A stretch of DNA of 64,000 nt from Nitrospira sp. (GTDB lineage Bacteria > Nitrospirota > Nitrospiria > Nitrospirales > Nitrospiraceae), in assembly GCA_024330925.1 (NCBI GenBank), contig JANDJK010000001.1, positions 1 through 64,000 of the forward strand. Direction: 5' to 3'. Positions within the stretch are counted from its first letter, which is position 1. The number at the start of each line of letters is the position of its first letter. The notes beneath the pieces are model-generated. The model made no database searches, was not told the DNA's origin, and was given only the letters and a program-made list of their open reading frames with translations. Shown here piece after piece: positions 1-64,000 of this stretch. The position numbers were made by a program, and so were the translations under genes.

Positions 1-2330
1 ATGCCACAAAGGCGGGGGTTTCGATCTGCATCGACAATATGCATATCCCAAGCAAGAAAGAGGAATTTGTCGAGAAGGCGCAGCGTGAGGTCAACGAAAT
101 CGAAAAACAATATGCGGAAGGTCTCATCACCAATGGTGAACGGTACAATAAAGTGATCGATATCTGGGCACACGTGACTGAGCAAGTCGCCAACGAAATG
201 ATGAAAGAACTCGGTGCCGGCGGCGATCCGGCTCGCCCTGAATCCTTTAACCCGATTTTCATGATGGCAGATTCCGGCGCGCGCGGTAGCTCGCAGCAGA
301 TCCGACAGCTGGGTGGAATGCGTGGCTTAATGGCCAAACCGTCAGGAGAGATCATTGAAACCCCCATTACAGCGAACTTCCGCGAAGGCCTGACCGTCTT
401 GCAATATTTTATTTCCACCCATGGTGCACGAAAGGGGTTGGCTGATACAGCCTTAAAGACGGCCAACTCTGGATATCTGACGAGACGGTTGGTGGATGTT
501 GCGCAAGATGTAATCGTGAACGAGGATGACTGTGGCACGCAGGACGGAATCGTCGTCAGTGCCTTGGTCGAGGGCGGAGAGATCATTCAACCGTTGGAGG
601 AGCGCATTTTGGGTCGGCTGGCCGCGGACGATATTCGAGATCCAGTGACCGGGGAAATTATCGTTTCAAGAAATGAGGAAATTAACGAAGATCTGACGAA
701 ATCGATTGTGGAGGCCGGTGTTGATAAGGTCAAAATTCGCTCGGTCTTGACCTGTCAATCCGTTCGTGGCGTGTGCCGAGCGTGCTACGGGCGTGATTTG
801 GCCAGAGGTCGGTTGGTTGAAAAGGGAGAACCAGTAGGTGTCATTGCCGCCCAATCGATCGGTGAGCCGGGGACGCAGCTTACCATGCGGACGTTCCATA
901 TTGGAGGGACTGCCAGCAAGGTTGTTGAGCAGACCGTGCTTGAAGCCAAACATTCGGGTCGGATCCGGTACATGAGCTTCGATGCCAAAAAGAACATGGA
1001 TGTGCATAACCCTGGTATCGCTGTCCGGAATAAAGAGGGCGAATGGGTAGTGATGAATCGCAATACGAAGATTGCGATCGTGGATGACAGCGGCCGTGAG
1101 CGCGAAAAATATCCTGTTGTGTATGGAGCGAAGATCAAGATCAAAGATGGCGATCCGGTGACGGCTGGGCAGAAGCTCGTTGAATGGGATCCCTACTCGT
1201 TGACTATTCTGACGGAGGTGGGGGGGCGAGTCGCCTTCGGCGACATCATTGAAGGTGTCACCATGAAGGAAGAGTTCGACGAAGTCACCGGTTTGTCGAG
1301 AAAGGTCATCATTGAGCATGCGGGTGCGACTCTTCGGCCCCGTATTTCGATCAAGGATGAAACGGGCAAAACTGCGAAGGTCTCAAGCGGATCGGGAACG
1401 GTTGCGCGGTACCTGTTGCCGGTCGGCGCCCATATTTTTGTTGAAAAGGGTGCCATGGTGTATCCCGGCGATGTGTTGGCGAAGATTCCGCGCGAAACGA
1501 CGAAAACCAAGGACATCACAGGTGGGCTTCCTCGGGTTGTCGAGCTGTTTGAAGCGAGAAAACCCAAAGAACAGGCTGTGATTACGGAAATCGACGGCGA
1601 GGTGTCATATGGAGGATTCGTCAAGGGGCAGCGTAAAGTCATTGTGGACAACAAGATGGGAGATGTGAGGGAGTACTTCATTCCCAAAGGGAAACACGTC
1701 AATGTCCACGAAGGAGATTGGGTGCGGGCTGGTGAGCCGTTAATGGACGGTTCTGCCAACCCCCATGATATTCTTGATGTGCTTGGCCCCAACGAATTAC
1801 AAAAGTATCTGGTCGACGAAGTGCAGGATGTTTACCGGCTGCAAGGCGTTTCGATTAACGATAAGCATATAGAAATCATTGTGCGGCAGATGCTGAGGAA
1901 GGTGCGTATTGAGGATCCCGGCGACACGCAGTTTCTGCCGGGCAGTCAGGTGAGCAAACATATCTTTGAAGCCGAAAATAAGCGGGTATCGGCGTCAGGC
2001 GGCCAACCGGCCAGCGGCAAGCCAGTCCTTTTAGGGATCACTAAGGCGGCGCTGACCACGGACAGTTTCATTTCGGCGGCCTCCTTCCAAGAGACAACCC
2101 GGGTACTTACAGAAGCTGCCATCAATGGGCGAGAAGACCGATTGTTAGGGCTCAAGGAAAACGTTATTGTTGGCCGATTGATCCCGGCCGGCTCCGGGTT
2201 TGATGAATACCGCGACACCTTTGTGCTCAGTGAAAAATCAGAGCCGGTGGCTGTGAGCACGAGCCGATCGGTCGGTACGGCTTCTGCCGAAACACCAACG
2301 GCTCAGGCTGGCGACCGCTCGGTATCATAA
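1..2330 (+). CDS. rpoC: DNA-directed RNA polymerase subunit beta' (C-terminal part; 5' truncated by window)
   Basis: Frame is open from base 3 ([21 protein letters not shown]...), with RpoC motifs [21 protein letters not shown] and [16 protein letters not shown]. Confidence 0.97.
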
Positions 2331-2445
2331 GGATCGGCAGGAACAGGCTTGACAGCAAGGACCAAGGTCAATATAATCCCGCTTCTTTGTGCGGGGCTGA
2401 GCGACACATTTCAAAGAGCGTGAAACCGGAGGAAAGGGCAGAAGG

Positions 2446-2817
2446 ATGCCAACGATTAATCAGCTAGTGCGCAAAGGGCGAAGTCTCGTCAAGGCGAAGA
2501 CTAAAAGCCCAGCCTTGAAAGGTTGCCCTCAGAAACGAGGTGTGTGTCTGCGTGTCTACACCACAACGCCGAAGAAACCAAACTCGGCCTTGAGAAAAGT
2601 GGCGCGCGTTCGCTTAACGAACGGTATGGAAGTCACGACGTACATTCCCGGGGTAGGCCATAATCTGCAAGAGCACTCAATTGTTTTGGTTCGTGGTGGC
2701 CGTGTAAAAGATTTGCCGGGTGTCCGGTATCACCTCGTTCGTGGCACGTTGGATACGGTGGGCGTTGCGGATCGGAAGCAGAGCCGATCGAAATACGGAG
2801 CAAAGCGGCCAAAGTAG
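2446..2817 (+). CDS. rpsL: 30S ribosomal protein S12
   Basis: [11 protein letters not shown]...[17 protein letters not shown]...[10 protein letters not shown]. Confidence 0.98.
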
Positions 2818-2896
2818 TTGGGAGCGGTACCTCAGAAAAAGGGTCCGTCTGAGCATAGATGCAGCTTAAGTGGTAAGGAAAGAAGAAGCGGTTTAG

Positions 2897-3388
<492 letters not shown>

Positions 3389-3515
3389 CGTCGCTCTGTG
3401 CTGCAGTTGAGCCGTGCTGCGATTCACAGGCGCGTTCGCGTGGCGCGTTGTTTGATCGTGGCAGTCCTATTGTTGGCTTGAGCTGCAGCACAGATGTTTT
3501 GTGGGGGGAACGACG

Positions 3516-5597
3516 GTGGCTCGTCACACACCACTAGAGCATACAAGAAATATCGGCATCATGGCCCACATCGATGCCGGAAAAACGACGACGACAGAGC
3601 GAATTCTCTTTTACACCGGTCTTACCCATAAATTGGGTGAAGTGCATGAAGGTGCTGCCACGATGGACTGGATGGAGCAGGAACGTGAGCGAGGCATTAC
3701 GATTACGGCGGCTGCGACGACCTGTTTCTGGAAAAATCGGCGCATCAACATCATCGACACGCCGGGCCACGTGGATTTCACCATAGAAGTTGAACGCTCC
3801 CTGCGAGTGCTTGACGGAGCTATTGCGGTGTTTGATTCGGTGCAGGGGGTTGAGCCTCAATCGGAAACTGTCTGGCGGCAGGCCGACAAGTACCGGGTAC
3901 CGCGCATCGCGTTTATGAACAAGATGGATCGGATTGGTGCTGATTTTTATAGCTCTGTGCAGTCGATGATCGATCGGCTGGGTGCCAATCCTGTGCCGAT
4001 CCAAATTCCGATCGGGCGCGAAGCTGAGTTTCGCGGATCGGTTGATCTAGTGGCGATGAAAGCGTTTCTGTATGACGATGAAACATTGGGGGCCAAGTAT
4101 GTCATAGAGGAGGTTCCCGCGGATCTGCTGGAGAAAGCGAAAGAATATCGGGAGAAGATGATTGAGGCTGTGGCCGAGTTTGACGATCAGGTGATGGAGA
4201 AATACCTCAACGGCCAGCCGCTCGGTGAAGATGAGATTCGACGGGCTATTCGAGTGGGCACGATTGCCATGAAAATCACGCCAGTACTTTGCGGGTCGGC
4301 CTTTAAAAACAAAGGCGTGCAGCAACTTTTGGACGGAGTGGTGGACTTTTTGCCGTCGCCTCTCGATATTCCTGCCGTGGTGGGAGTTGATCCGAATACT
4401 GGGGAACAGATCGAGCGAAAAGCATCGGATAGCGAGCCCTTCTCAGCGTTGGCGTTTAAGATCATGTCTGATCCGTTTGCTGGTCAATTGACCTACTTCC
4501 GTGTGTATTCCGGCACGCTCAAGACGGGCTCAACGGTCTTGAATGTGACGAAGGGGGCCAAGGAGCGCATTGGGCGGCTCCTGAAAATGCATGCCAATAA
4601 GCGAGAAGAGATTGAGACTGCCTATGCTGGCGATATCGTTGCGGCGGTCGGTTTGAAGGGGGCGACGACCGGCGATACCTTGGCAGATGAAAAACATCCT
4701 ATCCTGTTAGAAGTGATGAAGTTCCCCGAGCCTGTTATTTCGATGGCCATTGAACCGAAAACCAAGCAAGATCAGGAAAAGATGGGATTTGCCTTGCAGA
4801 AGCTTGCGCAGGAAGACCCATCGTTCCGTGTGCATACTGACGAGGAGACGGGGCAGACCATCATTGCAGGAATGGGCGAATTGCATCTGGAGATCATTGT
4901 CGACCGGTTGCTGAGGGAGTTCAAGGTGGAAGCCAATGTTGGCCAGCCTGAGGTGGCATACCGAGAGACAATTCGACGTAAGGCGGAGGCCGAAGCGAAG
5001 TACATCAAGCAAACCGGTGGCCGAGGGCAGTATGGTCATGTCGTGCTGATGGTCGAACCGTTGGAGTCTGGAAAAGGGTTTGAGTTTATCAACAAGATCG
5101 TAGGAGGAGTGATTCCCAAAGAATATATTCCGGCTGTTGAAAAGGGGATTAGGGAGCGAATGGAAAGTGGCGTCATTGCTGGTTATCCCTTGCGTGATAT
5201 TCGTGTGACGCTCGTGGATGGCTCCTATCATGAGGTCGACTCGAGTGAGATGGCGTTTAAAATTGCGGCGTCTATGGGATTGGCCGATGCGTGTAAAAAG
5301 GCTGACCCGGTCTTGCTTGAACCGATCATGAAAGTTGAGGTCTTGGTCCCCCAAGAGTTCATGGGCGATGTGATCGGGAACTTGAATGGACGGCGGGGCA
5401 AGATTCAGGGAATGAAGGCACGCGCTGGGGCTCAGGCGATCGAAGCCTCGGTGCCGCTCAAAGAGATGTTCGGATATGCGACGGATTTACGATCACGGAC
5501 GCAAGGGCGTGGGACCTATAGTATGGAATTCGATCGGTACGAGCAGGTTCCGAAGCAGATCGCGGAGGCAATTATTGCAAAGTATCGAGGTGAATAA
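3516..5597 (+). CDS. fusA: Elongation factor G
   Basis: GTG start chosen; [21 protein letters not shown], switch [12 protein letters not shown], full length. Confidence 0.97.
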
Positions 5598-5684
5598 ACA
5601 GTCTGGTTAGTGGTGTGTGTCAGACTGAGTAGCCAGCGTGCCATCAGTTGAGGGTGATAGTATTTCTGGACGAGGAGCGAGGAT

Positions 5685-6890
5685 ATGGCGAAGGCGAAGT
5701 TTGAGCGGAAGAAGCCGCATGTGAACATTGGGACGATTGGGCATGTGGACCATGGGAAGACGACGTTGACGGCGGCGTTGACGAAGGTGTGTGCGGATCG
5801 GGGGTTAGCGCGGTTTGTCAGTTATGATGAGGTGGCGAAGGCGAGCGAGAGTCAGGGGCGGCGGGATGCGACGAAGATTTTGACGATTGCGATCAGTCAT
5901 GTGGAGTACGAGACGGAGCAGCGGCACTATGCGCATGTGGACTGTCCGGGGCATGCGGATTATGTGAAGAACATGATTACGGGGGCGGCGCAGATGGACG
6001 GGGCGATCTTAGTGGTGTCGGCGGCGGATGGGCCGATGCCGCAGACGCGGGAGCATATTTTGTTGGCGCGGCAGGTGGGGGTGCCGTACATTGTGGTGTT
6101 TTTGAACAAGGCGGACAAGGTGGATGACAAGGAGTTATTGGAGTTAGTGGAGTTGGAGGTGCGGGAGTTACTGACGAAGTATGGATTTCCGGGGGACAAG
6201 ACGCCGATCATTCAGGGGAGTGCGTTGAAGGCGATGGAGGGGGATCCGGGGCCGTTGGGGGTGCCGAGTGTGTTGAAGTTGTTGGAGGCGGTGGACACCT
6301 ACATTCCGACGCCGCAGCGGCCGATAGACAAGCCGTTTTTGATGCCGATTGAGGATGTATTTACCATCAGTGGGCGGGGCACGGTGGTGACGGGGCGTGT
6401 GGAGCGAGGGGTGGTGAAGGTGGGGGATGAGGTAGAGATGGTGGGGTTGCGGCCGACGCAGAGCACGGTGGTGACGGGGGTGGAGATGTTCCGCAAGGTG
6501 TTGGATGAGGGGCAGGCGGGGGACAACATTGGGGTGTTGTTGCGGGGGACGAAGAAAGAGGACGTGGAGCGGGGGATGGTGTTGGCGAAGCCGAAGAGTA
6601 TTACGCCGCACACGAAGTTTAAGGCGGAGGTGTATGTATTGACGAAGGAGGAGGGGGGGCGGCACACGCCATTTTTCAATGGGTATCGGCCGCAGTTTTA
6701 TTTTCGGACGACGGATGTGACGGGGGTGGTGCAGCTCAATCCGGGGGTGGAGATGGTGATGCCGGGGGACAATGTGAGTATTACGGCGGAGTTGATCAGT
6801 CCGATTGCGATGGATCAGGGGCTGCGCTTTGCCATTCGCGAAGGGGGCAAAACCGTCGGCTCCGGCGTCGTCACCGAAATCCTGGCGTGA
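5685..6890 (+). CDS. tuf: Elongation factor Tu (divergent switch I)
   Basis: [56 protein letters not shown]; downstream of fusA. Confidence 0.97.
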
Positions 6891-6928
6891 AGAAAGCGAT
6901 GTCTCTCGTGTGAGCGAAGGAGCGGAAG

Positions 6929-7240
6929 GTGAAGGTTGATCAGCGAATTCGAATCAGGTTGCAAGGATTTGATTATCGGGTGTTGGATCAGTCCGTCATG
7001 GAAATTGTAGAAACGGCCAGGCGGAGCGGCGCTCGGGTGGTAGGGCCTATTCCTCTGCCTACTAAAATAGAAAAAATCACCGTTCAGCGATCGACGCATG
7101 CTGATAAAAAATCGCGCGAACAGTTCGAGATTCGAACGCATAAGCGACTAGTTGATATCATGGAGCCGACGCCGGAGACGATGGATTCGCTGCTGAAATT
7201 GAACTTAGCGGCAGGTGTGGACGTCAAGATCAAGGCATAA
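6929..7240 (+). CDS. rpsJ: 30S ribosomal protein S10
   Basis: GTG start; [17 protein letters not shown]...[36 protein letters not shown]. Confidence 0.97.
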
Positions 7241-7277
7241 ACAGAGAGGATTAATTCTTGTTCGACGGCGGGTAGAG

Positions 7278-7898
7278 ATGACAAACGGATTGCTAGGGAA
7301 AAAATTGGGAATGACACAGGTGTTTGATGAAAGCCGTCTGACTCCTGTGACAGTGATCGAAGCCGGTCCCTGCCGGGTCGTCATGGTTAAAACGGTGGAG
7401 CGAGATGGTTACGAGGCTGTTCAACTGTCATTTGGTGAGGTGAAAGAGCGAAAGCTTTCCAAGCCAGAGCTGGGTCATCTCAAGAAACATCAGGCTCCTC
7501 CGAGCCGCATCCTTCGGGAGTTTCGAAAAGAGGGGGATGTAACGGTGGGACAGACAGTGACAGTCGATATCTTTAAAAAAGGTGATTGGGTTGATGTGAT
7601 CGGTATTTCTAAGGGGAAAGGCTATCAAGGGGTGGTTCGTCGTCACCATTATGCTGGTGGCCCAGAGTCGCATGGTTCCATGTTTCATCGGCATCCCGGA
7701 TCGATTGGTTCCAGTTCCTTCCCTTCTCGTGTGTGGAAGGGGAAAACGTTGCCAGGCCATATGGGAGCTGAGCGCGTGACCGTACAGCATCTCAAGGTGG
7801 TTGAGGCTCGACCAGCTGAGAATCTGCTCTTAGTGCGAGGGGCTGTGCCAGGTGCTTCAAACGGCATCGTGATCATCAGAAAATCCAACAAGAGTTAA
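7278..7898 (+). CDS. rplC: 50S ribosomal protein L3
   Basis: [19 protein letters not shown]; internal ATG preferred over ORF start 7215. Confidence 0.97.
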
Positions 7899-7901
7899 CG
7901 T

Positions 7902-8525
7902 ATGCCAACGGTTGATATTGTCGATTTTGAGAGTACAAAGGTGGGGACGCTTGATCTTCCCGCTCAAGTGTTTGGGTGTGAGCCTCGTGTGGAGTTGGTG
8001 CACGAGGCTGTGGTGATGCAGCGTGCCTGTGAACGGCAAGGAACTGCCTCTACTCGTCGGCGTGGAGAGGTAAGCGGATCGGGCAAGAAACCGTGGAGGC
8101 AGAAACATACGGGTCGTGCCAGGGCTGGTGCAATCCGTTCGCCTCTGTGGCGTCATGGGGGAACGGTGTTCGGACCCAAGCCACGTCGTTATGCCTATTC
8201 CATGCCTAAGAGGAAGTACCGGGCTGCGTTGCAAAGCGCGTTGTCGGCCAAGGTTGCGGAGGGGCGACTAGTGGTGCTGGCAGATTCTGCCCCAGGAATG
8301 CCAAAGACGAAGTGGGTGGCTGGGGTGTTGGATCGGATGAGGAATGGGCAACATGCGCTCATTGTTGCGGGAGAAGAACGGATCGATTTTCTGCGAGCTG
8401 TGCGCAACTTGCCAGATGTAACGGTGGTGACTGCCGCCAAGCTGAACGTGTATGACATTGTGCGGGCAGGGGTGGTGGTACTTTTTCAGAGTGAGGTCGC
8501 GCATATTCAAGAGGTGTGGTCGTGA
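7902..8525 (+). CDS. rplD: 50S ribosomal protein L4
   Basis: RRRGEVSGSGKKPWRQKHTGRARAGAIRSPLWRHGGTVFGPKPR. Confidence 0.97.
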   Translation: MPTVDIVDFESTKVGTLDLPAQVFGCEPRVELVHEAVVMQRACERQGTASTRRRGEVSGSGKKPWRQKHTGRARAGAIRSPLWRHGGTVFGPKPRRYAYSMPKRKYRAALQSALSAKVAEGRLVVLADSAPGMPKTKWVAGVLDRMRNGQHALIVAGEERIDFLRAVRNLPDVTVVTAAKLNVYDIVRAGVVVLFQSEVAHIQEVWS

Positions 8526-8815
8526 AAGTCGGCGTGCATGATGTGTTAGTCCAGCCGTTGTTGACGGAAAAGCTCACCTCGCTTCGGGAGAAGACCAATA
8601 CCGTAGGTTTTATGGTTCATCCTCACGCGAATCGGATTCAAATTAAACAAGCAGTTGAGGCACTTCTCAAGGTCAAGGTTCAGAGGGTGAATGTGTTGAA
8701 TGTTCGAGGTAAGGTGAAGCGACTGGGGCGATTTTCCGGAAAACGGCCTGATTGGAAGAAGGCATTCGTGACCCTGAAAAAAAGCGAGAAACTTGAACTG
8801 TACGAAAGCGCCTGA
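8522..8815 (+). CDS. rplW: 50S ribosomal protein L23
   Basis: VLVQPLLTEKLTSLRE...FMVHPHANRIQIKQAVEALLKVKV; start (8516 or 8522) uncertain. Confidence 0.95.
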   Translation: MKVGVHDVLVQPLLTEKLTSLREKTNTVGFMVHPHANRIQIKQAVEALLKVKVQRVNVLNVRGKVKRLGRFSGKRPDWKKAFVTLKKSEKLELYESA

Positions 8816-8848
8816 TGGGGCGTTGTTGTCGAGCTTGAGAGTTAAAGT

Positions 8849-9691
8849 ATGGCATTGAAAGTATATAGACCGACCTCGCCTGGACGGCGGGGAATGACGT
8901 CGATTTCGACGGAGGAACTGACGAAGAAAAAGCCCGAAAAGTCGCTTACGCATTTTCATGTGCGAAGCGGCGGGCGCAATAATGATGGGAGAATGACCGT
9001 TCGCTTTCGAGGCGGCGGCCATAAACGCCTCTATCGAGTTATTGATTTCTGTCGGGATAAGGTCGGTGTCCCGGCGCGGGTTGAAGCAATTGAGTACGAT
9101 CCAAACCGTTCGGCCCGCATTGCATTGCTGAAATATAAAGATGGAGAGAAGCGTTACATCTTGGCTCCGCTTGGGCTCAAGCTGCATGATGAAGTGGTCT
9201 CGGGACCGGAGGCAGAGATCCGTCCCGGCAACGCACTGCCGTTAGCTAATATCCCGCTAGGAACTACAGTCCATAACATTGAGTTAAAGCCGGGAAAGGG
9301 CGGGCAGTTGATTCGGAGCGCCGGGGGGTTTGCTCAGGTGATGGGGCGTGACGGTGATTACGTGCAGGTTCGGCTTAAGTCAGGAGAGATGCGGAAGATT
9401 TTGGGGCGCTGTATGGCGACCGTGGGACAAGTGGGTAACGTGGATCACGAAAATATCTCTATTGGTAAGGCCGGGCGGAGTCGATGGATGGGGCGTCGTC
9501 CACATGTCCGCGGCGTGGTCATGAATCCCGTCGATCATCCTCATGGGGGAGGCGAAGGTAAGTCGGGGCAGGGAAATCCGCATCCGGTCTCGCCATGGGG
9601 GGTGCCGACCAAGGGGTACAAAACCCGCCACAATAAGAGGACCGATAAGTTCATTCTCTCAAGAAGAAAGTCAGGAGTCCGCAATGCCTAG
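8849..9691 (+). CDS. rplB: 50S ribosomal protein L2
   Basis: [13 protein letters not shown]...[22 protein letters not shown]...[15 protein letters not shown]. Confidence 0.98.
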
Positions 9692-9971
9692 GTCAGTCAG
9701 CAAGGGGGCGTTCGTTGATGTTCATTTGCTCAAGAAAGTTGAGCAAATGAACCAAACAAAAGAGCGGAAGCTGATCAAGACGTGGTCTCGGCGGTCTACC
9801 ATCGTGCCCGAGATGATTGGTCACACCTTCGCCGTCCATAACGGCAAGAAGTTTATTCCGGTCTTTGTTACCGAAAACATGGTGGGGCACAAGCTAGGAG
9901 AGTTTGCTCCAACGCGGTTCTTTAAAGGACATGGACAGGCCAAAACCGAGAAGGCGATTCCGCTGAAATAG
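9684..9971 (+). CDS. rpsS: 30S ribosomal protein S19
   Basis: [23 protein letters not shown]...[52 protein letters not shown]. Confidence 0.97.
9720..9752. repeat. Perfect 14-bp inverted repeat inside rpsS
   Basis: GTTCATTTGCTCAA-gaaag-TTGAGCAAATGAAC, checked base by base. Confidence 0.9.
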
Positions 9972-10030
9972 AACGTGGTCGTCCTTATTGACGGCTAGAG
10001 AGTCGTGCAGTCAAACATTGGATAGGCAAC

Positions 10031-10387
10031 ATGAAAGAAGCACAGGCAGTTTTGCGATTTGTCCGGGTGGCCCCAAGAAAGGCCAAACCTATTATCGACA
10101 TGATTCGGGGACAGCAAGTTCCTCTGGCGTTGGCCATGTTAAAGCATACGCCACGCTATGCGGCCCGAGTAGTGGAAAAAGTGCTCCGTTCCGCTGTTGC
10201 CAACGCGGAACAAAAAGAGCTGGGGGACAGCGAATCAATGGTGGTTTCTAAGGCATTCGTCAATTGTGGACCGATCTATAAGCGAGCTCGGCCTCGGTCT
10301 ATGGGGCGTGCCAATGCCATTCACAAGCGGACCAGTCATATTACGGTAGTGGTGGCCGCCTCTCCAATGCATGGTCGGCGAACATAG
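10031..10387 (+). CDS. rplV: 50S ribosomal protein L22
   Basis: [20 protein letters not shown]...[24 protein letters not shown]. Confidence 0.97.
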
Positions 10388-10427
10388 GCATGTATGAAGA
10401 GATTTATGTTTTGAGGCATGTAGCATT

Positions 10428-11099
10428 ATGGGGCAGAAAACCAATCCGATAGGCTATCGTCTAGGCTACAACTATACCTGGAGTTCGCGCTGGTACGCAG
10501 ACCGCGATTACGCCAAACTGTTGCATCAAGACATCAAGATTCGGCAGATGGTGAAAACTCGTCTTTACCATGCCGGTGTCTCGAAGGTTGAAATTGAACG
10601 ATCAGGCGACCAAACCAGGGTCATTATTTATACGGCAAGACCGGGAATCATTATTGGCCGCAAGGGGGCAGAGGTCGACAAACTGAAGGCTGATTTGGAA
10701 AAGCAGTATGGCGGTCAGGTCTATATCACGGTCAAGGAAATCAAAAAACCGGAACTTGATGCTCAACTAGTGAGTGAAAACGTGGCGGCGCAATTGGAGA
10801 AGCGGGTTGCGTTCCGGCGCGCGATGAAGCGAAGCGTTCAGTCGGCGTTGCGGCTGGGTGCGCAGGGGATCAAGATCATGGTGGCTGGTCGATTGGGCGG
10901 TGCTGAAATCGCCCGAACTGAGTGGTATCGAGAGGGACGGGTGCCTCTTCATACCCTGCGAGCCGAGATCGATTACGGCTTTGCAGAAGCACGAACAACG
11001 ATGGGGCAGATTGGAGTGAAGACGTGGATTTATAAGGGGGAGTTACTTCCGCCTCAGCCGGTTAAGTCTGAATCGGCTCTCGATCGAAGACTTGCGTAA
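10428..11099 (+). CDS. rpsC: 30S ribosomal protein S3
   Basis: [13 protein letters not shown]...[20 protein letters not shown]. Confidence 0.98.
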
Positions 11100-11110
11100 G
11101 GAGAAAAACT

Positions 11111-11530
11111 GTGCTGGCGCCCAAGAAAGTCAAGTTTCGAAAAATGCAGAAGGGCCGCATGAAAGGCAAGGCCTATCGGGGTGGGCAGATCACGTTTGGA
11201 CAATTCGGCCTTAAGGCGCTGGAGCCAGGGTGGGTGACCAGTCGCCAAATTGAGGCGGCGCGGATCGCGATCACTCGCTATGTCAAGCGTGGAGGGCAGG
11301 TATGGACGCGTATTTTCCCCGATAAGCCGATCACCAAAAAACCAGCCGAAACGCGTATGGGCAAGGGGAAAGGAAATCCTGAGTACTGGGTGGCAGTGGT
11401 GAAGCCGGGCCGTATTTTGTACGAAATGGACGGAGTTACTCCTGCGGTTGCGCGGGAGGCGTTTCGCCTGGCGTCGTATAAATTGCCTGTGGCAACCAAA
11501 GTGGTGGTTCGAGGAGAGATAGCATCATAA
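11111..11530 (+). CDS. rplP: 50S ribosomal protein L16
   Basis: [19 protein letters not shown]...[35 protein letters not shown]. Confidence 0.98.
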
Positions 11531-11552
11531 AGCGACGAACAGAGGGGCGGCC

Positions 11553-11771
11553 ATGGCGCAGGATCTGAAAGACCTTCGTCAGCTCAATGAGGTTGAGTTG
11601 GCACAGAAGGAGAAGCAATTGCGGCAGGAGCTGTTTACGCTGCGATTTCAGTTTGGAACGGGTCGTCTTGAAAATCCCATGCTGATCCGAAAGACGAAAC
11701 GCAATATTGCGCGGGTGAAAACCCTGTTACGGGAATTGAGTGTGAAGGCCGGGAAGGGCGAAGGGCTGTGA
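11553..11771 (+). CDS. rpmC: 50S ribosomal protein L29
   Basis: [27 protein letters not shown]...[17 protein letters not shown]. Confidence 0.95.
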
Positions 11772-12049
11772 TTATGGGTAAGGATGTGGCGAAGAAGCGC
11801 GAGTGGATAGGGAGGGTTCTCAGCAACAAGATGGATAAAACAGTGGTGGTGGCGGTCGAGCGCTCGGTAGCGCATCCCCTTTATAAAAAGGTGTGTCGAC
11901 GAGTCACCAAGCTCAAGGCCCACGATGAACAGAATCTGTGCCAGATCGGCGACCGTGTTCGGATCAGAGAAAGTCGTCCTATTAGCAAAGAAAAGCATTG
12001 GCGTGTCGTCGAGATTTTGGGGAAATCTGAACAGGGTAGACAAGGCTGA
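11768..12049 (+). CDS. rpsQ: 30S ribosomal protein S17
   Basis: [30 protein letters not shown]...[32 protein letters not shown]. Confidence 0.96.
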
Positions 12050-12076
12050 GCAAGAGGGAGCAAGTGGTGAAAGACC

Positions 12077-12445
12077 ATGATTCAGAATTATACTTACATG
12101 GATGTGGCAGATAATTCCGGAGCGAAGCAAGCCATGTGCTTTCATGTCTTCGGAGGTACCAAACGGCGTTATGCCTCTGTGGGCGATGTCGTGGTTGTTG
12201 CTGTGAAAGAAGCGATTCCGCAGGCGAGTGTGAAAAAGGGCGATATCAGTCGGGCGGTGATTGTCCGAACTGCAAAGGAAGTTCGTCGGGAGGACGGTTC
12301 CTATATCAGGTTTGATCGGAATGCCTGTGTCTTGATCAATAAGGAAGGCGAGCCCATTGGCACTCGCATCTTTGGTCCAGTTGCGCGTGAATTGCGGTGG
12401 AAAAAATTTATGAAAATTATTTCTCTGGCCCCTGAAGTCCTGTAG
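12077..12445 (+). CDS. rplN: 50S ribosomal protein L14
   Basis: [27 protein letters not shown]...[13 protein letters not shown]. Confidence 0.98.
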
Positions 12446-12465
12446 GGCCATTACGTGAGGATATC

Positions 12466-12795
12466 GTGCAAGCTCTTCGAAAAAGTAGGATCAAAAAAGG
12501 AGATACCGTTGTTGTCATTGCCGGGCGAGAAAGAGGCAAGAGAGGGAAAGTTCTGTCTGTTGATCTGAAGACGGGTCGGGTCACTGTTGAGAAGCTCAAT
12601 ATCATCAAGCGGCACACCAAACCAAATCAAAAGCTCAAACAGGGAGGGATTCTTGAGCGCGAAGCTCCGCTTGCCCTTTCAAACGTCATGTTGTTATGTC
12701 CAGTGACGCAGAAACCAACGCGGGTGGGTATCCGTTGCTTGGAGGATGGTCGACGTGTCCGGTTCAGTAAGAAGTCAAACGAAGTGATCGAGTGA
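12466..12795 (+). CDS. rplX: 50S ribosomal protein L24
   Basis: [25 protein letters not shown]. Confidence 0.96.
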
Positions 12796-12818
12796 ATCGA
12801 GTGAGTGGAGCAGGAAAT

Positions 12819-13469
12819 ATGGCAAAAGCGCAAAAGACCTCGATGGGGAAGCCGGCAAGCAAGCGGGTGCCCTCTCAGGAAAATCGTCCAACCATTCCTC
12901 TGGACGAAGCCAGCGAAGAGTCGAAATTCCGGCCTCGTCTCCTCGACATGTATCGCGAGAAGGTGGTGCCTGCTCTCATGAAAGAGTTTCACTACACAAA
13001 CATTATGCAGGTTCCTAAACTGGAGTGCATTGTCTTAAACGTTGGCATGGGAGAGGCGCTTCAAAATGTCAAATTGCTAGAAAGTGCCGTTGGTGAATTG
13101 GCTGCCATCACAGGGCAAAAACCAGTGGTGACGAGAGCGAAGAAGGCCATCGCTGGGTTCAAGCTGCGGAAAGGGTTACCTATTGGCGCCAAGGTGACTC
13201 TTCGGGGACGCCGGATGTATGAGTTTTTCGATCGTCTGGTTACGTTGGCCTTGCCCCGAATTCGGGATTTTCGGGGAGTCTCCCCTAAATCGTTTGACGG
13301 CCGAGGGAATTATACGTTGGGGTTGAAAGAGCAACTGATTTTCCCAGAGATTAAGTACGACGATGTTGCTTCGATTCATGGGATGGATGTCACCATTGTA
13401 ACGACGGCCAAGACCAATGAGGAAGGGAAGGCATTATTGAAACACTTGGGAATGCCGTTCCGTGCTTGA
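12819..13469 (+). CDS. rplE: 50S ribosomal protein L5 with N-terminal extension
   Basis: L5 core [40 protein letters not shown]...GMDVTI; ATG 12819 preferred over 12792. Confidence 0.95.
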
Positions 13470-13558
13470 TGTGGCCAAGCTCGATACAGTGTTAATACTG
13501 AGGGAAGGGCAGCCAAGTCGTTGGATGTGTGAAGCTCGTAATAGGGGAGGGAGACGGT

Positions 13559-13744
13559 GTGGCAAGACTAGCGTTAATAAATAAAGCGGCTGCAGAGCCA
13601 AAATTCCCTTGTCGAAAATACAATCGATGTAGAGTATGTGGACGGGTGAGAGGGTATTTGCGACGATTTGAGATGTGCCGCATCTGTTTTCGGTTTCTGA
13701 GCTTGCGGGGAGAAATTCCCGGCGTTCGAAAATCCAGTTGGTAA
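13559..13744 (+). CDS. rpsN: 30S ribosomal protein S14 (four-cysteine type)
   Basis: GTG start; [61 protein letters not shown]; two CxxC motifs. Confidence 0.95.
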
Positions 13745-13806
13745 AAGAAGAGAGCGGTGAGAAGTGGGAGTGATTATCGATTGTCAGGAATAGCGAAGGA
13801 AGACCA

Positions 13807-14202
13807 ATGTTAACTGATCCGATCAGTGATCTGCTTGTCAGGTTGCGCAACGGTGCACAACGGGGACATGAAACAGTTGTTATCCCGGCTTCGAGATTGA
13901 AGCGTGCGATCTTGGAGATTTTGAAGAGAGAAGGTTATATCGACGGCATAGAGGTGACGACAAGTAATGGACATCCTGTTTTCGTCGTCAAGTTGCGTTA
14001 TATCGCTGAGGGGCGCCCCATGATTACGGGAATGGTACGGATCAGCAAGCCGGGGTGTCGTGTCTATGTGGGGAGTAGAGAGATTCCGAGGATCAAAAAT
14101 GGTGTTGGTCTCTCGATTCTTTCTACCTCCAAAGGTGTCATGACTGACCGAGAGTCGAGACAACAGAGGGTCGGGGGGGAAGTGCTCTGCGCTGTGTGGT
14201 AG
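13807..14202 (+). CDS. rpsH: 30S ribosomal protein S8
   Basis: MLTDPISDLLVRLRNG...VGLSILSTSKGVMTDRESRQQRVGGEVLCAVW. Confidence 0.97.
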   Translation: MLTDPISDLLVRLRNGAQRGHETVVIPASRLKRAILEILKREGYIDGIEVTTSNGHPVFVVKLRYIAEGRPMITGMVRISKPGCRVYVGSREIPRIKNGVGLSILSTSKGVMTDRESRQQRVGGEVLCAVW

Positions 14203-14241
14203 GAGGCGGAGAGCGGTGTAAGGCAAAGGGCACGAGGTATC

Positions 14242-14778
14242 ATGTCACGAATAGGAAAAAAACCGATCGCAATTCCCGGCGGGGTGGAAGTGAAAGTTGA
14301 AGGGGCGACGGTCTCCGTGAAGGGGCCCCTGGGAAAGTTGGACTGGTGCTTAACGCCGGGCATCTCAGTGGTGGTGGAGGATGGCAAGGTCGTTGTGAAT
14401 CGAGCGGGCGACGAGCGGGAACTGCGTGCACTTCACGGTCTAGTTCGTGCGGAATTGAATAACATGATGTACGGAGTGACTAAAGGGTACGAACGTTCCT
14501 TGGAAATTACGGGGGTTGGCTATAAGGCACAAATCCAGGGACGCACGATGAGTTTTAACGTCGGCTACATCAATCCAGTTCTGTACGAAATTCCAGCCGG
14601 TGTTGATGTGAAGGTGGACAAGCAGACGCTTATCACCGTTAAGGGAGTTGACAAGCGATTAGTTGGTCAAGTGGCGGCTGATTTGCGGGCGATCAAACCT
14701 CCCGATGTCTACAAACAGAAGGGCATTCGTTATTCGGGTGAGCGATTGAGAAAGAAAGAAGGTAAGACCGGGAAGTAG
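14242..14778 (+). CDS. rplF: 50S ribosomal protein L6
   Basis: MSRIGKKPIAIPGGVEVKVEGATVSVKGPLG...KPPDVYKQKGIRYSGE. Confidence 0.98.
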   Translation: MSRIGKKPIAIPGGVEVKVEGATVSVKGPLGKLDWCLTPGISVVVEDGKVVVNRAGDERELRALHGLVRAELNNMMYGVTKGYERSLEITGVGYKAQIQGRTMSFNVGYINPVLYEIPAGVDVKVDKQTLITVKGVDKRLVGQVAADLRAIKPPDVYKQKGIRYSGERLRKKEGKTGK

Positions 14779-14781
14779 AGG

Positions 14782-15153
14782 GTGAGCATGAATCGAGCGC
14801 AAAAAGTTGAACAGCTTGAGCGGCGGCGCAGACGGATTAGGAAGGTGATCGTTGGAACGGCAGAGCGACCTCGGCTCAACGTGTTTCGCAGCAATGCGCA
14901 CATTTACGCCCAAGTCATCAATGATCTAGAAGGCAAAACGCTGGCTGCGGCATCCACGCTGGACAAGTCATTGAGAACGTCGCTCAAGTCGACACAGAAT
15001 ATTGAAGCAGCCAAAGCGGTAGGAAAATTGGTGGCGGAGCGAGCCAAGGCTGTCAATGTCACGGCTGTAGTGTTTGATCGTGGAGGCAGGATATACCATG
15101 GCAGGATCAAAGCTCTTGCCGATGCCGCTCGTGAAGGGGGGCTCCACTTTTAG
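14782..15153 (+). CDS. rplR: 50S ribosomal protein L18
   Basis: [38 protein letters not shown]...[26 protein letters not shown]. Confidence 0.96.
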
Positions 15154-15219
15154 TGTGCATTGGAGTGTGAGGGAAGGGAGCTGTGCGCGGCCTGAATTCT
15201 GGACCAAGGGAGAAAAAGC

Positions 15220-15729
15220 GTGCGAGTTAATCCTGATGAACTAAGTCTTAAGGACAAAGTCGTTTTCATCAATCGTGTTGCCAAGGTAGTCAAGGGAGGA
15301 AAGCGGTTCAATTTCTGTGCGCTGGTCGTCGTTGGCGATGGTCATGGGTGGGTTGGGATCGGAAAGGGAAAGGCTGCGGAAGTGCCGGCGGCCATTTCGA
15401 AAGCCATTGAACAGGCCAAGAAGCACCTGATTCACGTGCCGCTTAAAGGCAACTCAATTCCCCATGAAGTGCATGGCCTTTTCGGAGGAGAACATGTGTT
15501 GCTCAAGCCAGCGGCCGAGGGAACAGGAATCATTGCCGGTGGCGCTGTTCGTGCGGTAGTGGAGTTGGTAGGTGCTCATAATGTCATTGCAAAGACATTG
15601 GGACGGGGCAATCCGTTTAACGTGGTTCGTGCGACGGTAAATGGTCTTATGCAGCTCAGAAGTCCCGAAGAGGTATTTCGTCTGCGGAGACGAGCGAATG
15701 AGCTGCAAGAAGAAGGGGCGGTGGTCTGA
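15220..15729 (+). CDS. rpsE: 30S ribosomal protein S5
   Basis: [45 protein letters not shown]. Confidence 0.98.
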
Positions 15730-15732
15730 AGT

Positions 15733-15951
15733 ATGGAAAGTGGAGCGACAACAAACGAGAGATATTCCGGCTCGCAGGGTGTGCGTGTGACGTTGAGACG
15801 TAGTCCAATTGGAACGCCTCAGCGCCACCGGCTGGTGCTGCGCAGTCTCGGTCTGCGGCGTATTCGACAAAGTGTGGTCCATCCTGATACACCTCAGGTC
15901 CGAGGGATGATTAGAAAAGTCAGCTACCTGGTGGAGGTAGGGAACGTATGA
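15733..15951 (+). CDS. rpmD: 50S ribosomal protein L30
   Basis: [53 protein letters not shown]. Confidence 0.93.
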
Positions 15952-16397
15952 AGCTTCATGAGCTGAGGCCCCCAAAAGGATCCAAGAGACGACCAAAACG
16001 TATCGGTCGTGGGCCGGGATCGGGGCATGGAAAAACCGCCACCAAAGGTCACAAGGGGTTGCTAGCGCGGTCGGGTGGTGGGAAGCGACCTGGTTTTGAG
16101 GGCGGACAGATGCCCTTGGTGCGGCGTCTTCCCAAGTTTGGTTTCTTCAATCCCTTCCGAACCGAGTACGCAATTGTCAACGTGAAAAGTTTGGAGTCAT
16201 TCACCGGAACGGAACCCATTACCCCGCAAATGTTGGTGGATGCGGGACTCGTGAAACGGAAGGCACTGCCGATCAAAATCCTCGGTCACGGCGAAATCAG
16301 CAAGCCGGTTGTTGTTCAAGCTCATAAGTTCAGCAAATCCGCGGCAGCCAAGATTCAGACGGCGGGGGGGAGAGTCGAGGTCATCGGCAGTGTTTGA
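15948..16397 (+). CDS. rplO: 50S ribosomal protein L15
   Basis: [37 protein letters not shown]. Confidence 0.97.
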
Positions 16398-17709
16398 GCG
16401 GCTCCTGACCAGTTTGCAAAACATTTTTAAAATTCCTGAGCTACGCACGCGCGTGCTGTTCACGCTCGGCATGCTCGTGGTGTATCGCATTGGCGCGCAC
16501 ATCCCCACGCCCGGTATCAATGGGGATGCGCTGGCTGAGTTTCTGCAGAAGCAAGGTGGTTCGCTTCTGGGGTTCTTGGACATTTTTTCCGGAGGCTCAC
16601 TGTCCAGACTGACAATTTTTGCGTTGGGCATCATGCCCTATATCAGCGCCTCCATCATTCTTCAGTTGTTGACAGTTGTTGTTCCGCATCTCTCCAAATT
16701 AGCTAAGGAAGGTGAGCGAGGACGGAAGAAAATCATTCAATATACTAGGTTTGGAACTATTGGTATTGCCTTGATCCAAGGATTTGGCATTGCGATCGGA
16801 CTTGAGCAAATGAACGAGGGCGCCTTTGTGCTCAATGCCGGATGGGGCTTTCGATTGATGACGGTCATCACCCTGACGGCGGGCACGGCTTTCCTCATGT
16901 GGCTTGGTGAACAAATTACTGAACGAGGAGTCGGCAATGGCATTTCCTTGATCATCTTTGCCGGTATTGTGGCGAGACTGCCGGCAGCGGTGGCGCAAAC
17001 ATTCGATTTGTACCGGGTTGGGCAGCTCAGCCTCATTTTGCTGGTGATGTTGGCGGTCTTGATGATCGCCGTGGTGGCGGCGATTGTCTTCCTGGAAAGC
17101 GGAAGACGAAAAATCCCGGTGCAATATGCTAAACGGATCATCGGACGGCGTGTGTATGGCGGGCAACACACACATATTCCTTTGAAGATCAACACGGCCG
17201 GTGTCATTCCGCCCATTTTTGCATCATCGATCATTGCCTTTCCCGCCACAATTGCTGGGTTTTTTGAAACTCCCTGGATCAAGGCGATTGGAACCCATTT
17301 GTCGCCAGGGTCGGTGGTGTACACGTTGATGTATGTAGGATTGATCATCTTCTTTTGTTTTTTCTATACCGCTGTTGTGTTGAACCCCGTGGACATGGCT
17401 GACAATATGAAGAAATATGGAGGATTCATCCCTGGTATTCGACCGGGGCAGCGCACCTCCGACTATATCTATAATGTGCTGACAAAGATCACCTTTGTGG
17501 GGGCGATTTATCTGGCGATCGTGTGCGTCATTCCCGAGCTGTTGATCTATAAGCTGAATGTTCCCTTTTATTTTGGAGGCACTTCGCTGCTCATCGTCAT
17601 TGGTGTTGGTTTAGATACCGCTCAGCAAATCGAATCGCACATGCTGATGCGCAATTATGAAGGATTCTTGGGGAAGGGGATGGCGCCGCTGAGGGGACGA
17701 AGCGGTTGA
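16390..17709 (+). CDS. secY: Preprotein translocase subunit SecY
   Basis: [46 protein letters not shown] start overlaps rplO stop. Confidence 0.96.
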   Translation: MFERLLTSLQNIFKIPELRTRVLFTLGMLVVYRIGAHIPTPGINGDALAEFLQKQGGSLLGFLDIFSGGSLSRLTIFALGIMPYISASIILQLLTVVVPHLSKLAKEGERGRKKIIQYTRFGTIGIALIQGFGIAIGLEQMNEGAFVLNAGWGFRLMTVITLTAGTAFLMWLGEQITERGVGNGISLIIFAGIVARLPAAVAQTFDLYRVGQLSLILLVMLAVLMIAVVAAIVFLESGRRKIPVQYAKRIIGRRVYGGQHTHIPLKINTAGVIPPIFASSIIAFPATIAGFFETPWIKAIGTHLSPGSVVYTLMYVGLIIFFCFFYTAVVLNPVDMADNMKKYGGFIPGIRPGQRTSDYIYNVLTKITFVGAIYLAIVCVIPELLIYKLNVPFYFGGTSLLIVIGVGLDTAQQIESHMLMRNYEGFLGKGMAPLRGRSG

Positions 17710-17716
17710 GAGAGCG

Positions 17717-18373
17717 ATGAACCTTGTATTTTTAGGTGCCCCCGGAGTGGGGAAAGGTACGCAGGCTGATCGGCTTGTGGCGCAATATGGAATGAGAAAA
17801 ATCTCCACAGGCGATTTGCTGAGGGAGGCGGTGCGGAATGGCACCGAGCTGGGGCAGCAAGCCAAAGCTTATATGGATCGAGGACAACTTGTTCCGGATG
17901 CAGTCGTGATTGGTTTGGTAAAAGAAACTTTGGCTAAAACCGGCGACGGATCCGGTTTTATTCTTGATGGATTTCCGAGAACGGTGCCTCAAGCTCAGGC
18001 TCTAGAGCACGTACTTGAGGAGCAAGGGATTCGGTTGCATGGTGTGATTAACTTTCGTCTTTCTCGAGAAGAGATTGTGAGGCGACTGAGCGGCCGTCGG
18101 AGCTGTCCGAACTGTCAGGCTACGTACCATGTTCAGTTTTCTCCCTCACGACAGGGAGAACAGTGCGATCGGTGTGGCGCGACGTTGGTTCAGCGCAGCG
18201 ACGATCGGCAAGATGCGATAGAAACACGATTGAAAGTGTACGAGGAGCAGACCGCTCCACTAATCAATTTTTATGAGAAGAAACAGATCTTGTCGCACCT
18301 TGAGAGTGAAGGGTCGGTCGATGCGGTCTATGAACGTCTCACCAAGGTGCTGGAGGCCTGCAGTGCCGCATGA
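17717..18373 (+). CDS. adk: Adenylate kinase (with four-Cys LID)
   Basis: MNLVFLGAPGVGKGTQADRL; LID CPNCQATYH...CDRCGATLVQRSDD. Confidence 0.97.
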   Translation: MNLVFLGAPGVGKGTQADRLVAQYGMRKISTGDLLREAVRNGTELGQQAKAYMDRGQLVPDAVVIGLVKETLAKTGDGSGFILDGFPRTVPQAQALEHVLEEQGIRLHGVINFRLSREEIVRRLSGRRSCPNCQATYHVQFSPSRQGEQCDRCGATLVQRSDDRQDAIETRLKVYEEQTAPLINFYEKKQILSHLESEGSVDAVYERLTKVLEACSAA

Positions 18374-19140
18374 TCATTCTCAAAACGCCTGCTGAAATTG
18401 AGATTATGGCACAGGCGTCGAGGGTCGTTGCCGAGGTCTTACAAATATTGGAAAATGCCATCTGTCCCGGAATCAGCACGGAAGAATTGGATCAGCTTGC
18501 CGAGCGGGAGATCCGGGCGAGGGGGGCTCTTCCCGCCTTTAAGGGATACCGCAATTATCCCAAGACGCTCTGTGCTTCGGTTAATGAGCAGGTTGTTCAT
18601 GGGATTCCTTCAAAGCGGAGGTTAAAAGAAGGCGATATTGTTGGTTTGGATCTGGGGGCAATTGTCGGGGGATTTTATGGAGATGCGGCAGTGACTGTGC
18701 CTGTTGGTCGCGTGTCGGACGAAGCAATGCGGCTTATTCGGATCACTGAAGAGGCGCTGTATTTGGGGATTGAACAAGCAGTGGTTGGTAACCGAATCTC
18801 CGACATTTCTCATGCGGTTCAGCGTCATGTAGAAGCAGCCGGCTATTCTGTGGTGACGGAGTTCGTGGGGCATGGAGTTGGCAGACAATTGCACGAAGAG
18901 CCTCAAGTGCCGAATTACGGGAAGCCAGGGCAAGGGCCTCGATTACAGAGCGGCATGGTATTGGCGATCGAACCGATGGTCAATATGGGGAAGAGTGCGG
19001 TGCGCATCCTTGAAGATCGGTGGACAGCGGTAACGGTGGATGGGAGTTGGTCTGCTCATTTTGAGCATACGATCGCAGTCCAGCCAAGTGGACCGCCCAG
19101 GATTTTAAGCCACCGTCTCCAAATGGCTGTCCAGCAGTAA
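18370..19140 (+). CDS. map: Methionine aminopeptidase type I
   Basis: MIILKTPAEIEIMAQASRVVAEVL...VGLDLGAIVGGFYGDAAVTVPVG...FVGHGVGRQLHEEPQVPNYG. Confidence 0.97.
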   Translation: MIILKTPAEIEIMAQASRVVAEVLQILENAICPGISTEELDQLAEREIRARGALPAFKGYRNYPKTLCASVNEQVVHGIPSKRRLKEGDIVGLDLGAIVGGFYGDAAVTVPVGRVSDEAMRLIRITEEALYLGIEQAVVGNRISDISHAVQRHVEAAGYSVVTEFVGHGVGRQLHEEPQVPNYGKPGQGPRLQSGMVLAIEPMVNMGKSAVRILEDRWTAVTVDGSWSAHFEHTIAVQPSGPPRILSHRLQMAVQQ

Positions 19141-19155
19141 TACGATAGAGAATCC

Positions 19156-19374
19156 GTGGGTAAGGAAGACGTTATCGAAGTTCAAGGCACTGTGGCGGAG
19201 ACACTCCCCAACGCGATGTTTCGTGTGAAACTCGACAATGGGCATGTGATCTTGGCACACATATCAGGGAAAATGCGGATGAATTTTATTCGCATTCTGC
19301 CTGGGGATAAGGTGACGGTGGAGATGTCGCCCTATGATTTGACGAGAGGGCGCATTACGTATCGTTTCAAATAG
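19156..19374 (+). CDS. infA: Translation initiation factor IF-1
   Basis: [68 protein letters not shown]. Confidence 0.97.
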
Positions 19375-19391
19375 CGGGGCATCGAATAGTC

Positions 19392-19505
19392 ATGAAGGTT
19401 AAGTCGTCAGTAAAACCTATTTGCGCTAAATGCAGAGTCGTGCGTAGGCGAGGAGTGGTGCGGGTTCTCTGTGAAAACCCACGCCACAAACAGAGGCAAG
19501 GGTAG
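19392..19505 (+). CDS. rpmJ: 50S ribosomal protein L36 (absent from supplied ORF track)
   Basis: 37 codons [37 protein letters not shown]; position between infA and rpsM. Confidence 0.95.
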
Positions 19506-19654
19506 GGACGTCGTCTCTCCTAGCACGTTGCATATTGGGGACGTTGGCTGAAGGGTGGATGTGCGTCTACGCAGTCACGTAAGGACATTGTCTCGTATAG
19601 CCGTGACCCTCATGATTATGAAAATCGGCCGACGATCGATTGAAGGGAGACAAG

Positions 19655-20044
19655 ATGGCACGTATTGCAGGTGTTGATCTACCAAGGGGGAAACGAATCG
19701 ATGTGGGGTTGACGTACATTTATGGGATCGGACGGGCCTCCGCACAAAAAATTTTGCAAGCGGCCGGTGTCGATGGGGCCATCAGGGTGAAAGATCTGAG
19801 CGAAGACCATATCGTCAAGCTCCGCGAGATTATTGAACGGGATTATCGAGTGGAAGGCGATCTTCGAAAAGAGGTCGCTATGAACATCAAGCGGCTGATT
19901 GACACGGGGACCTACCGGGGGTTGCGTCACCGGAAGGGGTTGCCTGTGCGAGGGCAGCGGACGAAAACCAATGCTCGGACGCGGAAGGGAAGACGGCCTG
20001 GAGTGGGTAGCAAGCCCAAGCCAACCAAAACAAAAACTGCATAA
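19655..20044 (+). CDS. rpsM: 30S ribosomal protein S13
   Basis: [27 protein letters not shown]...[28 protein letters not shown]. Confidence 0.97.
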
Positions 20045-20083
20045 GAACTCGCCGCGACGGGGCAGACTGGTGGAGGGAAAGGC

Positions 20084-20467
20084 ATGAGTGTCAAAAAGGG
20101 CAAAAAGAAGGAACGCCGGATCGTTCAAAGTGGAATCGCGCATGTGCAGGCCTCGTTCAACAACACGATCGTGACCATTACCGATATGAGTGGCAACACG
20201 GTTGTATGGGCGAGCGCAGGCAATCAAGGATTCAAAGGGTCGAGAAAGAGTACCCCCTTTGCTGCACAACGGGCTGGTGAGGCGGCTGCTCGAAAGGCTA
20301 TGGAATGTGGGATGCGGCAGGTTGATGTGTATGTCAATGGGCCAGGGTCTGGTCGAGAGTCGGCGATTCGGTCATTGCAAGCTGCTGGGTTGCGAATCAA
20401 TCTGATTCGAGATGTGACCCCGATTCCCCACAATGGCTGTCGGCCACCTAAACGGCGGCGTGTGTAG
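20084..20467 (+). CDS. rpsK: 30S ribosomal protein S11
   Basis: [46 protein letters not shown]. Confidence 0.98.
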
Positions 20468-20546
20468 TACCGCTCTGGTGGTTTGGCCTGTGGCAGGGAT
20501 CGGTATAGGGTTGGTGTGATGATTGGGATATAACGAGGAGGGGAGA

Positions 20547-21173
20547 GTGGCAAAGTATCGCGGTCCTGTGTGTCGCCTGTGTCGACGAGAGGGAGAAAAG
20601 TTGTTTCTCAAGGGCGCGCGTTGCATGACAGAAAAATGTGCCATCGAAAGGAGGAGCTACCCGCCGGGGCAACATGGACAGGGGAGGCAGCGGACGTCCG
20701 ATTACAGTGTGCAGTTGCGGGAAAAGCAGAAGCTGCGGCGAATCTACGGCTTGCAGGAAAGGCAATTTCGGGGAATCTTTCGGAGAGCCGCGCGACAGGT
20801 GGGGGTAACGGGCGCCGCGTTGTTGCGTTTACTGGAATGTCGTCTGGATAACGTGGCGTATCGGCTGGGGTTTGGTGTTTCACGGAAACAGGCTCGGCAG
20901 ATGATCAATCATGGGCATCTCCTGGTTAATGGGAAAACGGTGACGGTGCCTGGAGCCTTCGTGAAGGTTGGTGACGTGATCGAGGTCTGTGAACGAAGTC
21001 GCAAGCTCGCCGTGATTCAAGAGGCCTTGGATGCCGTTGAGAGCCGAGGGATTCCTGATTGGCTTGAGCTGGATAAAGAAGCCTTCAAGGGGATTGTTCG
21101 TGCCTTGCCAGCCAAAGAACAAATTGCGTTGCCCGTCAACGAGCAATTGGTTGTGGAGTTGTACTCCCGGTGA
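20547..21173 (+). CDS. rpsD: 30S ribosomal protein S4
   Basis: GTG start; VAKYRGPVCRLCRREGEKLFLKG...RRSYPPGQHGQGRQRTSDYSVQLREKQKLRRIYG. Confidence 0.97.
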   Translation: MAKYRGPVCRLCRREGEKLFLKGARCMTEKCAIERRSYPPGQHGQGRQRTSDYSVQLREKQKLRRIYGLQERQFRGIFRRAARQVGVTGAALLRLLECRLDNVAYRLGFGVSRKQARQMINHGHLLVNGKTVTVPGAFVKVGDVIEVCERSRKLAVIQEALDAVESRGIPDWLELDKEAFKGIVRALPAKEQIALPVNEQLVVELYSR

Positions 21174-21268
21174 CCAGCCAGTCAAAGAGGCTCGGCCAAG
21201 CACACGGTGAGCCGCGTTAGTGTCCCACCACCGGTTGATGATAGGAGGTTAAGGGAAGGGGAGGGATT

Positions 21269-22270
21269 ATGATCAAGGCGATGAAAGACTTTCAAATCCC
21301 CCTGCGGGTGGAAGTCGATAAAGATACACTGTCGCCGACGTATGGTCGGTTTACTGCCGAAGCATTTGAACGTGGTTTTGGGACCACGATTGGCAATGCC
21401 TTGCGGCGGGTGTTGTTGTCGTCCCTCACGGGCGCTGCTGTGACAACGGTCAAAATTGAAGGCGTTGTTCATGAGTTTTCGACGATTCCTGGTGTGACGG
21501 AGGATGTGACCGCGATCATCTTGAATATTAAGAGCCTCAGGTTAGCGCTGCATACAGAGAAGCCCAAAACAATTCGTTTGAGAAAGACAGGGCCTGGTGA
21601 AGCAAAGGGGTCTGATATTATTCATGATGCGGATGTAACCATTCTCACGCCGGACCTGCACATTGCAACGTTAGACAAAGACGCGACGCTGGATATTGAA
21701 ATGACCGTTAAGCACGGACGCGGGTATGTGCCGGCGGAACGCAACAAGGAAGAGGGGTTACCTATTGGGGTTATTGCTATTGATTCTATCTTTACACCGA
21801 TCAAGCGCGTCAACTTCCAAGTTGAGAATGCTCGGGTAGGGCGCATGACCGACTACGACAAGCTGACCATGGAGATTTGGACGGATGCCACCATTTCTCC
21901 CCGCGATGCACTGTCAACGGCTGCGAGTATCCTGCGCGAGCACCTGGATATTTTTATCCATCCTGAGGAACGTGGTGAACGCAAGGTTGAACCAGAGCGC
22001 GAAGAGGCGCAACGTGAGATCAACAAGCATCTATCTCGTAGCGTTAATGAGTTGGAATTGTCCGTGCGGGCTGCCAATTGTCTAAAGAATGCCAACATTA
22101 AGACTATTGGGGACCTTGTCCAGAAAACCGAAAGTGAAATGCTGAGGACTAAGAATTTTGGGAAAAAGTCCCTCAATGAAATTAAAGAGATTTTGGCAGA
22201 AATGGGGCTGTCACTCGGCACGAAATTGGAGACGTTGCAGACCCCCACTGGGGGAACAAAGTCAGAGTAA
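21269..22270 (+). CDS. rpoA: DNA-directed RNA polymerase subunit alpha
   Basis: [27 protein letters not shown]-terminal [28 protein letters not shown]. Confidence 0.98.
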
Positions 22271-22296
22271 ATTAAGAAGAAGGTAAAGGGACTACC

Positions 22297-22728
22297 GTGC
22301 GACATAGGAAAAAAGGCCGACAACTCGGAAGAAAAACCAAACATCGATGGGCGTTGTTCCGCAGTCTCGTGACGTCGTTACTCGATCACGAGCGCATTGA
22401 AACGACGGAGGCAAAAGCCAAGGAAGTTCGTGGGTTTACCGATCGGATGATCACGTTGGGGAAAGAGGGAACGCTGCCAGCTCGGCGGCGCGCACTTGGA
22501 TTTTTGCGCAGTAAAGCCATTGTGTCGAAGCTGTTCGAAGAGGTTGCACCGCGCTTTAAGGATCGGCCGGGCGGCTACACTCGCCTGATCAAGACTCGCC
22601 GCCGAGTAGGGGACGGAGGCAGAATGGTGGCTATCGAACTTGTTGATCGGCCCGAGACGGCTGTGCGCAAGAAGTCTACCACGAGCACGGCACAACCATC
22701 TGTGTCAGAAGGACAAAAAGCCAGCTAA
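22297..22728 (+). CDS. rplQ: 50S ribosomal protein L17
   Basis: MRHRKKGRQLGRKTKHRWALFRSLVTSLLDHERIETTEAKAKE. Confidence 0.97.
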   Translation: MRHRKKGRQLGRKTKHRWALFRSLVTSLLDHERIETTEAKAKEVRGFTDRMITLGKEGTLPARRRALGFLRSKAIVSKLFEEVAPRFKDRPGGYTRLIKTRRRVGDGGRMVAIELVDRPETAVRKKSTTSTAQPSVSEGQKAS

Positions 22729-22775
22729 CCCATCGTTTGCTTGGAGCCGTAAAAAAGTCTTCGCTTTCAGTCAGG

Positions 22776-22817
22776 CGCCCCTTCGGTCTGCGACCGAAGG
22801 GGCGTTTCTGTCTCTTC
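22776..22817 (+). terminator. Rho-independent terminator after the alpha operon
   Basis: CGCCCCTTCGGTC-tgc-GACCGAAGGGGCG, perfect 13-bp stem, followed by TTTCTGTCTCTTCT. Confidence 0.85.
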
Positions 22818-22827
22818 TGGCGAGACG

Positions 22828-22856
22828 TTTACTTGCTTTCCCTCGCATGCTACGAT
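22828..22856 (+). promoter_or_regulatory. Candidate sigma70-type promoter for lptC
   Basis: TTTACT-17nt-TACGAT between terminator and lptC; weak consensus. Confidence 0.3.
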
Positions 22857-22895
22857 CATGCCTGATTAGCAGTTGTATGGTGTGGTGGAGAACGC

Positions 22896-23468
22896 ATGTG
22901 GAAACAGGTATCTAGAAATATATTGCTGGCGATCAGTGGGACGCTGTCCTTGTTTCTTGTTTATATACTTGCCAGAAACGCAGGGTCGGTGCCCACCGGA
23001 GGAAAGCTTGTGCCTGAGCCCCTGGAACAGGCCGATGCCAAGCTCTCGGAATTTGTGTTCACTCAGTCCAACAAAGACGAAATCGAATGGAAAATTGCGG
23101 CTAAGCAGGCTTGGTTGTTTGAGGGTGCACAACAAGCCCATCTGAAGGATGTGACCGTGATACTGTATGGGCGGGAAGGCAAGGAATTTAGCGTAACGGG
23201 CGAAGAGGGGACCGTTGACATAGCGACCAAATCGTTTTCGTTGTTCAATAAAGAGGTTCCTCTTGTGGTCGAAACGAAGGATGGATATACAATTTATACA
23301 AATCATGTCACATGGAACAATGAAAGAAAGGAAGTGGCCACAAAGGATCCTGTGCGGATTGTCGGTCGTGGTGTCGAGGTGACGGGACGGGGATTTTTAG
23401 TGCGGTTGACCTCGGAGGAATTTGAGGTATTTGAAGATGTTTGTGTTGCGCTTGTTCCTGTTTCTTAG
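22896..23468 (+). CDS. lptC: LPS export protein LptC-like
   Basis: N-terminal hydrophobic segment, followed by KDEIEWKIAAKQAWLFEGAQQAHLKDVTVILYGREGKEFSVTGEEGTVD; adjacent lptA/lptB. Confidence 0.82.
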   Translation: MWKQVSRNILLAISGTLSLFLVYILARNAGSVPTGGKLVPEPLEQADAKLSEFVFTQSNKDEIEWKIAAKQAWLFEGAQQAHLKDVTVILYGREGKEFSVTGEEGTVDIATKSFSLFNKEVPLVVETKDGYTIYTNHVTWNNERKEVATKDPVRIVGRGVEVTGRGFLVRLTSEEFEVFEDVCVALVPVS

Positions 23469-23997
23469 TGTAATGGCAGCTGTCGTGACGTGCGATGTGC
23501 AGGCTGCTCACGGTAGTGGTGCAAAACCGTCCGGCGAGGCTGCAGCAGTGCCTACCACAATTACCTCCAACAAAATGACGGTGCATAATCGAGAAAACCA
23601 AGCCATTTTTGAAGGCAACGTCGTGTTAACCCGCGGCGCGCTCGTAGTCAATTCAGAAAAAATGATTGTGTTTTTCCATGGTCAGGCTGGAGACCCTAAG
23701 CACGGAGCGGCGGAGAAACGCTCCGAGGGGCTGCCGTCGCCGACGGGTCGCTCACTGGAACGGGTAGAAGCCATCGGCCATGTCACAATCAAGCAGGAAA
23801 ACGGCCATGCAACCTGCCAAAAAGCCGTCTATTTCAGCAACGAAGAGAAGATCATCATGACAGGCGACCCAGTGGCGTGGGAAAAAGGGACGCGGGTCAG
23901 TGGTCGTCAAATTACCATCTATTTGGCCGAGGAACGGAGCGTTGTCGAGGGCGGTTCGCACGTTCATATCGAAGAAGCCGCTCAGTTCAAACCATGA
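23437..23997 (+). CDS. lptA: LPS transport periplasmic protein LptA (OstA-like)
   Basis: Signal peptide plus TITSNKMTVHNRENQAIFEGNVVLTRGALVVNSEKMIV; start inferred (ORF opens 23422). Confidence 0.85.
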   Translation: MFVLRLFLFLSVMAAVVTCDVQAAHGSGAKPSGEAAAVPTTITSNKMTVHNRENQAIFEGNVVLTRGALVVNSEKMIVFFHGQAGDPKHGAAEKRSEGLPSPTGRSLERVEAIGHVTIKQENGHATCQKAVYFSNEEKIIMTGDPVAWEKGTRVSGRQITIYLAEERSVVEGGSHVHIEEAAQFKP

Positions 23998-24797
23998 CGC
24001 AAGCCATTTCAACGGTGCTGGAATCCGAGCCACCTATCGTTCAGCAGCCGATTCCCATACTTCAGGCAGTCGGTCTTAAAAAAAGTTTCCGTGGCCGCCA
24101 AGTGGTTAGAGGAGTCAGTGTCGAGGTACGAGCAGGAGAAGTGGTGGGACTCCTCGGGCCCAACGGCGCGGGCAAGACTACCATCTTCGATATGATCGTA
24201 GGTCTGTGTCAGCCTGAGGAGGGCGAAATCACGCTCAACGGAGAACGTATTACCGATTTGCCGATGCATAAGCGGGCTAGAAAGGGAGTCGGATATTTAC
24301 CCCAAGAATCATCGGTATTTCGCCGACTGTCCGTGGAACATAATGTCCTCGCGATTATTGAAATACTAGGGTATCCTCGTTTGGAACGCATGCAGCGAGT
24401 GAATGTGTTGCTCGAAGAACTCGATTTGTCGCATCTTCGGCACAGTATGGCTTATGCCCTTTCCGGAGGAGAGCGCCGACGGCTTGAAATTACAAGAGCG
24501 CTGGCTGCGACGCCGTCGTTCATGCTATTGGATGAACCCTTTGCGGGGATTGATCCCATTGCTGTAGGTGAGATCCAGCAGATCATCAAGCGGCTCAAGA
24601 GCAAAGGGATCGGCATCTTGATCACCGATCATAACGTACAAGAAACGTTATCGATCGTGGATCGGGCCTATATCATCAATGAAGGATTAATTTTGGAAGC
24701 AGGAGCTCCTGAGGAGATTGTGAAAAGCGAAATTGCCCGCGCAGTCTATTTGGGAGAGCGGTTCGCGATGGAACGGAGGGGAGATCAGTTGCCATGA
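23994..24797 (+). CDS. lptB: LPS export ABC transporter ATP-binding protein
   Basis: LLGPNGAGKTTIFDMIVGL, LSGGERRRLEITRAL, LLDEPFAGIDP; start codon overlaps lptA stop. Confidence 0.95.
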   Translation: MTQAISTVLESEPPIVQQPIPILQAVGLKKSFRGRQVVRGVSVEVRAGEVVGLLGPNGAGKTTIFDMIVGLCQPEEGEITLNGERITDLPMHKRARKGVGYLPQESSVFRRLSVEHNVLAIIEILGYPRLERMQRVNVLLEELDLSHLRHSMAYALSGGERRRLEITRALAATPSFMLLDEPFAGIDPIAVGEIQQIIKRLKSKGIGILITDHNVQETLSIVDRAYIINEGLILEAGAPEEIVKSEIARAVYLGERFAMERRGDQLP

Positions 24798-26299
24798 AAC
24801 TCCGTCTGGATTTGAAGCTGAGCCAAAAATTAATCATGACGCCGCAGTTGCAGCAGGCGATCAAGTTGCTGCAATTGTCGCGGCTGGAACTCCAACAGAG
24901 TTTGACTCAGCATCTCTTGGAAAATCCTTTGTTGGAGGAACTGTCAACTGAGGGGGATGACGGGGAATCGGCGGAAGAACAGCTTAATCGATCGGAATCG
25001 ATGGAGGGAGCAGACTATTCTCATGATGAACTAGAATTCTCAGATGAGCAGGATGTGCTGGAAGGGTTCTCCGTCTCAGGATGGGAGGACTATTACGGAA
25101 GTGATCGGCGCTCTGGCCGTTCTCGACTGGCTGCTTCCTCTTCAGACAACTTTCCTTCCTACGAACAGACTGTCGCAAAGGCGACGTCGCTGGAAGAACA
25201 TCTTCTCTGGCAGTTGTCATTGTCCGGGTTGTCGGAGCGGCAGAAACAGGTAGGACGGTTGATCATCGGCAATTTGGATGACGATGGCTATCTTCGTATG
25301 TCTATGGCTGAGGTGGTGGCCGGCACGGATTTTTCGGAAGAGGAGGCAGAAGCTGTTCTTCGCGAGATTCAAACATTCGATCCCACGGGAGTTGGAGCCA
25401 GAAATCTTTCCGAGTGTCTCTTGCTCCAACTGGGACATTTGGGTCGCAATCCAATGGGCTCGTTGGGTGCAAGACCGGGAGCCTTGCGGGGATCAGTTGT
25501 TGAGGCCATCATTCTGCATCACTTGAAGGATCTTGAGAAAAAACAATACGCGCGGATCGCCAAGGCGTTGAATGTGACACTGGATGAAGTCTTCCAGGCG
25601 ACCAAGATCATCGAAAACTTGGAGCCGAAACCTGGGCGGCCCTTTTCCAACACGCAAAACTATGTGATCGTTCCGGATGTCTTTGTCGTCAAGGATGAAG
25701 GAGAGTGGGTCGTTTTGCTCAATGATGAGGGGCTGCCCAGAATGAGAATTAATCCTTATTATAAGCAGCTGATGGGGTCGGGGCAGGATGGCAGCCAGGA
25801 AACCAAGGCATACATGGACGAAAAGTTGCGAGCTGCACAATGGGTCATTCGCAGCATTGAGCAGCGTAACAAGACCATTGTGAAAGTGGTATCGAGCATT
25901 GTGAAATTCCAGCAGGCGTTTTTTGAACATGGCATCCATTATCTGAAGCCCCTGGTGCTCAAGCAGGTTGCCGAAGATGTTGGCATGCATGAGTCCACTA
26001 TTAGCCGTGTGACGGCTAACAAGTATCTCTATTGCTCTCAAGGGATGTTGGAGTTGAAATTCTTCTTCAATGCCGGACTTCAACGAGCTGATCGACCGTC
26101 CGATATGCATTCGTCTGTGTCAGTTCGGCAGATGATCAAACAGATGGTGGCCGAGGAGGATGCGAAACGGCCATTGAAAGACGAAGAAATCGCTGCCAGG
26201 CTTCGTGCGCAACAGATCGTGATCGCCAGACGAACCGTCGCCAAGTACCGAGCCGAGGAAAACATCCCGTCTGCAAGCCAGCGCAAACGATTGTTCTGA
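24794..26299 (+). CDS. rpoN: RNA polymerase sigma-54 factor
   Basis: KLRLDLKLSQKLIMTPQLQQAIKLLQLSRLEL; RpoN box ARRTVAKYRAEENIPSASQRKRLF. Confidence 0.98.
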   Translation: MKLRLDLKLSQKLIMTPQLQQAIKLLQLSRLELQQSLTQHLLENPLLEELSTEGDDGESAEEQLNRSESMEGADYSHDELEFSDEQDVLEGFSVSGWEDYYGSDRRSGRSRLAASSSDNFPSYEQTVAKATSLEEHLLWQLSLSGLSERQKQVGRLIIGNLDDDGYLRMSMAEVVAGTDFSEEEAEAVLREIQTFDPTGVGARNLSECLLLQLGHLGRNPMGSLGARPGALRGSVVEAIILHHLKDLEKKQYARIAKALNVTLDEVFQATKIIENLEPKPGRPFSNTQNYVIVPDVFVVKDEGEWVVLLNDEGLPRMRINPYYKQLMGSGQDGSQETKAYMDEKLRAAQWVIRSIEQRNKTIVKVVSSIVKFQQAFFEHGIHYLKPLVLKQVAEDVGMHESTISRVTANKYLYCSQGMLELKFFFNAGLQRADRPSDMHSSVSVRQMIKQMVAEEDAKRPLKDEEIAARLRAQQIVIARRTVAKYRAEENIPSASQRKRLF

Positions 26300-26325
26300 G
26301 CAAAGAGAACTCTCGGGAGGAGAAC

Positions 26326-26658
26326 ATGAAGCTTCGAATTACAGGCAGACATCTCGAAATCACACCGGCGTTGCGAGAGTATGTAGAAATGCGGTTCAGG
26401 CGACTGGATCGCTATGATCTGAAGATGGAGTCGTTGCAAGTGGTGTTGGGCATTGAGAAGCTCAGGCATACTGCGGAGGTTGTGGGAACTGTCCACGGCA
26501 GGCCGCTTCAGGCAAAGACTTCGACCAAGGAGATGTATGCATCGATTGATGCATTGGTTGATCGGGTGGATGCTCAGTTAAGGAAGTGGAAAGGACGACT
26601 TGTCGACCACAAGGCCGAGAGGAAAGGTAATCTCCAGAGGCGAGGGAAAATTAGGTGA
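26326..26658 (+). CDS. hpf: Ribosome hibernation-promoting factor / sigma-54 modulation protein
   Basis: MKLRITGRHLEITPALREYVEMRFRRLDRY...KTSTKEMYASIDALVDRVDAQLRKWKGR; follows rpoN. Confidence 0.93.
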   Translation: MKLRITGRHLEITPALREYVEMRFRRLDRYDLKMESLQVVLGIEKLRHTAEVVGTVHGRPLQAKTSTKEMYASIDALVDRVDAQLRKWKGRLVDHKAERKGNLQRRGKIR

Positions 26659-26740
26659 CAAGGCATCAAGGACGATCTGAGCCTGGATCAGAGGCTGGCC
26701 GCGACGAAGGAGACGATCGTGCACCAGAAGGGACGATCAA

Positions 26741-27643
26741 GTGGCTGTGCCCATTGCATCGGTTGGTAGGGAAAATGTGGCAGAACTCAACGTCATCGTG
26801 ATCAGCGGCCTCTCGGGGTCGGGCAAGTCTCTCGCACTAAAATCGTTTGAGGATATTGGCTATTTTTGTGTTGATAACCTTCCGCCCGCGTTGTTACCCA
26901 CCTTTGTCGAGCTCTGTAGCCAGCAAAAGGAAGCGATTACCAATGTGGCATTGGGGATCGATATTCGCGAGCGGAGTTTCCTCGCTGACCTGATAGGTGT
27001 TCTTGAGCAAATTCGGAATCTTGGACATACCGTTCACCTGTTGTTTTTTGAAGCACGAGAAGAGGTGTTGGTGCGACGTTTTTCGGAGTCACGTCGCCCA
27101 CATCCGTTGCTGCCTCAGGTTCCCGTTCTAGAGGGAGTGCGATTCGAAAAGGAGCGGCTGGCGGAACTCCGCCGGTATGCGGACCGTGTGATCGATACCT
27201 CTGACCTAACGGTGCACGAACTGCGCAGTTTACTGACCAAGCAGTTCCGCTCGGGGTCGGATGGAAGCAGGCTGGCGATTTCTCTACTGACATTCGGATA
27301 CAAATTTGGCGTCCCGTACGACATCGATTTGCTATTTGACGTGCGGTTCCTGAAAAATCCCTACTTCGTGCCGGAGTTGAAGCCGTTGGCAGGGGATGAT
27401 CCACGAGTCAAGGCCTTTGTCTTAGCTGATCCTCATGCCCAAGTTCTCGTAGAACGCCTCGAGGAATTTCTCCGGTTTCTGATTCCCTGTTATGAACGGG
27501 AACCTCGCAGTTATCTCACTATTGCTATCGGGTGCACGGGGGGGCGACATCGCTCTGTCGCCATTGCCAGCCACCTTTATGAACGCCTTACCTTGATGGG
27601 ACACGAGATCACCCTCATACATCGGGACATTCACAAGTTGTAA
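26741..27643 (+). CDS. rapZ: RNase adapter protein RapZ (nucleotide-binding)
   Basis: VIVISGLSGSGKSLALKSFEDIGYFCVDNLPPALLPTF...RFLKNPYFVPELKPLAGDDPRV...IGCTGGRHRSVAIASHL. Confidence 0.96.
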   Translation: MAVPIASVGRENVAELNVIVISGLSGSGKSLALKSFEDIGYFCVDNLPPALLPTFVELCSQQKEAITNVALGIDIRERSFLADLIGVLEQIRNLGHTVHLLFFEAREEVLVRRFSESRRPHPLLPQVPVLEGVRFEKERLAELRRYADRVIDTSDLTVHELRSLLTKQFRSGSDGSRLAISLLTFGYKFGVPYDIDLLFDVRFLKNPYFVPELKPLAGDDPRVKAFVLADPHAQVLVERLEEFLRFLIPCYEREPRSYLTIAIGCTGGRHRSVAIASHLYERLTLMGHEITLIHRDIHKL

Positions 27644-27710
27644 CCGGTTTGGCGGTCACTTTTTACGCTGTCATCCCTCCCTCCATTTCATTCTCATTTC
27701 TTTGCATTTC

Positions 27711-27738
27711 TTGACAGGCAAGAGGGTGAGTCTATACT
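27711..27738 (+). promoter_or_regulatory. Near-consensus sigma70-type promoter upstream of the pil locus
   Basis: TTGACA-16nt-TATACT. Confidence 0.65.
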
Positions 27739-27764
27739 TCCCACTGTGAGAAGGAGACACAAGA

Positions 27765-27842
27765 ATGACCAAGGGTTGTCGTCTGCGGGACAAGGCGTCA
27801 CGTCTACGGCGCGGCGTCCAAATGATGTGGTTCGGTCAATAG
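27765..27842 (+). CDS. Candidate 25-aa leader/small ORF
   Basis: AAGGAG at 27751-27756, 8 nt before ATG; MTKGCRLRDKASRLRRGVQMMWFGQ*; downstream of candidate promoter. Confidence 0.35.
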   Translation: MTKGCRLRDKASRLRRGVQMMWFGQ

Positions 27843-27987
27843 AAGAGAGTCTTGCTGTGTTCTTGTGAAGAAACTTGGATAGGCAGATCGATCATTTGGC
27901 AAGCACCCGGCAACGGAGACGGCCCGCTTGCTTGAGGCACCTAATAAAAGCGGGATGAAGGTGGAATAACGAGAGGAGCGATATACA

Positions 27988-29133
27988 GTGGCAATGGCGC
28001 CGATATCGTTCGCATGGCCTGGGATTTTCAAGGGTGATTCCTTTAAACGGCTGTTGGAGACGGATCTTATCTCGATGTTGACTCCCCGCCGTCAATTGGT
28101 GGGGCTAGATATCGGATCGAGCGCCATCAAACTGGTTCAGTTAAAGCACAGCAAGGGACGCTACAGTCTACAGAAATTTGGTGTCAAGCCTCTTGATCCG
28201 GAAGTGATCGTGGATGGGGCGGTGATGGATGAAGAGCGCGTCGTGTCTTCCCTCCGCGAGCTCGTGGAGGAGACCGGCGTGAAAAATAAACAGGTTGCCA
28301 TTTCCATCTCCGGGCATGCCGTTATTGTTAAAAAGATTGTGCTGCCTCCGATGTCGGAAGAGGAATTGCCGGATCAGGTGAAGTTGGCGGCCGAGCAATA
28401 TATTCCGTTCGACATTAATGAGGTCAATCTTGACTTTCATGTGGTGCCACCGGCTTCACCGGAAGAGACACAGGCGGAGATGACGATTATTCTGGTGGCG
28501 GCCAAGAAAGACAGAATCAACGAATTGACAGAATTGGTCAAGGCTGCCGGTCTTGTTCCGATGGTGATGGATGTTGATGCGTTTGCGATCGAGAACATGC
28601 ATACTGTCAGCTATCCCATGGGACAGGATGAGGTGACCGCACTCGTCAACATCGGGGCTAGTGTGATGAACGTGAATATCGTCTGCCGAGGAGCCTCTCT
28701 CTTTACTCGAGACATCCCGTTGGGAGGAAATCGATATACGGAGGCAATTCAACGCGAAATGGGGGTCTCGTACGAAGAGGCGGAAGAAATCAAAAAAAGC
28801 GGAGGGGAGAACGAATCCTGGATTGCTCCCCTCGGTCACGTCATGGACGAAATCAATGCGGAGGTGGCTGCGGAGTTGGCAAGGACGGTGGACTATTTTC
28901 GGGCGTCGGTCACCGGTATTGAGCTTGATCGAGTGCTGCTATGCGGAGGAGTAGCGAAAACCAAGGGCTTAGTTCAGCATTTGCAGGATCGACTGCAGGT
29001 GCCCGTGGAAATAGCCGATCCGTTCGGGGAAATCGATCTCACCAGATGTGAGATCGACCCCAGCGTGCTGGCCGAATATGGGCCATCAGCGGCGGTCGGT
29101 GTGGGATTGGCGTTACGCACGACAGGTGACTGA
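27988..29133 (+). CDS. pilM: Type IV pilus assembly protein PilM
   Basis: LVGLDIGSSAIKLVQLK..., ATPase fold; start may instead be ATG 28075. Confidence 0.94.
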   Translation: MAMAPISFAWPGIFKGDSFKRLLETDLISMLTPRRQLVGLDIGSSAIKLVQLKHSKGRYSLQKFGVKPLDPEVIVDGAVMDEERVVSSLRELVEETGVKNKQVAISISGHAVIVKKIVLPPMSEEELPDQVKLAAEQYIPFDINEVNLDFHVVPPASPEETQAEMTIILVAAKKDRINELTELVKAAGLVPMVMDVDAFAIENMHTVSYPMGQDEVTALVNIGASVMNVNIVCRGASLFTRDIPLGGNRYTEAIQREMGVSYEEAEEIKKSGGENESWIAPLGHVMDEINAEVAAELARTVDYFRASVTGIELDRVLLCGGVAKTKGLVQHLQDRLQVPVEIADPFGEIDLTRCEIDPSVLAEYGPSAAVGVGLALRTTGD

Positions 29134-29687
29134 TGATTACAATCAATCTGTTGGCTTCCGGGCCACGACGATTCAAAGCCAAACCCAAGTACGATATTCG
29201 GGCCCAGATCCTGCTAAGTGTGGGAGTCGTGCTTATCGCACTCGCTGGATGCTGGTGGTACGCCACGGCGTTGGAGCGGGAAATCGAGGCCTTGACGGAG
29301 GAAAAGCAGAACAAGGAGAAGCAAGTTGCCCAATTAAAGGAACAGGTCAAGCAAGTTCAAGACTTTGAGCAGAAAAAGAAATTGCTTGAGGAGAAAAACC
29401 GGGTGATTGATCAACTTGAGCAAACCAGAGGTGGGCCTGTCAAAGTGCTTGACTATGTGAGCCGGAGCGTCGACCCGTTGAACATTTGGCTCACCAGGTT
29501 GGGAATCTCAACCGATACGGTCGAGCTGGAGGGCAAGGCCCTGACCAATGACGATGTTGTAGCGTTTGCCAACAACCTCAAGGGAACAGATTATTTCACC
29601 GCGATCACTCTTCAGGAAAGCAAAGCAGCAACCGAAAATAAAGTCAACCTGTATCAGTTTCGGTTGACCGTTCGCCTGAAAGGATAA
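29133..29687 (+). CDS. pilN: Type IV pilus assembly protein PilN
   Basis: MITINLLASGPRRFKAKPK, TM helix then coiled coil; order pilMNOPQ. Confidence 0.9.
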   Translation: MITINLLASGPRRFKAKPKYDIRAQILLSVGVVLIALAGCWWYATALEREIEALTEEKQNKEKQVAQLKEQVKQVQDFEQKKKLLEEKNRVIDQLEQTRGGPVKVLDYVSRSVDPLNIWLTRLGISTDTVELEGKALTNDDVVAFANNLKGTDYFTAITLQESKAATENKVNLYQFRLTVRLKG

Positions 29688-29694
29688 AGTCGTC

Positions 29695-30342
29695 ATGGAA
29701 TCGCTGACGATGAGTTTCGGCTCACTGCGCAATGTGCCGGTCGCCCAGAAAGCGGCGTTGTTGTTTCTCGTTGTCGGCGGCATTATTGCGGGCTTTTATT
29801 TCTATGTGGCTGAGCCCAAGTCGGAGAGTATTGCTGCGTTGGAGGCTGAAAACGGGCGGTTGGACACCGAAATTCAGACACTCATGATTAAGGTCAAGCA
29901 CCTCGATGAGCTGATTGCGGCGAGCAAACAACTAGAGATTGAGTTGGACAAGAAAAAAGAGCGGCTCCCTCCAGCGGAGGAAGCCATTATGCTGCTCAAA
30001 CAGGTATCGGATCTTGCTGTCCGATTGGGGCTTGAGATCAAACTTTGGAAACCGGGAGCCCCGTCGGAAGATGCGTCAAAACTGTTTGTTAAGCTGCCGG
30101 TCAGTGTCGAAGTAACCGGGGGCTATCATACAGCCGCCCTGTTTTTTGATCGGATCAACAAGTTGCCCCGAATCGTGACAGTGGCAGGATTAAAAATAGG
30201 CTCTCCCAAGGTTGAAGTGGGACGAGTTATGACGCAGACGAGTTTTGAACTCATCGCGTATGCGGCTCCGCAGGAAAAGCCGCTCGTAGCAGCCGCTGCT
30301 CCCGTGGCCAAAGAGGGACCGTCGATTCAAACACATCGATAA
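29695..30342 (+). CDS. pilO: Type IV pilus assembly protein PilO
   Basis: TM helix, coiled coil and ferredoxin-like region (FVKLPVSVEVTGGYHTAALFFDRINKLPRIVTVAGLKIG). Confidence 0.9.
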   Translation: MESLTMSFGSLRNVPVAQKAALLFLVVGGIIAGFYFYVAEPKSESIAALEAENGRLDTEIQTLMIKVKHLDELIAASKQLEIELDKKKERLPPAEEAIMLLKQVSDLAVRLGLEIKLWKPGAPSEDASKLFVKLPVSVEVTGGYHTAALFFDRINKLPRIVTVAGLKIGSPKVEVGRVMTQTSFELIAYAAPQEKPLVAAAAPVAKEGPSIQTHR

Positions 30343-30361
30343 GATCCGTGGGGAGTGAGAC

Positions 30362-30985
30362 ATGCAAAGGCTGAACAGGGTAGAGCAGCAGGAACGATGG
30401 CATGTCATTCCCCTCGTGCAATCGATTCTCGTAGCTGCGGCGGTGGTCATGTGGGCTAGGCCCCTGTATGCGGACATTGACCAGTCTCTCGTTGTGCATA
30501 GGGAGGCGATGAGGGCTGAGTCCATTCCGCACAGTCATAAGACGGCCCCAATCCGGCAGGAGTTGGAAACGCTCGAAGAGACGAAGGAGGACGATCAGGT
30601 ACCTCTGCCATCTTTCCTTGAAGAAGGGGGGCAGGCTATCGGCTATGATCCGGCTGGTCGGCGTGATCCTTTTATGCCGGTCATTCAAGATGTGCAATCG
30701 GAAAAAGTTGATGAAAACCTTCCTCCGTTACAGCGAGTGTCGTTGACCGAACTGAGTCTCATTGCCATTGTGTGGGGGGCACATGGCTATGTGGCGATGG
30801 TGCAGACTCCCGATGGACATGGATACACGATCAAGCGGGGGACTCGCATCGGCCAAAACAACGGTGTGGTCAGCGCGATTACGGAACGAGGAATCATTGT
30901 TCAAGAGCGGATGACCGATGTATATGGCAGAAAGCAAGAGCGGGAAATTGTAAAGCTGCTTCATCCGAAAGAAGGACTCGAATGA
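30362..30985 (+). CDS. pilP: Type IV pilus assembly protein PilP
   Basis: GYDPAGRRDPFMPV...LQRVSLTELSLIAIVWGAHGYVAMVQTPDGHGYTIKRGTRIGQNNGVVSAITERGIIVQE. Confidence 0.9.
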   Translation: MQRLNRVEQQERWHVIPLVQSILVAAAVVMWARPLYADIDQSLVVHREAMRAESIPHSHKTAPIRQELETLEETKEDDQVPLPSFLEEGGQAIGYDPAGRRDPFMPVIQDVQSEKVDENLPPLQRVSLTELSLIAIVWGAHGYVAMVQTPDGHGYTIKRGTRIGQNNGVVSAITERGIIVQERMTDVYGRKQEREIVKLLHPKEGLE

Positions 30986-33027
30986 AACGATTAGTCGTCA
31001 GCGCGTGTGCGCAAAATTCTACGAGACGGTTGGGCCTCATGGGAGGCATGGGACTCTGGATTCTGATTGTTATGCAGCCCGGGGCGGCGGTTTCATGGGG
31101 AGAGTCTCTGGAGCAAGGACCACAAGTAAACGGTCGCGCAACGCCGCAGCAAAAAGTCTCGCCTTACCCTGTCGTCTTCGCCTCTGCTGTCACCGATATT
31201 CAGATCCATCCTGATGGCGAGCAGGTCCGTGTCACCGTTTGGGGCGACGGTCCGCTCTATCCTGACGCCCGGCAACTTGACGAGGCGCGGTTGATAGTTG
31301 ATCTGCCCGGTACTATTCCGGCGGTGGGGAAATGGGTAGTGCCCAGCGACCATCCACTTCTGAAACGAATCAGACTTGGGCAGCATGCCGATAAAGTCCG
31401 ATTGGTGTTTGATGTGCTCGATCATCCGATCTTTACGCTCGCTAGAGAGGACACCAATTTTTCTGTCACGCTCAGACCCCGAGAGTCTTGGTCGTTGGAT
31501 CAAGGAAGCCGCCGCTCATGGGAGGGAAAAGATGATCAAGGTGTCCGTCCTCGTGTTCCCTTTCGACAAGAGGAGAAACACCTGAGTCAGAACGTCCATG
31601 CGATGGTCGAGGGGATGCGAGAGCACGGGGCCATCGCTCCACTTGCCAAGAGAGTGGGGCGGTTTCCGGTGTGGACCGTTCAAATGGCATCCGATGGCAA
31701 TGCAACGGAGAAAGAAGGACGGCTGGGTGACGTGGAGGTGGGGGGCACTCGCTATGTGGGCCGTCGTATCTCCATGGATTTTCAGCAGGCAGAGATTACG
31801 AATATTCTCAGGTTGATTGCCGAGGTCAGTGGCTTCAATATCGTGGTGGGCGAAGGGGTCAAGGGGAAGGTCACGATGAAGTTGGTGGGAGTCCCATGGG
31901 ACCAAGCCCTAGACATGCTCTTGAAAATGAATGGTCTGGGGATGATTCGGCAAGGAACGATCGTGTGGGTCGATACGTTGGCCAATCTCTCCAAGCAACA
32001 GGAAGAAGAGGCGCGATCCAAAGAATCCAAGACCAAAGCTGAGGATTTGGTCGAACGCTTGTTCTATTTGAGAAATGTGCCCGCTCAAGAGATGATGACC
32101 GCGCTACGTCCAGTGCTGAGCTCACGAGGGATGATTCAATTCAATCAAACGACGAATGCGTTGGTCGTCAAAGACACTGCAACGAAACTCCAAGCGTTAG
32201 AACGACTGATCAATGGACTGGATCAAGAAGTACCGCAAGTACAGATCGAAGCCCGCATCGTGCAGGCTGACACGGTCTATGCGCGAGGCATGGGAATTCA
32301 ATGGGGCATTAAGGATTCGCAGTTTACTCCAAGCCATTACCACCTTGTAGGCAATGTCACCGGATCGTTTGCCTCTGCTGCCGGAACGGCGTCGAGTGCC
32401 TCAACGACGGGGATTACGCCGGATTTTCTGGTCAATCTGCCTGCTCAGGTTGGGGGGCTACCTGCTGTTCCGACAATCGGGTGGACATTTGGCAGGTTGG
32501 CAGACGGATTTGCATTGGATATGCGATTGTCCGCCGGTGAATTGTTAGGGTTGACCAAGGTCATCGCGGCGCCCAAGATCACGACCATGGATAGGCGGGA
32601 AGCCAAGATCTCGCAAGGAGAATCAATTCCCTTTCAGACGACATCGTTACAGGGAACCCAAACGACGTTTGTGGACGCAAATTTGGAACTCAATGTCACG
32701 CCGACGATCATTTCTCGTGATCCCAATGAGCCTGCCAAACGGATTCAATTGCGGGTCCGGGCAACGCGGAATGCTGTTGGGGCGCGAAGCAATCCGGCTG
32801 GTCCTAGCATTGATCGCCGGGAGGCTACGACGCAAGTCAACGTGCGTGACGGGGAAACCATGGTCATCGGTGGCGTGTTTGTCGATGTCCAAGGTAACAA
32901 CATTCAGGGCGTTCCCTATCTGTCTCGCTTCCCCGTTCTCGGCTGGTTGTTCAAAAACAAGTCCGAGTCGGTATCCAAACAAGAACTGCTCATTTTCCTG
33001 ACGCCAACGATAGTGAAAACTTCGTGA
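30982..33027 (+). CDS. pilQ: Type IV pilus secretin PilQ
   Basis: AMIN-like N-terminus, ISMDFQQAEITNILRLIAEVSGFNIVV, secretin VIAAPKITTMDRREAKISQGESIPFQT and ETMVIGGVFVD. Confidence 0.95.
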   Translation: MKRLVVSACAQNSTRRLGLMGGMGLWILIVMQPGAAVSWGESLEQGPQVNGRATPQQKVSPYPVVFASAVTDIQIHPDGEQVRVTVWGDGPLYPDARQLDEARLIVDLPGTIPAVGKWVVPSDHPLLKRIRLGQHADKVRLVFDVLDHPIFTLAREDTNFSVTLRPRESWSLDQGSRRSWEGKDDQGVRPRVPFRQEEKHLSQNVHAMVEGMREHGAIAPLAKRVGRFPVWTVQMASDGNATEKEGRLGDVEVGGTRYVGRRISMDFQQAEITNILRLIAEVSGFNIVVGEGVKGKVTMKLVGVPWDQALDMLLKMNGLGMIRQGTIVWVDTLANLSKQQEEEARSKESKTKAEDLVERLFYLRNVPAQEMMTALRPVLSSRGMIQFNQTTNALVVKDTATKLQALERLINGLDQEVPQVQIEARIVQADTVYARGMGIQWGIKDSQFTPSHYHLVGNVTGSFASAAGTASSASTTGITPDFLVNLPAQVGGLPAVPTIGWTFGRLADGFALDMRLSAGELLGLTKVIAAPKITTMDRREAKISQGESIPFQTTSLQGTQTTFVDANLELNVTPTIISRDPNEPAKRIQLRVRATRNAVGARSNPAGPSIDRREATTQVNVRDGETMVIGGVFVDVQGNNIQGVPYLSRFPVLGWLFKNKSESVSKQELLIFLTPTIVKTS

Positions 33028-33194
33028 CCTCCTCTGCTTGCATGAATGGAAAAGTAGGGGAGATGGGAACATACGTGCTTCCTACCCTGTTCATCTTTTC
33101 TTGTCGCACTATCCTGTGTTACGATCTCCCGCTGTTTCCTGGACATGCGGTTGTGAACAACGTCTCCGTGACAAGTGGGGGAAAAGAGACGGCG

Positions 33195-34348
33195 TGGCTA
33201 GCCTGTCAACGGTATCGGTTTCGCTGGGCGAGCGCAGCTATGAGATCGTGATACAACCGGGCCTCCTTAATCGGCTCGCCACCCGAGTGCGTGAGCTAGG
33301 AGTCAAAGGAAAGGCGGCGGTCGTCACCGATCGCCATGTTGCCAGATATTATCTGGCTCCCGTGTTACGGGCACTCAGCTCATGTGCAGTGAAGGCGGTT
33401 CCTATCGTCCTCCCGCCAGGGGAACAATTCAAAACACTCACCACTGTTAAAAAGATCCTGGATGTCCTAGCAAGGTGCCGTTTGGAACGATCCTCGTTTG
33501 TGTTTGCGCTGGGCGGAGGGGTGATCGGCGATCTTGCCGGATTCACGGCGGCGGTTTATCAGCGAGGTATTCCGTTTGTCCAGATTCCGACGACCCTGAT
33601 CGCTCAATCTGATTCCAGCGTGGGCGGGAAGACCGGGGTTGACCATCGGCTGGGGAAGAACTTGATCGGTGCCTTCTATCAGCCGAAAGCTGTGTGGATT
33701 GATCCTTTGACGCTCCGCACGCTGCCGAAGCGGCAATGGGTGGCCGGACTTGCAGAGGTGATCAAGTACGGTGTTATTGCTGATGAGCGATTGCTGTCTT
33801 ATGTGGAACGACATGTGTCTGGTTTGTTGAAACGACAACCGTTGGCGATGGCGGTCGTGATCAAGCGATCCTGTGAGATCAAGGCTGAGATTGTGATGGC
33901 GGATGAGCGGGAATCTGACCGGCGGCGAGTTTTGAACTTTGGCCATACGATCGGCCATGCCCTGGAAACGTTGGGGGGATATCGGTCTCTGATCCATGGG
34001 GAAGCTGTCGGCATTGGAATGGTGGAGGAGGCCGATTTAGCTTGTTTTTTGGGGATCTGTGAGCGGAGTCTTGTGGAAAGGATCCGGAGAGTCGTCCGAG
34101 CGGTTGGCCTGCCCGATCGCATGCCCCGCTGGTCCTCGGCCAAGGTGTGGAACGCTATGTTGCACGACAAAAAGGTGTCCGGGGGACAGGTCGTTGGTGT
34201 TTGGCCGGTCTCCATTGGACAGGTGCGGATTCTGCCTATCGATGAGCCGACGTTTCATCGATGGTACCGGGACGCTCATCGGCATGGGATTGCTGGTCGC
34301 AAGGAAGCAAGAGAAGGACGGTTCGCGGTGGCGCGTCGCTTTGTCTGA
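33195..34348 (+). CDS. aroB: 3-dehydroquinate synthase
   Basis: ALGGGVIGDLAGFTAAVYQRGIPFVQIPTTLIAQSDSSVGGKTGVDH...LNFGHTIGHALE; start approximate, ORF opens 33038. Confidence 0.94.
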
Positions 34349-36123
34349 TGGGCACTATTCGAATTGCGTTAGCGCAGGTCAATGTTGTGGTTGGAGATCT
34401 GGAGGGAAATGCCAGGGTCCTTTGCTCTATGATCGACCGGGCTCGTGAGGCACAGGCCGACGTGGTGGTCTTTCCAGAACTGGCTGTGACGGGGGCTCCT
34501 CCTGAAGACCTCCTGCGCAAGCGGTGGTTCCTCGATGAGACCTGCAAAGCGATGGTCGAGGTGGCACGGTCCTGCGTCGGTCTGGTGGCAGTGGTTGGCT
34601 ATGTGGAACAAGGACTGTCAGGCAGGCGAATGACACGGTCCTCGTCAGTTCTGGACCGATTGGAGTTGTACAACGCGGCTGCGATCGCCGCGAATGGCCA
34701 GTGTCTGGCCTCATATCGAAAACAGGTGCTCAACACTGAAAATGGGCGCGAGGAAGAGCGGTATTTCCTCGCAGGGCGAAGTGGGCTGGTGATCGAGCTC
34801 CAAGGCCTAACAATTGGTGTATCGATTGGTGATGAACTGTGGTGTCCGCCAGGGCCTGTCCCGGCCCTCCTCGAAGCTCATGCAGACATGATTGTCAATA
34901 TCAGCGCCATCCCTTTTGTAAGAGGCGGACGTCTGCAGCGCGAACAGGCACTCGTGAATAGTGCCTTACGATACAACGCCATGGTGGCTCATGTGAATTT
35001 AGTGGGAGGGCAGGATGGGCTGGTCTTCGACGGCGGCAGCCTGGTGGTTGATCGAAATGGCGAGATCGTGGCGCGCGCCAAGGCCTTTGAGGACGACTTA
35101 CTGATAGCGGACCTTCATTTCGAGCGGCGGGTAGATGAGAATGTGTGCCAAAGCCCATCAAAAAACAGGCATGAGCACCAACACGAAGGGCAATGGCAGC
35201 AAATCACCATCTCGATGCCACGGCGTGTGGCCCCCCTTCCCCCAATCGTTCCTCGTGTAGAACCAAGGGGTGACGATCTTGAGGAAACGTACCAGGCGTT
35301 GGTGCGGGGGGTGAAAGATTATGCTGCGAAGAACGGCTTTGTCAATGTCGTGCTTGGGTTGAGTGGCGGGATCGATTCGGCCTTGACCGCTGCTGTGGCT
35401 GTGGATGCATTGGGGGCGGAGCATGTGGTGGGCCTCTGTATGCCTTCACCATACACATCAGTGGAAAGTGCAGAAAACGCTGTGGAGCTAGCGCGTCGAT
35501 TGGCCATGAAGTGTCTGACGATTCCCATCACACCGTTGTTTGAAGCCTTTCGCCATTCGCTGGCGCAAGCGTTTCAGGAAGCGCCGGTGGGTCAAACCGA
35601 AGAGAATTTGCAGGCCAGGATCCGGGGGATGATTCTGATGGCCTTCTCTAACCAGTTCGGACATCTCGTCTTAACGACGGGCAATAAGAGCGAGATGAGT
35701 GTGGGGTATGCCACGTTGTATGGTGATACGGCTGGGGGGTTTGCGGTCCTCAAGGATGTTCCGAAAACCATGGTGTATGAGTTGGCTCGTCTCCGTAACA
35801 GGCAGGGCCCTGTGCCTGTGATTCCCCAGCGCATTCTGGATCGACCGCCGACTGCTGAGTTGCGGCCCAACCAGAAAGACGAAGACAGTCTGCCACCCTA
35901 TTCGATCCTTGATTCCATTTTAAAAGCTTATGTGGAAGAAGATCGGTCGATAGAAGAAATCGCCGCCCAGGGGTTTGACTATGAGATGGTTACGCATGTC
36001 GCCGGCCTGGTTGATCGAAGCGAATATAAGCGGCGGCAGGCTCCTGCTGGCGTAACAATCACTCGCCGCGGATTCGGCCAAGAATGGCGAATGCCTATCA
36101 CCAACGGGCATCGTCATGGCTGA
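34348..36123 (+). CDS. nadE: Glutamine-dependent NAD+ synthetase
   Basis: N-terminal nitrilase domain (RIALAQVNVVVGDLEGN) plus NAD synthase LGLSGGIDSALTAAVAVDALG; internal ATG chosen. Confidence 0.95.
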   Translation: MGTIRIALAQVNVVVGDLEGNARVLCSMIDRAREAQADVVVFPELAVTGAPPEDLLRKRWFLDETCKAMVEVARSCVGLVAVVGYVEQGLSGRRMTRSSSVLDRLELYNAAAIAANGQCLASYRKQVLNTENGREEERYFLAGRSGLVIELQGLTIGVSIGDELWCPPGPVPALLEAHADMIVNISAIPFVRGGRLQREQALVNSALRYNAMVAHVNLVGGQDGLVFDGGSLVVDRNGEIVARAKAFEDDLLIADLHFERRVDENVCQSPSKNRHEHQHEGQWQQITISMPRRVAPLPPIVPRVEPRGDDLEETYQALVRGVKDYAAKNGFVNVVLGLSGGIDSALTAAVAVDALGAEHVVGLCMPSPYTSVESAENAVELARRLAMKCLTIPITPLFEAFRHSLAQAFQEAPVGQTEENLQARIRGMILMAFSNQFGHLVLTTGNKSEMSVGYATLYGDTAGGFAVLKDVPKTMVYELARLRNRQGPVPVIPQRILDRPPTAELRPNQKDEDSLPPYSILDSILKAYVEEDRSIEEIAAQGFDYEMVTHVAGLVDRSEYKRRQAPAGVTITRRGFGQEWRMPITNGHRHG

Positions 36124-36215
36124 TGACCAGTGTGGTTCTCACAACAAGCGGAGCGTAAACATCGTGTTTCTTTTTTACGAAGGATTCTTCGATAGAGGGG
36201 CGGGGAAGGCTTCCG

Positions 36216-36253
36216 TTTCGACGTTGTGTCGAAAGAGAAGATTAGGCTATGAT
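36216..36253 (+). promoter_or_regulatory. Candidate promoter overlapping palindrome upstream of glnB
   Basis: TTTCGAC-gttgt-GTCGAAA; TTGTGT-18nt-TATGAT. Confidence 0.3.
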
Positions 36254-36438
36254 CGCTCCCCTGTCTTGCTATTTGGTGGGAAGAAAAGCCGATTAGTGAG
36301 TCGAGATCAGGTGTGTGAGGGAAGCGTACGAAGCGAGCAATGGCTGGGATGGCGTGATGTTGCCATCCATCACCTCTCCGGCTGTGCAGCAGGATCTGTG
36401 CGGTTGAGTGTGTACGATCATTGTTGGGCACCGTGTAA

Positions 36439-36837
<399 letters not shown>

Positions 36838-36880
36838 GCGATGAATCCCTCTCGTTCGTCCTCTCAGTGGGCGGGATCAT

Positions 36881-36914
36881 CACCCATGCAATGTTGTTTC
36901 GTGATGGGTGTTTT
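36881..36914 (+). terminator. Candidate attenuator/terminator hairpin between glnB and glnA
   Basis: CACCCAT-16nt-ATGGGTG followed by TTTT; short stem. Confidence 0.3.
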
Positions 36915-37072
36915 GCCATGATGTCGCAATAGTCTTCTGCTGGCGTTTCTTGCCATGGACGAACGCCTTGCTGTGAAGATGGGGGGATCTCGCCGGTATG
37001 ATGCTCAGGAACTGGGAAGGCGCAGGTATGGGATGAACCTTGTGAGTGGTCTGTGAGCAGGAGGAAAAGGGA

Positions 37073-38482
37073 ATGAACGTGCGCGAGGTATTGGAGTTTG
37101 CCAGGAAACACAAGGTTCAGATCGTTGATCTGAAGTTTGTGGATTTGCCCGGTGTCTGGCAACACATGAGCATTCCGGTCAGCGAATTAACGGAACAGTT
37201 GTTCAAAGACGGTTCAGGCCTAGATGGTTCGTCAATTCGCGGCTGGAAAGCCATCAATAACAGTGATTTGTTGCTGATTCCCGATCCGACCACTGCCTGC
37301 CTCGATCCCTTTATGGCGGTGCCGACGCTCAGTTTGACAGGTAATGTGGTCGATCCGGTGTCTCGGCAAAATTATGACCGGGATCCACGGTACGTTGCGC
37401 AAAAAGCAGAGAAGTACCTCCAGAGCACCAAGATTGCTGATACGTCATACTGGGGACCAGAAGCAGAGTTTTTTATCTTCGATCACGTGCGATATGACCA
37501 GACAAGCCACTCTGGCTATTACTATCTCGATTCCGAAGAAGGGGTCTGGAATACAGGGAAGGAGGGATTTAACTTAGGGGGGAAAGTTCGGCATAAACAG
37601 GGTTATTTCCCCGTGTCGCCAGTAGATACCCAACAGGATATCCGAAGCGAAATGGTCCTTGAAATGGAAAAGGTTGGGATCGCTGTGGAAAAGCACCATC
37701 ACGAGACGGCAACCGCCGGACAGGCGGAAATTGACATCCGATTTGATACTCTCGTGAAAACTGCCGACAAGATGATGATGTATAAGTACATTGTTAAGAA
37801 CGTCGCGCGCCGGCATGGTAAAACGGTCACCTTCATGCCTAAGCCTCTCTTCGGCGATGCGGGGTCTGGGATGCACACTCACCAGAGTCTTTGGAAAGAT
37901 GGGAAGCCGTTGTTCGCGGGAAAGGAATATGCGGGCATCTCGGAAGTGTGCCTTTACTACATTGGGGGGATCCTGAAGCATGCACCAGCGTTGGCAGCCT
38001 TTACGAACCCGACAACAAACTCCTACAAACGGATTACACCGGGTTACGAAGCGCCTGTGTTACTGGCCTATTCCAGCAGGAATCGCTCTGCGGGCATTCG
38101 TATTCCAATGTATTCGCCTAGCCCAAAAGCCAAACGTATTGAGGTCCGATTCCCCGATCCCTCGTGCAACCCCTATTTAGCGTTTTCAGCTATGTTGATG
38201 GCGGGGTTGGATGGTATTCAGAACAAGATTCATCCAGGGGAACCAGCAGAAAAAGACCTGTATGATCTGGATCCCAGAGAGGCGGCCGGCATTCCCACGA
38301 TGCCGGGAAGCCTGGACGAGGCAATCGCCTGTCTCGAAAAGGACCATCAGTTTTTGCTGAAAGGTGAAGTGTTTACCGAGGACTTGATAGAGGCGTGGAT
38401 CAAGTACAAACGGGAGAAAGAAATCGATCCCGTCAGGTTACGACCGCACCCGTACGAATTTTTCCTTTATTACGATGTGTAG
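37073..38482 (+). CDS. glnA: Glutamine synthetase type I
   Basis: [18 protein letters not shown]...[10 protein letters not shown]...[10 protein letters not shown]; adenylylation-site motif [12 protein letters not shown]. Confidence 0.97.
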
Positions 38483-38488
38483 GGAGGG

Positions 38489-38541
38489 GCGAACATTGCA
38501 AGTGAGGAAGAAAGTCATGACTTGCGACAGACGATGTTCGC
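38489..38541. terminator. Dyad at convergent glnA / hypothetical junction
   Basis: GCGAACAT...ATGTTCGC with inner GCAAGT...ACTTGC; overlaps 3' end of the minus-strand ORF. Confidence 0.45.
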
Positions 38542-38931
38542 AAGTCCATGATTGATGCTTTTCGGCTCGATCCACTGCCAGTTGCCGTTTTCAATATACC
38601 CACTTCTCGATTTGCCGGTCCCCATGTTGCGAGAAAATTCCACCACTTGCAAAATGCGAACGCGCCACTGAAGGCAGTCAAACTGCTTATGTGTTGTGGC
38701 TGAAAGGAAACGCGGAGTTGGAGATTCTCCCCTCCATTTAATGTCGGTTAGTTGCCAGATGGTCACCCAATTGCCTTCCTGACGGATCGTCTGAGGATCA
38801 TAATAAACAGTTTGTTTCCCTGGCGGCTGATACCGTTTGTCAAGGGCCACCCATTCTGCGAGCGAGGGAGGGCCATAGAGTAGGAGAATGGCTAGAGTCA
38901 GCAGACTGGTGAGCCGAGCCAATCGGACATT
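38515..38931 (-). CDS. Exported protein resembling surface-adhesin protein E family
   Basis: Signal peptide MNVRLARLTSLLTLAILLLYGPPSLAEW then VYYDPQTIRQEGNWVTIWQLTDIKW...FDCLQWRVRILQ...MGTG; start may be 38976. Confidence 0.65.
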   Translation of the reverse strand, partial: NVRLARLTSLLTLAILLLYGPPSLAEWVALDKRYQPPGKQTVYYDPQTIRQEGNWVTIWQLTDIKWRGESPTPRFLSATTHKQFDCLQWRVRILQVVEFSRNMGTGKSRSGYIENGNWQWIEPKSINHGLANIVCRKS

Positions 38932-39156
38932 CATACCTCTATACAGAAGATGATTGGTCGAGCCATGAGCATTCACTGTGCCTGATTCCCAGAAGAGGTT
39001 GCAAGCCCATCTCCATCGAAAGATTGGTTGATTGTCGGTTTATTGCTTGAAAAGACGGAGCGCCATGGTTATAGCCTCACATAACACTGAAAAACGGCTT
39101 GAGCCATCCTCCGTGCTTGAGCTAAGCTCCCCTTATCTTCAAAGAGAGGGCAAGCA

Positions 39157-39930
39157 ATGGCAAAACGGGTACGAACAGGATTGACCAGAAGAGACATTTT
39201 GGAACGATACCTTGAACGATTCAAGCGACAAATCGATAAGTTTCAGCCATTTCTTTCACGCAAGCGTGTAGCTTTGTCGATTGACGAATTCGATGAAGAG
39301 ACCGAAGAGTTGATCGCGCAGGTGTTTGGAGCTGCCTCGGATCAAGTTGAGGCCTATCTTTATGCGAAGAGCGGCGAGGCTGCGCTCCTGCCGGAAGAAG
39401 CCCAAGAAACTGGTGTTCATGACATCGAGAGAGAGAGCCTTCAGCAACGGCGGCAAGTTTTGGAAAGTTGCCTGGCCGACTTGGAAATGCGATACCGCCT
39501 CCTGGCGAGACGACATGAGAATCAAAAGTCGGTCTACGCAGATCGTACCGTGGTCCAATACTATGCCTCGTATGACACGCGAAGCATTTCGTGTACGGCA
39601 ACGATCCGAGAAGTGGGCAAAATGTTCCAAAAGTACCGGATTGACGCCCTTTTGGTAGATGATGGTTCACGCTACATTGGAATCATTACTGATTCGGATT
39701 TGAGCCGGAAAGTTATTGCGAAGGGGCTTGATCCAGCCACCACCACGGTGGCTTCCTGCATGAGCCGATCCATTGTGACCATTGAAGAAGACGAGCCACT
39801 TGCTGATGCGCTGGCCCTTATGAAAAAACACATGATCCGCCACCTTCCCGTCACAGCCGATGGAACCATCATTGGCGTCTTGTCGGCGTCGGACCTGATT
39901 CGTGCCCTAGAAGATCGGTTGGCTGTCTGA
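39157..39930 (+). CDS. CBS-pair protein with N-terminal helical domain
   Basis: CBS repeats: SISCTATIREVGKMFQKYRIDALLVDDGSRYIGIITDSDLSRKVI and MSRSIVTIEEDEPLADALALMKKHMIRHLPVTADGTIIGVLSASDLIRAL. Confidence 0.88.
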   Translation: MAKRVRTGLTRRDILERYLERFKRQIDKFQPFLSRKRVALSIDEFDEETEELIAQVFGAASDQVEAYLYAKSGEAALLPEEAQETGVHDIERESLQQRRQVLESCLADLEMRYRLLARRHENQKSVYADRTVVQYYASYDTRSISCTATIREVGKMFQKYRIDALLVDDGSRYIGIITDSDLSRKVIAKGLDPATTTVASCMSRSIVTIEEDEPLADALALMKKHMIRHLPVTADGTIIGVLSASDLIRALEDRLAV

Positions 39931-41286
39931 CGAGCGGTTTATTGCTCTAGACTAACCGAAGAAAAGAGGCTGGTTTTCCTCCATCGTGGAATCGAAAATG
40001 TGGAGGCAGGAGCGCCGCACTATTTCATCTGCCTCTGTTGGAATTTTCCTTCGATCATCTCCTGGCAAACTTTCACGAAGCCATTGATAGCCTTCCTGAA
40101 CGAATCGATGTGCCGATGCCCTGTTGGGGCTCACCTGAAGAGGGGGTGAACATAAGCAGTGTAAGAAATCGGGAGATTTTCGGGCGAGACTGTTGCGAGA
40201 GGCATTCAGGGGTGCAACGAGAGGCATCCGATCGTTATCAGCGAGGGTGGCCCTCAAGAAGGCGTACATGTTTCAAGCCGGTCATCAGAGACTGTCAACA
40301 GGCCACGCAGGACTTTCGCGATGTACCTCGGGCCTATCTTCAGATGGTCTTGTGTCATAAAGCGGTTGATTACCGTAATGATGCCTTGGTCGCTCTTCGT
40401 CTGGCTGCTGTGTCTCCTGTGCTATCAACTGATGAGTGTGGGCATGTGCTCCACAAGGAGCATGGCTCGTGGAAGAATTGGTGAGGTTTCCTGAGGAGGT
40501 GGAAACCTATCGGTTGATTCGCGAAGAAAACCGGACTGTGGCGATATAGCTTGTCGGCGCAGGAGGTGGACTGCCGGAAGGAGAAAGCCGCAGCTTCGAT
40601 ATCTGAATTGCGCCTGATCGGGCACGGTGCGTCGCACCAACTGCTTTGTATGGCGGTAGCGGTACAACGGTTGCTTGGCTTTACAGGGTGGTGGTGAAGG
40701 AGGATGTCCTTTGTCAAGCTGGCGCTTGCTGGGTGTCCCAGTCGACCGACGTGGCGAACTCGGTCGAATAGGAGACGGTCGTGATCCTGGCATAGATCCA
40801 CTTGAGGGGAGGCAAGCCGAGCAATCGTCAAAGGGGAAGGATGATTGATAACCGCCGGTGTGCTCGCGGCGCAACGGGCTTCCGAGCTCATTCACTGCTA
40901 AAGGACATATGATGGCTGGAAAAGGCGAATGGCGCGATCGTTTCCCTCGGGATGTTGGATCAGCAGCTCCGTGTTCGTTCCCATTGGTACGATTGTGCCA
41001 TACTACAATTTTTGTGGACTTGCTGAAGAGGTGCTCCTCATTGAGGAAGCGACCGTTCGATGGATTGACCTACAGGAGTCGGCACTTCTTTACAACGGTC
41101 AGTTTCGTTGACCGGAGATGGCTGGTACGATTGTACAGAGCCGTGGCTTAATCATCACAAATTGAGCGAGGTGGGTGATCCCAGCAGCGTGCGCGACAAT
41201 TCCTGGCTAGCTTCTGTGATGTGTGGTCGAGGCACCCAGTGGAGAGCCCTAGCGGAGACACGCGACAGGTGGGAGACCGAAAGTCC

Positions 41287-41565
41287 TTAAGGAAGTGGTG
41301 GAGCTTGGCGGTCTGTGATCGGCGTAGAGACCGAAGCAGGCAAGAGCGTTGGTGAGGAAAGAGGAGAAGCCACCTGTAACTCATATTCGAAATTTCGGCG
41401 TCGCAAACAGATCGTTCCCTCTCGGCTTAACGCATCTACACTCGTGAATATCTGGCTCCAGGTTGTTTCAGGGCAGCACGTCAACAGCTCTTCCAGCGAA
41501 ATGGTTCCACGTTCTTGGACGATCGCTAAGATTCTTGATGCTATGTGTGCGGAAGGAATGCTCAT
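41287..41565 (-). CDS. Hypothetical small protein (possible winged-helix)
   Basis: MSIPSAHIASRILAIVQERGTISLEELLTCCPETTWSQIFTSVDALSREGTICLRRRNFEYELQ, coherent composition; overlaps a plus-strand ORF that looks spurious. Confidence 0.5.
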   Translation of the reverse strand: MSIPSAHIASRILAIVQERGTISLEELLTCCPETTWSQIFTSVDALSREGTICLRRRNFEYELQVASPLSSPTLLPASVSTPITDRQAPPLP

Positions 41566-41730
41566 CCACGTTCCTCCTTTATTTATTGCTACAGCGCGAG
41601 TGGTTGCTGGATCCGTCAAGCTTTATCGAGAGAAAATCATTTACTGATGTCACTTCGAAGCTCCCTCTCAAAGTCAGTCAGCCTCAGGGGCTGTGCATGA
41701 GAGGCTGAGAAGCTTCTGACCGGAAGGACC

Positions 41731-41782
41731 AGATTTTCTCACAGAGGTGGCGTCTCTGTGAGCACCCAACATAGGAAAATCT
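41731..41782. other. Structured inverted repeat downstream of CBS gene
   Basis: AGATTTT CTCACAGAG-gtggcgt-CTCTGTGAG ... AAAATCT; inner 9-bp stem is perfect. Confidence 0.5.
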
Positions 41783-41818
41783 TCCAAGACAGGGTGCTTT
41801 ATGCCGTCCACCTGTTTT

Positions 41819-42202
41819 CTAGAAGTCGTCGAGAGCTATTGGACGAAGCAGATCTCGAACGGACAGTACCCCGACGATGGTGTCCCCTTTCCGCACCACC
41901 AGGTGCTGGATATTGTAACGGTACATGAGGTCAGCAGCTTCCGTAATGGGCCGTCGTTCATCGATATCGACCAGAGGCGTGCTCATGATCACGCCGATCG
42001 GAAATAGAGATGGCTCCTGACCCCTTCCCAATACTTTCCGCACGATGTCCGACGTGGTCACAATGCCAACAAAATGATGGTCGTGTTCTACGAGAATGCT
42101 TCCCACCCGATGGGCTGACATGGATCTGGCAGCCTCAACAGTTGTCATCGTTCCTGGCCCTGTCACCACCTTGTGATTCACCAGTTGTCCAACTGTGACC
42201 AT
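41819..42202 (-). CDS. CBS-pair protein
   Basis: MVTVGQLVNHKVVTGPGTMTTVEAARSMSAHRVGSILVEHDHHFVGIVTTSDIVRKVLG...PITEAADLMYRYNIQHLVVRKGDTIVGVLSVRDLL; internal ATG chosen. Confidence 0.87.
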   Translation of the reverse strand: MVTVGQLVNHKVVTGPGTMTTVEAARSMSAHRVGSILVEHDHHFVGIVTTSDIVRKVLGRGQEPSLFPIGVIMSTPLVDIDERRPITEAADLMYRYNIQHLVVRKGDTIVGVLSVRDLLRPIALDDF

Positions 42203-42790
42203 CGAATTCCCCCTCTTATCCAAACAAACGCGAACAAACGTTGATATCAAGAAATTTGTTTGTTCTTCTTTTCGAAGCAAACAGTATCGTCCGCGCGTTG
42301 CAGAACCATATTCACTGGGTAAAGCTTCTGTTAATCCTGCGTGTGTGGGGGACTCTTGTATGGAGAGAGACAAAAGATGCGGACGGATCGGTCAGTCTGC
42401 GCAACAATGTTCAGCTTGGCGCGGAAAGTCCAGGGATCGGGGACTGATCTCCCGTCAAAAATCGTCCTCATGGAGGAAGCCCTGATCCCCACTTATAAGC
42501 GATCACAATGTCGGGGTCACACCGGGTATGTTTTCTGAAACGAAGACAATAAAAGCGATGATTTCACAGGACGGTCAGATAGCCATACGGGGCTTGAGAT
42601 AGGTTCAAACCCATAGAGACTCCCTACCAAGAGCAAGGGCACTGCTCCTCTAGGAAAGCCGGCAGAATACAAGGGCGTTGCGTTCTCAGCTGGTTCTGCG
42701 GTGATCAGTTGGGAATCTCTGGAGGTGTCAGGTTGAAAGATTGTTTGAGCTGGCCTGCCTAGGCTGACCTCGTTGCCCCTCGTCTCTCGT

Positions 42791-45064
42791 TTATAACTTC
42801 CCGAACATCTCGTCAAAGAATTCCCGCGTCCGGCTCATATGGTGCTTGATGTCAGTATGAAGGTGGCGGGCTCCGGCCTGCCAGTCGTCGGTCATGTAGC
42901 CGATGCGACGGGCAAGAAAGACGAATTCATCGGAGTCAGGCGGCGGAAGCACGAGGTCTCTTGTGTTGCCCCGGACCATGCGGAGGCCATCGATCAACAG
43001 GCGAAGAAAAAGATATGCCTTTCGGAGTTCCTCTCCGGTCTGACGCGGGAGAAAGCCGCCGTCGACCAATGCGGCCAACGCCTGCAAGGTATTGGGGGTG
43101 CGTAGGCGGGGGTCCTTGTGTCCGTGCATAAGCTGCAAGTACTGGACAGCGTATTCGATCGTTACGATACCGCCATGGCTATGCTTTAAGTGTATCTGTC
43201 CCGGTTTGACCAGTTGGGCAATTTGCTGACGGCGCAGCTCCAGTGCGGCGGTCAGGTCCCAGGGAGCGCCGCTATAGACGTACCGGTCCCGGTGGGTCTC
43301 TACTTGCTGGCCTAGGGTAGCGTCGCCAGCCACAAAACGGAGCTTGATTAAGGCTTGTCGCTCAAAGGGTGCAGCCAATCCGCCAGGACTGTAATAGGAG
43401 CAGATTTCATCATATGTGTTGGCAAGCGACCCCTTTTCGCCGTGGGGCCGAAGACGCACGTCAAGGTGGAAGATGCCTTCGCGTTTGGCCTCGATCCGTT
43501 GCAGCAGTTCCTGCGCCAGCCGCTCAAAGTATTCGCTGTTGTCAAGGGACTGGTTCCCGCGCGTGCGGCCGAGACCTCCATAAACAAACAATACTTCGAT
43601 GTCCGAGGCATAACCCATTTCGCGCCCGCCAAATTTGCCAGCTCCAAAAATGGCGAAGGGACACGGAGTCTTATCATCGAGTTGGGGCAACCCATAGAGG
43701 CGGTTCAGTTTGGCTTGGCAATCAAACAGCGCACGTTCAACAATCACCTCGGCCAATTGACTAATGGCCAATGAGAAGTCGGGCAGGCTGGTTGACGGAT
43801 CGACAATGTGTTTCATATCGATCCGGAACAGTTCGCGGTCTTTAAATTGATTTAAGGCAGCCTTCTTAGCCTTGTCCGTCTTTGCTTTGTTCACAGCCGC
43901 ATTGAGTTCTTTCCGCAATGCCGCGAGTGGCTTGATGAGTGGTTCATCCCGGTAGTTTTGTAAAAGCGGAAGCAAGTTGTCGTATTGCCGACGAAGAAAA
44001 TCTTCCCACAGAAAGTCGCTTGCGCCGAGCACACGCGCTAATAGAGGCAGGCTTTTTTTGTCGCTCACGAATGACAAGGCCTGGCGGGCCCCCTTACCTT
44101 GATTTTTGACGATGAGGTCCAGAAATTGGTCAAATGAATCCAGCGCCTTGGCCGGATTGGGTGCCCAGGTGAGGGCATGGGTAAACTGCTTGATCAAGGT
44201 GGCGGTGACGCGAAGTTGCTCCTGCTCGGCGTGGTCCAATAACTTGTGGCCGTACCGATTGCGGACAAAAAACCGGTCGTGGATTTTGTGCCCCACGTTT
44301 TCGACCTGGGCCTTGCTGACATAAATGTTACGCATAGCTAGGGCGTTGGCAAACGCGTATAGAAAGGCTGGCGTGTCGTCAGATTGAATGTCCATGACTG
44401 TATCGGTGGATGATCGGCTGTTGTCAAAGGTGATATGAATGGTGTGCAGGAGGCCACGGAACGAGCTGCGCCGTTTGCTGAGCCATTCAACCAGTTGACG
44501 GTTGACCGCTTGGCGTGTCTCCGCGAATTGGCCGGCGTCGAGCCGTCTAAGCAGATTGGTGAGTGCAGTAACGAAGCGGTGGCGCTCGTTTGATCCAAAT
44601 GACACGCCAGGCTCTCGTTGCACGAGGAACACATCGACGATCTTTTTTCTCGTCAGGCCCGGTCTGGCTTTCTGATGTAGTCGGCCTTCGGCGTCGAATC
44701 GACTCCGAGGCGTCGGTGCAACTGGCCGTTCTGCGAATGTATAGATCATCCCCTCTTTGATGTTGAGCCCAAAGGCGGACAGCAGGCCGCAGATGACAGC
44801 AAATTCGGAGAAGTAATCATAGGCAACGATCGTGACCACAATCTGGGCGCCATCTCGGTCTTCAATCGTAACTTCGCAAGGATGATCTGGAGTGAGCTGA
44901 GCGATCATGCCAATGTGACGGGCGATGGTGGACGGCTCGAAACGAAAAAAGTAGTCGGGATCCATTCGATCTAGAAAATCCTGCAGGATATCCGAAGGGA
45001 TGTCTCGACAGAAAGGAAGCAGCATGGCTGAGATCTGTTGGGGGTCCGAGATGAATGGTGCCAT
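42791..45064 (-). CDS. GlnE-like adenylyltransferase half fused to N-terminal GlnD-like tandem ACT region
   Basis: ACT-like EVTIEDRDGAQIVVTIVAYDYFSEFAVICGLLSAFGLNIKEGMIYTF and HITFDNSRSSTDTVMDIQSDDTPAFLYAFANALAMRNIYVSKAQVENVGHKIHDRFFVRNRYG; GlnE core FAIFGAGKFGGREMGYASDIEVLFVYGG...FHLDVRLRPHGEKGSLA...LKHSHGGIVTIEYAVQYLQLMHGH. Confidence 0.82.
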   Translation of the reverse strand: MAPFISDPQQISAMLLPFCRDIPSDILQDFLDRMDPDYFFRFEPSTIARHIGMIAQLTPDHPCEVTIEDRDGAQIVVTIVAYDYFSEFAVICGLLSAFGLNIKEGMIYTFAERPVAPTPRSRFDAEGRLHQKARPGLTRKKIVDVFLVQREPGVSFGSNERHRFVTALTNLLRRLDAGQFAETRQAVNRQLVEWLSKRRSSFRGLLHTIHITFDNSRSSTDTVMDIQSDDTPAFLYAFANALAMRNIYVSKAQVENVGHKIHDRFFVRNRYGHKLLDHAEQEQLRVTATLIKQFTHALTWAPNPAKALDSFDQFLDLIVKNQGKGARQALSFVSDKKSLPLLARVLGASDFLWEDFLRRQYDNLLPLLQNYRDEPLIKPLAALRKELNAAVNKAKTDKAKKAALNQFKDRELFRIDMKHIVDPSTSLPDFSLAISQLAEVIVERALFDCQAKLNRLYGLPQLDDKTPCPFAIFGAGKFGGREMGYASDIEVLFVYGGLGRTRGNQSLDNSEYFERLAQELLQRIEAKREGIFHLDVRLRPHGEKGSLANTYDEICSYYSPGGLAAPFERQALIKLRFVAGDATLGQQVETHRDRYVYSGAPWDLTAALELRRQQIAQLVKPGQIHLKHSHGGIVTIEYAVQYLQLMHGHKDPRLRTPNTLQALAALVDGGFLPRQTGEELRKAYLFLRLLIDGLRMVRGNTRDLVLPPPDSDEFVFLARRIGYMTDDWQAGARHLHTDIKHHMSRTREFFDEMFGKL

Positions 45065-45111
45065 ACTTGCCAGTATACCGGAATGGACTGGAACAGTATA
45101 ATGTCCCTATC

Positions 45112-46875
45112 ATGCCCTCATTTTCTCCGAACAAACCCGTCGCTGTTCGAGCGGACAAGCCTGATCCTCGTTCCATTTTGCTAGCGCCTGCTCGAAGTCT
45201 TGATCGGGTACGAGCCATTCTCTCTGCCTATCGTCTGCATGATGTCGAGCGGGCCGATCGGAATTTGCAATCCATGGCGGGAGAACCGTACCACCGGCGA
45301 CGGTTAGCGGAACTGTTGCCGAGCTTGTTGACGTATATCGCCAAAACGGCAGATCCCGATCAGGCGCTGAACCATTGGGAACGACTGTTCAGCAGTATGG
45401 GGAAGGGAGTTCTGCTTGAGTATCTGTTAGGGGCTCCGCGTGTGCTTGAGTTGCTCTGCACGATCTTTGGAAATAGTGATGCACTCGCCGTTACAATCCT
45501 ACGTGACCCCACACTTGTCTATTGGCTGGGGGAACCAGATGTGTTAGCCAGGCCGGTTAGCCGGGCCGAAATGGAACGGTCGCTGGATGAGCAGTTGGCC
45601 AGATTGACGGTGACCGATCTCAAACTCGATGTGTTGCGTCGCTACCGGCGACGAGAATTGTTACGCATTGGAACACGCGATCTGTTGCGATGGGCTGATG
45701 TGCTGGAGACGACCGCTGCCCTGTCCGATTTGGCGAGCGTGTTGATCCAGGCAGCCTATGAAATCGTTGATGCGGACCTGCGGCGACAGTACGGTGTTCC
45801 TATGCATCGGAATCGAATGGGGCGGTGGGTCGAGACAGGCTTTGCTGTGATTGGCGTGGGCAAGCTTGGTGGTCACGAACTCAACTACAGTTCGGATGTC
45901 GATTTGATCTATGTCTATGCTTCGCACAAGGGAGCAACGCGGGCGCCTCGCCGCGTGTCCGGGATGTCGCCTAGTGCTGTTGGCATTTCCAATGAGGAAT
46001 ATTTTGAGATCCTGTCCCGCGAACTCACGAGGGTGCTGACAGAGAAGACCAAGGAGGGATCTGTGTTTCGTGTGGACCTTCGGTTGCGGGCTGAGGGAGC
46101 GGTGGGGCAATTGGCGCGATCGCTGGAAGACTATGCGGCCTATTATCGAACGCGCGGCGCGGTGTGGGAACGGTTGGCTCTGCTTAAGGCGTGGCCGATT
46201 GCTGGATCAGTGGATGTGGGGCGGGCATTTTTGCGAATGGTCAAGCCCTTCATTCTTGGTGGGACCAAGGTGAAACCTGATTGGCAGGAGGCATTGGCCA
46301 TTATAGCCGAGGTGCGGGGTGTGAAGGACATGATTGATGCCAAGATTGCTGATCGCGGCCAGGGGCAACGCAATGTGAAGCTCGGTATTGGGGGGATCCG
46401 CGAGATCGAGTTTTTTATACAGACAATCCAGGTGATTGCGGGCAAATGGCTTCCTGGTCTGTTGGATCGGAACACGCTTCGCTCATTGGACCGCTGCGCC
46501 CACTATCGGTTGATTTCACAGCGGCAGCGAGACGACTTAGTCGCCGCTTATTTGTTTCTTCGGGATGTTGAGCACAAACTGCAGTTGGTGGATGACTTGC
46601 AGACTCATACCCTTCCTGAAGAGGAAGAGGCATTGAAGCGGTGCGCGATTCGAATGGGATACGATGCGGAGGATCCATCCCGGGGCGTCAAACAATTTCA
46701 CGCCGACCATCAGCACCACCGCACAGTCGTTCGTCGGCTCTTCGCCGACTTATTCCGAGAGCCACAGACTTCGCCCCTCTTGAAGGCCGTATTACGAATT
46801 GCCGAGGCGAAACAGTTAAGAGAAGAGGAAAAAAGGAAGGGAAAAAAGAAGGCAAAGCTTCCCACGCACAATTGA
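45112..46875 (+). CDS. GlnE-like protein matching the N-terminal (adenylyl-removase) half
   Basis: FAVIGVGKLGGHELNYSSDVDLIYVYASH...VFRVDLRLRAEGAVGQLARSLEDYAAYYRTRGAVWERLALLKAWPIAG...KLGIGGIREIEFFIQTIQVI; internal ATG preferred over 45055. Confidence 0.85.
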   Translation: MPSFSPNKPVAVRADKPDPRSILLAPARSLDRVRAILSAYRLHDVERADRNLQSMAGEPYHRRRLAELLPSLLTYIAKTADPDQALNHWERLFSSMGKGVLLEYLLGAPRVLELLCTIFGNSDALAVTILRDPTLVYWLGEPDVLARPVSRAEMERSLDEQLARLTVTDLKLDVLRRYRRRELLRIGTRDLLRWADVLETTAALSDLASVLIQAAYEIVDADLRRQYGVPMHRNRMGRWVETGFAVIGVGKLGGHELNYSSDVDLIYVYASHKGATRAPRRVSGMSPSAVGISNEEYFEILSRELTRVLTEKTKEGSVFRVDLRLRAEGAVGQLARSLEDYAAYYRTRGAVWERLALLKAWPIAGSVDVGRAFLRMVKPFILGGTKVKPDWQEALAIIAEVRGVKDMIDAKIADRGQGQRNVKLGIGGIREIEFFIQTIQVIAGKWLPGLLDRNTLRSLDRCAHYRLISQRQRDDLVAAYLFLRDVEHKLQLVDDLQTHTLPEEEEALKRCAIRMGYDAEDPSRGVKQFHADHQHHRTVVRRLFADLFREPQTSPLLKAVLRIAEAKQLREEEKRKGKKKAKLPTHN

Positions 46876-46878
46876 TGA

Positions 46879-46933
46879 AGGAGAGGAGCTATCCACCTGG
46901 TGGTGGCGACACCAGGCAGACAGCTCTTCTCCT
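46879..46933. terminator. Bidirectional hairpin in convergent gap (GlnE-like / groEL)
   Basis: AGGAGAGGAGCT...CCTGGTG-gtggcga-CACCAGG...AGCTCTTCTCCT; one outer mismatch. Confidence 0.6.
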
Positions 46934-46941
46934 GCTTCTTC

Positions 46942-48615
<1,674 letters not shown>

Positions 48616-48698
48616 TTAACTCTTTGGGGACCTACGGTACCGGACAACTTGTTTGCCTGTCCGCATACGCTCGTTCGTCGAGCGAACAAAAAAGTAGC

Positions 48699-49004
48699 CT
48701 ATGAGGCGTTTGTAAACACGCCCAGAATGTCTTCTTCTTTCAGGATGAGACATTCCTCATCGTCGAGCCGGAGCTTGGTTCCGGCATACTTATCAAACAA
48801 CACGTGATCACCGACTTTTACATTCTCAACCTTTTTGCCAACCGCTTGAACAATGCCGCGTTGTGGCTTTTCCTTCGCGGTGTCAGGTACGTAGATTCCC
48901 CCTGCTGTTCGTTCCATTTCCTCCGTGTACGTGACAAACACTCGCTCACCCAGGGGCTGGAATCCCTTGGCAACGTCTTTCTTTTCTTTGGTCGATGTGC
49001 TCAT
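48699..49004 (-). CDS. groS: 10 kDa co-chaperonin GroES
   Basis: [64 protein letters not shown]. Confidence 0.97.
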
Positions 49005-49144
49005 GGCAGAACCTCCTCTTCGTTTAAGTGAGTGGTGATGAAAAAGCTTACAAATTTATGGGCAATGCGGGAGAGCCGAATTTCGAGTTGGGTGCCGAAA
49101 GACCATCCTCGGCACCTCCACACGAATACCTCAAGACGAAATGG

Positions 49145-49172
49145 CAGATAACGCGGTGTTTTGCCAAGTCAA
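49145..49172 (-). promoter_or_regulatory. Candidate promoter upstream of groES
   Basis: On minus strand TTGACT-16nt-TATCTG; no CIRCE element seen nearby. Confidence 0.25.
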
Positions 49173-49304
49173 GGGGGGAGAGTATGTTTTTCAATTGCTC
49201 ACGATGTTCACAGGGAGAGTTGGATAGCGGAGGAAGGATGACGGATGCTCCTCCGCTGTTTCTGCTTTAAGGGGAGCGGAGAACCGCCCATGTGGCAAAC
49301 CCTG

Positions 49305-50300
49305 TCAAGCTCGTAACCTATCGAAATCCTTAACGTCTTTCTTGATATAGTCCCGTAGCCGTTTAATGATGCGGGCCTCCAATTGACGAGTTCGTTCTTT
49401 AGTGATGCCATACTTGGCTCCCAACTCGTCGAGGGTTAGTGGATGGTCCGATAAGATTCGATTTCTCAGGATATCTTCATCCCGTTCATCCAGAGTGGTG
49501 ATGAACTCCGCTAGTTTGGTACGGAAGAGTTTGCGCAATTGGTGATCGGCCAACAGCTCATCCGTCGGCTCCTGCTGGGCAGGAAGGATGTCAAGAAGGC
49601 TGGCGTCCTGGTTTTCGCCGATCGGCTGGTCCAGCGATACTTCCCAGTTGCCAAGCCGTTGGTCCATTTCGATGACGTCCTGTTCACGGACCTGTAGACG
49701 GTCGGCCAGTAGCTTCGTGTCTGGGGCGAAGCCTTCCCGCTCTAACTTTGCCTTTTCCTTTTTTAAGTTGTAAAACAGCTTGCGTTGGTCTTGGGTTGTT
49801 CCAATCTTGATCAATCGATAGTTGTTCAACAAGTAGCGCAAAATATAGGCACGGGCCCACCAGGCGGCATAGGCGTAAAAGCGAACATTTTTCGTGGGGT
49901 CGAATTTCTTGATCGCGTGGAGCAAGCCGACGTTGCCTTCTTGGATGAGGTCCATGTGGTCCGCCCCAGTATGCAGGTATTCCGCTGCAATGGCGACCGA
50001 GACACGCAAGTTGGCCATAATCAGTTTGACTGCCGCTTCGCGACTGCCGTGCAGCTTGTATTCTTCAAACAATCGGAGTTCCTCTTCTTTTGAAAGGTAG
50101 GGATAGCGGCGGATCTCCGCCAGATATCGTTGTAACGCTGTGGCAGGTACACCGCTTGTGGTATCGGAAGGGGGCTCACTTGATTCTGGGGGCGGTAGCA
50201 AGTCGGCAGGAAGTGTCTCGGCCTGGAGTTCTTCGTCCGAGGGGCCTGTCACCTCCGGAACTACGGCATCGCTTTCTTCGGCATGGGCAAAGTCAGTCAT
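49305..50300 (-). CDS. rpoH: RNA polymerase sigma-32-type factor (RpoH-like)
   Basis: LIQEGNVGLLHAIKKFDPTKNVRFYAYAAWWARAYILRYLLNNYRLIKIGTTQDQRKLFYNLKKEK; RpoH-type segment plus sigma region 4. Confidence 0.85.
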   Translation of the reverse strand: MTDFAHAEESDAVVPEVTGPSDEELQAETLPADLLPPPESSEPPSDTTSGVPATALQRYLAEIRRYPYLSKEEELRLFEEYKLHGSREAAVKLIMANLRVSVAIAAEYLHTGADHMDLIQEGNVGLLHAIKKFDPTKNVRFYAYAAWWARAYILRYLLNNYRLIKIGTTQDQRKLFYNLKKEKAKLEREGFAPDTKLLADRLQVREQDVIEMDQRLGNWEVSLDQPIGENQDASLLDILPAQQEPTDELLADHQLRKLFRTKLAEFITTLDERDEDILRNRILSDHPLTLDELGAKYGITKERTRQLEARIIKRLRDYIKKDVKDFDRLRA

Positions 50301-50445
50301 GAGAGAAAGTAACTAACTATAACAGAATCACTGCCAGTGACAATGGCTAATGTTCGGTGGTAGAGTGCCCACGGTAGCTGGGTGGTGCTCACCGAAGCGG
50401 GTAGGGGCAGCAAGTAGTACCTTATAGAATTAAAATTTTTATGCA

Positions 50446-51654
50446 ATGACCTCACCATTCGACAGCATAGAGCGGGCTCTCCAAGACATTAAAGAGGGGA
50501 AATTTGTGATCTTGGTCGATGATGAAGACCGAGAAAACGAAGGAGATTTGGTTATTGCGGCGGAGAAGGTCACACCCCAGGCGATCAATTTTATGGCCAA
50601 ACATGCGCGGGGGCTTATTTGCCTGGCTTTAACGCCGGAACGAGTTGAAGAGTTGCAACTGCCTCCTCAGGCGGTTGAGAACACGGCTACCTTTGGTACT
50701 GCCTTCACGGTCTCCATTGACGCCCGCAAGGGCATCACCACTGGTATTTCCGCCGCTGATCGCGCAAAGACGATTCACGTGGCCATCGATCCGAAGACCA
50801 AGCCAAGCGATCTGGCTCGTCCTGGCCACATTTTCCCTTTGAAGGCTCAGCAGGGGGGGGTGTTAAAACGGGCGGGTCAGACAGAAGGAGCTGTCGATTT
50901 GGCCCGTTTGGCCGGGCTGTATCCTGCAGGGGTCATCTGCGAGATCATGAACGAGGATGGCACCATGGCACGTGTGCCGGAGTTGGCTGTCTTTGCGAGG
51001 ACCCATGGTCTGACGATGGTGACGGTCAAGTCGCTGATCGAGTATCGGATGCGCTATGAAACCTTTGTACGGCGCATGGCTAGCGCGAAGCTTCCGACAG
51101 CCTTCGGTGAATTTGAGGCAGTGGCATTCGAAAATCAAATCGACGGTGTGACCCATATTGCACTGGTGAAGGGCAAAGTGGACCAAGGCAAGCCCACGCT
51201 GGTCCGGGTGCACTCCGGTTGTTTGACCGGTGATGCCCTGGGCTCGCTGCGCTGTGATTGTCGGGACCAATTGCATGCGGCTCTGCTCATGATTCAGAAG
51301 GCTGGTCGAGGGGTCCTGCTGTACTTAAACCAAGAGGGGCGGGGAATCGGTCTCCTTAATAAGATCAAGGCGTATCGGCTTCAGGATGAGGGGAGTGACA
51401 CAGTTGAAGCCAATTTGCAGTTGGGATTCAAAGCCGATCTGAGAGATTACGGTGTGGGAGCACAAATTTTGGCAAACTTGGGCCTCCGTGAAATCAAACT
51501 GATCACGAACAACCCCCGCAAAATTGTCGGCATTGAGGGGTATGGGCTCAAGGTGGTGGAGCGGGTGCCGATTGAGGTGCCTCCGCGTAAAACGAATGTC
51601 CGATACCTGCGGACCAAAAAGAAGAAGCTAGGGCATCTTCTGAAAAAGGTATGA
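50446..51654 (+). CDS. ribBA: Bifunctional DHBP synthase / GTP cyclohydrolase II
   Basis: [21 protein letters not shown]...[25 protein letters not shown]...[23 protein letters not shown]...[13 protein letters not shown]. Confidence 0.97.
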
Positions 51655-51673
51655 AGGTATGAAGGTATGAAGG
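51646..51673 (+). repeat. Tandem octamer AAGGTATG x3 plus partial copy at ribBA 3' end
   Basis: aaggtatg aaggtatg aaggtatg aagg, includes ribBA stop codon. Confidence 0.9.
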
Positions 51674-51763
51674 AGATGTGACCGGCGTGGTGAACCCGAG
51701 AGCGCGGTCATATGCCGAGGGTGACGTTGGTGTTCAGAGGGCGGTGAAAGGCGAAAGGCTGCG

Positions 51764-52294
51764 ATGAAGCCGTCAAGGGCCCTGCGTCCTAAAAGCCAGT
51801 TTCGATTTGGCATTGTTGTTTCGCAGTTTAATCGATCGGTGACGAGCCGGTTGCTGGTCTCCTGCCTTGACCGCTTAGCGCGGCAGGGAATCAACCGGTC
51901 TGCCATTGAAGTGGTCAAGGTGCCGGGAGCCTTTGAAATTCCGGTGGTGGCCCGTGCGATGGCGGAGACGGGACGATTTGATGCCATCATTTGTCTGGGA
52001 GCCGTGATTCGAGGAGAAACTCCACATTTCGACTACATTTGTGCGGAAACCAGCAGGGGGATCAGTCAGGTTGCTTTGGAGACTGGTGTGCCGGTGATCT
52101 TTGGCGTGCTCATGACCGAGACGGCCTTGCAGGCCGTCGAGCGCGCGGATCCTTCCAAATTTGATCGGGGCGGGGCGGTGGCCAAAGCCGCCGTTCAGAT
52201 GGCAAAAGTGATGAGGCGTTTGGGGACGATGACACCGGCCGAGGATGGCCAGCCACCTTCTCGTTGGGGGAACCGGCCCTCATCAAGGCATTAA
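51764..52294 (+). CDS. ribH: 6,7-dimethyl-8-ribityllumazine synthase
   Basis: [18 protein letters not shown]...[44 protein letters not shown]. Confidence 0.96.
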
Positions 52295-52326
52295 CGACCC
52301 ACATCAGAACGTGGAACAGTGGCGGC

Positions 52327-52776
52327 ATGGGATCACGTCGTCGGGCTCGGGAGTGGGCCTTACAAATTTTATTTCAGTATGACATCCATGGCGAAAGAGG
52401 GCCCTGGTTGGAAGAGTTTTGGAAGACCCTCCCTGCTGATCCCGAGACCAGGGTCTTTACAGAACGGTTGGTAGCCGGGGTGTTGAAGCACAAGGCCGAG
52501 CTGGATCGAGTGATTGGCCACTACTCGATCAATTGGAAAGTGAATCGGATGCCAATCATCGACCGTAATATCCTCCGGGCCGGCCTCTACGAGTTGTTTT
52601 GGATGGATGATGTCCCGGCACGGGTGACGTTGGATGAGGCGATCGAGTTGGCAAAACGATACGGGGATCACGATGCTGCCAAGTTCATTAATGGTTTGTT
52701 GGATAAAGTGTTGGCGAAGGAACCGCGACTGGGCTCAAAACGAGCCAACGTGTCGGCCGACCAAGACAAGCTCTAA
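52327..52776 (+). CDS. nusB: Transcription antitermination protein NusB
   Basis: [22 protein letters not shown]...[54 protein letters not shown]. Confidence 0.95.
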
Positions 52777-52884
52777 ACGACCAGCGGCTGTTACGCTGCG
52801 CGACGGTAGTGATGCGAGGCGAAAGGCAGTGGAGGGCAGGCAGCGGCGGAAGCCATGCCAACGGTGCGTGGTGAGGGATGGCTC

Positions 52885-54219
52885 ATGATCGACCGTTATA
52901 CCCGTCCGGCTATGAAGGCCATCTGGGATCTCAAACACAAGTATGAGATTTGGCTTGAAGTCGAACTGCAGGCGTGTGCTGCCTTTGAAAAGGCTGGCTT
53001 GGCGCCCAAAGGGACAGCGGAAACAGTGCGTCGGCGCGCGCGGATTAATGTTAAGCGGATCGCTGAGATCGAACAGGTCACCAAACATGATGTGATCGCG
53101 TTCCTTGAGTCGTTGGCTGATTCGGTGGGGCCTCTACATCGCTATTTGCACATGGGGCTGACGTCCTCCGACATTGTCGATACCGCGCTGGCTATTCAGA
53201 TGAGGGAAGCGCTAGATCTGATCGTGGAAGGCGTCGAGAGGTTGAGGGCGGCGTTGAAACAGCAGGCTTTCCGACACAAACGCACAGTCATGGTTGGGCG
53301 GTCTCACGGGATCCATGGTGAGCCAATCTCGTTCGGGTTGAAAATGGCGTTGTGGTATGAAGAGTGTGGGCGGCATCTGGAGCGTCTCGGCCAAGTCCGC
53401 CGTCATATTGCGGTCGGAAAACTCTCTGGCGCAATGGGAACCTTCGCCCATCAGGGACCGCAGATTGAAGCGGACGTGTGTGCCAAGTTGGGGCTCACTC
53501 CTGATCCGATTTCCAATCAAGTGGTCCAGCGGGACCGGCATGCTGCCTATGTGACAGCGCTTGCGTTGCTTGCGGCGACGATCGAGAAAATCGCCACGGA
53601 AATCCGGCATCTCCAGCGAACCGAAGTTCTGGAGGCGGAAGAATACTTTTCGGAAGGACAAAAGGGCTCGTCAGCGATGCCCCATAAACGCAATCCAATT
53701 GTCTCCGAAAACCTGTGCGGCTTGGCGCGCATTGTGCGGGCCAACAGTCTGGCCGCGATGGAAAATGTTGCGCTCTGGCACGAACGGGACATCAGCCATT
53801 CCTCCGTTGAACGTGTTATCCTTCCGGACAGCACCATTGTGGTCGATTACATGCTGGCACGGGCCACGGATCTGATTGAGCGGTTGGTCGTTTATCCTGA
53901 GCGGATGAAGCGGAACTTGGAACTGACCGGGGGACTAATCTATTCGCAGCGGCTTCTTCTTGCTCTCATCGGAAAGGGTGCTCAGCGCAAAGAATCGTAT
54001 GAGGCTGTGCAGCGAAATGCTATGGCGTCGTGGCAAGGAGCTGGGGGGCTTCAAGAGTTGGTTGCGAAGGATCCCTTTATCACTCGGCACCTGAAGACAC
54101 ACGAGATCGCAGCCTGTTTTGATCCGGCGTATTACCTGCGGCACGTCGATACGATCTACGATCGAGTGTTTGGCGTCTCAACGCGATCTCCGGTCCGCCA
54201 ACGGAGGCGCACGGCGTAA
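52885..54219 (+). CDS. purB: Adenylosuccinate lyase
   Basis: MIDRYTRPAMKAIWDLKHKYEIWLEVE...MGLTSSDIVDTA...GSSAMPHKRNPI. Confidence 0.96.
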   Translation: MIDRYTRPAMKAIWDLKHKYEIWLEVELQACAAFEKAGLAPKGTAETVRRRARINVKRIAEIEQVTKHDVIAFLESLADSVGPLHRYLHMGLTSSDIVDTALAIQMREALDLIVEGVERLRAALKQQAFRHKRTVMVGRSHGIHGEPISFGLKMALWYEECGRHLERLGQVRRHIAVGKLSGAMGTFAHQGPQIEADVCAKLGLTPDPISNQVVQRDRHAAYVTALALLAATIEKIATEIRHLQRTEVLEAEEYFSEGQKGSSAMPHKRNPIVSENLCGLARIVRANSLAAMENVALWHERDISHSSVERVILPDSTIVVDYMLARATDLIERLVVYPERMKRNLELTGGLIYSQRLLLALIGKGAQRKESYEAVQRNAMASWQGAGGLQELVAKDPFITRHLKTHEIAACFDPAYYLRHVDTIYDRVFGVSTRSPVRQRRRTA

Positions 54220-55028
54220 CAGTGGGTATTCGGATGGTGATTCGATGGGGACTTGGGATTGGGGGCTGGGTGGGAGTACCAGCTCTGGTTAATGCCGCTG
54301 ATCGGGACAACCGGTTGACCGAACCGGGGAGTCTTCGGAACCTTCGCGATGTTTGTGCTGGATGACGGGTGGATGAGGCGACACCAGGCAGTGTGGATCG
54401 GTCAGTTGACCTTGTGAAAAAGGGGTGGTGGAGCAGCTCGAAAGAGGGTGGCGATCGATCACTGTTCGATGTGTGGGTTGTTGGAAAAAGCTCATGTCAT
54501 GTTTCGTCTTCATGCTGCTGAGTGAAAGCCTACTCAGCAATTGCTTTTGGGGTCGGCAGAGCAGGCAACTATCTTGAAGATGTCGATCTTATGTCAGGAT
54601 TGATCAAGAGGGCTGATGACGTATCGGGCTTTTCGGAGCGATGAAAGCTGACTTGTACGGGGAGCGTGATTCGGGTCCTAAACCCTTTGCGATTGTGATG
54701 CCGGTTAGAAAAAGCGCGGCGTGGTAGAGGGTGGAGGGGGGGAACGCGCGTGGCAATGATGTAAGAGCATACGGAGGCGTCGCGACCTGAGTGCAAGACA
54801 GTGAAACAGCAACTGGATCATTGCAGCAAGCTGGATGATCTGGATTCATTGCTTGTTTTGAAACGTTCAGGCTGGAAGGTTTTCACAGTCTGGTGCTGGC
54901 TTGGGCACAGGTCGAAGGATGTCGCTATGTGCCGCGGTTTGGCCAGCCGACTCTGATCGATGCTGTTAAGTTAGTGGATGAGGTGATCGAGGCGCTTGCC
55001 CAGGAGGATGGTTTGTGGAGGGGCGGAG

Positions 55029-55736
55029 ATGAATACAGTCGGTCCGATGTTGTATGAAGGAAAGGCCAAGAAGATTTTTGCCGCCGCCAGGCCAGATCAG
55101 ATCGTTCAGTACTTTAAAGATGATGCGACGGCGTTCAATGCCCAAAAGCGCGGTACGATTGTAGGCAAGGGAATTGTAAACAACAAGGTGTCGGCACGAT
55201 TGTTTCGCTTGCTGGAAGAGCAGGGTGTTCCCACGCATTTTCTTGAACGGCTCGGCGATCGAGAGATGCTGGCCAAGAAGGTGACGATCGTGCCGGTCGA
55301 GGTTGTCATCCGGAACGTGGTAGCCGGCAGTTTGGCCAAACGGTTGGGGTTGCGTGTCGGAGATGCCATTCGACCGGCGATTGTGGAGTTGTATTATAAA
55401 AATGATGCGCTGGGCGATCCGCTAGTCAACGACGATCATCTCCGTCTTCTTAATGTGGCGACACCGGGGGTCTTGCGCGAGTTAAGGGATCTGGCCCATC
55501 GCGTGAACAATGTCTTGCAGCCGTTCCTGGCGGAGCGAAAGATCCGATTGGTTGATTGCAAGTTGGAGTTTGGGGTGTATCACAACAAACTGATCCTCGC
55601 CGATGAAATTTCGCCGGATACCTGTCGTCTGTGGGATATGGTGACGGGTGATCCGCTAGACAAGGATCGGTTCCGGCAGGATTTGGGAAAGGTTGAAGAA
55701 TCCTATCAAGAGGTGATGAGGCGGGTTTGCGATTGA
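55029..55736 (+). CDS. purC: SAICAR synthetase
   Basis: MLYEGKAKKIFAAARPDQIVQYFKDDATAFNAQKRGTIVGKGIVNNKVSARLF...VDCKLEFGVYHNKLILADEISPDTCRLWD. Confidence 0.96.
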   Translation: MNTVGPMLYEGKAKKIFAAARPDQIVQYFKDDATAFNAQKRGTIVGKGIVNNKVSARLFRLLEEQGVPTHFLERLGDREMLAKKVTIVPVEVVIRNVVAGSLAKRLGLRVGDAIRPAIVELYYKNDALGDPLVNDDHLRLLNVATPGVLRELRDLAHRVNNVLQPFLAERKIRLVDCKLEFGVYHNKLILADEISPDTCRLWDMVTGDPLDKDRFRQDLGKVEESYQEVMRRVCD

Positions 55737-55824
55737 CCGAACGGCTCTTGCCGGGAGGGTGTCGGTACCGTTGGTCGGTGCACGACCGGCGGGTTTCTAT
55801 TTCTAAAGGAGATAAACGAGGGCG

Positions 55825-56040
55825 ATGCTGCGGGCCTATCTAAATTACGGTCTCCTTGTATCGGTGGTGATTTGGGGTGCCATCGTTGCGGTGATGGCGT
55901 ATCGCCTGGAGGACTCGCCATGGCGATGGGCGTTTGTCGCTCTGGTCTTTGCAGGGGGGGTGACTGTCGCCGTCATTGTGTGGATCAAAAAGTATGTGGA
56001 TCAGCAGATGCAATCGTCCGAGCGGAGGCACGGGAAGTGA
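55825..56040 (+). CDS. Small two-TM membrane protein, translationally coupled to purS
   Basis: LRAYLNYGLLVSVVIWGAIVAVMAYRLEDSPWRWAFVALVFAGGVTVAVIVWIKKYVDQQMQ; TGA overlaps purS GTG. Confidence 0.7.
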   Translation: MLRAYLNYGLLVSVVIWGAIVAVMAYRLEDSPWRWAFVALVFAGGVTVAVIVWIKKYVDQQMQSSERRHGK

Positions 56041-56276
56041 AAGCTAAGATACATGTGATGCTGAAACAGGGAATTTTGGATCCGCAGGGTAAGGCTGTTG
56101 AACAAGCATTGATTGCTCTCGGGTTCAGAAATGCGGCGAATGTGCGGATCGGGAAATACATGGAGTTGGATCTGGACGAGCAAGATCGGGCCAGGGCTGA
56201 GGCCGAGGTGAAGTCGATGTGTGAGCAGTTGTTGGCCAACCCGATCATCGAAGAGTATCGGTTTGACCTCGCGTGA
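56037..56276 (+). CDS. purS: FGAM synthase subunit PurS
   Basis: VKAKIHVMLKQGILDPQGKAVEQALIALGFRNAANVRIGKYMELDLDE; GTG start. Confidence 0.95.
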   Translation: MKAKIHVMLKQGILDPQGKAVEQALIALGFRNAANVRIGKYMELDLDEQDRARAEAEVKSMCEQLLANPIIEEYRFDLA

Positions 56277-56368
56277 GCCGTGACTGTGGTTGGCGGAGAA
56301 GTTCAGGAGAACGGGGCAATCTCAGGGGACAGCGTTCAATGGCAACATAAGGGCGGAGCGATCAATCG

Positions 56369-57100
56369 ATGAATCTTGGGGTGGTTGTCTTTCCTGGTAG
56401 CAACTGTGACCGAGATTGCCAGTATGTGTTTCGGGATATCTTGGGACAGGATGTGACCATGGTCTGGCACAAGGAGCGATCCGTTGCCGGGCTAGACGCG
56501 ATTGTGCTGCCAGGAGGGTTTTCCTATGGCGACTATCTACGAACTGGTGCGATCGCACGGTTCTCACCGGTGATGGCGGCGGTCAAGGAGTTTGCCGAGG
56601 AAGGTGGGATCGTGCTCGGGATCTGCAACGGGTTTCAGATTTTGCTCGAGGCGGGGCTGCTTCCGGGGGCCATGTTGCGCAATGAGTCATTACATTTCGT
56701 CTGTCGAGACGTTTGCATCACGGTTGATAATGCGGCCACCCCCTTCACCTGCCTGTGCGAGCCTGGGCAGGTGCTCACCATTCCCATTGCTCATGCAGAC
56801 GGCAGTTATTATGCCGATCCAGTCACGGTGGCCTCGCTCAAGGCCAATGCCCAAATCGTGTTTCGCTATTGCATGCCAGATGGCCGTGTGACCAGGGAGG
56901 CCAATCCCAATGGGTCGTTGGAGAACATTGCTGGTATCTGCAACGCCGCTGGCAATGTGCTCGGTATGATGCCCCATCCGGAACGGTGTGCAGAGTCTCT
57001 GTTGGGTCATCAGGATGGAAGGGTGATTCTTGCATCGTTGGTCGAGTCGCTTGTACACCAACGCCTGCGGAAGCAAGAGCTGCTGTCGCAGCTCCCATGA
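56369..57100 (+). CDS. purQ: FGAM synthase subunit PurQ
   Basis: [21 protein letters not shown]...[23 protein letters not shown]...[20 protein letters not shown]. Confidence 0.97.
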
Positions 57101-57307
57101 GCACTCAGCGATACCGTCTCTCCGGCGGTTCCCTCTACACCCTAAACGGATTCTGCTGAGGAGCGGCAGTGTCTGCGAATGCGGCAAAAGACGGATTGAA
57201 GATGAAAAGTGGATCACGGTAAAGTGATGGGGAGCTATTGTGCGCTCGGTGTCATCGTTCACAATTATCGGTAATATCTATCCATACACAGCATAAAGGA
57301 GGCTGCA

Positions 57308-57643
57308 ATGAAGGGTTTTGGTGTTGCAATGGTAATAACGGGGTTGTTGGCCGTAGTGTCGAGTGGGAATGTGTGGGCGGCGACGGATGATGGAAGCAAA
57401 ATCATTATCAAGAGCCCAACCCAGGGGGAAAAGGTGGGCAGTGATGTCGAGATCGTCTACGAGTTGATCAAAGGCAGGGAGGCGACTCATGCCCATTGTT
57501 TTGTGGACGGAGAGTATCAAAAGGGCTGGACGGGAACAGTGAAGGGGCTGTCTCGCGGAACGCATGAGATCAAAGTTGTGGCAGCGGATAAAGATCATCA
57601 GTCATTGGCCGCTGAAGCTTCTGTCATAGTAGAAGTGGAGTAA
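57308..57643 (+). CDS. Exported Ig-like/DUF-type protein
   Basis: Signal peptide; IKSPTQGEKVGSDVEIVYELIKGREATHAHCFVDGEYQKGWTGTVKGLSRGTHEIKVVAADKDH. Confidence 0.7.
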   Translation: MKGFGVAMVITGLLAVVSSGNVWAATDDGSKIIIKSPTQGEKVGSDVEIVYELIKGREATHAHCFVDGEYQKGWTGTVKGLSRGTHEIKVVAADKDHQSLAAEASVIVEVE

Positions 57644-57826
57644 TGACTCGGCCTCGTTGCCAGATGCCTCAAGAGGGACCGGTGGGGCATTTGCCGCCTT
57701 GCCGGTCCATTTCTTGTGTGCCACGGCGAGGGGAGGAGTTGTCCCTCGTGATGTTGGCGTGGACAGAGACGACTACCGTTCAGGTGTCCGCTTCCGCATC
57801 CTTTGTGTGATCGAAGTCGGTGTCCT

Positions 57827-60064
57827 ATGCCGCTCATCACCGACGAGCTCATCGCCCAGCACAACCTCACCCGTGAAGAATATCAACAGATCGTCACCAT
57901 CCTGGGGCGTGAGCCCACCCTGACGGAATTGGGTATGTTTTCCGTCATGTGGTCCGAACATTGTTCCTATAAAAGCTCGCGCGTTCATTTGAAGAAATTG
58001 CCCACAACTGGTCCGCGTGTGGTGCAGGGGCCGGGCGAAAATGCCGGCGCAGTGGACATCGGCGGCGGCCTGTGCCTCGTGTTTAAAATGGAATCCCACA
58101 ACCATCCGTCGTTCATCGAGCCTTATCAGGGGGCTGCCACGGGAGTCGGAGGAATCTTACGCGATATCTTCACGATGGGTGCCAGGCCGATCGCGTTGCT
58201 TGATTCGCTTCGGTTTGGGGAATTGCACACGGCTCAGAATCGGCGCTTGATGAGGGGAGTGGTTGCCGGCATCGCCGGTTACGGCAATTGTATGGGGGTG
58301 CCGACGGTGGGGGGTGAGGTCGTGTTCAATGACATCTATTCTTTCAATCCCCTGGTCAACGTAATGTGCCTGGGCCTTGCCGAAAAGGATAAGCTTTTTC
58401 GTGGGACTGCGGCGGGTATTGGCAATCCGGTGATTTATGTTGGGTCGAAGACTGGACGTGATGGCATTCATGGGGCGACGATGGCCTCCGATTCGTTTGA
58501 TGACGAGGCGGAGCGCAAACGTCCTACCGTGCAAGTGGGGGACCCGTTTCAAGAGAAACTGCTGCTCGAAGCCTGTCTCGAGATGATGGCGGCTGGACTG
58601 TTGACAGGGATTCAGGACATGGGCGCAGCCGGGCTCACCAGTTCATCTTGTGAAATGGCTTCTCGGGCAGGGACGGGTATCGAGTTAGAATTGAGCCGCG
58701 TGCCGCGACGCGAACCCCACATGACCCCTTATGAAGTGATGTTGTCCGAGTCCCAAGAACGGATGTTGCTGGTGGCGAAGGCTGGCAAAGAAGCGGAGTG
58801 CCTCGCCATTTGCCGAAAATGGGATGTGGATGTCGCGGTGATCGGGCGGGTCACGGACGACGGAATCCTACGTGTCTTGGATCATGGCGCGGTGGTAGCG
58901 GAAATTCCAGCCAAAGCCCTTGCTGAGGAGGGGCCACGGTATGATCGTCCCTTTGCGCCGCCGGCCTACCAGGAGCTCCTGACAAATTTGAATTACGACA
59001 TCATTCCAGATGTCAAGGATGCCAATGCCGCGTTGTTGTCGTTGTTGGAATCGCCGACGATTGCCAGCAAACGCTGGGTCTATGAGCAGTATGATCATAT
59101 GGTCCAAACCAACACGGTTGTTCGTCCAGGATCAGATGCAGCGGTGCTGCGCATTAAGGGGACTGACAAAGCGGTGGCAGCGACGATCGATTGTAATAGC
59201 CGCTACTGTTTGTTGAACCCGTATGAAGGAGCGCGGATCGCGGTAGCCGAGGCGGCTCGTAATCTGGTTTGTTCGGGAGCCGAGCCGATTGGTCTGACCG
59301 ATTGTTTGAATTTCGGGAATCCCGAACGACCGGATATCATGTGGCAGTTTGTGATGGCTGTTGAAGGACTGGCGGATGCTTGCGAAGCTCTCAAGATTCC
59401 GGTCGTCAGTGGTAACGTGAGCTTTTACAATGAAACAAAGGGTCTGTCGATTTATCCGACGCCGATGGTAGGCATGGTGGGCTTGCTTGATCGGGCTGAT
59501 CGAGCGATGACCCAGTGGTTCAAAGAGGAAGGCGACGATATTATTCTGCTTGGAACGACGAGAGAAGAGCTCGGCGGGTCCGAATATTTAAAAATCCTAC
59601 ACAACCGAGAACAAGGGGTGCCGCCCTTTCTTAGCCTAGAGGCGGAACGAGCGCTTCATGACTGCGTATTGAATTTGATTCGTGAGGGACAGGTGCAGTC
59701 GGCACATGATTGTTCTGACGGTGGGGTGGCTGTGGCGCTAGCAGAAAGTTGTCTGTCGGGTCCTGGCCGTCGCCTTGGGGCGACGGTGCGATTGACGAGG
59801 GGGCGGTTGCGCAAGGACGCTGTCCTTTTTGGTGAGAGTCAATCCAGAGTGCTCGTCTCGGCCAAGCCGGCCCATCGGCGTGCGATTCTTGATGCGGCGG
59901 AAGCGCACGCCGTCCCTGCAGCAGTCATTGGTACGGTGGGCGGTGATCGTCTGGTGATCTCGCTTGCCGACGAACGTTCGGACGATACGGTTATTAATCT
60001 GTCCTTGTCCACGTTGTACGACCGGTGGGCCTGCTCCCTTGAACGGCTGGTCAACCAGGCGTAG
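57827..60064 (+). CDS. purL: FGAM synthase subunit PurL
   Basis: [29 protein letters not shown]...[47 protein letters not shown]. Confidence 0.97.
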
Positions 60065-60091
60065 GAGGTAGGCTGAGCAGGGGTTCCGATT

Positions 60092-61588
60092 GTGGAGAGA
60101 AGGTTACAGGTGTGTCACACCAAGAAGCCATTGCCGGTCGTGTCGTACGGCTCTTTCCGCCGCGGGACGGACGAGGGGGACAAATTGCACGACGAATGCG
60201 CCGTTTTCGGCGTATTCGGCCATGAGGAGGCTGCTAACCTTACCTATTTGGGGCTATACGCTCTTCAGCATCGCGGGCAAGAAGCGTCAGGGATCGTCTC
60301 CGGCGACGGTGAACAGTTCTTCATCCACAAGGGCTTGGGACTCGTTGCCGATCTCTACGATAAATCGATTCTGGATAAACTCCCCGGCCACATGGCGATC
60401 GGGCATAACCGCTATTCTACGGCGGGGGGCAACGATCTGAAAAATGTCCAACCGTTAACCGTCAACTTTGCGCTGGGCAATCTGGCGCTAGCGCACAATG
60501 GCAACTTGATCAATGCGCAGATGTTGCGCAACGAGCTCGAAGCCTATGGCGCAATTTTTCAATCTACTTCCGACAGTGAGGTCATCATTCACTTAATTGC
60601 CCACTCCAAGGCCGATTCCTTCCTCGCGCGGGTTATTGATGCTCTGAGTAGAGTCCGCGGTGCCTTCTCAATTGTGTTGTTGACAGATCACGGTTTGATT
60701 GCTGCGCGTGATCCCTATGGACTGCGCCCCCTGTGTCTAGGGAGGCTTCGGAGCAGTTGGGTTGTAGCATCAGAGACCTGTGCGTTTGATCTCCTGGACG
60801 CTGATTATGTGCGGGAAATTGACCCGGGCGAGTTGATCCTGATCAGTGAGCAGGGGCTAGAAAGTTATCGACCTTTTCCGGCAGTGGAGCCGGCCATGTG
60901 TGTATTCGAATATGTGTACTTCGCCCGACCGGACAGCAGGATTTTTGGGGGGGAGACGGTGTATACCATCCGCAAGGCAATGGGACGTCAATTGGCGCAA
61001 GAATCCTGGGTGCCGGCCGATGTCGTCATCCCGGTTCCGGATTCGGGCGTTCCGGCCGCTTTGGGATACGCCGAGGGCGGGGGCATTCGCTTCGAAACAG
61101 GCCTGATTCGCAACCATTATGTTGGGCGGACCTTCATCGAGCCCGAACAGTCGATTCGACACTTTGGAGTCAAAGTCAAATTGAACGCCATTTCCGAAGT
61201 GTTGCGTGGCAAACGTGTGGTGGTGGTAGATGATTCACTGGTGCGCGGAACGACCAGCCGGAAAATTGTGAAAATGATCCGTCAGGCCGGTGCACGGGAA
61301 GTCCATATGCGGATCAGCTCTCCTCCCATCATCTCGCCTTGCTTCTATGGCATTGATACACCGACCAAGAGAGAACTGGTGGCGTCGGATCATTCGATGG
61401 AGGAAATCCGCAAATACATTACCGCCGATAGTTTGGCCTACCTAAGCATCGAAGGGATGCTCAAGGCGGTCCCAGGCAGTTCCAACCGGTACTGTACAGC
61501 CTGTTTTACGGAGCGGTATCCCATTCCGTTTACCCGTGCCGAGGAGATCCAACTGAGGCTGTTCGAAGGTTCCCACGGTTCCCGCTGA
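60092..61588 (+). CDS. purF: Amidophosphoribosyltransferase
   Basis: [41 protein letters not shown]-terminal Cys residues as in Fe-S type PurF; start uncertain. Confidence 0.96.
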
Positions 61589-61621
61589 AGCACGATCCCA
61601 TTCTCGCGTTCCCGTTACAAA

Positions 61622-61935
61622 ATGTCAGTTGTGGTGGATGGGTCTTCCGGAAAGGGGTTGCTGAGAGACCTGACCATTAGCGGTCGTGCCATGCAGAGTG
61701 TGGTTCCGTTGGCTGTAGTGATACCGCCCGCCTGCTGGAGTAAGCAACCGTTGCTCGTCCCCCAATCGTTATTTGGTGGGGCATCATCCGCTGAGAGCCA
61801 GCAAACCGATACAGAGGTGAATTCCTCCAATTCGAGGGAGATGCCAAACAGCAGCTGAAGGACTGGTTCAAGCAGTGCAATAGTTCGTTCATTCAGTGGG
61901 GGATTGATCGACCGTTTCCTCTGCAGATCTCATCC
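61622..61935 (+). pseudogene. Frameshifted PilZ-domain remnant
   Basis: SSGKGLLRDLTISGRAMQSVVPLAVVI in one frame, continuing as YRGEFLQFEGDAKQQLKDWFKQCN in another. Confidence 0.55.
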
Positions 61936-62114
61936 GGTTGCTCCCTCAAAAAATGCCATGCTACGATGCCTTGCCTGGGTGGTTGGATGGCCTGTCGTCC
62001 ACGAGGGCTTCAGAAGGCTCATGCGGTGCTCCTCGATCGATTGCCCATTGGCTCGATGGCTGTGGGTAGGAGGAGGCATGCCGTACGGAGAGGTGGCGGA
62101 GGAGTACAAGACCA

Positions 62115-62384
62115 ATGAATGAGATGATAGATGAGATGGAAGAAGGGAAACGAATGTTGCTAGAAATGGTCAAAAGTATGGACGCCACCGTGCAAGTGGT
62201 GATCCCTGTTGCCCCGTCGAACAGCCGATTCCTGATTGCGTTGACGAAAGGATTGAACCGCCAGTTTATCACCCTGTCGGAGGACGATATTTTGGATTTG
62301 CCAGCCGATGCCAAGGTTCGTGCGAACGTGACGAAGGTGCTGAACGAGGCGATGACTGCGCTCGAGACACGGCAAAGTGGTTGA
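62115..62384 (+). CDS. Conserved-looking hypothetical protein (89 aa)
   Basis: Coherent ORF; ATGA overlap with downstream ORF. Confidence 0.65.
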   Translation: MNEMIDEMEEGKRMLLEMVKSMDATVQVVIPVAPSNSRFLIALTKGLNRQFITLSEDDILDLPADAKVRANVTKVLNEAMTALETRQSG

Positions 62385-63016
62385 TGACACCAAAAAACAA
62401 GAGTGGTTGCGCGATGAAACACCTTTTTCCCGGCATCTGGCAGTGGTCGTGGTTTTCTCAGGAGAAACAACTTGATTTTAACGGGCTGTATCTCGAGCTC
62501 GAGGGACAAGCTGTGGTGGTAGATCCGCCCCCCTTGACGGAGGAGGCGCGGGCAGTCATAGGTCGCCGGGGGACGGTCGATGCCTTGCTTATTACGAATC
62601 GCGATCATGTTCGCGAGGCTGACGCCTTCCGACGGGAATTTGGAGCTCGGCTCTTCGTTCCCGCTCATGATGCAGCCGCCATCGAGGTTACGCCCGACGC
62701 TACATACAAGGATGGTGAGAGAGTGCCTGGTGGTCTCTTTGTGGTAGGACTCTCGGATCAAAAATCACCGGGGGAATCGGCGTTCTTGCTTATGCGAGGG
62801 CGGGGGGTGCTGATTGTAGGCGATGCCCTGATCGGGAAGCCACCAGGCGGCGTCAGCATGTTGCCCGCTGACAAGTATGCTGACACAAACAAGGCCAAAG
62901 AAGGCCTTCGCCGTCTGCTCCAATACGAATTTGATAGTTTGCTGGTGGGCGATGGGGTGTCCATTCTTACCGGTGCGCAGGAGATCGTCCAGCGTTTTCT
63001 CCAAGGAACACCCTGA
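62381..63016 (+). CDS. Metallo-beta-lactamase-fold protein with degenerate metal site
   Basis: LYLELEGQAVVVDPPPLTEEARAVI...DALLITNRDHVREADAFRREFGARLFVPAHDAA...GRGVLIVGDALIG; start may be 62414. Confidence 0.65.
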   Translation: MMTPKNKSGCAMKHLFPGIWQWSWFSQEKQLDFNGLYLELEGQAVVVDPPPLTEEARAVIGRRGTVDALLITNRDHVREADAFRREFGARLFVPAHDAAAIEVTPDATYKDGERVPGGLFVVGLSDQKSPGESAFLLMRGRGVLIVGDALIGKPPGGVSMLPADKYADTNKAKEGLRRLLQYEFDSLLVGDGVSILTGAQEIVQRFLQGTP

Positions 63017-63129
63017 CGGCCCTGGCGCGGATTCTCGGAACAACTGATCTGAATAGGCGACGACCGTTTCCCCGAGGACTCTATGCAGAAGCCTAGGTTT
63101 GTTATATCAAGACTCTGGAATGCGATCAG

Positions 63130-63824
63130 TTGAGCGGTGATCGACGAGCCTTGGCTGCGACACTGGGCACGGGGGGAACTTCTGTGCTGTTAGCGGACGA
63201 CGGGAAGCCATCCGGTTTTTGTAAAGAGGTCCTAGACCGACAAAAGACCTTTGGCGATGAGTGGGGGATCGGGATCACGCTCGCCCATTTAGGAAATTTG
63301 AAAGCCGACGCTAAAGAATAAGACCAGGCGTGTGCCTAGTATTGAGAGGCGTGGAACCTTTTTGTACAGACGGGCGATGGAGCCGCGCAAGTGGTGCTCT
63401 TGTCCGATCTCGGAGTTGTGGCGCACGAGACCAGTCGATTTGATGAAGCCGGGCATGAACGGTGGTTGGTGATCGCCAGGTGAGTGGAAGCGGGGGAGAA
63501 TAGCTGGTGCCTGGCATATGCCGGTGCGAACCTTGTCGAGCCCTCCAACGGTATGACGAGGCTATGGCCTGTTGTCGCACCAGTCAATTGATTGCCGAAC
63601 GATCACAGGACGAACTCCAGGGAGAGGAGCCCGCTATGTGCTGGCCCAGTGTTACGGGGGGTGGTCGATGGAGCGAAGCTCCCTCACTGCTTGAGCAGGT
63701 CGTGGAACTGGATCGCAAATATGGGGTGCCCAGGCTGGATAAAAATGTGCCCCGACTGGCAGCTTTGCGGGCTCGTATGGCAGAAGACGATAATCGACAC
63801 TCATCCCTTGGAGCTTACTCGTAG
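63130..63824 (+). pseudogene. Decayed TPR-repeat protein gene
   Basis: TPR-like fragments in different frames: CKEVLDRQKTFGDEWGIGITLAHLGNLKAD, VVLLSDLGVVAHETSRFDEAGHE, LLEQVVELDRKYGVPRLDKNVPRLAALRARMAED; intervening stops. Confidence 0.5.
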
Positions 63825-63833
63825 AGCATACGT

Positions 63834-64000
63834 ATGATTGAGCAGCCGATCTCGGCTTGGACCCGATTACGCACTTCGTTGACAGAGGCTTTTCCCCAAA
63901 TGTCTGAGCTGGAGGCCGGCGGTCCTCTGCTGATGGAGTTAGGCACCGATGGCTGGTTGTTGGAGGTAAAACCAGAAGGAGCCGTAGTCTGCCAGTATGG
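63834..64000 (+). CDS. Hypothetical protein, 3' truncated by window
   Basis: Open frame MIEQPISAWTRLRTSLTEAFPQMSELEAGGPLLMELGTDGWLLEVKPEGAVVCQY. Confidence 0.5.
   Translation, partial: MIEQPISAWTRLRTSLTEAFPQMSELEAGGPLLMELGTDGWLLEVKPEGAVVCQY

Follow-up and report, generated by a model that had tools for sequence, protein, structure and literature searches.

The two opposing activities of the glutamine synthetase (GS) adenylylating enzyme GlnE are predicted to be divided, in a comammox Nitrospira, between two proteins encoded on opposite strands, one of which carries a GlnD-type sensor module at its N-terminus. This split GlnE is a variant of the known GlnE/GlnD regulators; whether the architecture had already been characterised was a question left by the initial annotation, and no description was found in the literature searched. 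The gene pair lies in a window of 64,000 nucleotides, the whole stretch of DNA analysed here, from a MAG that is 90.6% complete. On balance, we favour an explanation in which a separate adenylyl-removing (AR) protein is paired with an ACT-gated adenylyltransferase (AT), with glutamine as the most likely ligand and with divergent, overlapping promoters.

Domain architecture of the two proteins

The minus-strand gene (42791–45064) encodes 757 residues in the ORF listing of the window and is identified with Pfam, NCBIfam and class homologues as an ACT-GlnE fusion, a probable GS adenylyltransferase with a GlnD-type sensor module. The plus-strand ORF (45055–46875) encodes 606 residues counted from its first ATG. 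The ATG at 45112 is the likely start, because a conserved -10 box lies 9 nt before it, and gives a stand-alone GlnE N-terminal half (45112–46875; Pfam and tree) whose 587 residues agree with the length initially proposed. The back-to-back arrangement of the initial annotation was recovered, with one GlnE nucleotidyltransferase core in each protein (Pfam PF03710; 5.5e-41 and 1.1e-57) together with a helical GlnD_UR_UTase domain (PF08335; 4e-15 and 8e-30), all above cut-off. In the fusion, the core comprises residues 342–589 (43298–44041, minus strand; Pfam and alignment) and the helical domain residues 623–754 (42803–43198, minus strand; Pfam); the corresponding domains of the AR protein are encoded at 45448–46236 (plus strand; Pfam and alignment) and 46321–46755 (plus strand; Pfam). 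Both proteins score under the NCBIfam equivalog cut-offs for GlnE.

Between them, the two proteins contain two cores, as does E. coli GlnE (PDB codes: 1V4A and 3K7D), each with its helical domain. In contrast to the E. coli enzyme, the cores sit in separate polypeptides from two genes on opposite strands, with no joining linker, and the core of the fusion is highly diverged, with a D-x-E motif and a GlnD-type sensor in front. The split is not an assembly or frameshift artefact, since the head-to-head pair recurs throughout the class, single-contig genomes included.

The N-terminal region of the fusion, some 300 residues in which a resemblance to ACT domains had been noted, was examined by HMM and structure prediction, and TIGR01693, hhalign, AlphaFold and Foldseek agree on a GlnD-type module with an ACT fold. 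Residues 21–285 match the NCBIfam model of GlnD (TIGR01693; 2e-21), at a full GlnD score of 75.7 bits (cut-off 519), and profile-profile comparison aligns the N-terminus with GlnD residues 644–878 (hhalign; 99.4%, E 4e-21). The module, which is C-terminal in GlnD and N-terminal here, spans residues ~19–285 and contains a pre-ACT segment (residues ~19–60, RMDPDYFFRFEPSTIARH; 44885–45010, minus strand; hhalign against GlnD), the counterpart of QFPLRYxYxTSPxRIAAH in GlnD, followed by ACT-like domain 1 (residues ~63–176; 44537–44878, minus strand; alignment, AlphaFold and hhalign) and ACT-like domain 2 (residues ~205–285; 44210–44452, minus strand; alignment, AlphaFold, hhalign and PF24931). Although these ~285 residues align end to end with the pre-ACT, ACT1 and ACT2 regions of GlnD, the fusion lacks the GlnD-type transferase domain and gave no Pfam match to the HD (uridylyl-removing) domain; it has also lost the ligand-loop glycines and gained an insert of ~30 residues in ACT1, which is of low confidence in the AlphaFold model.

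AlphaFold predicts two ACT-like units in the sensor module (mean pLDDT 80.5), the Foldseek neighbours of which are mainly ACT proteins; a sequence-profile search of the module against the PDB gave no match, and the fold search alone gave matches. The best structural neighbours belong to the N-terminal region of the large (180-kDa) NAD-glutamate dehydrogenase, which is a different enzyme and aligns weakly overall (query-normalised TM 0.27–0.38). The sole Pfam match of ACT2 is PF24931, an ACR9-like ACT domain (27 of 28 members). The plant ACR proteins (ACR9/ACR11) likewise carry GlnD-like ACT repeats tied to nitrogen assimilation (PMC3173338); ACR11 and its kin are stand-alone sensors without a catalytic domain, whereas the fusion has one.

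Distribution of the split GlnE and loss of GlnD

Full or nearly full homologues of ACT-GlnE are present in 100 of the 117 genomes of the class, and the ACT module is kept at high identity throughout the alignment. The divergent split is found across the class, and all loci read with both genes intact are divergent; in the other classes of the phylum, the sampled genomes with GlnE mostly encode a single chain of ~930–1130 residues. An intact GlnE hidden elsewhere in the assembly, the possibility weighed initially, is ruled out by a genome search that found no second GlnE core, and a protein search found no fused ACT-GlnE copy on plasmids.

The genome-wide search for glnD proposed earlier was conducted with profiles and found no GlnD in the window genome. 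GlnD is also absent from 23 of 30 genomes of the genus, two of these single-contig, and from all six examined genomes of the window's own lineage. An overlooked GlnD is ruled out for this lineage, as the same model recovers full-length GlnD in other genera and in the minority of the genus. At least two losses occurred within the genus, and ACT-GlnE, PII and Tyr51 remain after them. PII with Tyr51 is retained in all genomes examined, including the window (GlnB type; 36499–36816, plus strand), where it lies upstream of glnA (37046–38482, plus strand); loss of Tyr51 following the loss of GlnD was tested and no such loss was seen. The encoded GS is of bacterial type I, contains the adenylylation-site motif KDLYDL and is the presumed substrate. 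Replacement of GlnD by a DUF294 nucleotidyltransferase found no match in the own genome, and GlnD loss does not follow the comammox lifestyle as a strict rule, since amoA-negative genomes without GlnD and amoA-positive genomes with GlnD both exist.

The suggestion that the fusion partly bypasses the GlnD/PII relay becomes more plausible because GlnD is absent from this genome and most of the genus. Bypass was not the original purpose, however: GlnD persists alongside this split GlnE in the greater part of the class, and every genome examined retains PII Tyr51. Because the fusion and GlnD so commonly occur together, the fusion did not originate as a substitute for GlnD.

Sensor loops and the proposed control of GS

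ACT domains carry a near-invariant glycine in the β1-α1 ligand loop (PMC3173338). This glycine is missing from both ACT domains in all 37 aligned fusion members: the ACT1 loop reads SEFA where the glycine is expected, and in the ACT2 loop, DDTPAFLY, an invariant alanine replaces it. Glutamine is therefore a putative ligand. Apart from this glycine, conservation of the loops is very strong: D83, Y84, F88, C92 and G93 of ACT1 and D230, P232, A233, F234 and L235 of ACT2 are invariant. These features, together with the PII and Tyr51 kept in all genomes examined, fit a possible, if rather unlikely, alternative in which the split is the same, the ACT module binds no glutamine and either senses another amino acid or provides only a scaffold for dimerisation or for docking (of PII or the AR partner, for example), and PII keeps the regulation. 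The conserved loops would then reflect a specific different ligand or an interface. Against this, the glycine is likewise absent from the sequence of ACT1 in E. coli GlnD, yet GlnD responds to glutamine (PMC4285133), and the module covers the entire sensory region of GlnD, more than a fragment of the fold. By analogy with GlnD, we infer that glutamine is the ligand in the fusion.

In the favoured reading of an ACT-gated AT and a separate AR protein, the opposing activities would be expressed from divergent, mutually overlapping promoters, and the minus-strand protein would be an AT half preceded by the sensory third that forms the C-terminus of GlnD. Under nitrogen excess, the AT would be turned on by an amino acid bound to the ACT module, most likely glutamine by analogy with GlnD, this direction of control being our inference, and would adenylylate the conserved tyrosine of GlnA. 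Reversal of the modification by the AR half would be controlled by PII or another input. Where GlnD has been lost, GlnD-type input of glutamine would rest with the ACT module, with PII reporting only 2-oxoglutarate and energy. Tentatively, then, the bicyclic GlnD-PII-GlnE cascade may have collapsed in GlnD-less Nitrospira, comammox included, such that glutamine acts directly on the ACT-gated AT and the separately expressed and regulated AR forms an independent arm of GS control.

Reversible GS adenylylation is a textbook two-tier regulatory cascade. Single-chain GlnE of E. coli itself responds to glutamine, so direct glutamine control of GlnE is not new in principle. Here, in a class of ecologically central nitrifiers, the second-tier enzyme has been cut in two and one of the pieces has received the sensor of the first-tier enzyme, GlnD, which was subsequently lost from several lineages. 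This offers a natural experiment on whether a cascade can relocate its glutamine sensing, and bears on the balance between assimilation and energy metabolism in nitrifiers living at very low ammonium.

Assignment of the two activities

The plus-strand protein clusters with the N-terminal (AR) halves of GlnE in the tree (support 100/98), as initially proposed, and its catalytic carboxylates D281-x-D283 and D341 (numbering of the 606-residue ORF) are intact. It is predicted to be the adenylyl-removing half, a clear orthologue of the GlnE N-terminal half.

For the minus-strand protein, the earlier identification as the C-terminal AT half stands only in part. Its residue signatures lean towards AT: the fusion has kept 7 of 16 AT-only residues, whereas of the residues that are invariant in AR but not in AT halves, 3 out of 15 are retained at a level of at least 80%, with R324, E325, H382, Q385, Q391, T392 and N169 (E. 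coli numbering) gone. The tree, however, resolves three ways (C-terminal halves, ACT fusions, and N-terminal halves with the AR protein) and places the fusion core on a third long branch with a stem of 1.5 substitutions per site. PDB and structure scores match the fusion to the E. coli AT half no better than to the AR half. Its catalytic carboxylates are D488, E490 and D535, with D488 and E490 present in 42 of 42 aligned members; the resulting D-x-E metal motif, in place of D-x-D, has no counterpart among the other GlnE halves examined, and its invariance is a new detail. By elimination and from the residue signatures, the fusion is most likely the adenylyltransferase.

The separate branch, the D-x-E motif, the GlnD-type sensor and the Tyr51 retained where GlnD is lost would also suit a third GlnE-like nucleotidyltransferase that modifies another target, such as PII Tyr51, with the AR protein alone, or no protein, acting on GS. 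We consider this improbable: an AR protein on its own would find no substrate to act on, the fusion gene is head to head with the AR gene in the loci read and occurs together with GlnD across most of the class, and Tyr51 may persist unmodified, since modification probably never takes place in many PII proteins (PMC4285133). With AT and AR on separate proteins, each activity could be studied singly by a simple route.

Predicted promoter region

The two start codons are separated by a 47-bp spacer (45065–45111) that holds two -10-type boxes: TATAAT on the plus strand (45097–45102), 9 nt upstream of the AR start codon, and TATACT on the minus strand (45072–45077), 7 nt upstream of the ACT-GlnE start codon. 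Among 43 loci compared, 31 have a -10-type box 5–12 nt ahead of the AR start, mostly at 8 nt, and 33 have one 6–11 nt ahead of the ACT-GlnE start. Conserved back-to-back boxes that abut both start codons predict leaderless promoters that may compete for expression of the AR and ACT-GlnE genes. A head-to-head pair with a shared promoter region would also suit equal expression of two subunits whose complex acts exactly as single-chain GlnE under PII, with an unimportant ACT module, which we regard as the least probable reading, since the module is highly conserved throughout the class and a neutral add-on would erode, above all in lineages without GlnD.

A divergent gene pair probably divides adenylyl transfer and removal

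The minus-strand ORF (42791–45064) encodes a 757-aa fusion of a GlnD-type sensor module with one GlnE core (ACT-GlnE), and the plus-strand ORF (mechanical start 45055, end 46875) encodes a stand-alone GlnE half. For the latter, 45112 is a more probable start than 45055, given the TATAAT box directly before it; relatives conserve such a box at this start. Both proteins contain one GlnE core followed by a helical domain (PF03710 and PF08335, all well above the Pfam cut-off), which agrees with the two back-to-back, single-core ORFs described in the initial annotation. The possibility of a full-length glnE elsewhere in the genome, raised at the same time, was also addressed: no GlnE core besides these two is found in the whole assembly (2.44 Mb, 149 contigs, 90.6%-complete). 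The presence of amoA indicates that the genome is comammox. Two paired-CBS-domain proteins (39157–39930, plus strand; 41819–42373, minus strand), which are possibly adenylate sensors, are sited between glnA and the GlnE pair.

E. coli GlnE carries the adenylyl-removing (AR) activity in its N-terminal half and the adenylyltransferase (AT) activity in its C-terminal half (PMC12409994). The plus-strand family clusters with the N-terminal halves (tree support 100/98) and retains the AR signature residues, which identifies the protein by sequence as the AR half, as initially annotated. The accompanying assignment of the minus-strand protein to the C-terminal AT half holds only in part. The fusion forms a third, long-stemmed branch, which leaves it a putative orthologue of the AT halves; it retains 3 of the 15 residues invariant in AR but not AT halves, and 7 of the 16 AT-only residues, among them Q785 and R828 (E. 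coli numbering). Since AR is covered by the partner protein and the genome holds no third core, AT is the likeliest role of the fusion. Its carboxylates are conserved and read D-x-E ... D; all other GlnE halves examined read D-x-D. The D-x-E core motif (43595–43603, minus strand) is invariant in 42/42 class members and occurs in no other GlnE half examined.

Full-text searches of published open-access papers returned no description of an ACT-GlnE fusion or of GlnE architecture in Nitrospira. In a metagenome paper (PMC6131200), two neighbouring genes of N. moscoviensis, NITMOv2_1289 and NITMOv2_1290, are listed as GlnEB; these may be the split pair, in which case the split may already show in annotation.

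The sensor module resembles the C-terminal part of GlnD

Residues ~19–285 of the fusion resemble the last third of GlnD (TIGR01693, 2e-21), and a profile-profile match to GlnD residues 644 to 878 (99.4%, E 4e-21) spans the pre-ACT segment and both ACT domains. The AlphaFold model of residues 1–300 displays two ACT-like units (mean pLDDT 80.5), whose solved structural neighbours are mainly ACT proteins (the large glutamate dehydrogenase ACT region, threonine dehydratase, GcvR-like and SerB2). The sole convincing Pfam match of the module is a plant ACR9-like ACT domain, present in 27 of 28 members. Together, these results bear out the ACT domains first noticed in this N-terminal region. The β1-α1 loop glycine, reported as near-invariant among ACT domains (PMC3173338), is missing from both domains in every aligned fusion member. 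In E. coli GlnD, it is present in ACT2 but not in ACT1. The ligand loops of both domains are extremely conserved despite the missing glycine, which points to a specific role, whatever the ligand.

The split is widespread in Nitrospiria, and GlnD is lost in most sampled Nitrospira

Among 158 genomes sampled across the phylum, the split form is found in members of Nitrospiria, and the GlnE loci read in other classes encode single chains of ~930–1130 aa. Across the class, strong matches are present in 101 of 117 sampled genomes, and in 100 of these the match is to the fusion itself. The genes are divergent in all read loci with both intact. Named relatives include Nitrospira moscoviensis, Ca. N. 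defluvii and the comammox MAGs CG24A and CG24E; the closest is Nitrospira sp. SZTDM-2_Bin289 (92% identity). Nitrospira sp. JZ-4_Bin198 has two ACT-GlnE copies on different contigs of one MAG (loci L132 and L203), each about 81% identical to that of the window, reflecting either a duplication or a mixed bin. At locus L060 (genome G018), ACT-GlnE apparently lacks about 28 residues around 459–486, directly ahead of the catalytic motif, and the AR partner ORF is split in two; decay or assembly error is possible.

By our count, full-length GlnD is present in 85 of the 87 sampled class genomes outside the genus (in pieces in two of the 85). Within Nitrospira, only 7/30 genomes have GlnD, one of them partial (G070), and it is absent from 23, including G000 and the single-contig genomes G147 and G206; none of the remaining named genomes from the window's lineage has it either. 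The tree of the gene pair requires at least two losses within the genus. A comammox review (PMC6311188) draws GlnD as part of the nitrogen gene cluster in canonical Nitrospira, which fits this distribution. PII is retained with Tyr51 intact in GlnD-bearing and GlnD-less genomes alike. G070, whose partial GlnD lies on contig C65, is nested within a GlnD-less clade, so that either this copy was regained late or its contig is foreign to the bin. The window's pair has an unusually long terminal branch (0.46) compared with relatives, as does G105, another GlnD-less lineage (0.34), possibly owing to faster evolution following GlnD loss.

Proposed control of GlnA

GlnA is a type I enzyme with the Tyr motif KDLYDL, as aligned with solved GS, and glnA lies beside the PII gene, 4.3 kb from the GlnE pair. 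We propose that binding of an amino acid, probably glutamine, by the ACT module would switch AT on, leading to adenylylation of GlnA, which AR would undo under separate control. Lineages without GlnD would retain the ACT module as their sole GlnD-type glutamine input. E. coli GlnE is itself glutamine-responsive, so what is new here is the architecture rather than control by glutamine.

The two genes share a compact predicted control region

The 47 bp between the start codons (45065–45111) carry back-to-back -10 boxes on the two strands: TATAAT 9 nt ahead of the AR start and TATACT 7 nt ahead of the ACT-GlnE start. An automatic count across 43 loci found the box on the AR side in 31, on the ACT-GlnE side in 33 and on both in 28; the distance of the AR box to the ATG is in most cases exactly 8 nt. 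Given such short distances, both messages are predicted to be leaderless, beginning at or beside the start codon. The boxes are ~37–39 bp apart in most relatives, which would put both -35 positions at the same site, with binding of one polymerase predicted to exclude the other. In the window, only 19 bp separate the boxes, and each -35 position would overlap the -10 of the opposite gene, an arrangement that predicts overlapping, competing promoters.
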